Shown: piece by piece, positions 1-41,232 of the stretch
How positions within the stretch are numbered: position 1 is the stretch's first letter
How the letters are laid out: every line of letters begins with the position of its first letter
DNA from: an uncultured Lachnospiraceae bacterium
Lineage (GTDB): Bacteria; Bacillota; Clostridia; Lachnospirales; Lachnospiraceae
DNA length: 41,232 nt
Assembly: GCA_946615865.1 (NCBI GenBank)
Contig: CAMOIJ010000022.1
Coordinates: 1-41,232 of the forward strand
Reading direction: 5' to 3'
Translations under genes and position numbers: made by a program
The notes under the pieces: model-generated
Database searches by the model: none
Told to the model about the DNA's origin: nothing
Seen by the model: the letters and a program-made list of their open reading frames with translations, nothing else

Positions 1-332
1 GCCAGAAGGCACGCTCCGGAGCTCCCAGACCGGGATTCGAAGGCGGCCAGATGCCTCTGTACAGAAGACTCCCCAAGAGAGGCTTCAAATGCTACAACAG
101 GAAGGATATCGCGGCAGTTGATATCACCAGACTTGAGAAATTTGAAGACGGAGCTACTGTAGATCTTCAGGCACTCAAGGAAGCGGGAATCGTAAAAGAA
201 CTCAGAGACGGCGTTAAGATCATTGGCAATGCGGCGCTTACAAAGAAGCTCAATGTCAAGGTCAACGCGTACAGCGCAAGCGCCAAGGCAAGCATCGAAG
301 CTGCCGGCGGTACCGCTGAAGTCGCAGAATAA
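1..332 (+). CDS. rplO: Ribosomal protein L15 (uL15), 5' truncated by window edge
   Basis: This is the C-terminal part of large-subunit protein uL15, which binds 23S rRNA late in 50S assembly. The reading frame is already open at base 3 and reads through GFEGGQMPLYRRLPKRGF, the uL15 signature, so the ATG at 51 is internal and not the start. About 109 residues are visible, ending in TAA at 330-332. The C-terminal half carries the usual alternating basic/hydrophobic beta segments ending in an Ala/Glu-rich tail. It lies directly upstream of secY, the standard spc-operon order. Confidence 0.97.
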   Translation, partial: QKARSGAPRPGFEGGQMPLYRRLPKRGFKCYNRKDIAAVDITRLEKFEDGATVDLQALKEAGIVKELRDGVKIIGNAALTKKLNVKVNAYSASAKASIEAAGGTAEVAE

Positions 333-432
333 TTTACGGGAGGTCACGCCGTCTTCACTCTTTGACCATTTTGAAAGTGATCAATTTGGAAGAGAGGACG
401 GCCTGGCCCGTTCATCCTAAGAGGTCTGTGTT
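333..432 (+). other. rplO-secY spacer with long imperfect hairpin
   Basis: The 100 bp spacer can fold into one long interrupted stem: GCCGTC near 349 pairs with GACGGC near 399, with further CTCTT/AAGAG type pairing inside. There is no T-tract, so it does not look like a terminator. A weak GAGG lies just before the secY ATG. It could be a processing site or a translational control element. Confidence 0.35.
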
Positions 433-1746
433 ATGTTAGAATCTGTAAAAAATATGTTTAGGCTCAAAGAGATCCGTCAGAAGCTGCTCTATACGCTGAT
501 GATGATGGTCGTGATCCGAATCGGATCACAGCTTCCGGCTCCCGGCATCGACAGGACGTATTTCAGCAACTGGTTCGCGGCTCAGACGGGTGACGCATTC
601 AGTTTTGTGGACGCGTTCACCGGCGGATCCTTTTTGAACATGTCCATTCTGGCACTTAACATTACGCCCTATATCACATCTTCCATTATCATTCAGCTTC
701 TCACGATCGCTATTCCCAAGCTGGAAGAGATGCAGAGAGAAGGCGAAGAAGGAAGGAAACTGCTGGTATCGATCACCCGTTATGTCACGGTAGCGCTTGC
801 GCTTATGGAAGCGGCAGCCATGGCGATCGGATTCGGAAGGCAGGGCCTTCTGCAGGAGTACAACGCGATCAACATCATCATGGTCATCTGTACTTTGACA
901 GCAGGCAGTGCTTTCCTTATGTGGATAGGTGAGCAGATCACCGAGAAGGGCGTTGGAAATGGTATCTCGATCGTACTCGCGATCAATATCATTTCAAGGA
1001 TGCCGCAGGACATTGCCAGTCTTTTCTCCCAGTTCGTGTTCGGAAAGACCATTGCCATCGGCGCGGTCGCCGCAGTGATCATTATTGCGATCATTGTCCT
1101 GATGGTGGTCATGGTCATCATCCTCAACGACGCTGAGAGAAGGATCCCGGTACAGTACGCGCAGAAGATCCAGGGAAGAAGACTTGTCGGCGGAGCGAAT
1201 TCCGTTATTCCGCTCAAGGTCAACACCGCGGGCGTTATGCCGATCATCTTCGCCTCCTCGCTTATGGAGTTCCCTGTGATCATCTCCACGCTGGCCGGTT
1301 ATAAAGGAACAGGAATCTGGTCGGAAGTTCTCCGCTACCTTTCCACTTCCTATTGGTGCAATCCCAGCCAGATCAAGTATTCGATCGGACTTCTCGTATA
1401 TATCGTACTGCTGGTATTCTTCGCGTACTTCTATACGTCGATCACATTTAATCCGCTTGAGATTGCCGATAACCTGAAGAAGCGCGGCGGCTTCATCCCC
1501 GGTATCCGTCCGGGCAAGCCCACTAGCGACTATCTTAACAGGATCCTGAACTACATTATCTTTATCGGCGCGATCGGACTTACGATCGTCGGAATCCTTC
1601 CCTTCATCTTCAGGGGCGTGTTCAACGCTTCCGTTTCTTTCGGAGGGACGAGCCTGATCATCGTGGTCAGCGTTGTGCTTGAGACGATCAAGCAGATCGA
1701 GTCCATGATGATGGTCAGGAACTACAAGGGATTCCTGAACGACTGA
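433..1746 (+). CDS. secY: Preprotein translocase subunit SecY
   Basis: SecY is the channel-forming subunit of the SecYEG translocon in the cytoplasmic membrane, exporting unfolded proteins with SecA and inserting membrane proteins. The 437-residue product has the normal length and about ten hydrophobic segments. Family signatures are visible: the N-terminal RQKLLYTL..IRIGSQLPAPGID, the plug region after TGGSFLNMSI, the cytosolic loop with ERRIPVQYAQK, and the C-terminal loop with NPLEIADNLKKRGGFIPGIRPGKPT. These basic loops contact SecA and the ribosome. It sits between rplO and adk as expected. The ATG at 433 follows a purine-rich site (AAGAGG). Confidence 0.98.
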   Translation: MLESVKNMFRLKEIRQKLLYTLMMMVVIRIGSQLPAPGIDRTYFSNWFAAQTGDAFSFVDAFTGGSFLNMSILALNITPYITSSIIIQLLTIAIPKLEEMQREGEEGRKLLVSITRYVTVALALMEAAAMAIGFGRQGLLQEYNAINIIMVICTLTAGSAFLMWIGEQITEKGVGNGISIVLAINIISRMPQDIASLFSQFVFGKTIAIGAVAAVIIIAIIVLMVVMVIILNDAERRIPVQYAQKIQGRRLVGGANSVIPLKVNTAGVMPIIFASSLMEFPVIISTLAGYKGTGIWSEVLRYLSTSYWCNPSQIKYSIGLLVYIVLLVFFAYFYTSITFNPLEIADNLKKRGGFIPGIRPGKPTSDYLNRILNYIIFIGAIGLTIVGILPFIFRGVFNASVSFGGTSLIIVVSVVLETIKQIESMMMVRNYKGFLND

Positions 1747-1783
1747 TACAGGATCCGGTGACGGTTTCTTGTCAAGAATTGAT

Positions 1784-1819
1784 CCGGAGGCGGTGGAACC
1801 TGGGTTTCACCGGCTCCGG
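1784..1819 (+). other. secY-adk spacer hairpin
   Basis: CCGGAG at 1784-1789 pairs with CTCCGG at 1814-1819, and the inner segment adds CGGTG/CACCG and AA/TT pairing, giving a strong stem-loop. It is followed by TTTGGTG, not a clean T-run, so it is a poor intrinsic terminator. It may be an attenuator or mRNA processing/stability element in the secY-adk transcript. Confidence 0.4.
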
Positions 1820-1882
1820 TTTGGTGCATAGTTAACAGGTAGTTTTAGTACAATGGTCCAAGAGCCAGAAATGGAGGGTACA

Positions 1883-2527
1883 ATGAAGATCGTTATGTTA
1901 GGAGCACCCGGAGCAGGCAAAGGAACACAGGCGGAGATGATCGCTGAGAAGTACGGGATTCCCCATATCTCGACCGGTGATATTTTCAGGGCCAATATTA
2001 AGAACGGTACGGAACTGGGCAAAAAAGCGAAAGCTTACATGGACGCGGGAGATCTCGTTCCGGACGAGCTGACTGTTGATCTCGTGATCGACAGAGTCGC
2101 GCAGCCCGATTGTGAGAAAGGTTATATCCTTGACGGTTTCCCGAGAACGATCCCGCAGGCGGAAGTCTTCACGAAGCAGCTCGCCGAGAACGGCGAAAAG
2201 ATCGATTTCGCGATCGACGTCGAAGTTCCGGATGAGAACATCGTGAACCGCATGGGCGGCAGAAGGGCATGCCCGAACTGCGGCGCAACTTATCATGTGC
2301 AGTACATCCCGCCCAAGAAAGAGGGCATCTGTGACGTTTGCGGAACAGAGCTCGTTCTCAGGAACGATGATAAGCCTGAGACAGTCAAGAACAGACTGGA
2401 TGTCTATCACAAAGCAACTCAGCCGCTGATCGACTTTTACAAAGCGCAGGGAGCGCTCAGGGCAGTCGACGGGACACAGGATATGAAAGATGTCTTTGCG
2501 GCAATTGTTAAGATTTTGGAGGATTAA
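1883..2527 (+). CDS. adk: Adenylate kinase, zinc-binding LID type
   Basis: Adenylate kinase catalyses ATP + AMP = 2 ADP in the cytoplasm. The P-loop [10 protein letters not shown] is at the N-terminus, followed by the NMP-binding segment ([10 protein letters not shown]) and the GFPRTIPQA motif. The LID has CPNC and CDVC cysteine pairs that form the zinc site typical of Gram-positive enzymes. The length of 214 residues is normal. I chose the ATG at 1883 because GGAGGG lies just upstream at about 1873 and the homologous proteins begin [10 protein letters not shown]; an ATG at 1853 in frame would add ten residues of non-homologous sequence. In many Clostridia map follows adk; here infA follows directly. 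Confidence 0.98.
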
Positions 2528-2529
2528 AA

Positions 2530-2748
2530 GTGTCAAAAGCAGATGTCATTGAACTCGAAGGTGTTGTGATCGAAAAGCTCCCCAACACGCTCTTCCGCGT
2601 GAAGCTGGAGAACGGAGCCGTTATTCTCGCCCATATCAGCGGCAAGCTGAGACAGAATTTCATCAGGATCCTTCCGGGTGATAAAGTTACCCTTGAGATG
2701 TCCACCTATGACCTTACAAAGGGCAGGATCATCTGGAGAGACAAGTAA
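2530..2748 (+). CDS. infA: Translation initiation factor IF-1
   Basis: IF-1 binds the 30S A site during initiation, together with IF-2 and IF-3. The 72-residue OB-fold protein reads [19 protein letters not shown] and ends [11 protein letters not shown], a full-length match to the family. It starts at GTG 2530, two bases after the adk stop; the overlapping GGAGG at about 2518-2522 inside the adk 3' end is the ribosome site, so adk and infA are translationally close. The map gene usually found between adk and infA in Firmicutes is missing here. Confidence 0.97.
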
Positions 2749-2786
2749 TATATCCGGAGAGTTTCAAAAAATTATTTAAAAAACAT

Positions 2787-2815
2787 TTGCTATCGACATT
2801 GTCTTGTGATACAAT
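2787..2815 (+). promoter_or_regulatory. Internal sigma-A type promoter upstream of rpmJ
   Basis: TTGCTA at 2787-2792 and TACAAT at 2810-2815 are separated by 17 bp. The promoter lies in the 170 bp infA-rpmJ spacer and would give the alpha-operon genes a second start. A perfect 8 bp hairpin (2829-2849) begins just after the expected start site. Confidence 0.6.
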
Positions 2816-2828
2816 GGACAAGCTGTGG

Positions 2829-2849
2829 AGAATTCGGACAACGAATTCT
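2829..2849 (+). other. 5'-leader hairpin upstream of rpmJ
   Basis: AGAATTCG (2829-2836) and CGAATTCT (2842-2849) form a perfect 8 bp stem with a five-base loop. It would sit within about ten bases of the 5' end of a transcript from the promoter at 2787-2815, a position typical of 5' stabilising stems. Confidence 0.4.
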
Positions 2850-2918
2850 TCTTTAGTGCGTGCATGAAGACCCGCTTGTGCGCCAGGAAACTGCAGAGAA
2901 TGATGAAAGGAGACGACT

Positions 2919-3032
2919 ATGAAAGTAAGAGCTTCTGTAAAGCCTATTTGCGACAAGTGCAAAGTCATTAAGCGCAAGGGTATTATCAGGATCATCTGCG
3001 AGAATCCGAAGCACAAACAGAGACAGGGTTAA
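2919..3032 (+). CDS. rpmJ: Ribosomal protein L36 (bL36), zinc-ribbon form
   Basis: This 37-residue protein was recognised by direct translation: it starts [20 protein letters not shown] and ends NPKHKQRQG. bL36 is a small 50S protein near the GTPase-associated region. The zinc ligands C11, C14, C27 and H32 are all present, so this is the zinc-dependent (C+) form. GAAAGGAG at 2905-2912 is the ribosome site before ATG 2919. The position between infA and rpsM is canonical. Confidence 0.96.
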
Positions 3033-3100
3033 GAGAGCCATTTGCCGGCCGTAAGCCGCGAATTACTCTTTGATACCCTGCTGAATCTGTAAACTGCATT

Positions 3101-3135
3101 TCTTCTTATTGAACAGACCCTTTCAAATAAGAAGA
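3101..3135 (+). promoter_or_regulatory. Leader hairpin upstream of rpsM
   Basis: TCTTCTTATT (3101-3110) and AATAAGAAGA (3126-3135) form a perfect 10 bp stem that can be extended inward by GAA/TTC with one bulge. It lies in the 227 bp spacer before rpsM with no T-run after it. In E. coli the alpha-operon leader upstream of rpsM is the S4 repressor target; this element is in the analogous position, but no sequence homology is claimed. Confidence 0.35.
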
Positions 3136-3259
3136 CCCGTTCGGGATATGCAGGTTGTGACGGAAACGCAGCGGAAAGACCGGAGAACTCCGGTTGGGCT
3201 CAGATGGGCCCCAATCAATCAGTAACGAATTTAGAAATGATTTATGGAGGAAAAGGAAA

Positions 3260-3628
3260 ATGGCTCGTATCGCAGGTGTAGATTTACCCAGAGATAAGCG
3301 CGTCGAGATCGGCCTGACAAGTATTTATGGAATCGGCCGTACAAGTGCAACAAAGATCGCCGAGAAGGCAGGTGTCAATCCCGATACCCGCTGCAGAGAT
3401 CTGACTGACGAAGAAGTCAAGAAGCTCAGCGAAGTCATCGCTGAGGATTACATGGTAGAAGGTGACCTTCGCCGTGAAGTCGCTATGAACATCAAGCGTC
3501 TCACCGAGATCGGCTGCTACAGAGGCATCCGTCACAGAAGAGGCCTTCCTGTTCGCGGACAGCACACAAAGAACAACGCGAGAACCAGAAAGGGTCCCAA
3601 GAAGACCATCGCAAACAAGAAGAAGTAA
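3260..3628 (+). CDS. rpsM: Ribosomal protein S13 (uS13)
   Basis: uS13 lies in the 30S head and makes inter-subunit bridges to the 50S. The 122-residue product begins [20 protein letters not shown] and has the helix-hairpin-helix [11 protein letters not shown] followed by the basic C-terminal tail [22 protein letters not shown], which contacts 16S rRNA and tRNA. I chose ATG 3260 because ATGGAGGAAAAG directly upstream supplies the ribosome site; the frame is open upstream but not homologous. It is the first gene of the rpsM-rpsK-rpsD-rpoA-rplQ block. Confidence 0.98.
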
Positions 3629-3679
3629 TTGATCGTTCACAGCAATACTATTATAAGGGAAAGAAAGTAGGTTAGTTTT

Positions 3680-4081
3680 ATGGCAAAGCAGAATGCTGCA
3701 GCTAGAAGAAAAGCTGCAAGACGTGTCAAGAAAAACGTTGAACGCGGACAGGCGCACATCCAGTCTTCTTTTAACAACACAATCGTTACTCTGACAGACG
3801 CTCAGGGCAACGCACTGAGCTGGGCAAGTGCAGGCGGTCTTGGATTCAAAGGTTCAAGGAAATCTACTCCCTATGCAGCACAGATGGCAGCAGAGACAGC
3901 TACCAAGGCTGCGCAGATTCATGGACTGAAGGCAGTCGATGTATTTGTTAAGGGACCGGGTTCAGGAAGAGAAGCAGCGATCCGCGCACTCAACGCTAAT
4001 GGTCTGGAGATCATCTCCATCACCGATGTAACTCCCGTTCCTCACAACGGATGCCGTCCGCCTAAGAGACGTAGAGTCTGA
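3680..4081 (+). CDS. rpsK: Ribosomal protein S11 (uS11)
   Basis: uS11 sits on the 30S platform and helps shape the mRNA exit channel. The 133-residue product has the basic N-terminal extension, the [16 protein letters not shown] core motif, and ends with the highly conserved [20 protein letters not shown]. Length and sequence are normal for the family. The start ATG 3680 follows a weak GGAAAG about 20 bases upstream and AGTAGG closer, so the Shine-Dalgarno signal is modest for so highly expressed a gene. Confidence 0.98.
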
Positions 4082-4096
4082 AAAAGTAAATTCTTC

Positions 4097-4265
4097 GGAT
4101 CGCATACGATCCTCAGTATTAACTTTAGAAGGTTTGCTTCGCAAACCTTCAGGGTTATTATTGACAGCAAGGCAGCAAATGCTGCTTAGCATAATAGAAA
4201 CATTAAATACTTGGAAGAAGGCACGCGAAAACGTGTTGTAAACAACAATCACGGCAGAGACCGTG
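4097..4265 (+). promoter_or_regulatory. rpsK-rpsD spacer: array of about five hairpins, candidate S4 control region
   Basis: The 200 bp spacer holds successive stems: GGATCG/CGATCC (4097-4112, loop CATA), a perfect 10 bp stem GAAGGTTTGC/GCAAACCTTC (4128-4150), GCAGCA/TGCTGC (4172-4185), CACG/CGTG near 4222-4235, and TCACGG/CCGTGA (4249-4266). The last ends just before the rpsD ribosome site AAGGAG. S4 autoregulates through mRNA leaders in both E. coli and Bacillus, so a control role is a reasonable inference. None of the stems has a terminator-like T-run. Confidence 0.4.
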
Positions 4266-4281
4266 ACAGAAAGGAGCCATC

Positions 4282-4875
4282 ATGGCAGTAGATAAGACAC
4301 CAGTACTGAAAAGATGCAGATCCCTCGATCTGGATCCCACTTTCCTTGGCTATGACAAGAAGTCCAAGAGAACTCTGATCCGCAGAAGCCGCAAGATGAG
4401 TGAGTACGGCCTTCAGCTTCGCGAGAAGCAGAAAGCTAAATTCATCTATGGCGTTCTTGAGAAGCCTTTCAGAAATTATTATGAGAAGGCTGACAGAATG
4501 AAGGGCATGACCGGTGAGAACCTCATGACCATGCTTGAGAGCCGCCTTGACAACGTAGTCTTCCGTATGGGTTTTGCAAGAACCAGACGTGAGGCAAGAC
4601 AGGTTGTCGGCCACAAGCACATTTTCGTCAACGGCAAATGCATCAACCTTCCTTCTTACCGCGTTAAAGCCGGTGATGTTGTAGAGGTTAAGGAAAGCTC
4701 CAAGTCTATCCAGCGCTTCAAGGATATCATGGAAGTAACGGCCGGAAGACTGACACCCGAGTGGGTAGTCGTCGACAAGGAAGCCCTCAAGGGCACCGTA
4801 AGCGCACTTCCCCGCAGGGAGCAGATCGATGTCCCTGTTGATGAGATGCTTATCGTCGAGTTGTATTCCAAGTAA
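4282..4875 (+). CDS. rpsD: Ribosomal protein S4 (uS4)
   Basis: uS4 is a primary 16S rRNA-binding protein that nucleates 30S body assembly and often represses its own synthesis. The 197-residue protein shows the family's RRSRKMSEYGLQLREKQKAKFIYGVLEKPFRNYYEKA block and the S4 RNA-binding domain LESRLDNVVFRMGFARTRREARQVVGHKHIFVNGK. The usual N-terminal zinc cysteines of many homologues are not obvious: the start is MAVDKTPVLKRCRSLDLDP, with a single Cys. AAGGAG lies 6-8 bases before ATG 4282. Confidence 0.98.
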   Translation: MAVDKTPVLKRCRSLDLDPTFLGYDKKSKRTLIRRSRKMSEYGLQLREKQKAKFIYGVLEKPFRNYYEKADRMKGMTGENLMTMLESRLDNVVFRMGFARTRREARQVVGHKHIFVNGKCINLPSYRVKAGDVVEVKESSKSIQRFKDIMEVTAGRLTPEWVVVDKEALKGTVSALPRREQIDVPVDEMLIVELYSK

Positions 4876-4886
4876 TACGATAAATA

Positions 4887-4915
4887 CCTGCACTGCGCGG
4901 CGACGCGCAGGCAGG
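4887..4915 (+). other. rpsD-rpoA spacer hairpin with GCGA tetraloop
   Basis: CTGCGCG (4893-4899) pairs with CGCGCAG (4904-4910) around a GCGA (GNRA type) tetraloop; a bulged A is followed by the lower stem CCTGC/GCAGG (4887-4891 with 4911-4915), and ATAAA/TTTAT adds more. It is a very stable stem without a long T-run, so it is more likely a processing or protein-binding element than an efficient terminator. Confidence 0.45.
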
Positions 4916-4964
4916 TTTATTACGCTTATATGTTGACGATGAGCCGCGCAAAGGAGGTATTCGC

Positions 4965-5930
4965 GTGTTTGATTTTGAGAGACCGAGCATCGAGGTCGTG
5001 GAGATCTCCGATGATAAGAAGTATGGCAGATTTGTAGTGGAACCCCTTGAGAGAGGCTATGGCATCACTCTTGGAAATTCCCTCAGAAGGATCATGCTTT
5101 CTTCTCTTCCCGGTGCAGCTGTAAGCCAGGTCAAGATTGACGGAGTACAGCATGAGTTCGGAGCTATTCCCGGAGTCAAGGAAGATGTTACTGAGATCAT
5201 CATGAATATCAAAGGTCTTGCTATCAAGAACAGCAGCGAGACGAACGAGCCCAAGAATGCTTATATCGAGTATGAGGGCGAGGGCGTTGTCCGCGCTTCT
5301 GATATTCAGGTTGACCAGGACGTTCAGATCATGAATCCGGACCTTGTGATCGCTACACTCAGCGGAAAGGACACTAAACTGTTCATCGAGCTTACGATCA
5401 CAAAGGGCAGAGGCTACATCAGCTCTGACAAGAACAAGACACCTGATACTAAGATCGGTGTTATCCCTGTAGATTCTATCTACACACCTGTAGAGAGAGT
5501 CAACGTCACAGTTGAGAATACGCGTGTCGGACAGCAGACTGACTACGATAAGCTTACACTGGATGTTACCACAAACGGCACGATCGGCCCTGACGAGGCA
5601 GTAAGCCTTGCAGCTAAGGTTCTGAGCGAGCACCTGAGCGTGTTCATCGACCTGTCCGAAAACGCCAAGACCGCAGAGATCATGGTTGAGAAGGAATATG
5701 ACCAGAAAGAGAAAGTTCTCGAGATGAGCATCGATGAGCTGGAACTTTCCGTCCGTTCCTACAACTGCCTCAAGAGAGCAGGCATCAACACAGTTGAGGA
5801 ACTCTGCAACAAGACTCCCGATGAGATGATGAAGGTCCGCAACCTGGGCCGCAAGTCTCTTGAGGAAGTTCTTGAGAAACTCAAGGAACTGGGACTTTCC
5901 CTCAATAACAGCGAGGAAGTTGTCCAGTAA
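4965..5930 (+). CDS. rpoA: RNA polymerase alpha subunit
   Basis: Alpha dimerises to nucleate core RNA polymerase, and its C-terminal domain contacts UP elements and activators. The 321-residue product has the N-terminal domain with [29 protein letters not shown], a flexible linker at about 230-250, and the CTD with [38 protein letters not shown], which contains the 265-like Arg region that touches DNA. It starts at GTG 4965, supported by the strong AAGGAGG at 4951-4957. Placement between rpsD and rplQ is canonical. Confidence 0.98.
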
Positions 5931-5948
5931 CTGCTATCACTGAAGATC

Positions 5949-6042
5949 CCGCCGAGGTAAAGCCGAAGAGTGCGAGGCGGTCGACGGCAGCGGGAAAACC
6001 GCGAACCGAAGGAAGGTAAAGTCCAAAGAGTGCTTCCTTCGG
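5949..6042 (+). promoter_or_regulatory. Twin hairpins with a shared loop in the rpoA-rplQ spacer
   Basis: Two consecutive stem-loops carry nearly the same loop on different stems. Hairpin 1 has CCGCC (5949-5953) pairing GGCGG (5976-5980) with tandem G-A/A-G mismatches above it and the loop GTAAAGCCGAAGAGTG. Hairpin 2 has a perfect 10 bp stem CCGAAGGAAG (6006-6015)/CTTCCTTCGG (6033-6042) and the loop GTAAAGTCCAAAGAGTG. Conserved loop with changed stem argues for an RNA element recognised through its loop. It lies 20 bases before the rplQ ribosome site. Confidence 0.55.
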
Positions 6043-6067
6043 CGCTGTCATAAAGGAGGAAAACAAA

Positions 6068-6604
6068 ATGGCAATGTACAGAAAACTCGGTAAGAAGACC
6101 AAACTCAGAAAGGCTCTGCTCCGCAACCAGGTAACGGCTCTGATCTACAAGGGAAGGATCGTTACAACTGAGGCAAGAGCTAAGGAAGTTCAGAAGATCG
6201 TGGAGCCCATGATCACTCTGGCTGCAAAGCACAAAGATGACTACGAAGAAGTTACCGTTCAGGCTAAGGTCGCCCGCAAGGACAAGGACGGCAAGCGCGT
6301 CAAGGAAGTCGTCGATGGCAAGAGAGTCACTGTTTTTGACACTGTAGAGAAGAAGGTGAAGAAGGATTCCCCTGCTCGTCTGCATGCAAGAAGACAGCTG
6401 ATGCGCTATCTGTACCCTGTTGTTGAAGTTCCGGCTGACGGCAAGGCCCGCAGAAAGAACTCCAAGAACGTAGATCTTGTTGAGAAGCTGTTCAGCGAGT
6501 ACGGCCCCAAGTATGCGAACCGTAACGGCGGCTACACAAGAATCATCAAGATCGGTCAGAGACGCGGCGACGGTGCGATGGAAGTCGTACTTGAGTTTGT
6601 CTGA
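6068..6604 (+). CDS. rplQ: Ribosomal protein L17 (bL17), long form
   Basis: bL17 lines the polypeptide exit tunnel on the 50S. The N-terminus MYRKLGKKTKLRKALLRNQVTALI, the motif RIVTTEARAKEVQKIVEPMITLA and the C-terminus RNGGYTRIIKIGQRRGDGAMEVVLEFV are conserved. At 178 residues it is 50-60 longer than the common 115-130. The additions are at about residues 60-100 (charged KDKDGKRVKEVVDGKRV..EKKVKK), before ARRQLMRYLYP, and at about 120-135. I recall similar long forms from Lachnospiraceae. AAAGGAGG precedes ATG 6068. The gene is followed by a terminator. Confidence 0.97.
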   Translation: MAMYRKLGKKTKLRKALLRNQVTALIYKGRIVTTEARAKEVQKIVEPMITLAAKHKDDYEEVTVQAKVARKDKDGKRVKEVVDGKRVTVFDTVEKKVKKDSPARLHARRQLMRYLYPVVEVPADGKARRKNSKNVDLVEKLFSEYGPKYANRNGGYTRIIKIGQRRGDGAMEVVLEFV

Positions 6605-6639
6605 TTACTGAAAGTTATCTGACGGATAATGAGTTTATC

Positions 6640-6675
6640 GGCCTCCGGGAAATGGTTTCTCGGAGGCCTTTTCTG
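6640..6675 (+). terminator. Intrinsic terminator after rplQ
   Basis: GGCCTCCG (6640-6647) and CGGAGGCC (6661-6668) form an 8 bp GC-rich stem with a 13-base loop, followed by TTTTCTG. It closes the alpha operon ahead of the ECF genes; the short T-tract suggests partial read-through. Confidence 0.75.
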
Positions 6676-6713
6676 CGTAAGCAATGGGCAGCATGGATGA
6701 AGGACAGACGCCT

Positions 6714-7625
6714 ATGATCAAAATACAGAAACTGATACATGATTATATAAAGAGAGACGACGAAGGTAATGCGGCGGGCACTCAGCGCGCCATAGACGGC
6801 GTTGATCTTGATGTGAAAGCAGGGCAGTTTATAGCGGTCCTGGGACACAACGGATCCGGAAAGTCAACATTGGCCAAACATCTTAACGCGCTGCTTTTCC
6901 CCACAGAGGGAACAGTATGGGTGGACGGACTCGATACCAAGGATGAGAAGAATCTCTGGGAGATTCGCAGAGAGGCGGGAATGGTCTTCCAGAATCCGGA
7001 CAATCAGATCATAGCGCAGGTCGTCGAAGAAGACGTAGGATTCGGGCCTGAGAACATCGGCGTCCCCACAGAAGAGATCTGGCAGAGAGTGGAGTACAGT
7101 CTTAAGACAGTGGGTATGTGGGAACACCGCAAGAAATCTCCAAACCGGCTTTCCGGCGGACAGAAGCAGAGGGTTTCTATTGCCGGCGTCATTGCCATGG
7201 AGCCCAAATGTATTATTCTCGATGAGCCCACGGCAATGCTCGATCCCAACGGACGAAGAGAAGTCATCAGCGCCGCTATGAAGCTGAACCGCACGAAGGG
7301 CATTACGGTCATTCTGATCACTCACTACATGGAAGAAGCCATAAACGCGGACCGGATCATTGTTATGGACCGGGGCAAGGTCGCTATGCAGGGAACGCCC
7401 CGGGAGATCTTCAGTCAGGTGGAGCGCATGAAAGAACTTCAGCTCGACGTACCGCAGGTTACGCTGCTCGCCCATGAGCTTCGCGGAATGGGACTGAAGA
7501 TACCGGACAGTATTTTGACCAAAGAGGAACTGGCAGCCGCTCTGATGGGCGGGCAGACAAGCCAAAACAGCGGCCTCGGCGGGGACTGTGCGAAGAAGGA
7601 GGCTGCCCATGGGGATCAAAATTGA
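6714..7625 (+). CDS. ecfA1: ECF transporter energy-coupling ATPase EcfA1
   Basis: This is one of two ATPases of the energy-coupling factor module that powers vitamin uptake by swapping S components. The 303-residue ABC protein has Walker A GHNGSGKST, Q-loop VFQNPDNQI, signature LSGGQKQRV, Walker B CIILDEPTAMLDP and switch His in ITHYMEEA. The IAQVVEEDVGFGPEN segment is typical of EcfA1. I chose ATG 6714 because AAGGA lies nine bases upstream and the protein then begins MIKIQKL; ATGs at 6684 and 6693 lack a ribosome site. The 3' end overlaps ecfA2 by 17 bases, indicating coupling. Confidence 0.94.
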   Translation: MIKIQKLIHDYIKRDDEGNAAGTQRAIDGVDLDVKAGQFIAVLGHNGSGKSTLAKHLNALLFPTEGTVWVDGLDTKDEKNLWEIRREAGMVFQNPDNQIIAQVVEEDVGFGPENIGVPTEEIWQRVEYSLKTVGMWEHRKKSPNRLSGGQKQRVSIAGVIAMEPKCIILDEPTAMLDPNGRREVISAAMKLNRTKGITVILITHYMEEAINADRIIVMDRGKVAMQGTPREIFSQVERMKELQLDVPQVTLLAHELRGMGLKIPDSILTKEELAAALMGGQTSQNSGLGGDCAKKEAAHGDQN

Positions 7626-8466
7626 TGATATCTGCTTCGAGTATGAGAGAGGAACTGCTATGCAGGTCACAGCCCTGGACCACATCTCGGCAGAGATCCC
7701 GGACAACCAGTTTATCGGGCTGATCGGGCACACGGGTTCGGGAAAATCCACTTTGGTACAGACGCTGAACGGCCTTCTAAAGCCGACTTCAGGGCACATT
7801 TATTATAATGGAGAGGATATCAGCGGAGAGAAATTCGACAAAAAGAAGCTTCGCGCTGACGTGGGACTGGTATTTCAATATCCGGAGCACCAGCTCTTCG
7901 AGATCGACGTGCTCACGGATGTAATGTTCGGCCCCAAAAACCTGGGCCTTAGCGATGCGGAGGCAAAAAAGAGAGCGCTTGAAGCTCTTGAGAGCGTTCA
8001 TATGCCGGAGAAATACTACAAGTCTTCGCCCTTTGACCTGTCAGGCGGACAGAAGAGACGCGCGGCGATCGCGGGCGTTCTGGCTATGCGCCCGAAGATC
8101 CTGATCCTCGACGAGCCCACGGCGGGGCTCGACCCCAAAGGAAGGGACGGGATCCTCGGAATGATCTCGGATATGAAGAAGAATCTTAATATGACGATCA
8201 TCCTTGTCTCACACAGTATGGATGACGTCGCCCGCTATGTGGACCGCATCATGGTTATGGGAGGCGGCAAACTTCTGTACGACGATGAGCCGGTGAAAGT
8301 GTTCAGACATGTGCAGGAACTGGAGAATCTTGGCCTTGCCGCGCCGCAGATCACTTATATCATGAAGCTGCTCAAAGAGAAGGGGCTCGATGTAAGTACC
8401 GACGCCCTGACTGTTGAGCAAGCTGCCGCGGAGATCATGGCACATCGGAGGGAACTGCATGTTTGA
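7609..8466 (+). CDS. ecfA2: ECF transporter energy-coupling ATPase EcfA2
   Basis: This is the second ATPase of the ECF module, forming a heterodimer with EcfA1. Across 285 residues it shows Walker A GHTGSGKST, Q-loop VFQYPEHQLFE, signature LSGGQKRRAAIAG, Walker B ILILDEPTAGLDPKGR and switch His in VSHSMDDVA. The ...TVMFGPKNLG region and the length fit EcfA2. Start ATG 7609 is fixed by AAGGAGG at 7596-7602, inside the end of ecfA1. It overlaps the next gene, ecfT, by 8 bases, so all three are translated from one message. Confidence 0.95.
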   Translation: MGIKIDDICFEYERGTAMQVTALDHISAEIPDNQFIGLIGHTGSGKSTLVQTLNGLLKPTSGHIYYNGEDISGEKFDKKKLRADVGLVFQYPEHQLFEIDVLTDVMFGPKNLGLSDAEAKKRALEALESVHMPEKYYKSSPFDLSGGQKRRAAIAGVLAMRPKILILDEPTAGLDPKGRDGILGMISDMKKNLNMTIILVSHSMDDVARYVDRIMVMGGGKLLYDDEPVKVFRHVQELENLGLAAPQITYIMKLLKEKGLDVSTDALTVEQAAAEIMAHRRELHV

Positions 8467-9259
8467 TACAATTACACTCGGCCAATACTATCAGACGGAT
8501 TCCCTGCTGCACAGACTTGATCCCAGAGTAAAGCTTGTGGGGACCTTTGTATATCTGATCTCACTGTTTGTTGTAGACTCTTTTGTCGGATATATTGCGG
8601 CAGCCCTGTTCCTTGCCGCGATGATCATGCTCTCCAATGTACCGTTCCGTTACATCGTCAGAGGTATGAAGACGATCGTTTTTCTTCTTCTGATCACGGT
8701 GGTATTCAATCTTTTCCTGACGCCCGGTGAAGTGATCTGGCACGCGGGAATTTTTAAGATCACCAGGGAGGGACTGACCTTTGCCATTAAGATGGCTGTC
8801 AGACTGAGCCTCCTGATCCTGGGGTCGTCGATCATGACCCTGACGACAACGCCGACGCAGCTTACAGACGCTCTGGAGAGCCTCCTGAGGCCTCTTAAGA
8901 AGATCCATGTACCGGTTCACGAGATCGCCATGATGATGTCTATTGCACTGCGCTTTATTCCGATCCTCATGGAAGAGACGGACAAGATCATGAAGGCGCA
9001 GATTGCCAGAGGAGCGGATTTCGAGAGCAAGAACATCGTCAAGAAGATCAAGAGCATGGTGCCGCTTCTGGTGCCGCTCTTTATCTCGGCGTTCAGAAGG
9101 GCCAACGATCTGGCCATGGCAATGGAAGCAAGGTGTTATCGCGGCGGCGAAGGACGCACCAAAATGAAGCCTCTGGTCTACCATGGAAGAGATCGCGTTG
9201 CGTATATGGTGCTTCTGGCGTTCTTTGCAATCTGTATTTTGACAAGGATCTTTTTCTAG
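8459..9259 (+). CDS. ecfT: ECF transporter transmembrane component EcfT
   Basis: EcfT is the membrane scaffold linking the two ATPases to interchangeable substrate-binding S components. The 266-residue protein starts MFDTITLGQYYQTDSLLHRLDPRVKL, the family N-terminus, and has about six hydrophobic segments. The two coupling helices are recognisable by the Ala-Arg-Gly signatures (AQIARGAD at about 180 and MAMEARCYRGG at about 225). ATG 8459 follows CGGAGGGA at about 8446-8453. The only S component in this window is ThiT at 17519, which would use this module. Confidence 0.94.
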   Translation: MFDTITLGQYYQTDSLLHRLDPRVKLVGTFVYLISLFVVDSFVGYIAAALFLAAMIMLSNVPFRYIVRGMKTIVFLLLITVVFNLFLTPGEVIWHAGIFKITREGLTFAIKMAVRLSLLILGSSIMTLTTTPTQLTDALESLLRPLKKIHVPVHEIAMMMSIALRFIPILMEETDKIMKAQIARGADFESKNIVKKIKSMVPLLVPLFISAFRRANDLAMAMEARCYRGGEGRTKMKPLVYHGRDRVAYMVLLAFFAICILTRIFF

Positions 9260-9303
9260 AGAACGTGAAAAGGCCAGTCAGAGGCCTTACGCGGTGACAA
9301 GTT

Positions 9304-10191
9304 ATGAAGAGAATACTTCTCACGGTAGCCTATGACGGCACCGGTTATTCGGGATTTCAGGCACAGAAAAGCGGAGTCCCGACCATAGAGAGAGAACTGA
9401 ACAGAGCGCTCACGGAGCTGACAGGCGTGGAGACTGAGGTCAGCGGAGCGAGCCGGACAGACGCCGGGGTGCACGCGCTGTGTAATCTCGCGGTGTTTGA
9501 CACGGAGAGCCGCATTCCTCCGGAGAAGTTCGCGAACGCCCTCAATGTCCGGCTGCCGGAACAGATCTGTGTGCAGAATTCGAGGGAAGTGCCTGCGGAT
9601 TTTCATCCCAGATTCTGTGACACGGTCAAGACCTATGACTATGTGATATACAACGCGCCGTTCCCTTCTCCCAGGAAAAAGAGGTACACGCACTATTCCT
9701 ATACCCCTTTTGATGTGGAAAAGATGAGGGAGGCCGCTCAGTACCTGGTCGGAGAGCATGATTTTAAGAGTTTCTGCAGCATCCACACTCAGGCGCAGAC
9801 TACGACGAGGACCATCACTGAGATTGAGGTGATCGAGAGACCTTGTGAGGCGGAGCAGACCGCTGAGAGAGTCGCGGCGATGATACCTCCCTTTGATATG
9901 GACAATGACAGTGGAACGGATCCGGGCCCGGCGCGCAGGGCTGTATCTCCCAGAGAGATAGTGATCCGGGTCAGCGGAACGGGATTTCTGTACAATATGG
10001 TCCGGATCATCGCGGGAACGCTTATGGAAGCGGGGCGCGGGGCGCTTGCGCCGGAGCAGATCAAAGTCATTCTGAACGCGTGCGACAGGAGCAAGGCCGG
10101 ACCCACGGCGCCGCCCGAGGGACTCACCCTTGTGCGCTATCGGATCCTTAACGGGAATTCTGACAAAAATATGAAAAAAAATAATAATTAA
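9304..10191 (+). CDS. truA: tRNA pseudouridine(38-40) synthase TruA, copy 1
   Basis: TruA converts uridines 38-40 of the tRNA anticodon arm to pseudouridine. The 295-residue protein has the start AYDGTGYSGFQ, the catalytic block ASRTDAGVHA with the nucleophilic Asp at about residue 57, and the C-terminal FLYNMVRIIAGTL motif. It carries a charged, low-complexity stretch (about residues 195-220, PPFDMDNDSGTDPGPARRAV) before the last beta strand that is missing from the second copy at 27001. A Lys/Asn-rich tail ends the protein. Position ecfT-truA-rplM is typical of Firmicutes. Confidence 0.93.
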   Translation: MKRILLTVAYDGTGYSGFQAQKSGVPTIERELNRALTELTGVETEVSGASRTDAGVHALCNLAVFDTESRIPPEKFANALNVRLPEQICVQNSREVPADFHPRFCDTVKTYDYVIYNAPFPSPRKKRYTHYSYTPFDVEKMREAAQYLVGEHDFKSFCSIHTQAQTTTRTITEIEVIERPCEAEQTAERVAAMIPPFDMDNDSGTDPGPARRAVSPREIVIRVSGTGFLYNMVRIIAGTLMEAGRGALAPEQIKVILNACDRSKAGPTAPPEGLTLVRYRILNGNSDKNMKKNNN

Positions 10192-10192
10192 A

Positions 10193-10221
10193 TTGACAAG
10201 CGCAAAACCGCATTTTATAAT
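10193..10221 (+). promoter_or_regulatory. Strong sigma-A promoter of rplM-rpsI
   Basis: TTGACA (10193-10198) and TATAAT (10216-10221) are both perfect consensus hexamers with a 17 bp spacer. The promoter sits immediately after the truA stop and gives a leader of about 120 nt before rplM, so L13 and S9 are transcribed independently of the upstream ECF genes. Confidence 0.92.
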
Positions 10222-10227
10222 ATTCGG

Positions 10228-10347
10228 GTGCGACGGTGATGAACTGCGTCTTTTTTGATGCCCAAACTCCCCGGTTTTGGATCATACACCGACTGCGAAT
10301 CGCACACAATTGACTATCTGTGACGGTTAACTGATAATGGAGGATAT
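10228..10347 (+). promoter_or_regulatory. rplM 5' leader, candidate L13 leader RNA
   Basis: The roughly 120 nt leader can form short stems, such as GACG...CGTC near 10232-10251 and CCAAA...TTTTGG near 10262-10280. Low-GC Gram-positive bacteria are known to carry an autoregulatory L13 leader at this position. The match is by position only; the consensus could not be checked here. Confidence 0.35.
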
Positions 10348-10350
10348 ATG

Positions 10351-10779
10351 ATGAAAACCTATATGCCTAGCGCAGCTAAGATCGAGAGAAAATGGTATGT
10401 AGTTGACGCTACTGATATGACCCTTGGTCGTCTTGCTTCCGAAGTCGCGAAGGTCCTTCGCGGCAAGAACAAGCCGATCTTCACCCCTTTCCTGGATACA
10501 GGCGATTATGTGATCATCCTGAACGCCGGCAAGATCAAGGTCACCGGCAAGAAGCTTGATCAGAAGATCTACTTCAGACATTCCGAGTACGTCGGCAGCG
10601 CGAAGTACACAACACTTCGTGAGATGCTTGCGAAGAAGCCCGTCAGGGTTGTCGAGAAGGCTGTCCGCGGAATGCTTCCTAAGGGAAGACTCGGCGAGCA
10701 GATGTACAAGAAACTGTACGTTTACGAAGGCGGCGAGCACAATCACGCAGCCCAGAAGCCTGAAGAGCTTAAGTTCTAA
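10351..10779 (+). CDS. rplM: Ribosomal protein L13 (uL13)
   Basis: uL13 is an early assembly protein of the 50S subunit. The product [20 protein letters not shown]...[18 protein letters not shown]...[13 protein letters not shown] matches the family over its full 142 residues. There are two tandem ATGs, 10348 and 10351. GGAGG at 10339-10343 is seven bases from the second, the better spacing, so 10351 is preferred. It is transcribed from the consensus promoter at 10193 and followed closely by rpsI, its usual partner. Confidence 0.97.
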
Positions 10780-10802
10780 TCGGAGACTGAAAGGAGATAA
10801 AA

Positions 10803-11198
10803 ATGGCTAAAGCAACCACTTACTATGGAACAGGCAGAAGGAAATCCTCTGTTGCCAGAGTTTTTATGACCCCCGGTAAGGGCGAGATGACCATCAACGG
10901 CAGAACTATCGATGATTACTTCGGACTTGAGACTCTGAAGGTTATCGTAAGACAGCCTCTGGTTGAGACCCAGACTGCGGATCAGTATGATTTCAAGATC
11001 ACTGTTAAGGGCGGCGGCACTACCGGTCAGGCAGGCGCGATCCGCCACGGCATCGCTCGTGCACTCTGCGAGGCAGACGCTGAGTTCAGACCCGTTCTGA
11101 AGAAAGCCGGATTCCTTACAAGAGACCCTCGTATGAAGGAAAGAAAGAAATACGGCCTCAAGGGCGCTCGTCGTGCACCTCAGTTCTCCAAGAGATAA
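10803..11198 (+). CDS. rpsI: Ribosomal protein S9 (uS9)
   Basis: uS9 lies in the 30S head; its basic C-terminal tail reaches the P-site tRNA. The 131-residue protein has the N-terminal [19 protein letters not shown] motif, the core [19 protein letters not shown], and ends [17 protein letters not shown], the conserved tail that contacts the anticodon stem. GGAGAT/AAAGGAG directly precedes ATG 10803. It ends the two-gene rplM-rpsI operon before a pair of terminators. Confidence 0.98.
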
Positions 11199-11235
11199 TT
11201 TGCTGTCAGGAGAACTTACAGTCAAGAAGTTCAGA

Positions 11236-11270
11236 AACCCCGAAAAATCAAGGTTTTTCGGGGTTTTCTT
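11236..11270 (+). terminator. First rpsI terminator
   Basis: AACCCCGAAAAA (11236-11247) and TTTTTCGGGGTT (11254-11265) form a perfect 12 bp stem with a 6-base loop, followed by TTCTTT. The A-rich 5' side and T-rich 3' side make it potentially active in both directions. Confidence 0.9.
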
Positions 11271-11302
11271 TATGTTTTCAGGAATAAAGACAATACTTAT
11301 TC

Positions 11303-11336
11303 AACCCCGAAAACGATCTGTTTTCGGGGTTTTTCA
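11303..11336 (+). terminator. Second rpsI terminator, near copy of the first
   Basis: AACCCCGAAAAC (11303-11314) and GTTTTCGGGGTT (11320-11331) form a 12 bp stem with loop GATCT, followed by TTTC. Eleven of twelve 5'-arm bases equal those of the terminator 67 bp upstream, with compensating change on the 3' arm. Confidence 0.9.
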
Positions 11337-11487
11337 GTTCTCGAAGAGGGTTAAAACACATACCGGCAAAAAAGTGCCGGGTCCTCAGAAAAAGAAAAAT
11401 TTTTGTGTGCGCTCAATCATATTTGGGACTATAATAGGACAGTGCACCACTTGGGGAAATGAGGGGACGAGGAAACAGGAATAGGAT

Positions 11488-12927
11488 ATGATCGAGAGAA
11501 AAAACGAATTTGCGCAGGGAGCGATCGCGGCAGTACTGTCAGCCGCCGCTCTTGTGGGAAGCCTGTATATCAATGAGGCGCTGGAATTTCGGGATACTTT
11601 TATTCCCGGTACTGTGATAAACGGCGTGGATGCTTCCGGCCTCACAGTCAGTGAAATGGAAGAAGTGTTTGGAGACTACGGCCTGATCCTGAAATTCCGC
11701 GATGGAAAAGATCTGGCTGTCTCTAACGATGAAATAGATTACCATTATGTGTCGGACGGCACACTGGACGCGCTGATGCAGCAGCAGAATCCGTATTTGT
11801 GGGGCGCCGGACTTTTCAGAAAGAACTCGCACGAGATCAACGAGAAAAAAGAGTATTCCAAAGAGAAACTCCTGGCGATCCTTAACGCCGCGCCGCAGAT
11901 GAATAAGTCCAACATGATCGCACCGGAAGACGCCCATCTTGGCTATGTTGACGGTACCTTTACGGTCATTCCGGAGGTGGAGGGCACAACCCTGGATCCG
12001 GAGCTCGTCAGAAGCACGGTGATCACCGCTGTCGACAAGGAGATCGGTTCCGTCGACCTGGGAAACACGGAAGGAATTTACAGCTATCCGGAGATCAGAA
12101 AAGATGACGAAGATCTGGGTGAAGAGGCAGAGCAGCTCAATGAGCTGGCCGGAGGCAGAGTTGTCTACAAACTGCCGGGCGGCGCGACCAAGGTCCTGGA
12201 CGGACCGATCCTCAAGGACTGGCTGGAAGTGGACGACGAGGGCGATTATTACAGAGACGACGACGTCTGGGATGAGTGCCTCGAGGAATATGTAAAGGAA
12301 CTTGCAGAAGAGGTAGACACGGTCTATAAAGAGCATGCCTTTACCACCCACGACGGCGATGAGATCATGGTGCCCGGAAAGGGCTACTATGGCTACCGCA
12401 TAGACAAGACAAAGGAAGAAGAGCAGCTGTGGGAAGAACTGGACGAAAATGAACAGGTCGAGAGGGAGCCTGTATACCGCAGGACGGAGGCGGCAGAGCC
12501 CGATGACAACCATGGCTTCGGCAGCAGCTATGTGGAGGTCGATCTCTCGAAACAGCATCTGTGGATCTATCAGGACGGAGAGGTGATCCTGGAAACAGAT
12601 GTGGTATCGGGCCTTAACGACAAAGAGCACAAGACACCTGCGGGGGCATTTTTTGCCTACGATAAAAAGACAGACACAGTTCTCAGGGGCGACAAACAGG
12701 ACGACGGAGAATGGGGATACGAGACACCGGTGGATTACTGGATCCGTCTTACGGACACCGGCATCGGTCTCCATGACGCGAACTGGCGCTACTCTTTTGG
12801 CGGAAATATCTGGAAATGGAACGGCTCTCACGGCTGTATCAACATCCCTCCGAAGGTGATGCCGACGATCTACGAGCTGGTTTATGAAAATATGCCCGTT
12901 GTGGTCCATTACGGGGATACTCAGTGA
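11488..12927 (+). CDS. L,D-transpeptidase (YkuD) with peptidoglycan-binding N-terminus
   Basis: This is a probable cell-wall cross-linking enzyme acting outside the membrane, making 3-3 or related peptide links insensitive to most beta-lactams. The 479-residue protein has one N-terminal hydrophobic segment (about 10-30) as a membrane anchor, then a region of about 35-200 with GTVINGVDASGLTVSEME, the signature of the VanW/PG-binding-4 type repeat often found before YkuD domains. The C-terminal YkuD domain (about 350-475) begins YVEVDLSKQHLWIYQDGEV and has the catalytic SHGCINIP with Cys450. The middle is very acidic. A -10 like TATAAT at 11430 may serve it. Substrate cannot be read from sequence. 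Confidence 0.9.
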   Translation: MIERKNEFAQGAIAAVLSAAALVGSLYINEALEFRDTFIPGTVINGVDASGLTVSEMEEVFGDYGLILKFRDGKDLAVSNDEIDYHYVSDGTLDALMQQQNPYLWGAGLFRKNSHEINEKKEYSKEKLLAILNAAPQMNKSNMIAPEDAHLGYVDGTFTVIPEVEGTTLDPELVRSTVITAVDKEIGSVDLGNTEGIYSYPEIRKDDEDLGEEAEQLNELAGGRVVYKLPGGATKVLDGPILKDWLEVDDEGDYYRDDDVWDECLEEYVKELAEEVDTVYKEHAFTTHDGDEIMVPGKGYYGYRIDKTKEEEQLWEELDENEQVEREPVYRRTEAAEPDDNHGFGSSYVEVDLSKQHLWIYQDGEVILETDVVSGLNDKEHKTPAGAFFAYDKKTDTVLRGDKQDDGEWGYETPVDYWIRLTDTGIGLHDANWRYSFGGNIWKWNGSHGCINIPPKVMPTIYELVYENMPVVVHYGDTQ

Positions 12928-12937
12928 CCCCCTGCCG

Positions 12938-12946
12938 TGCTATAAT
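12938..12946 (+). promoter_or_regulatory. Extended -10 promoter of apt
   Basis: TGCTATAAT carries both the TGn extension and a perfect -10 hexamer, 50 bases before the apt start. No good -35 hexamer is present, which extended -10 promoters tolerate. Confidence 0.65.
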
Positions 12947-12996
12947 TAAAATTGTTCTTAGAACTCTACACCTACGCTTACAGAAAAGGGGTAATC

Positions 12997-13521
12997 ATGA
13001 AGAAATTAGAAGATTATATCCGTACTATTCCGGATTTTCCGGAGCCCGGCATTATGTTCCGAGACATTACAACAGTATTTCAGGATGCTGACGGCCTTCA
13101 GCTCGCGATCGATTCCATGCAGGAACTGATCAAGGATGTGGATTTTGACGTGATCGTCGGCGCGGAATCCCGCGGCTTTATTTACGGCGCGGCGCTGGCT
13201 TACAACCTTCATAAGCCGCTGGTTCTGATCCGCAAGAAGGGTAAACTCCCCTGGAAAACCATCTCTGTGGATTATGATCTGGAATATGGCAAGGCAACGC
13301 TGGAGATGCATATCGATGCTATACAGCCCGGACAGAAATGTCTCGTTGTGGATGATCTTCTGGCGACCGGCGGAACAGCCAAGGCTATGGCGCAGCTCGT
13401 TGAGAAACTGGGCGGTGAAGTTGTCGACATGCTCTTCATGATTGAACTTGCAGGTCTGAACGGCCGCAAGTTCCTTGAGGGGTACCGCGTGGATTCTGTA
13501 CTTGCATTTGATGGCAAATGA
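12997..13521 (+). CDS. apt: Adenine phosphoribosyltransferase
   Basis: Apt salvages adenine with PRPP to AMP in the cytoplasm. The 174-residue protein starts MKKLEDYIRTIPDFPEPGIMFRDIT and has the PRPP-binding motif CLVVDDLLATGGTAKA, the IVGAESRGFIYGAALA segment and the PLVLIRKKGKLP loop, all typical. ATG 12997 is chosen because AAAAGGGG lies upstream and the homologous N-terminus begins there; an in-frame ATG at 12952 would precede the ribosome site. It has its own extended -10 promoter and terminator, so it is probably monocistronic. Confidence 0.96.
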   Translation: MKKLEDYIRTIPDFPEPGIMFRDITTVFQDADGLQLAIDSMQELIKDVDFDVIVGAESRGFIYGAALAYNLHKPLVLIRKKGKLPWKTISVDYDLEYGKATLEMHIDAIQPGQKCLVVDDLLATGGTAKAMAQLVEKLGGEVVDMLFMIELAGLNGRKFLEGYRVDSVLAFDGK

Positions 13522-13541
13522 TATTTCACAAGACACTGTGG

Positions 13542-13576
13542 AGAAGCTGTATCGCAGGATGCAGCTTCTTTTTTTG
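13542..13576 (+). terminator. Terminator after apt
   Basis: AGAAGCTG (13542-13549) pairs with CAGCTTCT (13562-13569), and TATC/GATG extends the stem to 12 pairs including one wobble around the loop GCAG. A run of seven T's follows. Confidence 0.92.
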
Positions 13577-13584
13577 TGTTAAAA

Positions 13585-13615
13585 ATAATCATCAAAACAG
13601 AGTAAATATAATCAT
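13585..13615 (+). promoter_or_regulatory. ATAATCAT direct repeats overlapping the leuA -10
   Basis: ATAATCAT occurs at 13585-13592 and again at 13608-13615, 23 bp apart, and the second copy overlaps a perfect TATAAT at 13607-13612. A third partial copy, TAATCA, is at 13645-13650. AraC-family proteins commonly bind direct repeats about two helical turns apart, so these are candidate sites for the AraC domain encoded by the next gene. The functional link is inference. Confidence 0.35.
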
Positions 13616-13704
13616 TCTAATTCTTTGTCCATGGGGATAAAATCTAATCACGGTTTTTGATAAATTTTAAGCCGAATGGATCAAAAGATTGAGAGGAAAA
13701 AGCA

Positions 13705-15708
13705 ATGATGAACTACAGGAAGTACATGCGTCAATATTTTCTCCCTCCGGAAGAGTGTCTGGACTGGGCGAAAAAGGATCATATCGAGAAGGCCCCGATC
13801 TGGTGCAGCGTCGACCTGCGCGACGGCAATCAGGCCCTGATCGAGCCTATGAGCCTCGAAGAGAAGATCGAATTCTTCCGCATGCTGGTGGACATCGGCT
13901 TTAAGGAGATCGAAGTGGGGTTCCCTGCTGCTTCGGAGACCGAGTACGACTTCCTTCGCGCTCTCATCGAGAGAAACATGATCCCGGAGGATGTCACGAT
14001 CCAGGTCCTGACACAGGCCAGGGAGCACATCATCCGCAAGACTTTTGAGGCGGTCAAGGGAGCACCGAAGGCGGTGGTGCATCTTTATAATTCCACTTCC
14101 GTGGCGCAGCGGGAACAGGTCTTTAGAAAGAACAAAGAGGAGATCAAGAAACTTGCGGTGGACGGAGCGAAGCTCCTCAAGGAACTGGCGGACGAGACCG
14201 ACGGCAACTTCATGTTCGAATACAGCCCTGAGAGCTTCCATGGGACCGAGGTGGAGTATGGGCTGGAAGTCTGCAACGCGGTGCTGGACGTCTGGAAACC
14301 TACCCCTGAGTGGAAAGCCATCATCAACATCCCCGCTACGGTGGAGACGGCTATGCCGCACATTTTCGCCTCCCAGATCGAGTATCTTAACAAGAATATG
14401 AAATACAGGGACGGCGTCGTCCTCAGCCTTCATCCGCACAACGACCGCGGCTGCGGCGTAGCGGACACAGAACTCGGCATCCTTGCAGGCGCAGACCGCG
14501 TCGAAGGCACGCTGTTCGGAAACGGCGAGAGAACCGGAAACGTCGATCTGGTCGCTGTAGCGATGAACCTTTTCTCCTACGGGATCGATCCGGAACTGGA
14601 TTTCTCCAATATGCCGCAGATCCGCGAAAAATATGAGAGACTGACTGGAATGGATGTCCATCCCAGGCAGCCTTATGCAGGAGATCTGGTCTTCAGCGCG
14701 TTTTCCGGCTCCCACCAGGACGCGATCTCCAAGGGCATGGCCTACAAGGAGAAGAACGATCCCAACAAGTGGACAGTTCCTTATCTTCCCATCGACCCGC
14801 AGGATGTCTCGAGGACATACGATTCAGACGTTATCCGCATCAACAGCCAGTCCGGAAAGGGCGGCGTAGCATATGTGCTGAGGCAGAACTACGCGATCGT
14901 GCTGCCTGAGAAGATGAGAGAGGAAGTCGGTTACGCCGTGAAGCAGGTTTCGGACGAGACTCACAGCGAGCTTGCGCCTCAGGCTGTTTACGAGATCTTC
15001 ACAGACAGATATGTGGACTACACGCCTCACTTTACGATCCCGGAGTGCCATTTCCGCCAGGCAGACGGCATTATGGCAGAGGCGACGATCGCGGCCGGAG
15101 ACAACAGGACTGTCGTGGACGCGAACGGAAACGGCCGTCTGGACGCGGTCAGCAATACCATCAAGCAGTATTACGGGATCAGCTATGAGCTCTCCACTTA
15201 CGAGGAGCATGCGCTTTCCAGAGGCTCTTCCTCCAAAGCTATGGCTTATGTCAGCGTCCTGTGCAATGGCAAAACATACTGGGGCGTAGGCATCCACGAG
15301 GATATCATTCACGCTTCGATCAACGCTTTGGTCGTAGCGGTCAATAAGCTCCCGCAGCTGCAGGACAGCGCGACGGAGAAGGACAACAGGCTGATCGCAA
15401 TGCTCAACTACATCCAGGCCAATTATCAGACAGTTACACTCGAGGACATGGCCAGGGAATTTCATCTCTCCACGCCGTATATCTCCAAGTTCATCCGCGA
15501 GAAATCCGGCAAGACCTTCGGCGAGCAGGTCACGTCAGTCCGCATGAAGAGGGCCAAGACGCTGCTCAGAAACGGCAATATGACGATCGAGAATATCTCT
15601 TATTCCATCGGTTATCCCAATGCGGAGCATTTCTCAAGGGTATTCAAGAAGACCTTTGAGGTGTCTCCGGCACAGTACAGAAAAATAGCCACACGCCACG
15701 CCGGGTGA
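13705..15708 (+). CDS. leuA: 2-isopropylmalate synthase fused to a C-terminal AraC-type DNA-binding domain
   Basis: The first 555 or so residues are a complete LeuA, which condenses 2-ketoisovalerate and acetyl-CoA in leucine synthesis. Visible are VDLRDGNQAL with the catalytic Arg39-Asp40, the metal motif LHPHNDRG (His243, His245), GNGERTGN (272-279), and the C-terminal allosteric domain (about 440-550, RGSSSKAMAYVSV). The chain continues without a break into about 105 residues with two helix-turn-helix motifs (VTLEDMAREFHLSTPYISKFIREKSG and MTIENISYSIGYPNAEHFSRVFKKTFEVSP), a clear AraC DNA-binding domain at about 560-664. Ordinary LeuA of this class ends near 560. ATG 13705 has AGAGG eight bases upstream; the gene ends at its own terminator. 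One protein may both make isopropylmalate and control genes. Confidence 0.93.
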   Translation: MMNYRKYMRQYFLPPEECLDWAKKDHIEKAPIWCSVDLRDGNQALIEPMSLEEKIEFFRMLVDIGFKEIEVGFPAASETEYDFLRALIERNMIPEDVTIQVLTQAREHIIRKTFEAVKGAPKAVVHLYNSTSVAQREQVFRKNKEEIKKLAVDGAKLLKELADETDGNFMFEYSPESFHGTEVEYGLEVCNAVLDVWKPTPEWKAIINIPATVETAMPHIFASQIEYLNKNMKYRDGVVLSLHPHNDRGCGVADTELGILAGADRVEGTLFGNGERTGNVDLVAVAMNLFSYGIDPELDFSNMPQIREKYERLTGMDVHPRQPYAGDLVFSAFSGSHQDAISKGMAYKEKNDPNKWTVPYLPIDPQDVSRTYDSDVIRINSQSGKGGVAYVLRQNYAIVLPEKMREEVGYAVKQVSDETHSELAPQAVYEIFTDRYVDYTPHFTIPECHFRQADGIMAEATIAAGDNRTVVDANGNGRLDAVSNTIKQYYGISYELSTYEEHALSRGSSSKAMAYVSVLCNGKTYWGVGIHEDIIHASINALVVAVNKLPQLQDSATEKDNRLIAMLNYIQANYQTVTLEDMAREFHLSTPYISKFIREKSGKTFGEQVTSVRMKRAKTLLRNGNMTIENISYSIGYPNAEHFSRVFKKTFEVSPAQYRKIATRHAG

Positions 15709-15716
15709 GTAAAACA

Positions 15717-15763
15717 AAGCTTCAGCGCCAAGGGTGATCAGCCATGGCACTGAAGCTTTTTTG
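15717..15763 (+). terminator. Terminator after leuA
   Basis: AAGCTTCAG (15717-15725) pairs with CTGAAGCTT (15750-15758), with GCC/GGC continuing past one mismatch, then a T-run. It separates leuA from the HPr-LDH gene. Confidence 0.88.
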
Positions 15764-15793
15764 TCAACATCACCTAAACGGAGCGGTTTTTCG

Positions 15794-15822
15794 TTGAATT
15801 GATAGTGTACTTTGTATATAAT
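15794..15822 (+). promoter_or_regulatory. Promoter of the HPr-LDH fusion gene
   Basis: TTGAAT (15794-15799) and TATAAT (15817-15822) are 17 bp apart. The -10 is perfect. The expected start gives a leader of about 55 nt. No cre-like site was recognised by eye around it. Confidence 0.8.
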
Positions 15823-15882
15823 GACAATAGCATATTATGTATGAAGCTATCCACCAAGCTTATAAAAAGAAGGGAAAAAGAA

Positions 15883-17181
15883 ATGAAAGACCTGCAGTAT
15901 ACTGTCAAGAATTCGCTCGGTATTCATGCGCGTCCCGCGGCACTTCTTGCCCAGGCATGCACCAATTTCAAGAGTGCAGTCATGATCGAGTGCAATGGTA
16001 ATGTTGCCTCCGGCAATAACGTCCTTCAGATCCTCGCTCTTCACGCGGCCAAGGGTTCTGTCCTGAACATTACTGCTGACGGTCCCGATGAGGAAGAGGC
16101 GATCACGAAGATCCAGGAAGTGCTCAGGGAAATCGCTCCCAAGGCCAAGAAGAATACGGTCCTCAGGGTCGCGTTTTTCGGCACCAAGGATTATGACCGC
16201 ATTTTCTTCAGCGAACTCTCCAGAGACAAGGGAGAGGGCACTTACAATGTTGACATCAAGTATTTCAACAGCCGTCTGACCATTGAGTCTGCAAACCTGG
16301 CTAAGGGTTACGACGCGGTCTGCATTTTCGTCAATGACGAAGCGCCCCGTGAAGTTATTGAGATCCTGGCGGAGGGCGGCGTTAAGCTCATTCTTCTTCG
16401 CTGCGCAGGATTCAACAACGTTGACGCCAAGGCTGCCGCAGAGTGCGGAATCACTGTTCTTCGTGTCCCCGCCTATTCCCCCTATGCAGTAGCTGAGCAC
16501 GCAATGACGATCCTTCAGGCAGCAAACCGCCGCATTCACAAGTCTTACATCAAGGTTCAGGACAACAACTTCGCGCTGAGCGGACTTCTGGGACTGGATC
16601 TTCACAACAAGGTAGCCGGTATCATGGGCACCGGCAGGATCGGCCAGATCATGGCCAATATCTGCAAGGGTTACGGCATGACCGTTCTGGGATGGGATGC
16701 TTTCCCGAATATGGCTCTTGAGGAGAAGGGACTTTTGAGATATGTCTCCAAGGAAGAGCTCCTTCAGAAGGCGGATCTCATCTCCCTGCACGCTCCGCTG
16801 GTCATGGGCCCGAACGGAACATATCACCTGATCGACGACAATGCGATCGCCATGATGAAGAACAACGTCATGCTCGTCAATACCTCCCGCGGACCTCTTG
16901 TAGACTCCGAAGCGCTGATCAGAGGCCTTAAGGCGAACAAGTTCCACGCTGTGGCGCTGGACGTTTACGAGGGCGAGGATGCCAACGTCTACAATGACAG
17001 ATCCGATGAGATGATCGACACAGATATCGTAGCAAGACTTACAATGTTCCCGAACCTGATACTGACTTCTCACCAGGCGTTCTTCACCAGAGAAGCGCTG
17101 CAGGCTATCGCTGCAGTCACTATGGAGAATGCGAGAAACTTCAACGAAGGACTTCCTTACGGAATGTCAGAGGTGAAGTGA
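15883..17181 (+). CDS. HPr phosphocarrier domain fused to D-lactate dehydrogenase
   Basis: Residues 1-85 or so are a PTS HPr domain: YTVKNSLGIHARPAALLAQ carries the phosphorylatable His15 with Arg17, and the fold continues to about EEEAITKIQEVL. The position equal to the regulatory Ser46 is Asn46 (SGNNVLQILAL). From about residue 94 (VLRVAFFGTKDYDRIFF) it is a full D-2-hydroxyacid dehydrogenase of the D-lactate type: GTGRIG (249-254), substrate Arg173 in LLRCAGFNN, VNTSRGPLVD, LDVYEGE and catalytic His397 in LTSHQAFF. It should reduce pyruvate to D-lactate with NADH. I chose ATG 15883 because AAGGG is eight bases upstream and the HPr fold starts there. It has its own promoter and terminator. 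Whether His15 phosphorylation changes dehydrogenase activity is inference. Confidence 0.93.
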   Translation: MKDLQYTVKNSLGIHARPAALLAQACTNFKSAVMIECNGNVASGNNVLQILALHAAKGSVLNITADGPDEEEAITKIQEVLREIAPKAKKNTVLRVAFFGTKDYDRIFFSELSRDKGEGTYNVDIKYFNSRLTIESANLAKGYDAVCIFVNDEAPREVIEILAEGGVKLILLRCAGFNNVDAKAAAECGITVLRVPAYSPYAVAEHAMTILQAANRRIHKSYIKVQDNNFALSGLLGLDLHNKVAGIMGTGRIGQIMANICKGYGMTVLGWDAFPNMALEEKGLLRYVSKEELLQKADLISLHAPLVMGPNGTYHLIDDNAIAMMKNNVMLVNTSRGPLVDSEALIRGLKANKFHAVALDVYEGEDANVYNDRSDEMIDTDIVARLTMFPNLILTSHQAFFTREALQAIAAVTMENARNFNEGLPYGMSEVK

Positions 17182-17208
17182 AGAAAACCTGTAAATGAGT
17201 AAACAGAT

Positions 17209-17251
17209 GCCGCTGCAATTACCGATTCCGGTAATTGCAGCGGCGTTTTTT
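17209..17251 (+). terminator. Terminator after the HPr-LDH gene
   Basis: GCCGCTGCAATTACCG (17209-17224) and its perfect complement (17229-17244) form a 16 bp stem with loop ATTC, followed by six T's. It is one of the strongest terminators in the window. Confidence 0.95.
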
Positions 17252-17273
17252 AATATCAGAGCCGATTTGTTCA

Positions 17274-17302
17274 TTGACAATTACAGTTCAACGTAGTACT
17301 TT
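17274..17302 (+). promoter_or_regulatory. Promoter of the thiT riboswitch transcript
   Basis: A consensus TTGACA (17274-17279) is followed after 17 bp by TACTTT (17297-17302), a weaker -10. The start would fall about 10-15 bases before the riboswitch aptamer. Confidence 0.55.
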
Positions 17303-17320
17303 ACTAGAGTAAACAATACT

Positions 17321-17415
17321 TGCTGGGGGAGCGGATGCTGAGACAGCTGCCCGTTCGCAGGAGCGGAGCGGCTGACCCTTATTACTTGATCCGGGTAATG
17401 CCGGCGAAAGGAAGC
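17321..17415 (+). ncRNA. TPP riboswitch (THI element)
   Basis: The conserved thiamine pyrophosphate aptamer segments appear in order: the 5' GGGGGAGC near 17325, GCTGAGA at 17337-17343, CTGACCCTT near 17372-17380, TTGATCCGGGTAATGCCGGC near 17386-17404 and the closing GAAAGGA. It lies in the leader of a ThiT gene, which fits. Downstream, at 17491-17518, is a candidate expression platform. Confidence 0.94.
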
Positions 17416-17490
17416 GCACAGTACTTGAGCAGATGACGGGCGGCTGTAAAGCGGCTTTAAAATATGTTTGATGTGCTGTGAACCAACTCT

Positions 17491-17518
17491 CCTCCTGTAC
17501 AACAAAGGAGGTTTTTTT
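17491..17518 (+). promoter_or_regulatory. Riboswitch expression platform: hairpin that sequesters the thiT ribosome site
   Basis: CCTCCT (17491-17496) pairs with AGGAGG (17506-17511), and seven T's follow immediately before the thiT ATG at 17519. The 3' arm is itself the Shine-Dalgarno sequence. The same hairpin can therefore block translation or act as a weak terminator when TPP is bound. Confidence 0.65.
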
Positions 17519-18052
17519 ATGTCCAAAAGTATCAAAGTTCTCGTCTTTAGCGCAATGTGCATCGCACTGGCCAGTGTGACCAGTATGATCAAGGTGTTTG
17601 AGTTCCCCACCGGGGGGTCCATTACACTGGCGTCTACGTTGTTCGCGACCCTTCCGGGCTTCTTTTTCGGCCCTGCGGTGGGGATCGCGGCGGGATTTGC
17701 ACACGGGATCCTTCAGTTCTTCCTTGGCCCCTATATTCTGACCCCTGTGCAGGTCTTTATTGATTACGGCCTTGCATTTGCGGCTTTCGGACTCTCCGGA
17801 TTCTTTGCAGGCCAGAAGTTCGGATACCAGAAGGGCTACATTGCCGCATGTATCGGACGCTGGTTTTTCGCTTTTCTTTCCGGCTGGATCTTTTTTGGCG
17901 AATATGCCTGGGAGGGATGGAACGCGGCAGCTTATTCCGCAGTGTACAATATCATTTACATTGCGGGCGAGGCGGTGATCGTATTGATCCTCATCAGTAT
18001 TCCGGTAGTATCCGAGGCACTGAACAGAGTTAAAGCTATGGCTCTGCAGTGA
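17519..18052 (+). CDS. thiT: Thiamine ECF transporter S component ThiT
   Basis: ThiT is the thiamine-binding membrane subunit that uses a shared EcfA1-EcfA2-EcfT module for uptake. The 177-residue protein has about six hydrophobic helices. Family features include the N-terminal VLVFSAMCIALASVTSMIKVFEFPTGGSITLAST (L1 region), GIAAGFAHGILQFF and the aromatic-rich AEYAWEGW-like EYAWEGWNAAAYS loop that lines the thiamine pocket. The TPP riboswitch directly upstream confirms the substrate. ATG 17519 follows AAAGGAGG with a T-run between. The EcfAAT genes it needs are about 9 kb upstream in this window. Confidence 0.94.
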   Translation: MSKSIKVLVFSAMCIALASVTSMIKVFEFPTGGSITLASTLFATLPGFFFGPAVGIAAGFAHGILQFFLGPYILTPVQVFIDYGLAFAAFGLSGFFAGQKFGYQKGYIAACIGRWFFAFLSGWIFFGEYAWEGWNAAAYSAVYNIIYIAGEAVIVLILISIPVVSEALNRVKAMALQ

Positions 18053-18068
18053 CGGCGCAGACTTAAAG

Positions 18069-18077
18069 TGATATAAT
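18069..18077 (+). promoter_or_regulatory. Extended -10 promoter before the YdcF-like gene
   Basis: TGATATAAT, a TGn extension plus perfect -10 hexamer, lies 43 bases upstream of the start at 18120. There is no terminator between thiT and this gene, so read-through from the riboswitch transcript is also possible. Confidence 0.5.
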
Positions 18078-18119
18078 AATCTTCTGATTTATCGATCATA
18101 TTAGGAGATTATGTGAAAA

Positions 18120-19172
18120 ATGAGTGATTATCTGAGCAGAGTATTTGAATACGCGGTGCCCTGCCTGCTTTTCTGGGGAGTCCTGGCGGTGTCGGTCTCC
18201 GTCGACAGGAGCAGGTTCAGGAACTGTATTTATCTGCTGCTGGCAGCGGCGTCTTCGGCGCCGCTTTTTTGTGTGCTGTCGGGAAGACACGCGCCGGGGA
18301 CGGCCAAGGCCCTTTCGATCCTGATCTTTGCTGTGCTCCTGTCTGTTCCCGCTGTGCTCATAGAGAACGGCGTGATCATGTACCGCAAAGAGGGGAGGTC
18401 TCTTCAGAATATGCTTTCCCTGCTCATGGGGATCCTGGTGGGTGTGGGAGAACTGTGCTTTTTCCTGTTCTTTATTTTCCCGATATTCTGGTCAGACCAA
18501 AATTCCGAGTTTATCACGACCGGAATGAAAGTGCTGCTTTTTATAAGCCTGTCGGTGATATATGTATCAGTGGTATTTGTGTCGTTTATGAGTTATACGG
18601 TGCTTTTACAGCTTATTCCCCGCAAGAGGGACTTTGACTATGTGATCATTCACGGCAGCGGGCTGCTGCGGGGAAGAGAAGTTTCGAAGCTTCTGGCAGA
18701 CCGTATTGACAAGGCAATAGAGGTCTACGAGAAGGATCCCACGCCGCCGATCCTGATCCCTTCCGGAGGAAAAGGGCGGGACGAAGAGATCTCCGAAGCG
18801 GAGGCGATGGAACAGTATCTTATAGAGCACGGGATCCCGAAGGATCATATTATTAAGGAGGACAGGTCGACGACGACAAGAGAGAACCTGGCCTTTTCCA
18901 AAAAGATCATCGACGAACGGGACGCGGACCCTTACGTGGCGCTCGTGACGAGCAACTATCACGTCTACAGGGCTTTGAGCCTGTGCGACGACATAGACCT
19001 GGAATGCACGGGGATCGGGGCACATGTTGCACGGTACTACTGGCCGAGCGCGCTTTTGCGTGAGTTCGCGGCGATCATGAGTAAGAAAAAGAATCTCCTG
19101 ATCTTTATTGCGGGATGGCTGTGCAGCGTGATCCCGACTATGGATGCGGTGATGTGGAGCGTGATTCAGTGA
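18120..19172 (+). CDS. YdcF/SanA-like (DUF218) membrane protein
   Basis: The 350-residue protein has about five N-terminal membrane helices (to about residue 165), then a soluble DUF218 domain (about 172-315) and a C-terminal hydrophobic helix. DUF218 signatures are visible: DYVIIHGSGLLRGREVSKLLADRIDKAIEVY, IPSGGKGRDEEISEAEAMEQYL, GIPKDHIIKEDRSTTTRENLAFSK and LVTSNYHVYRAL. Family members such as SanA and ElyC affect envelope integrity; the exact reaction is unknown. Its ribosome site AGGAG is rather far (12 bases) from the ATG. The stop overlaps the start of the next gene (GTGA), so the two are probably translated together. Confidence 0.85.
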   Translation: MSDYLSRVFEYAVPCLLFWGVLAVSVSVDRSRFRNCIYLLLAAASSAPLFCVLSGRHAPGTAKALSILIFAVLLSVPAVLIENGVIMYRKEGRSLQNMLSLLMGILVGVGELCFFLFFIFPIFWSDQNSEFITTGMKVLLFISLSVIYVSVVFVSFMSYTVLLQLIPRKRDFDYVIIHGSGLLRGREVSKLLADRIDKAIEVYEKDPTPPILIPSGGKGRDEEISEAEAMEQYLIEHGIPKDHIIKEDRSTTTRENLAFSKKIIDERDADPYVALVTSNYHVYRALSLCDDIDLECTGIGAHVARYYWPSALLREFAAIMSKKKNLLIFIAGWLCSVIPTMDAVMWSVIQ

Positions 19173-20284
19173 ATATTAAGGATAATGATAAGAAGTATTC
19201 CATAAGGAAAAAGAAGATATTCAGGTTCCTGCTCTCAGCAGTTCTGCTGATCGTCCTACTGTTTGCGGCCATACTGGAATACCTGACGCTGACCGAATAT
19301 AAGCCGGAGCCGGGAGAGATGGCTGCTGTTGATCATGGAAACTGGGATCTGCTCAAAGAGGGAGATACGCTGAAGATCCTCACCTGGAACTGCGGATACG
19401 GCGCTCTGGGAGATAACGCGGATTTCTTCATGGATGGCGGCAGAGGAGTCATGACTGCCGACCGGGAGAGAGTGCAGAGCAATCTTGACGGGATCCTGGA
19501 GGCTTCTGCGCAGATGGACCCTGACGTGATCCTGTATCAGGAGATAGACACGAACGCGGCCAGGTCCCATTTTATCGACGAAGAGATCACTATGATCAAC
19601 GGGCTTCTGAAAGAGGACGAACTGCGCTATTCCTCAGCCTATGCCGATAATCTCAATGTGGGATTTATCCCGTTTCCCATTCCGCCCATCGGAAGGGTCA
19701 AAAGCGGGATCATGAACTTTACAGGGGCGTTTACGAGCTCAGCGGAAAGAATCCAGCTTCCCTGCCCCTTTAAGTGGCCTGTGAGGCTCGCAAACTTCAA
19801 GAGATGCCTTCTTCTTTCGCGTATTCCCATAAAGGACAGCGATAAGGAACTGGTGATCATCAACCTTCACATGGACGCCTATGACGACGGAGTGGGCAAA
19901 ACAGAGCAGACGAGGGCGCTTTTTGAGATCATGAACAGAGAGGCCGGGAAGGGCAATTACGTCGTTGCCGGCGGGGACTTCAACCAGACCTTTGACAGCA
20001 TAGATAGCAGCGCTTATCCGCTTCAGGAAGGAAAATGGGCTCCCGGAAGACTTGAAACTGCAGCGTTCGGAGAGGGGTGGCAGTTTCTTATGAACAGCGG
20101 CGTTCCATCCTGCCGCTCTCTCGACCAGCCCTACGCCGGTTCGGACAAGGAGAGTTTTCAGTACTACGCGGTCGACGGATTTATTGTGTCTTCCAACATC
20201 GAGGTCCGCTCCTGTGAGACCAAAGATCTGGGGTTTGTGTGCACGGACCACAACCCGGTGCTGCTCGAATGCGTGCTGAAATAA
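19169..20284 (+). CDS. Membrane-anchored endonuclease/exonuclease/phosphatase (EEP) family protein
   Basis: After a basic cytosolic N-terminus and one membrane segment (about residues 18-42), the 371-residue protein has an extracytoplasmic EEP fold. The catalytic set is complete: TWNCGYG, ILYQEID (Glu), NLHMDAYDD, GGDFNQT (Asp/Asn) and TDHNPVL (Asp-His). Family members cleave phosphodiesters in nucleic acids, sphingomyelin or phosphoinositides; being outside the membrane it more likely acts on a lipid head group or extracellular nucleic acid. I chose GTG 19169, which overlaps the upstream TGA and has GGAG nine bases before; an ATG at 19115 lies far inside the upstream gene. Confidence 0.85.
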   Translation: MNIKDNDKKYSIRKKKIFRFLLSAVLLIVLLFAAILEYLTLTEYKPEPGEMAAVDHGNWDLLKEGDTLKILTWNCGYGALGDNADFFMDGGRGVMTADRERVQSNLDGILEASAQMDPDVILYQEIDTNAARSHFIDEEITMINGLLKEDELRYSSAYADNLNVGFIPFPIPPIGRVKSGIMNFTGAFTSSAERIQLPCPFKWPVRLANFKRCLLLSRIPIKDSDKELVIINLHMDAYDDGVGKTEQTRALFEIMNREAGKGNYVVAGGDFNQTFDSIDSSAYPLQEGKWAPGRLETAAFGEGWQFLMNSGVPSCRSLDQPYAGSDKESFQYYAVDGFIVSSNIEVRSCETKDLGFVCTDHNPVLLECVLK

Positions 20285-20298
20285 AAAAATACAACAGG

Positions 20299-20321
20299 GT
20301 ATATTTTGGATCCAAAAATAC
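20299..20321 (+). promoter_or_regulatory. Palindrome upstream of galE, candidate operator
   Basis: TTTTGGATCCAAAA (20304-20317) is a perfect 14 bp palindrome flanked by GTAT and ATAC, giving a 23 bp near-perfect dyad. It lies about 28 bp before the -10 like TATAAT (20349-20354) of galE. It is too A/T-rich and short on the T side to be a normal terminator. Confidence 0.4.
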
Positions 20322-20395
20322 ATTGTTTTTAAAAGTCAGGTCCTGCATTATAATATATTAGGTAAACAAGAATTACGGTGAAGGAGGAAAGCACC

Positions 20396-21412
20396 ATGGC
20401 AATATTAGTTACAGGCGGAACAGGTTTTATCGGAAGTCACACCGTAGTCGAGCTGCTTCAGTCCGGATATGAAGTCGTCATCGCGGATAATCTCTACAAC
20501 TCCAAGGCGATGGTAGTAGACCGCATCGAGGCGATCACGGGAAAGCGTCCGACTTTCTATGAACTGGATGTATGCGACAAGGCGGCTTTGGACGCGCTGT
20601 TCGATAAAGAGAAGATCGACGCGGTCATTCATTTCGCAGGTTATAAGGCTGTCGGTGAATCCACCAGGAAGCCGATCGAGTATTATGAGAACAACCTCGG
20701 ATCCACACTGACGCTCTGCAAGTCGATGAGAGAGCACGACTGCTTCAAGATCGTGTTCTCCTCTTCCGCGACAGTCTACGGAGATCCCGCGTTTATCCCG
20801 ATCACGGAGGAGTGCCCCAAGGGGATCACGACAAACCCTTACGGCGAGACCAAGTCCATGCAGGAGAGGATCCTGACAGATATCTGGAAAGCGGACAACC
20901 GCTGGAAAGTAATGCTGCTCCGCTATTTCAACCCCATCGGAGCTCATGAGAGCGGCCTGATCGGCGAGGATCCCAAGGGAATCCCGAACAATCTTCTCCC
21001 CTATGTGGCGCAGGTAGCTACCGGAAAGCTCGAGAAAGTTCACGTATTCGGAAACGACTACGATACGCCTGACGGAACCGGCATCCGCGACTATATCCAC
21101 GTTGTGGACCTGGCCAAGGGCCATGTCAAGGCTATTGAGGGAATGGAGAAGCTGGACGGCGTCAATATCTTCAATCTGGGCACAGGGCACGGCTACAGCG
21201 TTCTCGACATTATCAAGGCGTTTTCGAAGGCCTGCGGAAGAGAACTGCCTTACGTGATCGACCCCAGAAGACCCGGCGATATCGCTGTCTGCTACAGCGA
21301 CCCCGCCAAGGCAAGAGAAGTTCTGGGCTGGACTGCGGAGAAGAATCTCGAGGATATGTGCAGGGACGGTTGGAACTGGCAGAGCAATAATCCTGACGGC
21401 TATGTAGAATAA
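20396..21412 (+). CDS. galE: UDP-glucose 4-epimerase
   Basis: GalE interconverts UDP-glucose and UDP-galactose, feeding both galactose use and surface glycan synthesis. The 338-residue SDR protein has the NAD motif GGTGFIGSH, HFAGYKAVGES, the catalytic SSSATVYG and YxxxK (PYGETK), LRYFNPIGAHESG and the C-terminal WTAEKNLEDMCRDGWNWQ. ATG 20396 has AAGGAGG nine bases upstream; an in-frame ATG at 20378 precedes that site and is rejected. It has a -10 at 20349 and a strong terminator, so it is probably monocistronic. Confidence 0.96.
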   Translation: MAILVTGGTGFIGSHTVVELLQSGYEVVIADNLYNSKAMVVDRIEAITGKRPTFYELDVCDKAALDALFDKEKIDAVIHFAGYKAVGESTRKPIEYYENNLGSTLTLCKSMREHDCFKIVFSSSATVYGDPAFIPITEECPKGITTNPYGETKSMQERILTDIWKADNRWKVMLLRYFNPIGAHESGLIGEDPKGIPNNLLPYVAQVATGKLEKVHVFGNDYDTPDGTGIRDYIHVVDLAKGHVKAIEGMEKLDGVNIFNLGTGHGYSVLDIIKAFSKACGRELPYVIDPRRPGDIAVCYSDPAKAREVLGWTAEKNLEDMCRDGWNWQSNNPDGYVE

Positions 21413-21437
21413 TAAACCCAGGGAACGGGAATCGGAT

Positions 21438-21475
21438 GGCTCTCTACCGTGAAGGCGGCAGAGAGCCGTTTTTTC
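21438..21475 (+). terminator. Terminator after galE
   Basis: GGCTCTCT (21438-21445) and AGAGAGCC (21460-21467) form an 8 bp stem with a 14-base loop, followed by G and six T's. Confidence 0.9.
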
Positions 21476-21593
21476 TGTAACAGCGTGCCGAAAGCGGATG
21501 AAATACGTATATTATATAGGATGATCCCGGCAGTGCTCTGTGCGCGCCGGGGCTTCCGGGTTACGAATGAGAAATAAGTTTTGGAGGAAGAGT

Positions 21594-22520
21594 ATGAAAA
21601 AATCCAGAATAATCGCAATATTTCTTGCCGCGGTCGTGGCGCTGACCTCCCTTACGGGGTGCAGCCTCTTTAAGCCCACTGCGGTCAGCATTACCAAAAA
21701 AGTGATGAAAAACCTTGAAACGGTTAAATCCGTCAAGGGCAATATCAGAGCGGACTATGAGGGACCGGCTTCTGCAGAAGGCATTGAATTCGACCTTGCG
21801 CTGAACGCGGATCTTGAAATGGAAACAGTCAGGGATTCGGGAGTGAGCCATGTAAAGGGATCTGTCGGGACAAAATTCCCTGTTATCGGGGAGATTTCTC
21901 TTCCCGTGGAGAGCTATATGCAGACCCGGGATGATGAAGCAGTCGTATACGCGAGTATGGACGGCGAGAACTGGCTGAAACTACAGAATGACAAAGAAAA
22001 CGAGCAGGAAAACGGGCAGGAGACGGAGAAACTTCCTGACTACAAGGTAATGCTCGGAATCCTGCAAAAGATCGTTTCCGGCGACGTCAAAGCTGTTCTG
22101 GCTGAAGAGACAGAGATGAAGGGCGAGAGAGAAGTCTACAGAATGGACGTCAATGTGAGCGGAGAACTGATCGGGGAAATCCTCAGAGCTGCCGACGATA
22201 TGTCGGGAGAGGGCTCCTCCATATCGGAGGATCTGGATTTCACCGGAGCAGACGCGAACATTGTACTCTATATCTACAAAGATGAGATGCTGCCTGCCGC
22301 AGCCACAGTGGACTGCACAGCTCTCGGAAATCTTCTGATCAAGGATATGCTCAGAGAAAACGGCGTCAGCGTGACCACAGACAAATTTGTGATCACGGTG
22401 GATGATCTCGAATACAATACCATCGACGAGCTGAAGATCCCGGAGAAAGTGATCTCCTCCGCAGAGGATGCGCCTGATGCGTCCGGCACCGGTCTTTTTG
22501 ATAACGTGACCGGACTTTAA
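21594..22520 (+). CDS. Putative lipoprotein of unknown function
   Basis: The 308-residue protein begins MKKSRIIAIFLAAVVALTSLTGCS, a type II signal peptide with lipobox LTGC, so it should be anchored to the outer face of the membrane. The rest is a beta-rich pattern (VKSVKGNIRADYEG..., ESYMQTRDDEAVVYASMDGENWLKLQ) reminiscent of LolA/LppX-like lipoproteins of Gram-positives, but I do not recognise a specific family. Its only cysteine near the N-terminus is the lipobox Cys. Start ATG 21594 is set by GGAGGAAG just upstream. It stands alone between two terminators. No function is assigned. Confidence 0.8.
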   Translation: MKKSRIIAIFLAAVVALTSLTGCSLFKPTAVSITKKVMKNLETVKSVKGNIRADYEGPASAEGIEFDLALNADLEMETVRDSGVSHVKGSVGTKFPVIGEISLPVESYMQTRDDEAVVYASMDGENWLKLQNDKENEQENGQETEKLPDYKVMLGILQKIVSGDVKAVLAEETEMKGEREVYRMDVNVSGELIGEILRAADDMSGEGSSISEDLDFTGADANIVLYIYKDEMLPAAATVDCTALGNLLIKDMLRENGVSVTTDKFVITVDDLEYNTIDELKIPEKVISSAEDAPDASGTGLFDNVTGL

Positions 22521-22553
22521 AACAGAATACGGGTACCTGAAGAGGTATGGGAA

Positions 22554-22582
22554 AGGAGCAGCCGAGGCTGCTCCTTTTTTTG
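22554..22582 (+). terminator. Terminator after the lipoprotein gene
   Basis: AGGAGCAGC (22554-22562) and GCTGCTCCT (22567-22575) form a perfect 9 bp stem with loop CGAG, followed by six or more T's. Confidence 0.93.
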
Positions 22583-22644
22583 AGCACGCGGATCTTTTCG
22601 CAGACTAATATATGGACTAATTCATGGAGTAATGCCTTCTTATT

Positions 22645-22653
22645 TGCTATAAT
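22645..22653 (+). promoter_or_regulatory. Extended -10 promoter of the LRR-VWA-MoxR gene run
   Basis: TGCTATAAT (TGn plus perfect -10) lies 31 bp before the first gene of a seven-gene co-directional run. No clear -35 is present. No terminator was seen between here and 31089. Confidence 0.6.
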
Positions 22654-22683
22654 TTTTGTGAAACGGGAAGGAGCGACGCGGGA

Positions 22684-23574
22684 ATGCCATTTACTTATGA
22701 GAAGATACGGTACCTCGGAGAGGACTGTATAGAAATAACCGGATTTGAAGGTTCTGTGAGAAGCCTGACGATACCGGACAGGATTGAGGGGCTTGCGGTC
22801 AGAAGCATCGGAAAGCATGCTTTTGCCGGCAGAAAGGACCTGAGGGAAGTGGTGCTTCCACCATCGGTAAAGAGACTTTGTCTGTTCGCATTTCACAACT
22901 GCGCGACTCTGCGCAGGATGAGCCTGTATGACAGTGTAGAGGACTATTACGACGGCGTTATCCGCCAGTGTACCGATCTTGAGGAGATCGAGATCAGACT
23001 CGGAGGACAGTCTTACGCGCTTGTAAAGGATATGCTTTCGGACAACGACCACGCTATGAGCTTTCACTTGCTTCTGCCCGGGGAGGAGATCCGTCTGTCT
23101 TTCCCGGAATACGCCCTGATCGCATCGGAGAACACGATGGCCAGGACGATCCAGTTCGCCTACGAGGGAGGCGGGTACGCGTACAGAAACTGTGTCCGGA
23201 AAAGGGAGATCAGATTCAGGGAGTATGACCGACTGTTTTCCTTTATGGAGCGCGACGACGCGTCCTTTGCGGCGGTGATCGCATCAGACAGACTTATGTT
23301 CCCCCATGACCTCGACGAAGCTGCGGAGAGGCATTACACGCAGTTCCTTACAGAACACGCGGAGCAGGCCTTGGAGCGCTTTATCAGGAGCGGTCAGATC
23401 GACAGAGTGAGACTCCTCACGCAGAGAGGGCTGGCAGACAGCCAGGCGTGTGCTAAAGCTCTCAGGATCGCCTCAGAACTGGGGGAGACCGCCATATGCG
23501 CGGTACTTATGGAGAGCGGAAGAGAGACAGCCGGGAAAAACCAGGATTTGTCTATGGAGCTTGAAGACTGGTGA
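22684..23574 (+). CDS. Leucine-rich-repeat (BspA-like) protein
   Basis: The 296-residue protein has no signal peptide. Its first half (about 15-110) has BspA-type LRR_5 repeats: SLTIPDRIEGLAVRSIGKHAFAGRKDLREVVLPPSVKRLCLFAFHNCATLRRMSL. Repeats of this kind mediate protein contacts. The second half (about 150-290) is helical; RFIRSGQIDRVRLLTQRGLADSQACAKALRIASELGETAICAVLME resembles ankyrin-like helical repeats. It is the first gene of a run with VWA and MoxR genes, so it may be a recruiting or sensing part of that system. GAAGGAG at 22667 is its ribosome site. Its cytoplasmic location is unusual among LRR_5 proteins, which are often surface-exposed. Confidence 0.8.
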   Translation: MPFTYEKIRYLGEDCIEITGFEGSVRSLTIPDRIEGLAVRSIGKHAFAGRKDLREVVLPPSVKRLCLFAFHNCATLRRMSLYDSVEDYYDGVIRQCTDLEEIEIRLGGQSYALVKDMLSDNDHAMSFHLLLPGEEIRLSFPEYALIASENTMARTIQFAYEGGGYAYRNCVRKREIRFREYDRLFSFMERDDASFAAVIASDRLMFPHDLDEAAERHYTQFLTEHAEQALERFIRSGQIDRVRLLTQRGLADSQACAKALRIASELGETAICAVLMESGRETAGKNQDLSMELEDW

Positions 23575-23640
23575 CGGGAATGATGACCGTCAGTAATGAC
23601 TATGTTTTGATCTGTAACAATACAGCAGAAAGGAATCGGA

Positions 23641-25062
23641 ATGTCTGACACCAGAGAGAAACTGGAGCAGATGGGTTTCAGGATCCTGGACGCGGTCCGG
23701 ACGGAACTGCTTCTGTCCATGCGGTTTATGGCGCCCGCCCTGAACAGCCTTGGCTTCAAGATGGACCTCGCGACATCCTCCGCGGGAACAGACGCGGCTT
23801 ACATACGCTTTAACCCGGGATTTCTTCTTCAGGTTTATGTGGAGAGACCCCGCAGGATGAACAGAATGTATATGCATATGCTGATCCACTGCCTGTTTCG
23901 CCACATGTTCTCAGCAAGAGACAGGGAAGATCCGGAACTGTGGGATCTGTGCTGCGACATTGCCGCGGAGTCGGTCGTAGACTCCATGACTTATGATGTG
24001 ATCGCGAGATCCCACTCGACTTTCCGGGAGGGATGGTATGAGAAACTCGAGTCCGAGATCAGAATCCTGACGGCAGAGAAGATCTACGCCTGGTTTCTGG
24101 AGAGGGACCGAGACTACGCGATGGAAGAAGCCTTGCGCAGGGAGTTTACGGTGGACGACCACAGTTTCTGGCAGCGCATGGAGGACGAGGAGCCGCGGGA
24201 AAAGCCGCCCGGGACTCCGCCCGGCGCTCCGCCGGACAATGACGGGCAGGACGGACAGCAGGAGACGCAGGATTCCCGGCATTTAAAGCCGGTAAACCCC
24301 AAAGAGGACGAATGGAAGAAAAACGCGGAGCAGATCGAGGCGGATCTTGACCTGATCGGGAAGGAGAGATCGGAGGAATACGGCTCCCTATCCAGGATCC
24401 TTCGATTTGAGAGCAGAAAGCGCACGGACTACAGGGAGTTCCTCCAGAGGTTCTCGATCCTTCGCGAGGAGGCAGGGATCGATCTCGACTCCTTCGACTA
24501 CGGGTTTTATTATTACGGGATGGAGCTGTACGGCAATATGCCGCTGATCGAGGAGAATGAGTTCCGGGAGATCCGGAAAGTGGATTCGCTGGTGATCGCC
24601 ATCGATACGTCGGCGTCCTGTCAGAAGGTCCTCGTGCAGCAGTTCCTGAACGAGACGGCGGACCTTCTGTCGGGGATCGGGAGCTTTTTTAAGAAAACGG
24701 AGATCCATTTGATCGAATGCGATGACAAAGTCCAGAATGACCGGGTGATCAGCGACATTTCCCAGCTTCAGCAGTATGCGGAGGAATTTGAGGTGAAGGG
24801 CGGATTCGGAACGGATTTCAGACCGGTCTTCAACTATGTGGAGGACCTCAGGGCCAGGGGAGAACTGGAGAACCTGAGGGGGCTTATGTATTTTACGGAC
24901 GGATTCGGGGAGTACCCGAAGAAGCCGACGGATTATGAGACGGCATTTGTCTTCTGGAAGGATGAGGAACTGGATGACACCGGAGTGCCGGACTGGGCTA
25001 TTAAACTATTCCTGACCCCGGAGGGGATGGAAACAGTAGAGAGACGCGGGAGTACACATTGA
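23641..25062 (+). CDS. VWA-like domain protein with DUF2201-type metallopeptidase-like N-terminus
   Basis: The N-terminal region (about 10-180) resembles the putative metallopeptidase domain that precedes VWA-like domains in this family; the zinc motif region reads MHMLIHCLFRHM with His79, His83 and His88, but the Glu expected in HExxH is Met80. A charged, Pro/Gly-rich linker (about 180-245) follows, then a VWA-like domain (about 310-470) with the metal site DTSAS at 322-326, GTDFRPVF and FTDGFGEYP. The protein is cytoplasmic. It overlaps the downstream MoxR-type ATPase by 4 bases; VWA/MoxR pairs act together as chaperone or metal-insertion machines. The start ATG 23641 follows AAAGGAATCGGA. 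Confidence 0.87.
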   Translation: MSDTREKLEQMGFRILDAVRTELLLSMRFMAPALNSLGFKMDLATSSAGTDAAYIRFNPGFLLQVYVERPRRMNRMYMHMLIHCLFRHMFSARDREDPELWDLCCDIAAESVVDSMTYDVIARSHSTFREGWYEKLESEIRILTAEKIYAWFLERDRDYAMEEALRREFTVDDHSFWQRMEDEEPREKPPGTPPGAPPDNDGQDGQQETQDSRHLKPVNPKEDEWKKNAEQIEADLDLIGKERSEEYGSLSRILRFESRKRTDYREFLQRFSILREEAGIDLDSFDYGFYYYGMELYGNMPLIEENEFREIRKVDSLVIAIDTSASCQKVLVQQFLNETADLLSGIGSFFKKTEIHLIECDDKVQNDRVISDISQLQQYAEEFEVKGGFGTDFRPVFNYVEDLRARGELENLRGLMYFTDGFGEYPKKPTDYETAFVFWKDEELDDTGVPDWAIKLFLTPEGMETVERRGSTH

Positions 25063-26606
25063 ATATCAGATTAAACATCAAGGAAGCTAAGCAGGAAGTG
25101 ATCAATACAGTCAGGGCCTACCTGAAGAAGGACGAGACAGGCGCCTATGAGATCCCGCCGGAGAGGCAGAGGCCTATCCTTCTCATGGGACCTCCCGGCA
25201 TCGGCAAGACTGCCATTATGGAGCAGGTGGCGCAGGAGTGCGGGATCAGCCTGATCTCCTATACGATCACCCATCACACAAGGCAGAGCGCCATCGGCCT
25301 GCCCTTTATTTCTAAGAAAGAATACGGCGGGGAGGAGTACTCCGTCACCGAGTACACGATGAGTGAGATCGTGGCCTCGGTCTACGACCAGATCGAGCTG
25401 TCCGGTATTTCGGAAGGCATCCTTTTCCTTGACGAGATCAACTGCGTCTCGGAGACGCTGGCGCCCACCATGCTGCAGTTTCTGCAATACAAGATGTTCG
25501 GCAATCACAAGGTTCCGGACGGTTTTATCATCGTCACAGCCGGAAATCCGCCCCAGTACAATAAGTCCGTGAGGGATTTCGACATCGTTACGCTGGACCG
25601 CGTAAAGAGGATCGACATCGAGGAAGACTTCCCGGTGTGGAAGGAGTACGCGTACCAGATGGGGATCCACGGGGCGATCCTGTCCTATCTTGAGATCCGG
25701 AAGAAAGACTTTTACAGTGTCAAAACACAGATCGACGGCAGGCAGTTCGTGACAGCCAGAGGCTGGGAGGACCTCTCCAGGATCATCAAGGTCTACGAGA
25801 AGATGGGCATTCCGGTGAATGAGAGGCTCTGCGTACAGTACCTGCAGGATTCGGAGATCGCGGCGGGATTTGCGTCCTATTATGAGCTGTACAGTAAATA
25901 CCGCACTCTCTACAGGATCCCGGAGATCCTTGAAGGGTCTGTCCCTGAGGAAAGTACAGTGCTCAGGGAGGCTCCCTTCGATGAGAAACTCAGTATCCTC
26001 GGCCTTCTTATTGACAGCCTCAGTCAGGAGTTTACGGCCTATGCCGAGAAGCAGAGGGTTCAGAAGAGGGTCCTGGAGGAACTCACCACTGTCAGGGGAG
26101 CGCTTAAGAGAAGCACGGAGTTGAAGACAGACGCCGGAGAAAACAATGCAAAATATCTTCTGGCGGGAAGAAGGCTTTTGTGTGAGCAGGAGACTGAGCG
26201 CCTGAAAAAAGCCAGAATGCTCGACAGAGAGAGCGAGAGAGTGGAGAGAAAGGTCAGCGCCAGACTCAGAGAGATGGAAAAGCTCGTCTCGCTGGAGGGA
26301 AACGGAGACCCGCGGCATGATTTCACTTTGCTCAAACAATCATTTGACGCGGCGGAGACAGCGAGAAAAGAGGAGATCGCGGCGACAGACAGACATCTGA
26401 CAAACAGTTTCCGTTTTCTCTCGGCGACTTTCGGAGAGGGGCAGGAGATCGTGCTGTTTCTGTCGGAACTTACCGCAGGCTATTACAGCCTGAAATTTGT
26501 GAACGAGAACGGGAACGAGGCTTTTTACAGATACAACAGGCTTCTGCTGCTCAAGGACCGCAGGGAATCTCTGCAGCAGGAAGCGCTTTCCCTTCTCGGG
26601 ATCTGA
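25059..26606 (+). CDS. MoxR-type AAA+ ATPase with C-terminal coiled coil
   Basis: The AAA+ core has Walker A GPPGIGKT (44-51), Walker B ILFLDEIN (about 121-128) and sensor-1 TAGNPPQYN, with the ITHHTRQSAIGLPF segment characteristic of the ATPases paired with VWA-like proteins. Beyond about residue 330 is a highly charged helical region likely to be coiled coil (RVQKRVLEELTTVRGALKRS...ERVERKVSARLREMEKL). The start is TTG 25059, in the sequence TTGA that overlaps the upstream stop; GGGAG six bases before supports it. It likely forms a ring that remodels targets presented by the VWA protein. Its 515-residue length is above the usual 300-350 of plain MoxR proteins. Confidence 0.88.
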   Translation: MNIRLNIKEAKQEVINTVRAYLKKDETGAYEIPPERQRPILLMGPPGIGKTAIMEQVAQECGISLISYTITHHTRQSAIGLPFISKKEYGGEEYSVTEYTMSEIVASVYDQIELSGISEGILFLDEINCVSETLAPTMLQFLQYKMFGNHKVPDGFIIVTAGNPPQYNKSVRDFDIVTLDRVKRIDIEEDFPVWKEYAYQMGIHGAILSYLEIRKKDFYSVKTQIDGRQFVTARGWEDLSRIIKVYEKMGIPVNERLCVQYLQDSEIAAGFASYYELYSKYRTLYRIPEILEGSVPEESTVLREAPFDEKLSILGLLIDSLSQEFTAYAEKQRVQKRVLEELTTVRGALKRSTELKTDAGENNAKYLLAGRRLLCEQETERLKKARMLDRESERVERKVSARLREMEKLVSLEGNGDPRHDFTLLKQSFDAAETARKEEIAATDRHLTNSFRFLSATFGEGQEIVLFLSELTAGYYSLKFVNENGNEAFYRYNRLLLLKDRRESLQQEALSLLGI

Positions 26607-26622
26607 AAAAACGAGGGACATC

Positions 26623-26961
26623 ATGGCGTTTTGGGGATACAGACCGGTACTGCCGGAATTTGCGATAGAGGATCCGAAGGAAGACTTCAGGACCGCCACG
26701 GTCATCGAACAATTTCACGTCGGAAGCAAAGCGCTCTTTATGCCCGGAGGCGGCTTTTCCTGGAAATATCTGCCCCTTGACAGGATCAGGGGCGTGATAC
26801 CCGGCAGGGAGAGCAAGGACGAGAGCAGCGCGATGGGAGGATACCACATAGAGCACCCCACGATCCGGGTGATCTATCAGGGAGGCGCGGAGGTACTGAC
26901 TCTGGACAACAAGAGCCAGGCGGATAAGCTGTTTTCTCTGCTCAAGAGAAACTACCAATAG
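26623..26961 (+). CDS. Small protein, possibly PH-like, in the MoxR-VWA gene run
   Basis: The 112-residue protein has no signal peptide or membrane segment. The pattern of short beta strands (FHVGSKALFMPGGGFSWKYLPLDRIRGVIPG..., HPTIRVIYQGGAEVLTLDNKSQADKLFSLLKRNY) ending in one helix is reminiscent of bacterial PH-like domains; this is a structural guess and no named family was recognised. It starts 16 bases after the AAA gene with AGGGA upstream of ATG 26623, so it is probably co-translated with it and part of the same system. Confidence 0.75.
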   Translation: MAFWGYRPVLPEFAIEDPKEDFRTATVIEQFHVGSKALFMPGGGFSWKYLPLDRIRGVIPGRESKDESSAMGGYHIEHPTIRVIYQGGAEVLTLDNKSQADKLFSLLKRNYQ

Positions 26962-27000
26962 AAGAACTGAAGAAGCGAAATCACGGAAAGGAGGAGGCGC

Positions 27001-27750
27001 ATGAAGAATTTCAAAATGATCGTCAGTTACGACGGCACGAGATATTTTGGCTGGGAACATCAGCCGGACACAGAAATGACGATCCAGGGGAAACTCGAGA
27101 AAGTGCTCAGCCAGATGCAGGAGCTGCCGGAGGGGCAGTCCGTGACCGTGATCGGAGCCGGAAGGACGGACGCAGGCGTGCACGCGAGGGCTATGACGTG
27201 CAATGTGCTGCTGGACACGGAGAAGACGGAGGAAGAGATCCAGGCATATATGAACCGCTACCTTCCCGATGACATCAGCGTAAACAGCGTCAAACTGGCG
27301 GCTGAGCGTTTCCACAGCCGCTTCAAAGCCATAGGAAAGACTTACCGCTATACTTGCTGGTACGGCAGCAGCAAACCTGTTTTTGACAGGCGCTATGTGA
27401 CGGTCCTTGATAGGGAACCTGATATAGAGCGCATGCAGGAGGCCGCGGAATACCTGACGGGTATGCACGATTACAAGAGTTTCTGCGGCAACGCCAGAAT
27501 GAAAAAGTCGACTATCAGGGTCGTGGACGTGATCCGGATCGAGCAGAGCGGTAATTACATACGCTTTTATTTCCACGGGAACGGATTTCTCCAGAATATG
27601 GTCAGGATCATGACCGGAACACTTCTGGAGGTAGGATTCGGCAAAAGAGAGCCGGAGGACATGGCGCGGATCATTGAGGCAAAAGACAGGAAGGCAGCAG
27701 GTTATACAGCGCCCGCGCAGGGGCTGTGTCTGATGAAAGTGGACTATTGA
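27001..27750 (+). CDS. truA: TruA-family pseudouridine synthase, copy 2
   Basis: The 249-residue protein is a complete TruA: SYDGTRYFGWEHQPD, catalytic Asp in IGAGRTDAGVHARA at about residue 61, KTYRYTCWYG, MHDYKSFCG and the C-terminal GNGFLQNMVRIMTGTLLEVG. It lacks the low-complexity insertion of copy 1 at 9304 and differs in the catalytic loop (GAGRTDAGVHA instead of GASRTDAGVHA). The two are clearly divergent paralogues, not a recent duplication. GGAGGAGG lies just before ATG 27001. It sits between the PH-like gene and a histidine kinase gene with short spacers, an unusual neighbourhood. Confidence 0.92.
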   Translation: MKNFKMIVSYDGTRYFGWEHQPDTEMTIQGKLEKVLSQMQELPEGQSVTVIGAGRTDAGVHARAMTCNVLLDTEKTEEEIQAYMNRYLPDDISVNSVKLAAERFHSRFKAIGKTYRYTCWYGSSKPVFDRRYVTVLDREPDIERMQEAAEYLTGMHDYKSFCGNARMKKSTIRVVDVIRIEQSGNYIRFYFHGNGFLQNMVRIMTGTLLEVGFGKREPEDMARIIEAKDRKAAGYTAPAQGLCLMKVDY

Positions 27751-27779
27751 CCCGGTTTTTATAAGGCAAAGGAGAGGCT

Positions 27780-30338
27780 ATGATCGACAAATACAAAGAT
27801 GAACTTCTGCAGTCTTTTCTTGATAACTACAGCCGCGTTTACCTGATCGATCTTGAAAAGGACACGATCGTCAAAATACAGGAATCCGAGGACGCGCCGG
27901 AGCTTGACCCGGTTCGTCAAAAACACTATTCGGAGTTCAACAGAGTCTACAGTTACACCATGCTCGAGCCTGAGTATTCCCAGTGGCGCGAAATGATGGG
28001 AAGTGTGGAGAATATCCGAAAAGTCCTGGCAGACCGCAACAGCTTTACGCTGTCCTATCAGATGAAGGACGGCAGATGGATGAAGGTGGAAAACCGAATC
28101 CTGGAAAAGAGGGACGGCGTTCCCATCAAGGTATTCGCCTGCATACCCAGAGAGGAGAAGGACCGCCTGGCGGAGAGCGAGAAGATTCTGGAGGACAACA
28201 ATCCGGGTCTTTCGGAGCTGATCAATACTTCCGAGAAGAGACTCAGGGAGGCTAGAGAGAAACTCTACAAGGGAGTGCTGGCCCTCGATACCCTCTCCAC
28301 CTGCGAAGTAGATGTCACCCGGAACACCGTGATCGCCGCGATCGGAAACAATGATGATATTTTTTATCAGGATTCCTTAGAAATACCGGGTCCTTTCGAT
28401 GCACTGATAAAGGAATGGGAGAAAAGGATACTCTCTGACAATGTGGACCAGTTCCGGAATCTTATGACCAGAGAAAATCTGATCACGCTGTACGGATTGG
28501 GGGAGAGAGACCTCTGGATCGAGTGCATGGTGAAGGACCGCTTCGGAAATAAGGTCTGGCTCAGAGGGATCATCGCGCTCTCCAAGAGTGATGAGACCGG
28601 AGACATTATGGCACTGATCGTCGTTCGGGATGTCACGGAGAGAAAAAAGATCGAGATCGAGAATACAAGACGCATGGACCTGATCATGGGACTCACTAAT
28701 GACTATGAATCAGTCTATTTTGTGGATCTTGAGACGGATTCCTATGATATTTACAGACGCAACGACCGGATCACGACCAAATACAGCAGCATATTCCTGC
28801 CGAGCTATTCTGATAGTATTGAGGCTTTTGCATACAGAGGAGTCTACAGGCAGGACAGGGAGAATTTCATCCGTCTGCTGAGCATTGAGGAGATCAGAAA
28901 GACACTCGGGAAGAAAAACGGATTTACCTTCTCCTTCCGCACCGGAAACACCGGAGCCCCTCAGTACTACCAGGTCAAGGGCGTCCGGATCGGCAGCGGC
29001 AGGAACATGCAGCTGCTTCTTGGCTTTGCCAATATTGAGGAGGAGAGACAGGAAGAACTCAGAAAGAGAAAACTTCTTGAGGACGCGCTTGAACAGGCCA
29101 GACACGCGGCGGATGCCAAGAGCACTTTCCTTTCCAATATGTCCCACGATATCAGGACTCCCATGAACGCGATCATGGGCTTTGCAAATATAGCCAAATC
29201 GCACCTCGAGGACCCGGTAAAAGTCGAGGAGAGTCTTGATAAGATCTTAGTCTCAAGCAATCACCTTCTGCAGCTGATCAACAACGTGCTCGATATGAGC
29301 CGAATTGAGAGCGGCAGAATGGTACTCGAAGAATCATGGGTCAATATCCGGGAAATCGTACATGAAGTGACGGATTTCATGAAACCGGAGATTCTTGCCC
29401 GGGAACACGAATATGAATTTCGTGTCGGGGAGAACATACCGGACTATGTGCTGTGCGACCGCCTCAGAGTTACGCAGCTCTTGCTCAATATCCTGAGCAA
29501 CGCGGTAAAATATACGCCGAAACAGGGCCGGATCCGACTGTCGGTCGCAGAGGGAATAGGGGCGCCCCAGGGATATTTTGCCCTGGAATTCGTGATCAGC
29601 GACACCGGGATCGGAATGAGCAGGGATTTTCAGACTCGCCTGTTCGAGCCCTTTGAGAGAGAGAACAACTCTACGGTCAGCAAGGTCATGGGAAGCGGAC
29701 TGGGAATGTCGATCTGCAAGGGAATCGTAGATTCCATGGGCGGATCCCTGACTGTGGACAGCCAGCAGGGAAGAGGCTCTGTGATCACGGTGAATCTCGC
29801 AATGAAATACAGGAATGAGGATGAAGAAACTGCGGAGATCGATGCCGAAGAGGCAGCCGACAGCGGCAGGCAGACAGTCACTTCCCGGTCGGCGATATTC
29901 TATGGCGCTGCGGATACGGGCATAGTAAAGGAAAAGGATAAGATCAGGATCCTTGTGGTGGAGGACAACGAACTGAACCGGGAGATCGCCAAGGAGCTTC
30001 TCGAGGACATCGGATATCTGGTGGAGACGGCGGAAGACGGAGAGTCTGCGGTCCTGATGATTCGGAGATCGGACAGGGATTATTACGACGCCGTTCTGAT
30101 GGATATTCAGATGCCCGGAATCGACGGTTACGAGGCTGCGAGAAATATCAGGCGATTGTTCGACTGGGAGCACGCTCAGACCCCGATCATCGCCATGACG
30201 GCGAACGCCTTCGAGGACGATATGGAGAAAGCCCGCGGCGCGGGTATGAACGCATATATCGCCAAGCCTGTCGATCCGGAGGCTGTGAAAAAGATTCTGG
30301 AGCAGGTACTGGCAAACAGGACTAAGAACGGGACATGA
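27780..30338 (+). CDS. Cytosolic hybrid sensor histidine kinase with receiver domain
   Basis: The 852-residue protein has no signal peptide or membrane helix. Three PAS-like sensor segments are suggested at about 15-125, 165-290 and 300-420; the first and third share the phrase (S)VY(L/F)(I/V)DLE-D. A HisKA domain follows with phosphoacceptor His456 in SNMSHDIRTPMNAIMGF, then a HATPase with N574 (NILSNAVKYTP), DTGIGM and GSGLGM, and a C-terminal receiver domain (about 722-845) with DN, phosphoacceptor Asp775 (LMDIQMPG) and AMTANAF/K. No output domain is present and no partner regulator lies nearby, so the output is unknown. AAAGGAGAGG precedes ATG 27780. Confidence 0.93.
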   Translation: MIDKYKDELLQSFLDNYSRVYLIDLEKDTIVKIQESEDAPELDPVRQKHYSEFNRVYSYTMLEPEYSQWREMMGSVENIRKVLADRNSFTLSYQMKDGRWMKVENRILEKRDGVPIKVFACIPREEKDRLAESEKILEDNNPGLSELINTSEKRLREAREKLYKGVLALDTLSTCEVDVTRNTVIAAIGNNDDIFYQDSLEIPGPFDALIKEWEKRILSDNVDQFRNLMTRENLITLYGLGERDLWIECMVKDRFGNKVWLRGIIALSKSDETGDIMALIVVRDVTERKKIEIENTRRMDLIMGLTNDYESVYFVDLETDSYDIYRRNDRITTKYSSIFLPSYSDSIEAFAYRGVYRQDRENFIRLLSIEEIRKTLGKKNGFTFSFRTGNTGAPQYYQVKGVRIGSGRNMQLLLGFANIEEERQEELRKRKLLEDALEQARHAADAKSTFLSNMSHDIRTPMNAIMGFANIAKSHLEDPVKVEESLDKILVSSNHLLQLINNVLDMSRIESGRMVLEESWVNIREIVHEVTDFMKPEILAREHEYEFRVGENIPDYVLCDRLRVTQLLLNILSNAVKYTPKQGRIRLSVAEGIGAPQGYFALEFVISDTGIGMSRDFQTRLFEPFERENNSTVSKVMGSGLGMSICKGIVDSMGGSLTVDSQQGRGSVITVNLAMKYRNEDEETAEIDAEEAADSGRQTVTSRSAIFYGAADTGIVKEKDKIRILVVEDNELNREIAKELLEDIGYLVETAEDGESAVLMIRRSDRDYYDAVLMDIQMPGIDGYEAARNIRRLFDWEHAQTPIIAMTANAFEDDMEKARGAGMNAYIAKPVDPEAVKKILEQVLANRTKNGT

Positions 30339-30348
30339 GGTAAGAATT

Positions 30349-31089
30349 TTGAAAAAAGCACTTGCAAGCGACTTTGACAATACACTTTATTTTATGAATA
30401 CGGAGGAACGGTTTCGGGCACAGGATGTCTTTGAGATCCTCTTCTTCCGGAAGGAGGGGGGACTATTCGGGATCTGCACGGGAAGATCGCCCGACAGTAT
30501 ATTAGACATCGCAGGGAGTTTCCTGCACCCTGATTTCATCATCTCCGTGAGCGGCGCGCTCATTGTCGACGGAGAGGGAAAGGTGCTGGACAGCCGCAGC
30601 CTTGCCCCTGAGACGGCCAGAGCGATCCTGAAGGAATTTGACGGGGAAGCCGCGATGGTAGTACACGCGGGCGGGAATGTATACTCCTTCGCGGAGAAAG
30701 AGTACCCGCTTCAGATAGCCATCAGAGATTTTGAGGAACTTCCGCAGGACGCGATCTACGGCATTTCCATGCGCTTTGCCGGCGAAAAGGAGGCGGAAGA
30801 AGCAACAGCCCGGATCAAAGAGAAATACGGCGCGGAAGCCGCGCCGTATCAGAATGTGAGACATGTGGATGTAGTGGCTGCCGGCTGCTCTAAGGGAACC
30901 GGTATGTGCAAAGTCAGGGAAATCTTCGGGATTGACCGCTTTGGTGGAATCGGTGATTCCTATAATGATCTGCCGCTCCTTCAGGCAGCCGATGTCGGCT
31001 TTACATTCCCGGACGCCCCCGAAGAACTCAGGGAAGCCGCGGATGAGATCGTGCTGTCAGTTTCCGAGGCGATCGGGAAAATGAGGTGA
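30349..31089 (+). CDS. Cof-type HAD-superfamily phosphatase
   Basis: This cytoplasmic phosphatase of 246 residues should act on sugar phosphates or similar small molecules. HAD motif I is ASDFDNTLYF (nucleophile Asp9), motif II is CTGRSPDS, motif III Lys lies in the CSKGTGM segment and motif IV is GIGDSYNDLPLL; the cap between about 80 and 170 is of the Cof/IIB type. The start is TTG 30349: GAGG eight bases upstream, and the homologous N-terminus begins there. It follows the kinase gene by ten bases and ends the co-directional run, converging on the opposite-strand lipoprotein gene with only ten bases between. Confidence 0.9.
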   Translation: MKKALASDFDNTLYFMNTEERFRAQDVFEILFFRKEGGLFGICTGRSPDSILDIAGSFLHPDFIISVSGALIVDGEGKVLDSRSLAPETARAILKEFDGEAAMVVHAGGNVYSFAEKEYPLQIAIRDFEELPQDAIYGISMRFAGEKEAEEATARIKEKYGAEAAPYQNVRHVDVVAAGCSKGTGMCKVREIFGIDRFGGIGDSYNDLPLLQAADVGFTFPDAPEELREAADEIVLSVSEAIGKMR

Positions 31090-31099
31090 CAGATTCCGG

Positions 31100-32968
31100 T
31101 CAGCTGCTGTAGAGCGCATCCTCCCATGAAGTGCGGGAAGGCCAGGAACCGTCGTCCAGGGTTTCTCTGAGGAAACGGAAATAGAAGGAGAGCTTTTCCT
31201 GTATGTGCCGGCCTTGAAAACAGCCTGAGTAAGGCGTTCTGCCGGATAACAAGGTCTCCATCAGGCGCGCCCGGTCCTCCATGGGATAAGTCTTGCTGTA
31301 GGGATCGATGAACCAGACGTCGTCCGCGGGACATCCGCTCACCGCGGTATTCTCAAGGCTCCCCGCAGTTTCATAACTCTCTCCCTTTTCATTGATGTAA
31401 GAATAGTAGTATGAGAAACCTTCGGGATTCATGGAGTTCCATTCGTCCTCGTTTAAAAGCTCTTCTCCCGCGAAGCGATAATCCGCCGCGTGGGTGAGCT
31501 CGTGGATCACCGTATCGGGGCTCAGGTCGTCGCCAAGGTCGAAAGCGAGCTGCATCGTCCCGCCGGACTCTGTCGCGAAGGCACTTGCGTTAGAAATATT
31601 GCTCGAGGCATCCAGCGGATGCAGGGCTCCGGTCAGATAGACTGCGATGTTCCTGTAATAACCACCCTTTAGCTGCGTGAAATAAGTGTCGGGGTAAAGG
31701 GAAAGCACGTTTTCCAGTACTGACAGCGAGCCGTCAATGACGGCGGAGTCCGTGCAGGCTTCCGCGGTGTAATCAGAGAACTCAGCCGGGACGTTGGCGC
31801 CGATCAGGATGCGGATTCCGTATCGATCCTCCAGTTTCCCGGCTTTTTCGGTGAGAGAATCGTAACTAAAGGTTTCGGGCGCACTGTACTCGGAACTCGA
31901 GGGCGCCTCCCACTTGACAGCGCGGCAGGAAGAGGTATCCCAGAGATAAACGCGCGCGGGCCTCCCGGCGTCGTCGCACAAAGCCCACAGGCACCAGTCT
32001 CCGCAGAGGGAGCGGGGAAAAGTGCTGAAAGCCAGGAAAGAATCTGTCTCTTTCGAGGAATTGTCTGCTCCGATCACAGAGAGGACATCGCCCGGAAGCT
32101 CCATCTCTCTTTTGACCTGTCCGGACCGGTCGCAGACGGAGATCACAGGCTTTGTCCTGAAGGATGATCCCAGAAGGCGCCCTTTGTCAGTGACGGTGAA
32201 GCGGGATGGATTGATATCGGAAAGGTAGTATTCGCTCTCACCTGACTCGGGATCTACGTCGACGTAGACCTGCAGGGAGGGATCGCGCCGCGAATAGGTG
32301 GCAAAAGAGAGCCGGCCCTCGTGGCCGCATATTACGGGCGTGAAGGCGCCAAATTCACAGGGGAGAGTCCATGAGACACGCAGTTCCCCGTCTTCGGTGA
32401 CTTCGTACACAATGCCCCTTGCGGAGGACAGCCATAGGCGCCCGTTCAGACAGCAGGGTACCGCGTCTGAGAGGAAAGAGGGCAGGATGACCCTGCCTGC
32501 GGGAGTATCCGGCAGGTAGATAACACCGCCGCGGCTGTCGAAGATTACCAGAGGATCACAGGAGATCACAGAGAGACCCTCAGTCCCGTCTAAGCGGCGC
32601 TCCTTTACCTGAGCGCGGTCGAATGAGGTTAGCTCCTCCTTTTCTCCTCTCAAAAGGTCCAGTAACTGCGCGGTATAGGAAGAGACGACGCCCTGACTGT
32701 CCGGATTTGCGGTAATGAGAAGCAGACGGGACTCATCATAGAGGCCGGCGCAGCACAGAACGGCGTTGTTCTCCGGGGAGGTCAGCTGTGTGATCTCGTA
32801 GAGCGCGCCCTGATCCTTCGCTGAATCGGCTTTCATTGAGGAGAGATTTTCTGTGATCTCGCGCATCACGTCGGACTGCTCATTTCCGCTTCCGCAGGAG
32901 GCCATGAGGAGCGCGGACATTATTATCAGGAACAGCGCGCCAATGCGGCGCCTTTTAAAAAGGATCAT
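31100..32968 (-). CDS. Large lipoprotein with C-terminal zincin-like (HELTH) domain
   Basis: The 622-residue protein begins MILFKRRRIGALFLIIMSALLMASCG, a lipoprotein signal with Cys near residue 25, so it should be membrane-anchored outside the cell. The middle (about 60-330) has repeated strand patterns (e.g. RLLLITANP, GVIYLPDTP, RLWLSSARGIVYEVTEDGEL, RVYLWDTSS) suggesting a beta-propeller. The C-terminal part has DTVIHELTHAADYRF, with His489, Glu490 and His493 of an HExxH zinc-protease site, and a later YPMEDRARLMETL that may give the third ligand (Glu564). I chose the start at 32968 because GAGGT lies ten bases upstream; another in-frame ATG is 21 bases earlier. No specific family name is claimed. 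Confidence 0.82.
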   Translation of the reverse strand: MILFKRRRIGALFLIIMSALLMASCGSGNEQSDVMREITENLSSMKADSAKDQGALYEITQLTSPENNAVLCCAGLYDESRLLLITANPDSQGVVSSYTAQLLDLLRGEKEELTSFDRAQVKERRLDGTEGLSVISCDPLVIFDSRGGVIYLPDTPAGRVILPSFLSDAVPCCLNGRLWLSSARGIVYEVTEDGELRVSWTLPCEFGAFTPVICGHEGRLSFATYSRRDPSLQVYVDVDPESGESEYYLSDINPSRFTVTDKGRLLGSSFRTKPVISVCDRSGQVKREMELPGDVLSVIGADNSSKETDSFLAFSTFPRSLCGDWCLWALCDDAGRPARVYLWDTSSCRAVKWEAPSSSEYSAPETFSYDSLTEKAGKLEDRYGIRILIGANVPAEFSDYTAEACTDSAVIDGSLSVLENVLSLYPDTYFTQLKGGYYRNIAVYLTGALHPLDASSNISNASAFATESGGTMQLAFDLGDDLSPDTVIHELTHAADYRFAGEELLNEDEWNSMNPEGFSYYYSYINEKGESYETAGSLENTAVSGCPADDVWFIDPYSKTYPMEDRARLMETLLSGRTPYSGCFQGRHIQEKLSFYFRFLRETLDDGSWPSRTSWEDALYSS

Positions 32969-32994
32969 TATAAAAATACCTCGATACATATATG

Positions 32995-33037
32995 TTGGGA
33001 AAAATCTGACTTTTATTGTAGAATACCCTTCGAAGGG
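32995..33037 (+). promoter_or_regulatory. proC promoter with overlapping downstream palindrome
   Basis: TTGGGA (32995-33000) and TAGAAT (33019-33024) are 18 bp apart, a moderate promoter. Immediately after the -10, CCCTTCGAAGGG (33026-33037) is a perfect 12 bp palindrome inside the larger TACCC/GGGTA-like dyad, placed where a repressor would block the start. The region also serves the divergent lipoprotein gene. Confidence 0.45.
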
Positions 33038-33081
33038 GTAATAGGCAAGTGCCGGAAACCGGAGAGAATATAGGAGGAAAT

Positions 33082-33894
33082 ATGAAAAAACTGGGATTTA
33101 TTGGCGTAGGTAATATGGGCGGAGCTATGATCGGCGGGATTCTGGCTGGAAAAAAGATGGCGGCAGAGGACATAATCGGAGCCGACCACTCCCAGTCAAG
33201 CAGGGATCGGGCGGCTTCTCTTTACGGCATAGAGATGACCGGAGATAACAGAGAAGTTGCCGCACAAGCGCAGATTCTGTTCTTCAGCGTCAAGCCGCAG
33301 TTTTTGGACGACGTGCTTAATGAGATCAGGGATGTGATCACAAAAGATCAGCTTCTTGTCAGTATAGTCGCAGGCCGGAGCATCGCATATTACCAGAAGA
33401 TGCTGGGTAAAAAGATCCGAATCATCCGTTTAATGCCCAACACGCCGGCGCTTGTGGGGGCAGGAATGACGGCCGCCTGCTGCAGCGCGGAGGTGAGCGC
33501 GGAAGAGATGGAAAAGGTCGGAGATCTCATCAGGACTTTCAGTCTGTTTGAAGAAGTGCCGGAAACTCTCTTTGACGCAGTGACGGGCGTCAGCGGGAGC
33601 TCTCCCGCCTATGTGTTCATGATGATGGAGGCTATGGCGGACGCGGCGGTTCTTGCGGGAATGCCCAGAGCGCAGGCTTACAGATTTGTCGGACAGGCTG
33701 TGCTGGGCAGCGCGAAGATGATGCTGGAGACAGGCAAACACCCCGGAGAGCTCAAGGACATGGTGTGCTCACCTGCCGGAACCACTATAGAAGCTGTCAG
33801 GGTTCTCGAAGAATTAGGGCTCCGCAGCGCAATAATTGAGGGAACAGAGGCCTGTATTGAAAAATCTGCTCAAATGAACGCCGAAAAAAACTGA
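33082..33894 (+). CDS. proC: Pyrroline-5-carboxylate reductase
   Basis: ProC reduces pyrroline-5-carboxylate to proline with NAD(P)H, the last step of proline synthesis. The 270-residue protein begins MKKLGFIGVGNMGGAMIGG (Rossmann motif) and has FFSVKPQ, RLMPNTPALVGAGMTA and the C-terminal signature GSSPAYVFMMMEAMADAAVLAGM, followed by SPAGTTIEAV. ATG 33082 is supported by AGGAGG at 33072-33077; a GTG at 33049 in frame lies before that site and is not used. It is followed 74 bases later by the LCP gene. Confidence 0.96.
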   Translation: MKKLGFIGVGNMGGAMIGGILAGKKMAAEDIIGADHSQSSRDRAASLYGIEMTGDNREVAAQAQILFFSVKPQFLDDVLNEIRDVITKDQLLVSIVAGRSIAYYQKMLGKKIRIIRLMPNTPALVGAGMTAACCSAEVSAEEMEKVGDLIRTFSLFEEVPETLFDAVTGVSGSSPAYVFMMMEAMADAAVLAGMPRAQAYRFVGQAVLGSAKMMLETGKHPGELKDMVCSPAGTTIEAVRVLEELGLRSAIIEGTEACIEKSAQMNAEKN

Positions 33895-33968
33895 TAATGA
33901 TTGCATTTGTCGGATTTAAGGAGTATCTTTATTAGGATATTGTGTTTTTCTTAATAGGAGTAACGTAA

Positions 33969-35522
33969 ATGAGCAGTAATAAGGTGAGCCCGCAGAAGAA
34001 AAGGCCCCCCAGAAAGACAAGCGCTTCAAGCGCAAAAAAAGCGCAGCGCAAGAAGATAAACAGATATGTCAGGATAAGCGGAAGGGTCATGTTTATCCTT
34101 CAGGTGATCATATCTCTGATCATGATCATTACCGTCGGCAGGACGGGAATGCTTCCCTGGAAATACATGGTACTGATCTTTGCAGTCCTGGCTCTTTTGG
34201 CCGCTGCAACGTTCATGCTGAATCTGAAGCGGAACAGAAAAGTCCGGCTGGTCGGCATAGGGATCAGCACTGTAGTGATCATAATGGTGCTGGTATTTAC
34301 GCGCTATTTTAACAGGACCATGGGACTGATCTCGAGCGGCGACAAGGCCCAGAAGACAGACAATATGGTCGTGGTGGTAAGAGCCAATGATCCCGCGGAA
34401 GTTCTCAAGGACGCCAAGGACTACAAATTTGCCATGCACGGATCGGTCACTGAAGGTGCAAGCGGCGAAATGATAAGCGACATCGAGTCGGTGCTCTCCA
34501 CCAAGGTCAAGGTGGAATCATATAACAGTGACGTGGAGGCGGCCAGGGCCCTTCTGGAGGGCAAGGTGGACGCCGCGATCTACAATAAGGCCTATACATC
34601 GGTCATAGCGGAATCTCTCGACGACGACGAATACGAGGATAAGGTGAGAGTTCTCTATCAGTACGGTATCCAGACGAGCATCGTTAAGGAGACTGTCAAC
34701 GTCGGAGAACCTTTCAACGTCCTGATCAGCGGAATTGACGTCTACGGAGATATTTCCCAGACGAGCCGAAGCGACGTCAACATCATCGTAACTGTCAATC
34801 CCAAGACCAAGAAAGTGCTGCTGACCTCCACGCCTCGTGACTATTTCGTCCCGATTCCGGAAGTATCAGACGGCGTCAGAGATAAACTCACGCACGCAGG
34901 TATCTACGGCGTGGACGCGTCTATGAGGACCCTTGAGGAACTCTACGGCATTGATATCACTTATTTCGTCCGGGTAAACTTCGATACGCTGATCAAACTG
35001 GTTGACGCAATGGACGGCCTGGATGTTTACGTCGAGTATCCGTTCGACGCATACACGGATGAGTATCATTTCGACAAGGGTTGGCACGACATGTTCGGCG
35101 ACCAGGTCCTGGCGTTCTGCCGCGAGAGATACAGCTATGCGGACGGCGACAACCAGCGTGGCCGCAACCAGGAGCAGGTACTCAAGGCACTTATTGAGAA
35201 ACTGATCTCCCCCGCTATTTTGCCGCACTATGCAGAGATCCTGGACAGCCTGGACGGCTTCTTCCAGATGAACATCCCTCAGGAGAAGATCGCCGAGCTG
35301 GTCAACATGCAGCTCACAGACAACGCGAGCTGGGAGATCATGAAGCAGTCGGCAGAGCAGGGTGAAAGTGCTCTTGAGACCACATATTCGGCAGGCAGCA
35401 CGCCGCTTTATATCATGTGGCCGGACGACGCGAGCGTCAAGGTCAATACGGCCAGGATCGAAATGATCATGAGCGAAGGCTACACGACGAATACAGAGAC
35501 CGCGGAAACCGCGCAGAACTAA
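33969..35522 (+). CDS. LytR-CpsA-Psr (LCP) family cell-wall glycopolymer ligase
   Basis: LCP enzymes transfer lipid-linked wall polymers such as teichoic acids or capsule to peptidoglycan outside the membrane. The 517-residue protein has a basic cytosolic N-terminus, three membrane segments (about 37-58, 65-90, 95-115), an extra domain (about 130-235, with KFAMHGSVTEGASGEMISDIESVL and ARALLEGKVDAAIYNKAYTSVI) that resembles half of a periplasmic-binding fold, then the LCP core (about 245-430) with DVYGDISQTSRSDVNIIVTVN, TSTPRDYFV and CRERYSYADGDNQRGRNQEQVL holding the conserved Arg residues. Many LCP proteins have one membrane helix and no added domain. AGGAG precedes ATG 33969. Confidence 0.92.
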   Translation: MSSNKVSPQKKRPPRKTSASSAKKAQRKKINRYVRISGRVMFILQVIISLIMIITVGRTGMLPWKYMVLIFAVLALLAAATFMLNLKRNRKVRLVGIGISTVVIIMVLVFTRYFNRTMGLISSGDKAQKTDNMVVVVRANDPAEVLKDAKDYKFAMHGSVTEGASGEMISDIESVLSTKVKVESYNSDVEAARALLEGKVDAAIYNKAYTSVIAESLDDDEYEDKVRVLYQYGIQTSIVKETVNVGEPFNVLISGIDVYGDISQTSRSDVNIIVTVNPKTKKVLLTSTPRDYFVPIPEVSDGVRDKLTHAGIYGVDASMRTLEELYGIDITYFVRVNFDTLIKLVDAMDGLDVYVEYPFDAYTDEYHFDKGWHDMFGDQVLAFCRERYSYADGDNQRGRNQEQVLKALIEKLISPAILPHYAEILDSLDGFFQMNIPQEKIAELVNMQLTDNASWEIMKQSAEQGESALETTYSAGSTPLYIMWPDDASVKVNTARIEMIMSEGYTTNTETAETAQN

Positions 35523-35532
35523 AAACAGTATC

Positions 35533-35566
35533 AAAAAAGAGCAGGCGATGTGCCTGCTCTTTTTTA
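35533..35566. terminator. Bidirectional terminator between the LCP and PAP2 genes
   Basis: AAAAAAGAGCAGGC (35533-35546) and GCCTGCTCTTTTTT (35552-35565) form a perfect stem with loop GATGT. T-runs exist on both strands, so it can serve both the LCP gene (+) and the converging PAP2 gene (-). Confidence 0.93.
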
Positions 35567-35587
35567 GTGCTGTTTTTAGTTCATTGT

Positions 35588-36325
35588 TTAGTGTTCGAAT
35601 ACGGATTCGTAGATCACTCTACGCTGCTTCTTTCCGATAAAAACAAATCCAAGTCTGTATACAAGGATGTAAGAGAAGAGCGCGAGGCCAGTGGCGATGA
35701 TCACATCTGAGAACGAGTGCTGTTTGAGGAACATCGTTGACAGAATGATGAGAAAGCCGAGGACTGTCATGAGGATCTTGCTCATCTTAGAGCGTACCAG
35801 CTTCGCGTCTGTCCTCCACACAGCGATCATCACGGCCAGAGAATTGTAGACGTGAATGCTCGGAGTTACATTAGTGGGGGTATCAACTGCGTATAACCGC
35901 TCGACCATGTACGTGAAAATATTGTTTCGCGGCATTGTTTCCGGCCTGAGCAGCAAAATGTTCGGGAAGAAGACGGAGACTGCCAGAAAGACGGTCATTC
36001 CGATCACAAGGAATGCTGCGACCTCGTGATAACTCTTTTCATCCTGCAGGAACATGTAGAATGCAAAACCGAAGGCATATACAAACCACATCAGATACGG
36101 GATTATGAACACCTCGCAGAAGGGGATCATGTCGTCTACTGCTGTGTGGATCACCGTGTAGTGAAGCCGGTTCCAGTTCTCAATCAGGGCAAACGTCACA
36201 AGGTAGAACACCCCGTACGCCACCATCGGAGCTGCAAGTTTCGCTTTATAGCGAACGATCTCCGGCATTGACTTGCCGGCGAGCGGACCAAATCCGTATC
36301 CCGAATCCCAAATAAGTTCTTTCAT
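35588..36325 (-). CDS. PAP2-superfamily membrane phosphatase/phosphotransferase
   Basis: The 245-residue protein has about five or six membrane helices. PAP2 active-site motifs are present in variant form: an upstream RP (LLLRPETMPR), PSIH (TPSIHVYNSLA) instead of the common PSGH, and FLKQHSFSDV where His and Asp of the third motif are kept but the SR part is not obvious. Such variants occur in phosphotransferases of the PAP2_3/AUR1-like group, so a lipid phosphatase or lipid head-group transferase is plausible. The start at 36325 has AGAGGTG eight bases upstream; in-frame ATGs farther upstream are not needed. The protein converges with the LCP gene, so a shared lipid-carrier theme is possible. 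Confidence 0.87.
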   Translation of the reverse strand: MKELIWDSGYGFGPLAGKSMPEIVRYKAKLAAPMVAYGVFYLVTFALIENWNRLHYTVIHTAVDDMIPFCEVFIIPYLMWFVYAFGFAFYMFLQDEKSYHEVAAFLVIGMTVFLAVSVFFPNILLLRPETMPRNNIFTYMVERLYAVDTPTNVTPSIHVYNSLAVMIAVWRTDAKLVRSKMSKILMTVLGFLIILSTMFLKQHSFSDVIIATGLALFSYILVYRLGFVFIGKKQRRVIYESVFEH

Positions 36326-36387
36326 TGAAAAATCACCTCTTTTGGTTTTCAAAATACTCAATTTCATTTTCGGGTTTATCGACAGAC

Positions 36388-36416
36388 ATACTACAACCAA
36401 AAAATAGAAAAATCAA
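36388..36416 (-). promoter_or_regulatory. Promoter of the PAP2 gene
   Basis: On the minus strand TTGATT (36416-36411) and TAGTAT (36393-36388) are 17 bp apart, each with four consensus bases. The start would give a leader of about 55 nt before 36325. Confidence 0.45.
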
Positions 36417-36566
36417 GAGGTGTACAAAAATAAAGGCACTGAATTACGCTAAAAAGCAGGGAAATCATCGGGGAATCGTATGTTTGTTTAGGAAAAACGA
36501 GGCTTTAGGATGCATTTTGAACAATGCGAGGCTGATCCTGCGCTTTTGTTTTAGTGGAAGATTCTC

Positions 36567-36595
36567 TTGCAGTGCCCGTGTGACCTTGCTATACT
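36567..36595 (+). promoter_or_regulatory. Promoter of glyA
   Basis: TTGCAG (36567-36572) and TATACT (36590-36595) are separated by 17 bp, and TGC before the -10 adds the extended element. The glyA start is 66 bases downstream. Confidence 0.8.
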
Positions 36596-36661
36596 ACATT
36601 TTGGCGACTTTAAAAAAAGACAAATGTCCGTCTGGAAAAACACTCACACAGGAGGAGTTAA

Positions 36662-37900
36662 ATGTATTCGATCGAGGAAGTAAGAATGACAGACCCGGAG
36701 ATCGCGGCTGCCATTGAAAAAGAAATCAAGAGACAGAACGACCACATCGAGCTGATCGCCTCTGAGAACTGGACCAGCAAGGCTGTTATGGCTGCGATGG
36801 GAAGTCCTCTGACAAATAAATACGCGGAAGGGTACTCCGGCAAGAGATATTACGGCGGATGCTATGTGATTGATGAAATAGAGACCATTGCTATTGAGAG
36901 AGCCAAGAAGCTGTTCGGCTGTGATTACGCAAACGTGCAGCCTCATTCCGGCGCCCAGGCAAACCTTGCTGTAGAATTTGCCATCTTAAAGCCCGGCGAT
37001 ACTCTGATGGGCATGAACCTCAATCAGGGCGGCCATCTCACACACGGCAGCGCTGCCAACATCTCCGGCACTTACTTCAATATCGTTCCTTACGGCGTGG
37101 ATGAGAACGGCTTCATCGACTATGACGAGCTCAAGAGGATCGCGATAGAGGCAAAGCCGAAGCTGATCATCGCAGGCGCTTCCGCTTACGGAAGAACGAT
37201 CGACTTTAAGAAGTTCAGGGAAGCTGCCGACGCTTGCGGCGCAGTCCTCATGGCTGATATCGCTCATATCGCGGGCCTTGTAGCGGCAGGACTTCATCCG
37301 AGTCCCTTCCCCTATGCAGATGTTGTGACAACCACGACCCACAAGACCCTCAGAGGTCCCAGAGGCGGCATGATCCTCGCCAACGAGGAAGCGGCCAAGA
37401 AGTATAACTTCAACAAAGCCGTATTCCCCGGCATCCAGGGCGGCCCCCTTGAGCACGTGATCGCGGCAAAGGCTGTCTGCTTCAAGGAAGCTCTTGATCC
37501 TTCTTTCAAGGTCTACGCACAGAACGTTCTCGACAACGCGCAGGCGCTTTGCAAGGGACTTCAGGCAAGAGGCATCGACATCGTCTCCGGCGGCACAGAC
37601 AACCACCTCATGCTCGTCGACCTGACCCGCACGGGTCTTACCGGCAAGCAGGTTGAGAAGCTTCTGGATGAGGCGCACATCACGGCCAACAAGAACACGA
37701 TCCCCAATGAGCAGAGATCTCCTTTCGTGACCAGCGGCATCCGTCTCGGATCCCCCGCGGCCACCACAAGAGGCCTGAACACTGAGGATTTCGACCGCGT
37801 AGCTGAGGCGATCTCCATCGTCATCAAGAAGCAGGAAGCCGGCATCGAAGAGGCGCAGGCGATCATCAAGACTATCACGGATAAGTATCCGCTGGTGTGA
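36662..37900 (+). CDS. glyA: Serine hydroxymethyltransferase
   Basis: GlyA interconverts serine and glycine, charging tetrahydrofolate with a one-carbon unit. The 412-residue PLP enzyme shows [78 protein letters not shown] and the PLP-lysine motif [14 protein letters not shown], and ends with [15 protein letters not shown]. All catalytic regions are intact and length is normal. GGAGGAG precedes ATG 36662. It has its own promoter and terminator. Confidence 0.98.
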
Positions 37901-37918
37901 GAATATTAATAGCTTTCG

Positions 37919-37950
37919 AAAGGCTGTCGCATATGCGGCAGCCTTTTTGT
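37919..37950 (+). terminator. Terminator after glyA
   Basis: AAAGGCTGTCGC (37919-37930) pairs with GCGGCAGCCTTT (37935-37946) through 12 pairs including one G-T, with loop ATAT and further T's. Confidence 0.92.
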
Positions 37951-37978
37951 AATGAGGAATTGTGATACGTAAGCTTAT

Positions 37979-38223
37979 GCGCCGAAGACATATGCCCTTT
38001 AAAAGCCCGTTCCTTTCCGTTGGATTCACTTAAATCGATTCCCCGCGCAGGAGGGAACCGCGCTTCAGAAACTCGCAGCCCGCTCTTTATGACCGGGCCG
38101 CTCAAACATGCTGGCTTTCGGTCGGCAGGAGCTGCCTCCCTCATTCCCTCCTGCGCGGGGAATCAATTTGGTTCATCCGGCACTCAAGGAAAGGGCTTGT
38201 TAAAGGGTATATGTCTCCGGCGC
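37979..38223. repeat. Long imperfect inverted repeat
   Basis: The left arm 37979-38057 and right arm 38144-38223 are inverted copies around an 86 bp centre. The inner 21 bp (38037-38057 with 38144-38164) match perfectly and include CCCCGCGCAGGAGGGAA; the outer 23 bp (37979-38001 with 38201-38223) differ at two positions; the middle is looser. The centre holds smaller stems such as GGCAG/CTGCC near 38125-38137. No transposase or target duplication was found. It may be a MITE-like element or encode a giant RNA hairpin. Confidence 0.8.
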
Positions 38224-38298
38224 TCAGGTTTATCGGATGCCGATAGACATTGGAGATCCTACGGGATTGGTCTGGTAATAGGGAAGAAACTTGTTGGA

Positions 38299-38808
38299 CT
38301 CCATCGGAATTTAATAAAGCATGTCCGAGGATGGATACACCCGCACAATAAACTTTCTGACACCCATCGGATTTGAAAAAGCTCCAGAAAGGATGGGGTG
38401 CTTTTTGCCCGTTTTAGTGAAGTCCTCCATCCAATCAGGAAGGATTCCTGTTAAGATGGACTCCATTCAGGCGAGAATCTGATTTCACTCCATCGGGATT
38501 TAGCAAAGCATGTCTGAGGATGGGGTGTTCCCGCCAGACAAGCTATTTTCACTCCATCGAAATTGAGAAAAGCAAGTCTGAAGATGGGGTGTTCCCGCCA
38601 GACAAGCTATTTTCACTCCATCGAAATTGAGAAAAGCAAGTCTGAAGATGGGGTGTTCCCACCAGACAAGCAATTATCACTCCATCGAAATTGAATAAAG
38701 CATGTTCAAGGATGGGGTACACCCACGAAACAAGCTTTCCGGCATCCATCGGATTTGAAAAAGCTTCCCGTGAAATGGACAACCTGGAGTTTACATCCGG
38801 GATTCAAG
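38299..38808. repeat. Tandem array of eight 63-64 bp structured repeats
   Basis: Units start at 38299, 38362, 38425, 38488, 38552, 38616, 38680 and 38744, with steps of 63, 63, 63, 64, 64, 64 and 64. Units 5 and 6 are nearly identical; 4 and 7 are close; 1, 2, 3 and 8 are diverged. Each of the first seven begins with (C/A)(T/C)CCATC and 23-24 bases later has GATGG; unit 8 keeps TCCAT/ATGGA. The pair outside CCATC/GATGG changes together (T-A in units 1 and 3, C-G in unit 2, T-G in units 4-7). Units 4-6 also keep GTCTG/CAGAC. No open frame with protein-like content runs through it. Confidence 0.88.
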
Positions 38809-38925
38809 CTGTCGATAACTGTAAGGGAGGGCCGTGTGCCCCGCACGTAAGGCATCGACTATAGCACTACAATTTGATAAATTAATCAGAAAAATCAGAT
38901 AATTTAAAAATAAATAAGTAAGTTG

Positions 38926-38954
38926 TTGACAAATTGTACTTCGTTTAGTACAAT
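38926..38954 (+). promoter_or_regulatory. Strong promoter with overlapping operator palindrome
   Basis: A consensus TTGACA (38926-38931) and TACAAT (38949-38954) are 17 bp apart. ATTGTACT (38933-38940) and AGTACAAT (38947-38954) form a perfect 8+8 bp inverted repeat with six bases between; it fills the spacer and covers the -10. This is what a repressor site looks like. The transcript would start near 38961. Confidence 0.88.
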
Positions 38955-39266
38955 AATCTCACAAAGAAAAACAAAGCAAACAGAAAGGAAAGGACAGATA
39001 ACTCCACTGGAGAGCCGAATATTAAAGGTAACTTTAGTAACCAGCCCAGTAAACTACAAACATCCGAATTAAGTACACGAAGATCGCGGTGAATTTCATT
39101 AGAGCAGAATATTTCTTTTATCATAGGAAATAAATCTGATAGCTGCCTGATCGATCAATGAAACCGATGTCAACCGGAATCACAGAAAGACAGACAAGCG
39201 AACAAATGAATCCCAAGAGATGAAAACCCGATATTTAGAACTGATCGGAAACCGGAAAGGTACAGG

Positions 39267-39443
39267 ATGAGAAGTATCCGGATCATATCCCATATTTCAG
39301 ATCATCGCACCGATCAAATAGTAGATCAGATTCAATTATTAAAGGGCAAGTTCTTAAAGGAAACATTTTCAGTATTATCAAATATGACAACAGAAAGCTT
39401 CCATAGAGGGTCGACACTCAGGTTGCAGAACATTCAGCCATGA
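39267..39443 (+). CDS. Possible 58-residue peptide (low confidence)
   Basis: An open frame starts at ATG 39267 with AAAGG six bases upstream and ends in TGA at 39441-39443. The product, MRSIRIISHISDHRTDQIVD..., is basic and has no recognised motif. Codons are A/T-rich and unlike the flanking genes. It lies inside the putative non-coding transcript, and a frame this long can occur by chance in A-rich DNA. Confidence 0.15.
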   Translation: MRSIRIISHISDHRTDQIVDQIQLLKGKFLKETFSVLSNMTTESFHRGSTLRLQNIQP

Positions 39444-39508
39444 ACATCGCAGTACAATCAGTACAAAAAGAGAAAAGGTGGAAAGAAGAGGATCATACAG
39501 AAAGTGCT

Positions 39509-39542
39509 AAGGAGGAATAAGCCATTGGACAAAGCACATTAA
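39509..39542 (+). promoter_or_regulatory. Strong ribosome site with five-codon frame ending on the terminator
   Basis: AAGGAGG (39509-39515) is followed nine bases later by TTG GAC AAA GCA CAT TAA; the stop at 39540-39542 touches the first base of the terminator stem at 39541. A ribosome here would cover the base of the hairpin. This arrangement suggests a translation-coupled attenuator, although the tiny frame may be fortuitous. Confidence 0.35.
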
Positions 39543-39597
39543 GAAAGGGTACCGGTCGTAAAGAAGATCAGTACCCTTTCTTATTGCGTTTTCTTGT
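39541..39597 (+). terminator. Terminator or attenuator between the ncRNA and the TIR gene
   Basis: AAGAAAGGGTAC (39541-39552) and GTACCCTTTCTT (39571-39582) form a perfect 12 bp stem with an 18-base loop. The T-run is interrupted (ATTGCGTTTTCTTG), so termination may be partial, allowing some read-through into the TIR gene. Confidence 0.75.
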
Positions 39598-39675
39598 ATT
39601 GCCCGCGCCGTCATGATACTCTCGAATCAGATGCAGATGTGCGCAATGGATCAGTTTCCTGAAATGAGGCTCCCA

Positions 39676-41079
39676 ATGGAAGAATACACTTTTGATGCGT
39701 TCATAAGTTACAGTCACCGCGATCTCAGCTGGGGAACGTGGCTCCAGAAAAAGATAGAGACTTTCCGGATCCCGAAGGATATGAGGGGAGAGAGGCCCAA
39801 AGGCCAGGGGCTGCGCGTATTCAGGGATCAGACTGACCTGGCAGGGACGGAACTGCAGGACTCTCTGAGGCAGAATCTGGATACTTCCCGGTATCTGATC
39901 GTGCTCTGCTCCCCGGCGAGCGCCGCCTCCTCCTGGGTAAATGAGGAAGTTAAATATTTTGTCTCGCTGGGAAGAGTATCAAATATCATTCCTTTCATTG
40001 TGGGCGGGGAACCGCTGAGTGAGGATCCGGCGCTGGAATGCTTTCCTCCCGCGCTGAAAAGCCTTGAGGACCATGTCCTTCTGGGCGCGAACATTCAGGA
40101 GATCGGGAAGGATAAGGCGTTCCTCAAGACGGTCTCTATTCTTCTCGGAGTTCGGTTCGGAAGGCTTGTGGACCGAGAGAAACAGAGGAGGATCCGCACT
40201 GCGCTGATCACAGCGGCAGTGACGGCTGTGATCGCCTCGACCGGCGGGGCACTGTTATGGAGAAATGCGGTAATTTCCCGAAAGAACCGGGAACTCAACT
40301 ATGACATCTACGGCGCCGCGATCGTCTCGATCAGCCAAAAAGATGTGATCGAACCGGAGGACGTCGCTTTTTTGAGGGCGTCCGCGGAAGAGGGAAACGC
40401 GGCGGCCATTCCTTTTCTCATAGACTGTTACAAGAACGGATGGGGCACGGAGAAGGATTTTGAGCAGGAGTTTTACTGGAGCAAAACAGGGGCGGACCTG
40501 GGAAACACGGACTGCATGATGGCTCTGGCAAACTGCTATGACCGCGGTGAAGGAACGGAGCAGGATTATCAGCAATCTTTTGCCTGGTACACGAAGGCGG
40601 CTGAGGCGGGAAATTCCATAGGAATGTTCCACACAGCTGTCTGCTACGAGAAAGGAGAGGGAGTCGAACAGGACCTCTCGAAGGCATTTGAGTACTATAA
40701 AAAGAGTGCCGAGGCAGGCTATGATCTGGGCATGTATAATCTCGCAATGTGTTATCTGATGGGAACTGGGACAGAGCCCGATCAGTACAAGGCGTTTGAG
40801 TGGACTCAGAAACTCGCCGATACGGGCAACACATTCGGGATGTACAACCTGGGACTCATGTACCAGAGGGGATTCGGAACAGAGGAGAATCCGGAACTGG
40901 CCTATTACTGGTACCGCAAGGCGGCGGATGCAGGCGACGCCGACGGCGCTTATATGAGCGGATGGTGTCTGGAGAACGGATACGGTGTGAAAAACCCGGC
41001 TGAGGAGTGGTACCGCAAAGGCGCGGAAGGAGGCAATGAAAATGCGGCTGAGGCACTTAAGAGGCTGGGCGGTGAATGA
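39676..41079 (+). CDS. TIR domain protein with membrane helix and Sel1 repeats
   Basis: The 467-residue protein has an N-terminal TIR domain (about 5-150): box 1 FDAFISYSHRD, box 2-like LRVFRDQTDLAGT, and ASSWVNEEVKYF, where Glu91 (four residues after Trp87) aligns with the catalytic Glu of NAD-cleaving TIR domains such as SARM1 (WVHKE). One membrane helix (about 175-196) follows, then six or so Sel1/TPR-like repeats (about 235-465, e.g. MALANCYDRGEGTEQDYQQSFAWYTKAAEAG). The Sel1 part should lie outside if the TIR is cytosolic. I prefer ATG 39676 because TGAGG is six bases upstream; an ATG at 39613 has no ribosome site. The role (immune NADase or signalling scaffold) is open. Confidence 0.87.
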   Translation: MEEYTFDAFISYSHRDLSWGTWLQKKIETFRIPKDMRGERPKGQGLRVFRDQTDLAGTELQDSLRQNLDTSRYLIVLCSPASAASSWVNEEVKYFVSLGRVSNIIPFIVGGEPLSEDPALECFPPALKSLEDHVLLGANIQEIGKDKAFLKTVSILLGVRFGRLVDREKQRRIRTALITAAVTAVIASTGGALLWRNAVISRKNRELNYDIYGAAIVSISQKDVIEPEDVAFLRASAEEGNAAAIPFLIDCYKNGWGTEKDFEQEFYWSKTGADLGNTDCMMALANCYDRGEGTEQDYQQSFAWYTKAAEAGNSIGMFHTAVCYEKGEGVEQDLSKAFEYYKKSAEAGYDLGMYNLAMCYLMGTGTEPDQYKAFEWTQKLADTGNTFGMYNLGLMYQRGFGTEENPELAYYWYRKAADAGDADGAYMSGWCLENGYGVKNPAEEWYRKGAEGGNENAAEALKRLGGE

Positions 41080-41092
41080 ACAATGTCATAAT

Positions 41093-41145
41093 AAAAGCCC
41101 GTGACGGATCGCAGCAGGTGCTGAAATCCGTTACGGGCTTTTTTG
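41093..41145 (+). terminator. Terminator after the TIR gene
   Basis: AAAAGCCCGTGACGGAT (41093-41109) pairs with ATCCGTTACGGGCTTTT (41126-41142) with one G-T, and more T's follow. The stem of 17 pairs is very strong. Confidence 0.95.
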
Positions 41146-41163
41146 TTACCTGTTAAAACGGGA

Positions 41164-41209
41164 AAAGACGTCTTTTATTTTTGAACCAAATCGCCGACCT
41201 GTCGGCGAT
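41164..41209. other. Two perfect palindromes at the window end
   Basis: AAAAGACGTCTTTT (41164-41177) is a perfect 14 bp palindrome. ATCGCCGAC/GTCGGCGAT (41190-41198 with 41201-41209) is a 9+9 bp dyad with two bases between. No gene is visible before the window ends; they may belong to the regulatory region of the next gene or to a terminator on the other strand. Confidence 0.45.
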
Positions 41210-41232
41210 AGCCTGCCAAAGTTATTGACCAT

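Follow-up and report, generated by a model that had tools for sequence, protein, structure and literature searches.

The window, by which we mean the whole stretch of 41,232 nucleotides analyzed here from an uncultured Lachnospiraceae bacterium, carries a gene whose 432-residue product joins a complete HPr domain, through a short linker, to a complete LdhA-type D-lactate dehydrogenase. The gene is a single open frame on the + strand, from an ATG at 15883 to a stop at 17181, and the fusion is a true conserved unit rather than an accident of assembly. We propose, as a possibility that we place just short of an even chance, that phosphorylation of His15 in the fused HPr domain regulates lactate formation, which would give this D-lactate dehydrogenase a PTS sensor within its own chain. 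The features of the gene and its flanks are these:

15794..15822, + strand: promoter-like site, TTGAAT-17-TATAAT (pattern scan, 10/12 matches; weak evidence alone)
15870..15874, + strand: Shine-Dalgarno-like AAGGG, 8 bases before the ATG (sequence)
15883..17181, + strand: HPr-D-lactate dehydrogenase fusion gene, 432 aa (open reading frame, Pfam, homologues)
15895..16128, + strand: HPr domain, residues 5-82 (PF00381, E 3.3e-23)
15925..15927, + strand: His15 codon CAT, the HPr phosphorylation site (sequence; invariant in 95/95 distinct domains)
15931..15933, + strand: Arg17 codon CGT (sequence; invariant in 95/95)
16018..16020, + strand: Asn46 codon AAC, where classical Firmicutes HPr has Ser46 (sequence; position 46 in 95 domains: Asn 85, Asp 8, Glu 1, Ser 1)
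16129..16164, + strand: linker, residues 83-94 (alignment, dN, pLDDT dip to 66 at residues 81-90)
16165..17178, + strand: LdhA-type D-lactate dehydrogenase, residues 95-432 (PF00389/PF02826; nearest solved chains are D-lactate dehydrogenases)
16888..16890, + strand: Arg336, catalytic Arg by position (invariant in 24/24 and 50/50 aligned fusions)
16975..16977, + strand: Glu365, catalytic Glu by position (invariant in 24/24 and 50/50 aligned fusions)
17071..17073, + strand: His397, catalytic His by position (invariant in 24/24 and 50/50 aligned fusions)
17205..17248, + strand: strong intrinsic-terminator-like hairpin (pattern scan; 20 pairs, 10 G-C)

The unbroken HPr-dehydrogenase frame reported in a preliminary description of this DNA was confirmed by the open reading frame and by Pfam domains that all scored above their cut-offs. 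The ATG at 15883 was favoured over an upstream TTG on two grounds, namely the ribosome-site-like stretch and the alignment of homologues, which begins at that ATG. The same description had given the gene a promoter, ribosome site and terminator of its own; pattern matches are present for each, but the scans for promoter-like sites (4 found versus 1.9 expected) and terminator-like hairpins (3 versus 1.8) are weak evidence alone. Within codons 79-97, 30 of 50 fusions contain no ATG, GTG or TTG, so that these 30 probably do not produce a dehydrogenase free of the HPr domain.

Profile searches identified both parts of the protein. Residues 5-82 matched PF00381 (HPr) with 82 bits against a cut-off of 23, and the NCBIfam HPr model TIGR01003 scored 75.9 bits against a cut-off of 47.9, the only one of the 25 NCBIfam models listed to reach its own cut-off. 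The two D-2-hydroxyacid dehydrogenase models, PF00389 and PF02826, exceeded their cut-offs within residues 122-423, and the nearest solved chains to residues 95-426 were LdhA-type D-lactate dehydrogenases of Fusobacterium (5z21, E 1.7e-94), E. coli, Salmonella and Pseudomonas. The best-scoring NCBIfam D-lactate dehydrogenase models (NF000492, NF009127) remained far below their equivalog/exception cut-offs. As in LdhA-type domains, there is a GxGxxG motif (GTGRIG, residues 249-254), an acidic NAD residue (D272) and an Arg/Glu/His set (R336, E365, H397), to all of which we assign catalytic or NAD-binding roles by motif; D272, like the three residues at catalytic positions, is invariant in 24/24 and 50/50 aligned fusions. 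Homology to these enzymes points to pyruvate as the probable substrate and D-lactate as the product, and the F. nucleatum D-lactate dehydrogenase, approximately 45% identical, has a broad 2-ketoacid specificity (abstract of PMC4230899).

An AlphaFold2 model built from 50 aligned fusions (mean pLDDT 83.7, pTM 0.66) showed the expected secondary structure for HPr, a dip in pLDDT at residues 81-90 and low confidence at residues 221-230 and 361-380, with confidence too low to give the orientation of the domains or to reveal the contact between His15 and the active site for which the preliminary description had suggested looking. All 50 Foldseek matches listed were D-2-hydroxyacid dehydrogenases, the best being that of F. 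nucleatum, and identity to LdhA-type D-lactate dehydrogenases was 42-46%.

Whole-protein searches found the full-length fusion in at least 12 of 25 genomes of the genus and in at least 13 of 397 genomes of the family (one per genus, 13 genera), the window's own genome included in each case; these counts come from the matches listed, so that more divergent fusions may be missed. Among the matches listed, none of the 16 genomes from the other families of the order had the fusion, and at E 1e-100 it was found in 3 of 398 phylum genomes, again including its own. A scan of named genomes, using residues 1-140 of 17 aligned fusions as query and keeping the best 80 of at least 452 relatives, yielded 80 loci that all match residues 1-140, four of them cut by a contig end; the 76 uncut loci all read HPr and dehydrogenase in one frame. 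The stop between two separate genes that the preliminary description had named as evidence against a fusion was thus seen in none of the 24 aligned fusions and none of the 76 uncut named loci. Isolates with the fusion include Kandleria vitulina, Sharpea porci, Eggerthia catenaformis, Lactimicrobium massiliense, Floccifex porci, Faecalibacillus intestinalis, Faecalibacillus faecis, [Clostridium] spiroforme, [Eubacterium] cellulosolvens and Lachnospiraceae strains, and MAG records labelled Oscillospiraceae and Selenomonadaceae have it as well. The same architecture was therefore found across Lachnospiraceae genomes, as had been anticipated, but it is not confined to this family. In 14/14 genomes searched, the fusion was its own only relative at E <1e-60. 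One of the 76 uncut loci (L177, 8001-9203), in a MAG labelled Selenomonas bovis, encodes a fusion of only 401 aa without the SHQAF motif.

That a sequencing, assembly or gene-calling error joined ptsH to ldhA is vanishingly improbable, because full-length copies occur in independent MAGs and isolates of several families, with 60-99% identity among the 24 aligned; nothing was found in favour of an artefact, and we consider this explanation refuted.

A quick maximum-likelihood tree built from the dehydrogenase part placed 52 fusions on one side of a single branch (SH-aLRT 100), with 19 standalone lactate dehydrogenases on the other, in a sample whose fusions were found by similarity to the window fusion and a tree with 19 open forks. 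Within this sample a single origin of the fusion appears to hold; a distant second origin could exist elsewhere. Fusions labelled Lachnospiraceae, Erysipelotrichaceae/Coprobacillaceae and Oscillospiraceae were interleaved in the tree, which suggests that the fusion moved between families. No standalone relative of more than 61% identity was present among the matches listed in the genus and family searches, and therefore no loss of the HPr domain was seen.

Both the HPr domain and the dehydrogenase are under purifying selection. In 66 pairwise comparisons among 12 congeners, dN/dS ranged over 0.04-0.23 in HPr and 0.02-0.19 in the dehydrogenase, rough values since dS was not computable in 11 HPr pairs and one dehydrogenase pair and was <1 in only 3 of 66 HPr pairs; in these three, dN/dS was 0.08-0.09. 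The dN of HPr exceeded that of the dehydrogenase in 66/66 pairs, and the dN of the linker was above that of both domains in 57/66.

The HPr domain has retained its phosphorylation site. PF00381 was matched by 50/50 fusions at E 0.001, and all three Pfam domains were found in all 50 aligned members. The preliminary description had called His15 and Arg17 intact, and this was upheld by their codons in the window and by both residues being unchanged in 95/95 distinct fused HPr domains; the conservation of His15 is partly selected for in the named-genome scan, where one of two patterns contains HARP, and both residues are equally unchanged in the 24/24 fusions from the whole-protein search, which are free of this selection. 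Loss of His15 in most homologues, which had been proposed as grounds for abandoning the idea, was thus not observed in any of the 95. His15, Ala16, Arg17 and Pro18 are fixed across these domains at a mean mutual identity of only 55%.

Position 46, by comparison with classical HPr, has changed. It is Asn, Asp or Glu in 94 of 95 fused domains and Ser in one. With Asn46, the window fusion lies outside the branch of HPr-kinase substrates defined by Ser46, and it shows the reverse of the Crh pattern (His15 lost, Ser46 kept), having kept His15 and lost Ser46. The suggestion that position 46 is never Ser, leaving only the His15 input, therefore stands for the window and for 94/95 domains but fails for a single fusion (L036, genome G288). 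This protein, the most diverged of the 24 aligned fusions at 60% identity, has Ser46 and His15 together, perhaps the ancestral state.

To place the fused domain among other HPr proteins, we classified 107 free HPr-family proteins from 24 fusion genomes and 12 named genomes, a set that leaves out three unalignable proteins (L004, L274, L275) and 25 + 6 weak HPr matches, 24 of the 25 aligning only from profile position 19, past the His15 site. Of these proteins, 44 have the His-Ala-Arg motif (28 without Ser46, 16 with it), 16 have another His15 motif (13 with Ser46, 3 without), 26 are Crh-like (Glu/Asp/Ala at position 15, Ser46) and 21 are other. We rejected the notion that only the fusion has lost Ser46, since 28/44 free His-Ala-Arg HPrs lack this residue too; in Lachnospiraceae the proportion is 26/34, so that there the fusion follows the local pattern. 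To judge from L001, L111, L118, L085 and others, Lachnospiraceae appear to split the roles of HPr between His-Ala-Arg proteins, mostly without Ser46, and Crh-like proteins with Glu, Asp or Ala at position 15 and Ser46, and in this family Ser46 signalling may take place on the Crh-like proteins. In the window's own genome, a Crh-like protein shares a contig (C57) with hprK. Isolates of the Erysipelotrichaceae/Coprobacillaceae type, including [Clostridium] spiroforme, have a free HPr with both His15 and Ser46 in 8/8 cases, and position 46 of their fusions is Asn (seven) or Asp (one), a combination that favours the earlier idea of His15 as the only input in those isolates. Kandleria and Sharpea have a second His15 HPr with Lys46, and several genomes of the Erysipelotrichaceae/Coprobacillaceae type encode a second HPr-like protein that retains Ser46 but has Tyr at position 15 (L258, L264, L266, L269, L272). 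One further open frame (L276, genome G039) was considered as a second HPr-dehydrogenase fusion and rejected, its HPr part following PRD-like residues with no stop between; this HPr may still be a separate protein made from a GGAGG-like start.

A phosphocarrier of this kind could act in trans, as an extra HPr that feeds EIIA proteins, with the dehydrogenase as a passenger or an oligomeric scaffold. The invariant His15 and Arg17 fit such a role, and among the HPr-family proteins found in the window's own assembly none but the fusion has His15. However, 21 of 24 fusion genomes encode a separate His-Ala-Arg HPr. Sixteen of these 21 have it no more than 400 bases from the Enzyme I match, another three up to 3.5 kb away along the contig that carries this match, and two (G050, G180) on a different contig; moreover, the lower dN of the dehydrogenase in every congener pair argues against a decaying passenger. 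We consider the phosphocarrier role in trans highly unlikely, and the fusion as the cell's only His15 HPr was rejected on the same count of separate HPrs. The three fusion genomes without a free His-Ala-Arg HPr are G000 (the window's own assembly) and G021, which are incomplete and lack Enzyme I, and G006. The last, 93% complete, encodes Enzyme I, the fusion and a His-Leu-Gly variant (L087, L133, L076); a contig edge may explain its gap, the Enzyme I match starting at profile position 29. The window's own assembly (88% complete) yielded neither Enzyme I nor a further His15-bearing HPr, its three other HPr-family proteins all lacking this residue (L004 as judged by eye). This is probably a technical gap due to incompleteness, because a relative with a 99% identical fusion (G003) has ptsH and ptsI side by side.

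Enzyme I, the presumed source of phosphate in our proposal, was present in 22/24 fusion genomes of the genus and family set and in a further 14/14 (36/38 in all). Co-occurrence with Enzyme I was rejected as evidence because controls have it as often (51/54), namely 11/13 fusion-less congeners, 29/29 genomes with a standalone lactate dehydrogenase and 11/12 without a match at 1e-60. Enzyme I releases one pyruvate per phosphotransfer, and pyruvate is by textbook knowledge common to Enzyme I and the dehydrogenase. The HPr domain might thus serve to dock the dehydrogenase to Enzyme I, pyruvate being turned into lactate right where it is released, with His15 kept because docking and phosphotransfer go together and no allostery involved. 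The invariant active-site motif of the fused HPr and the presence of Enzyme I in nearly all fusion genomes agree with such a tether, but several fixed residues near His15 are unlike those usual in free His15 HPrs, and a competing free HPr is usually present (21/24). We regard tethering as decidedly unlikely.

These unusual residues are A20, A23, Q24, C26, V47, L51 and A55, together with A42 and G44, all nearly fixed in fused HPr and unlike the commonest residues of 40 free His-Ala-Arg HPrs; several lie near the face by which classical HPr meets Enzyme I and EIIA. Since they differ from those of free His15 HPrs, the face of the fused domain may serve a partner other than Enzyme I. The dehydrogenase has 25 positions of its own, each with a residue shared by at least 95% of 52 fusions but by no more than 20% of 16 standalone lactate dehydrogenases; among them are W271, A273, P275, an inserted G283 and G364, beside the NAD site or the catalytic Glu. 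Both parts have thus evolved as a distinct subfamily, and our guess is that these fusion-specific positions form an interface.

A particular interface, suggested by the fixed A20, A23, Q24, C26, V47, L51 and A55, would also suit an HPr domain that is not phosphorylated but binds or stabilises, its motif kept for folding or for another partner. Consistent with this, no recurrent PTS neighbour was seen among neighbour families in 41 fusion loci or among HPr genes in the flanks of 80 named loci. The only recurrent family in the 41 loci was that of ABC-type ATPases, a single connected cluster present in 11 loci, and the family after it was shared by four; among the named loci, a further HPr gene lay in the flanks of only two (L183, L184), approximately 5 kb away and of the type without His15. 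Even so, HPr-like paralogues without His15 are kept in the same genomes, which argues that the fold does not require this residue, and His15-Ala-Arg-Pro is nevertheless fixed in 95/95 fused domains. We find a purely binding or stabilising module unlikely.

Regulation of lactate formation through His15 would account for a domain that has lost the usual HPr-kinase residue and kept His15, as indicated by the non-Ser position 46 in 94/95 domains, even beside a free HPr with Ser46. At a high PEP/pyruvate ratio, Enzyme I would phosphorylate His15 of the fused domain, and during rapid uptake of PTS sugars the domain would be mostly unphosphorylated. The two states would differ in the packing of HPr against the dehydrogenase or its tetramer, with pyruvate reduction more active at high sugar flux and held back by phosphorylation of the domain, the direction being the least certain step. 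Phosphate exchange between the fused domain and the free HPr/EIIA pool would also be possible. An action of HPr on an LdhA-type enzyme is plausible because D-lactate dehydrogenases of this type can be allosteric (abstract of PMC4230899) and because, according to passages of PMC8167557, free HPr of E. coli regulates energy metabolism through its interaction with PykF and PfkB. Against this reading speak the lack of a gene family recurring beside the fusion other than ABC-type ATPases, the fixed HPr residues that depart from those of free His15 HPrs, the higher dN of HPr than of the dehydrogenase, and the absence of Enzyme I from the window's own, probably incomplete, assembly. More tentatively still, at somewhat less than an even chance, the fusion may be a covalent wire from the PTS to fermentation, in which Enzyme I would set a dedicated HPr domain and the PEP/pyruvate ratio would directly control lactate output with no involvement of HPr kinase, in a unit that would have a single origin and appears to have been passed on among Firmicutes of gut and rumen that form lactate.

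If such gating is true, it would constitute a direct control of fermentation by the PTS in bacteria of the gut and rumen, a single protein holding both input and output, and the fusion could tie lactate production directly to the rate of sugar uptake in many of them. An L-lactate dehydrogenase match at E 1e-30 was absent from 16 of 34 fusion genomes (34 of 38 assessed), so in these genomes the fusion may be the main lactate dehydrogenase; the window's own genome has an L-lactate dehydrogenase match.

Comparison with known systems shows which features of the fusion are shared and which are its own. Like Firmicutes HPr (ptsH), it matches PF00381 and TIGR01003 and has His15, Ala16, Arg17 and Pro18, but it is joined to an enzyme, lacks Ser46 in 94/95 domains and has fixed residues of its own. 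An HPr domain inside a larger polypeptide is found also in FruB/FPr and DhaM, in which the partners of HPr are other PTS domains, whereas here the partner is a fermentation enzyme; the FPr model PRK11109 gave the window protein 46 bits against a cut-off of 302. HPr within larger PTS proteins is thus already known, and what is unusual here is a lactate dehydrogenase as partner. In LacS-type transporters an EIIA-like domain is phosphorylated by HPr, so that a PTS domain is fused to its target and tuned by PTS phosphorylation; the domain is EIIA rather than HPr and the target a transporter rather than a dehydrogenase, making this an analogy only. The allosteric LdhA-type D-lactate dehydrogenases of Fusobacterium nucleatum, E. 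coli and Pseudomonas aeruginosa have the fold and catalytic positions of the fusion, but their solved chains are without an HPr domain and the fusion clade has its 25 fixed positions that are rare in standalone enzymes.

The abstract of PMC4230899 describes allostery in the LdhA-type D-lactate dehydrogenases of three Gram-negative bacteria, with fructose 1,6-bisphosphate activating two of them. Regulation of PykF, PfkB, NagB and Adk by free HPr is reported for E. coli (passages of PMC8167557); there, too, HPr acts on enzymes of carbon metabolism, but non-covalently and on different enzymes, and the terms LdhA and lactate dehydrogenase are absent from the main text of that paper. In passages of a 2HADH survey (PMC6303947), HPR is used as an abbreviation for hydroxypyruvate or hydroxyphenylpyruvate reductases. 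The statement in the preliminary description that it knew of no described HPr-lactate dehydrogenase fusion agrees with the titles and abstract starts of open-licence PubMed Central papers, in which none was found among the matches listed. In low-methane sheep, passages of PMC5069950 report a 12-fold higher expression of the Sharpea azabuensis D-lactate dehydrogenase gene and place PTS genes among the most expressed of this species; judging from S. porci, this dehydrogenase gene is presumably the fusion.

In the window the fusion gene is not adjacent to ptsI, and in another genome (G419) an HPr with His15 and Ser46 is encoded approximately 9 kb from the fusion. Directly upstream (13705-15708, + strand) lies another odd fusion of 667 aa, a 2-isopropylmalate synthase (HMGL-like, IPMS_D2, LeuA_dimer) with a C-terminal AraC-type helix-turn-helix (PF12833, residues 582-660), relatives of which occur at similar length upstream of the HPr-dehydrogenase fusion in one locus (L152) and as shorter proteins downstream of it in two (L158, L161). 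Downstream, at 17468-18052 on the + strand, is a gene for a thiamine transporter (Thia_YuaJ).
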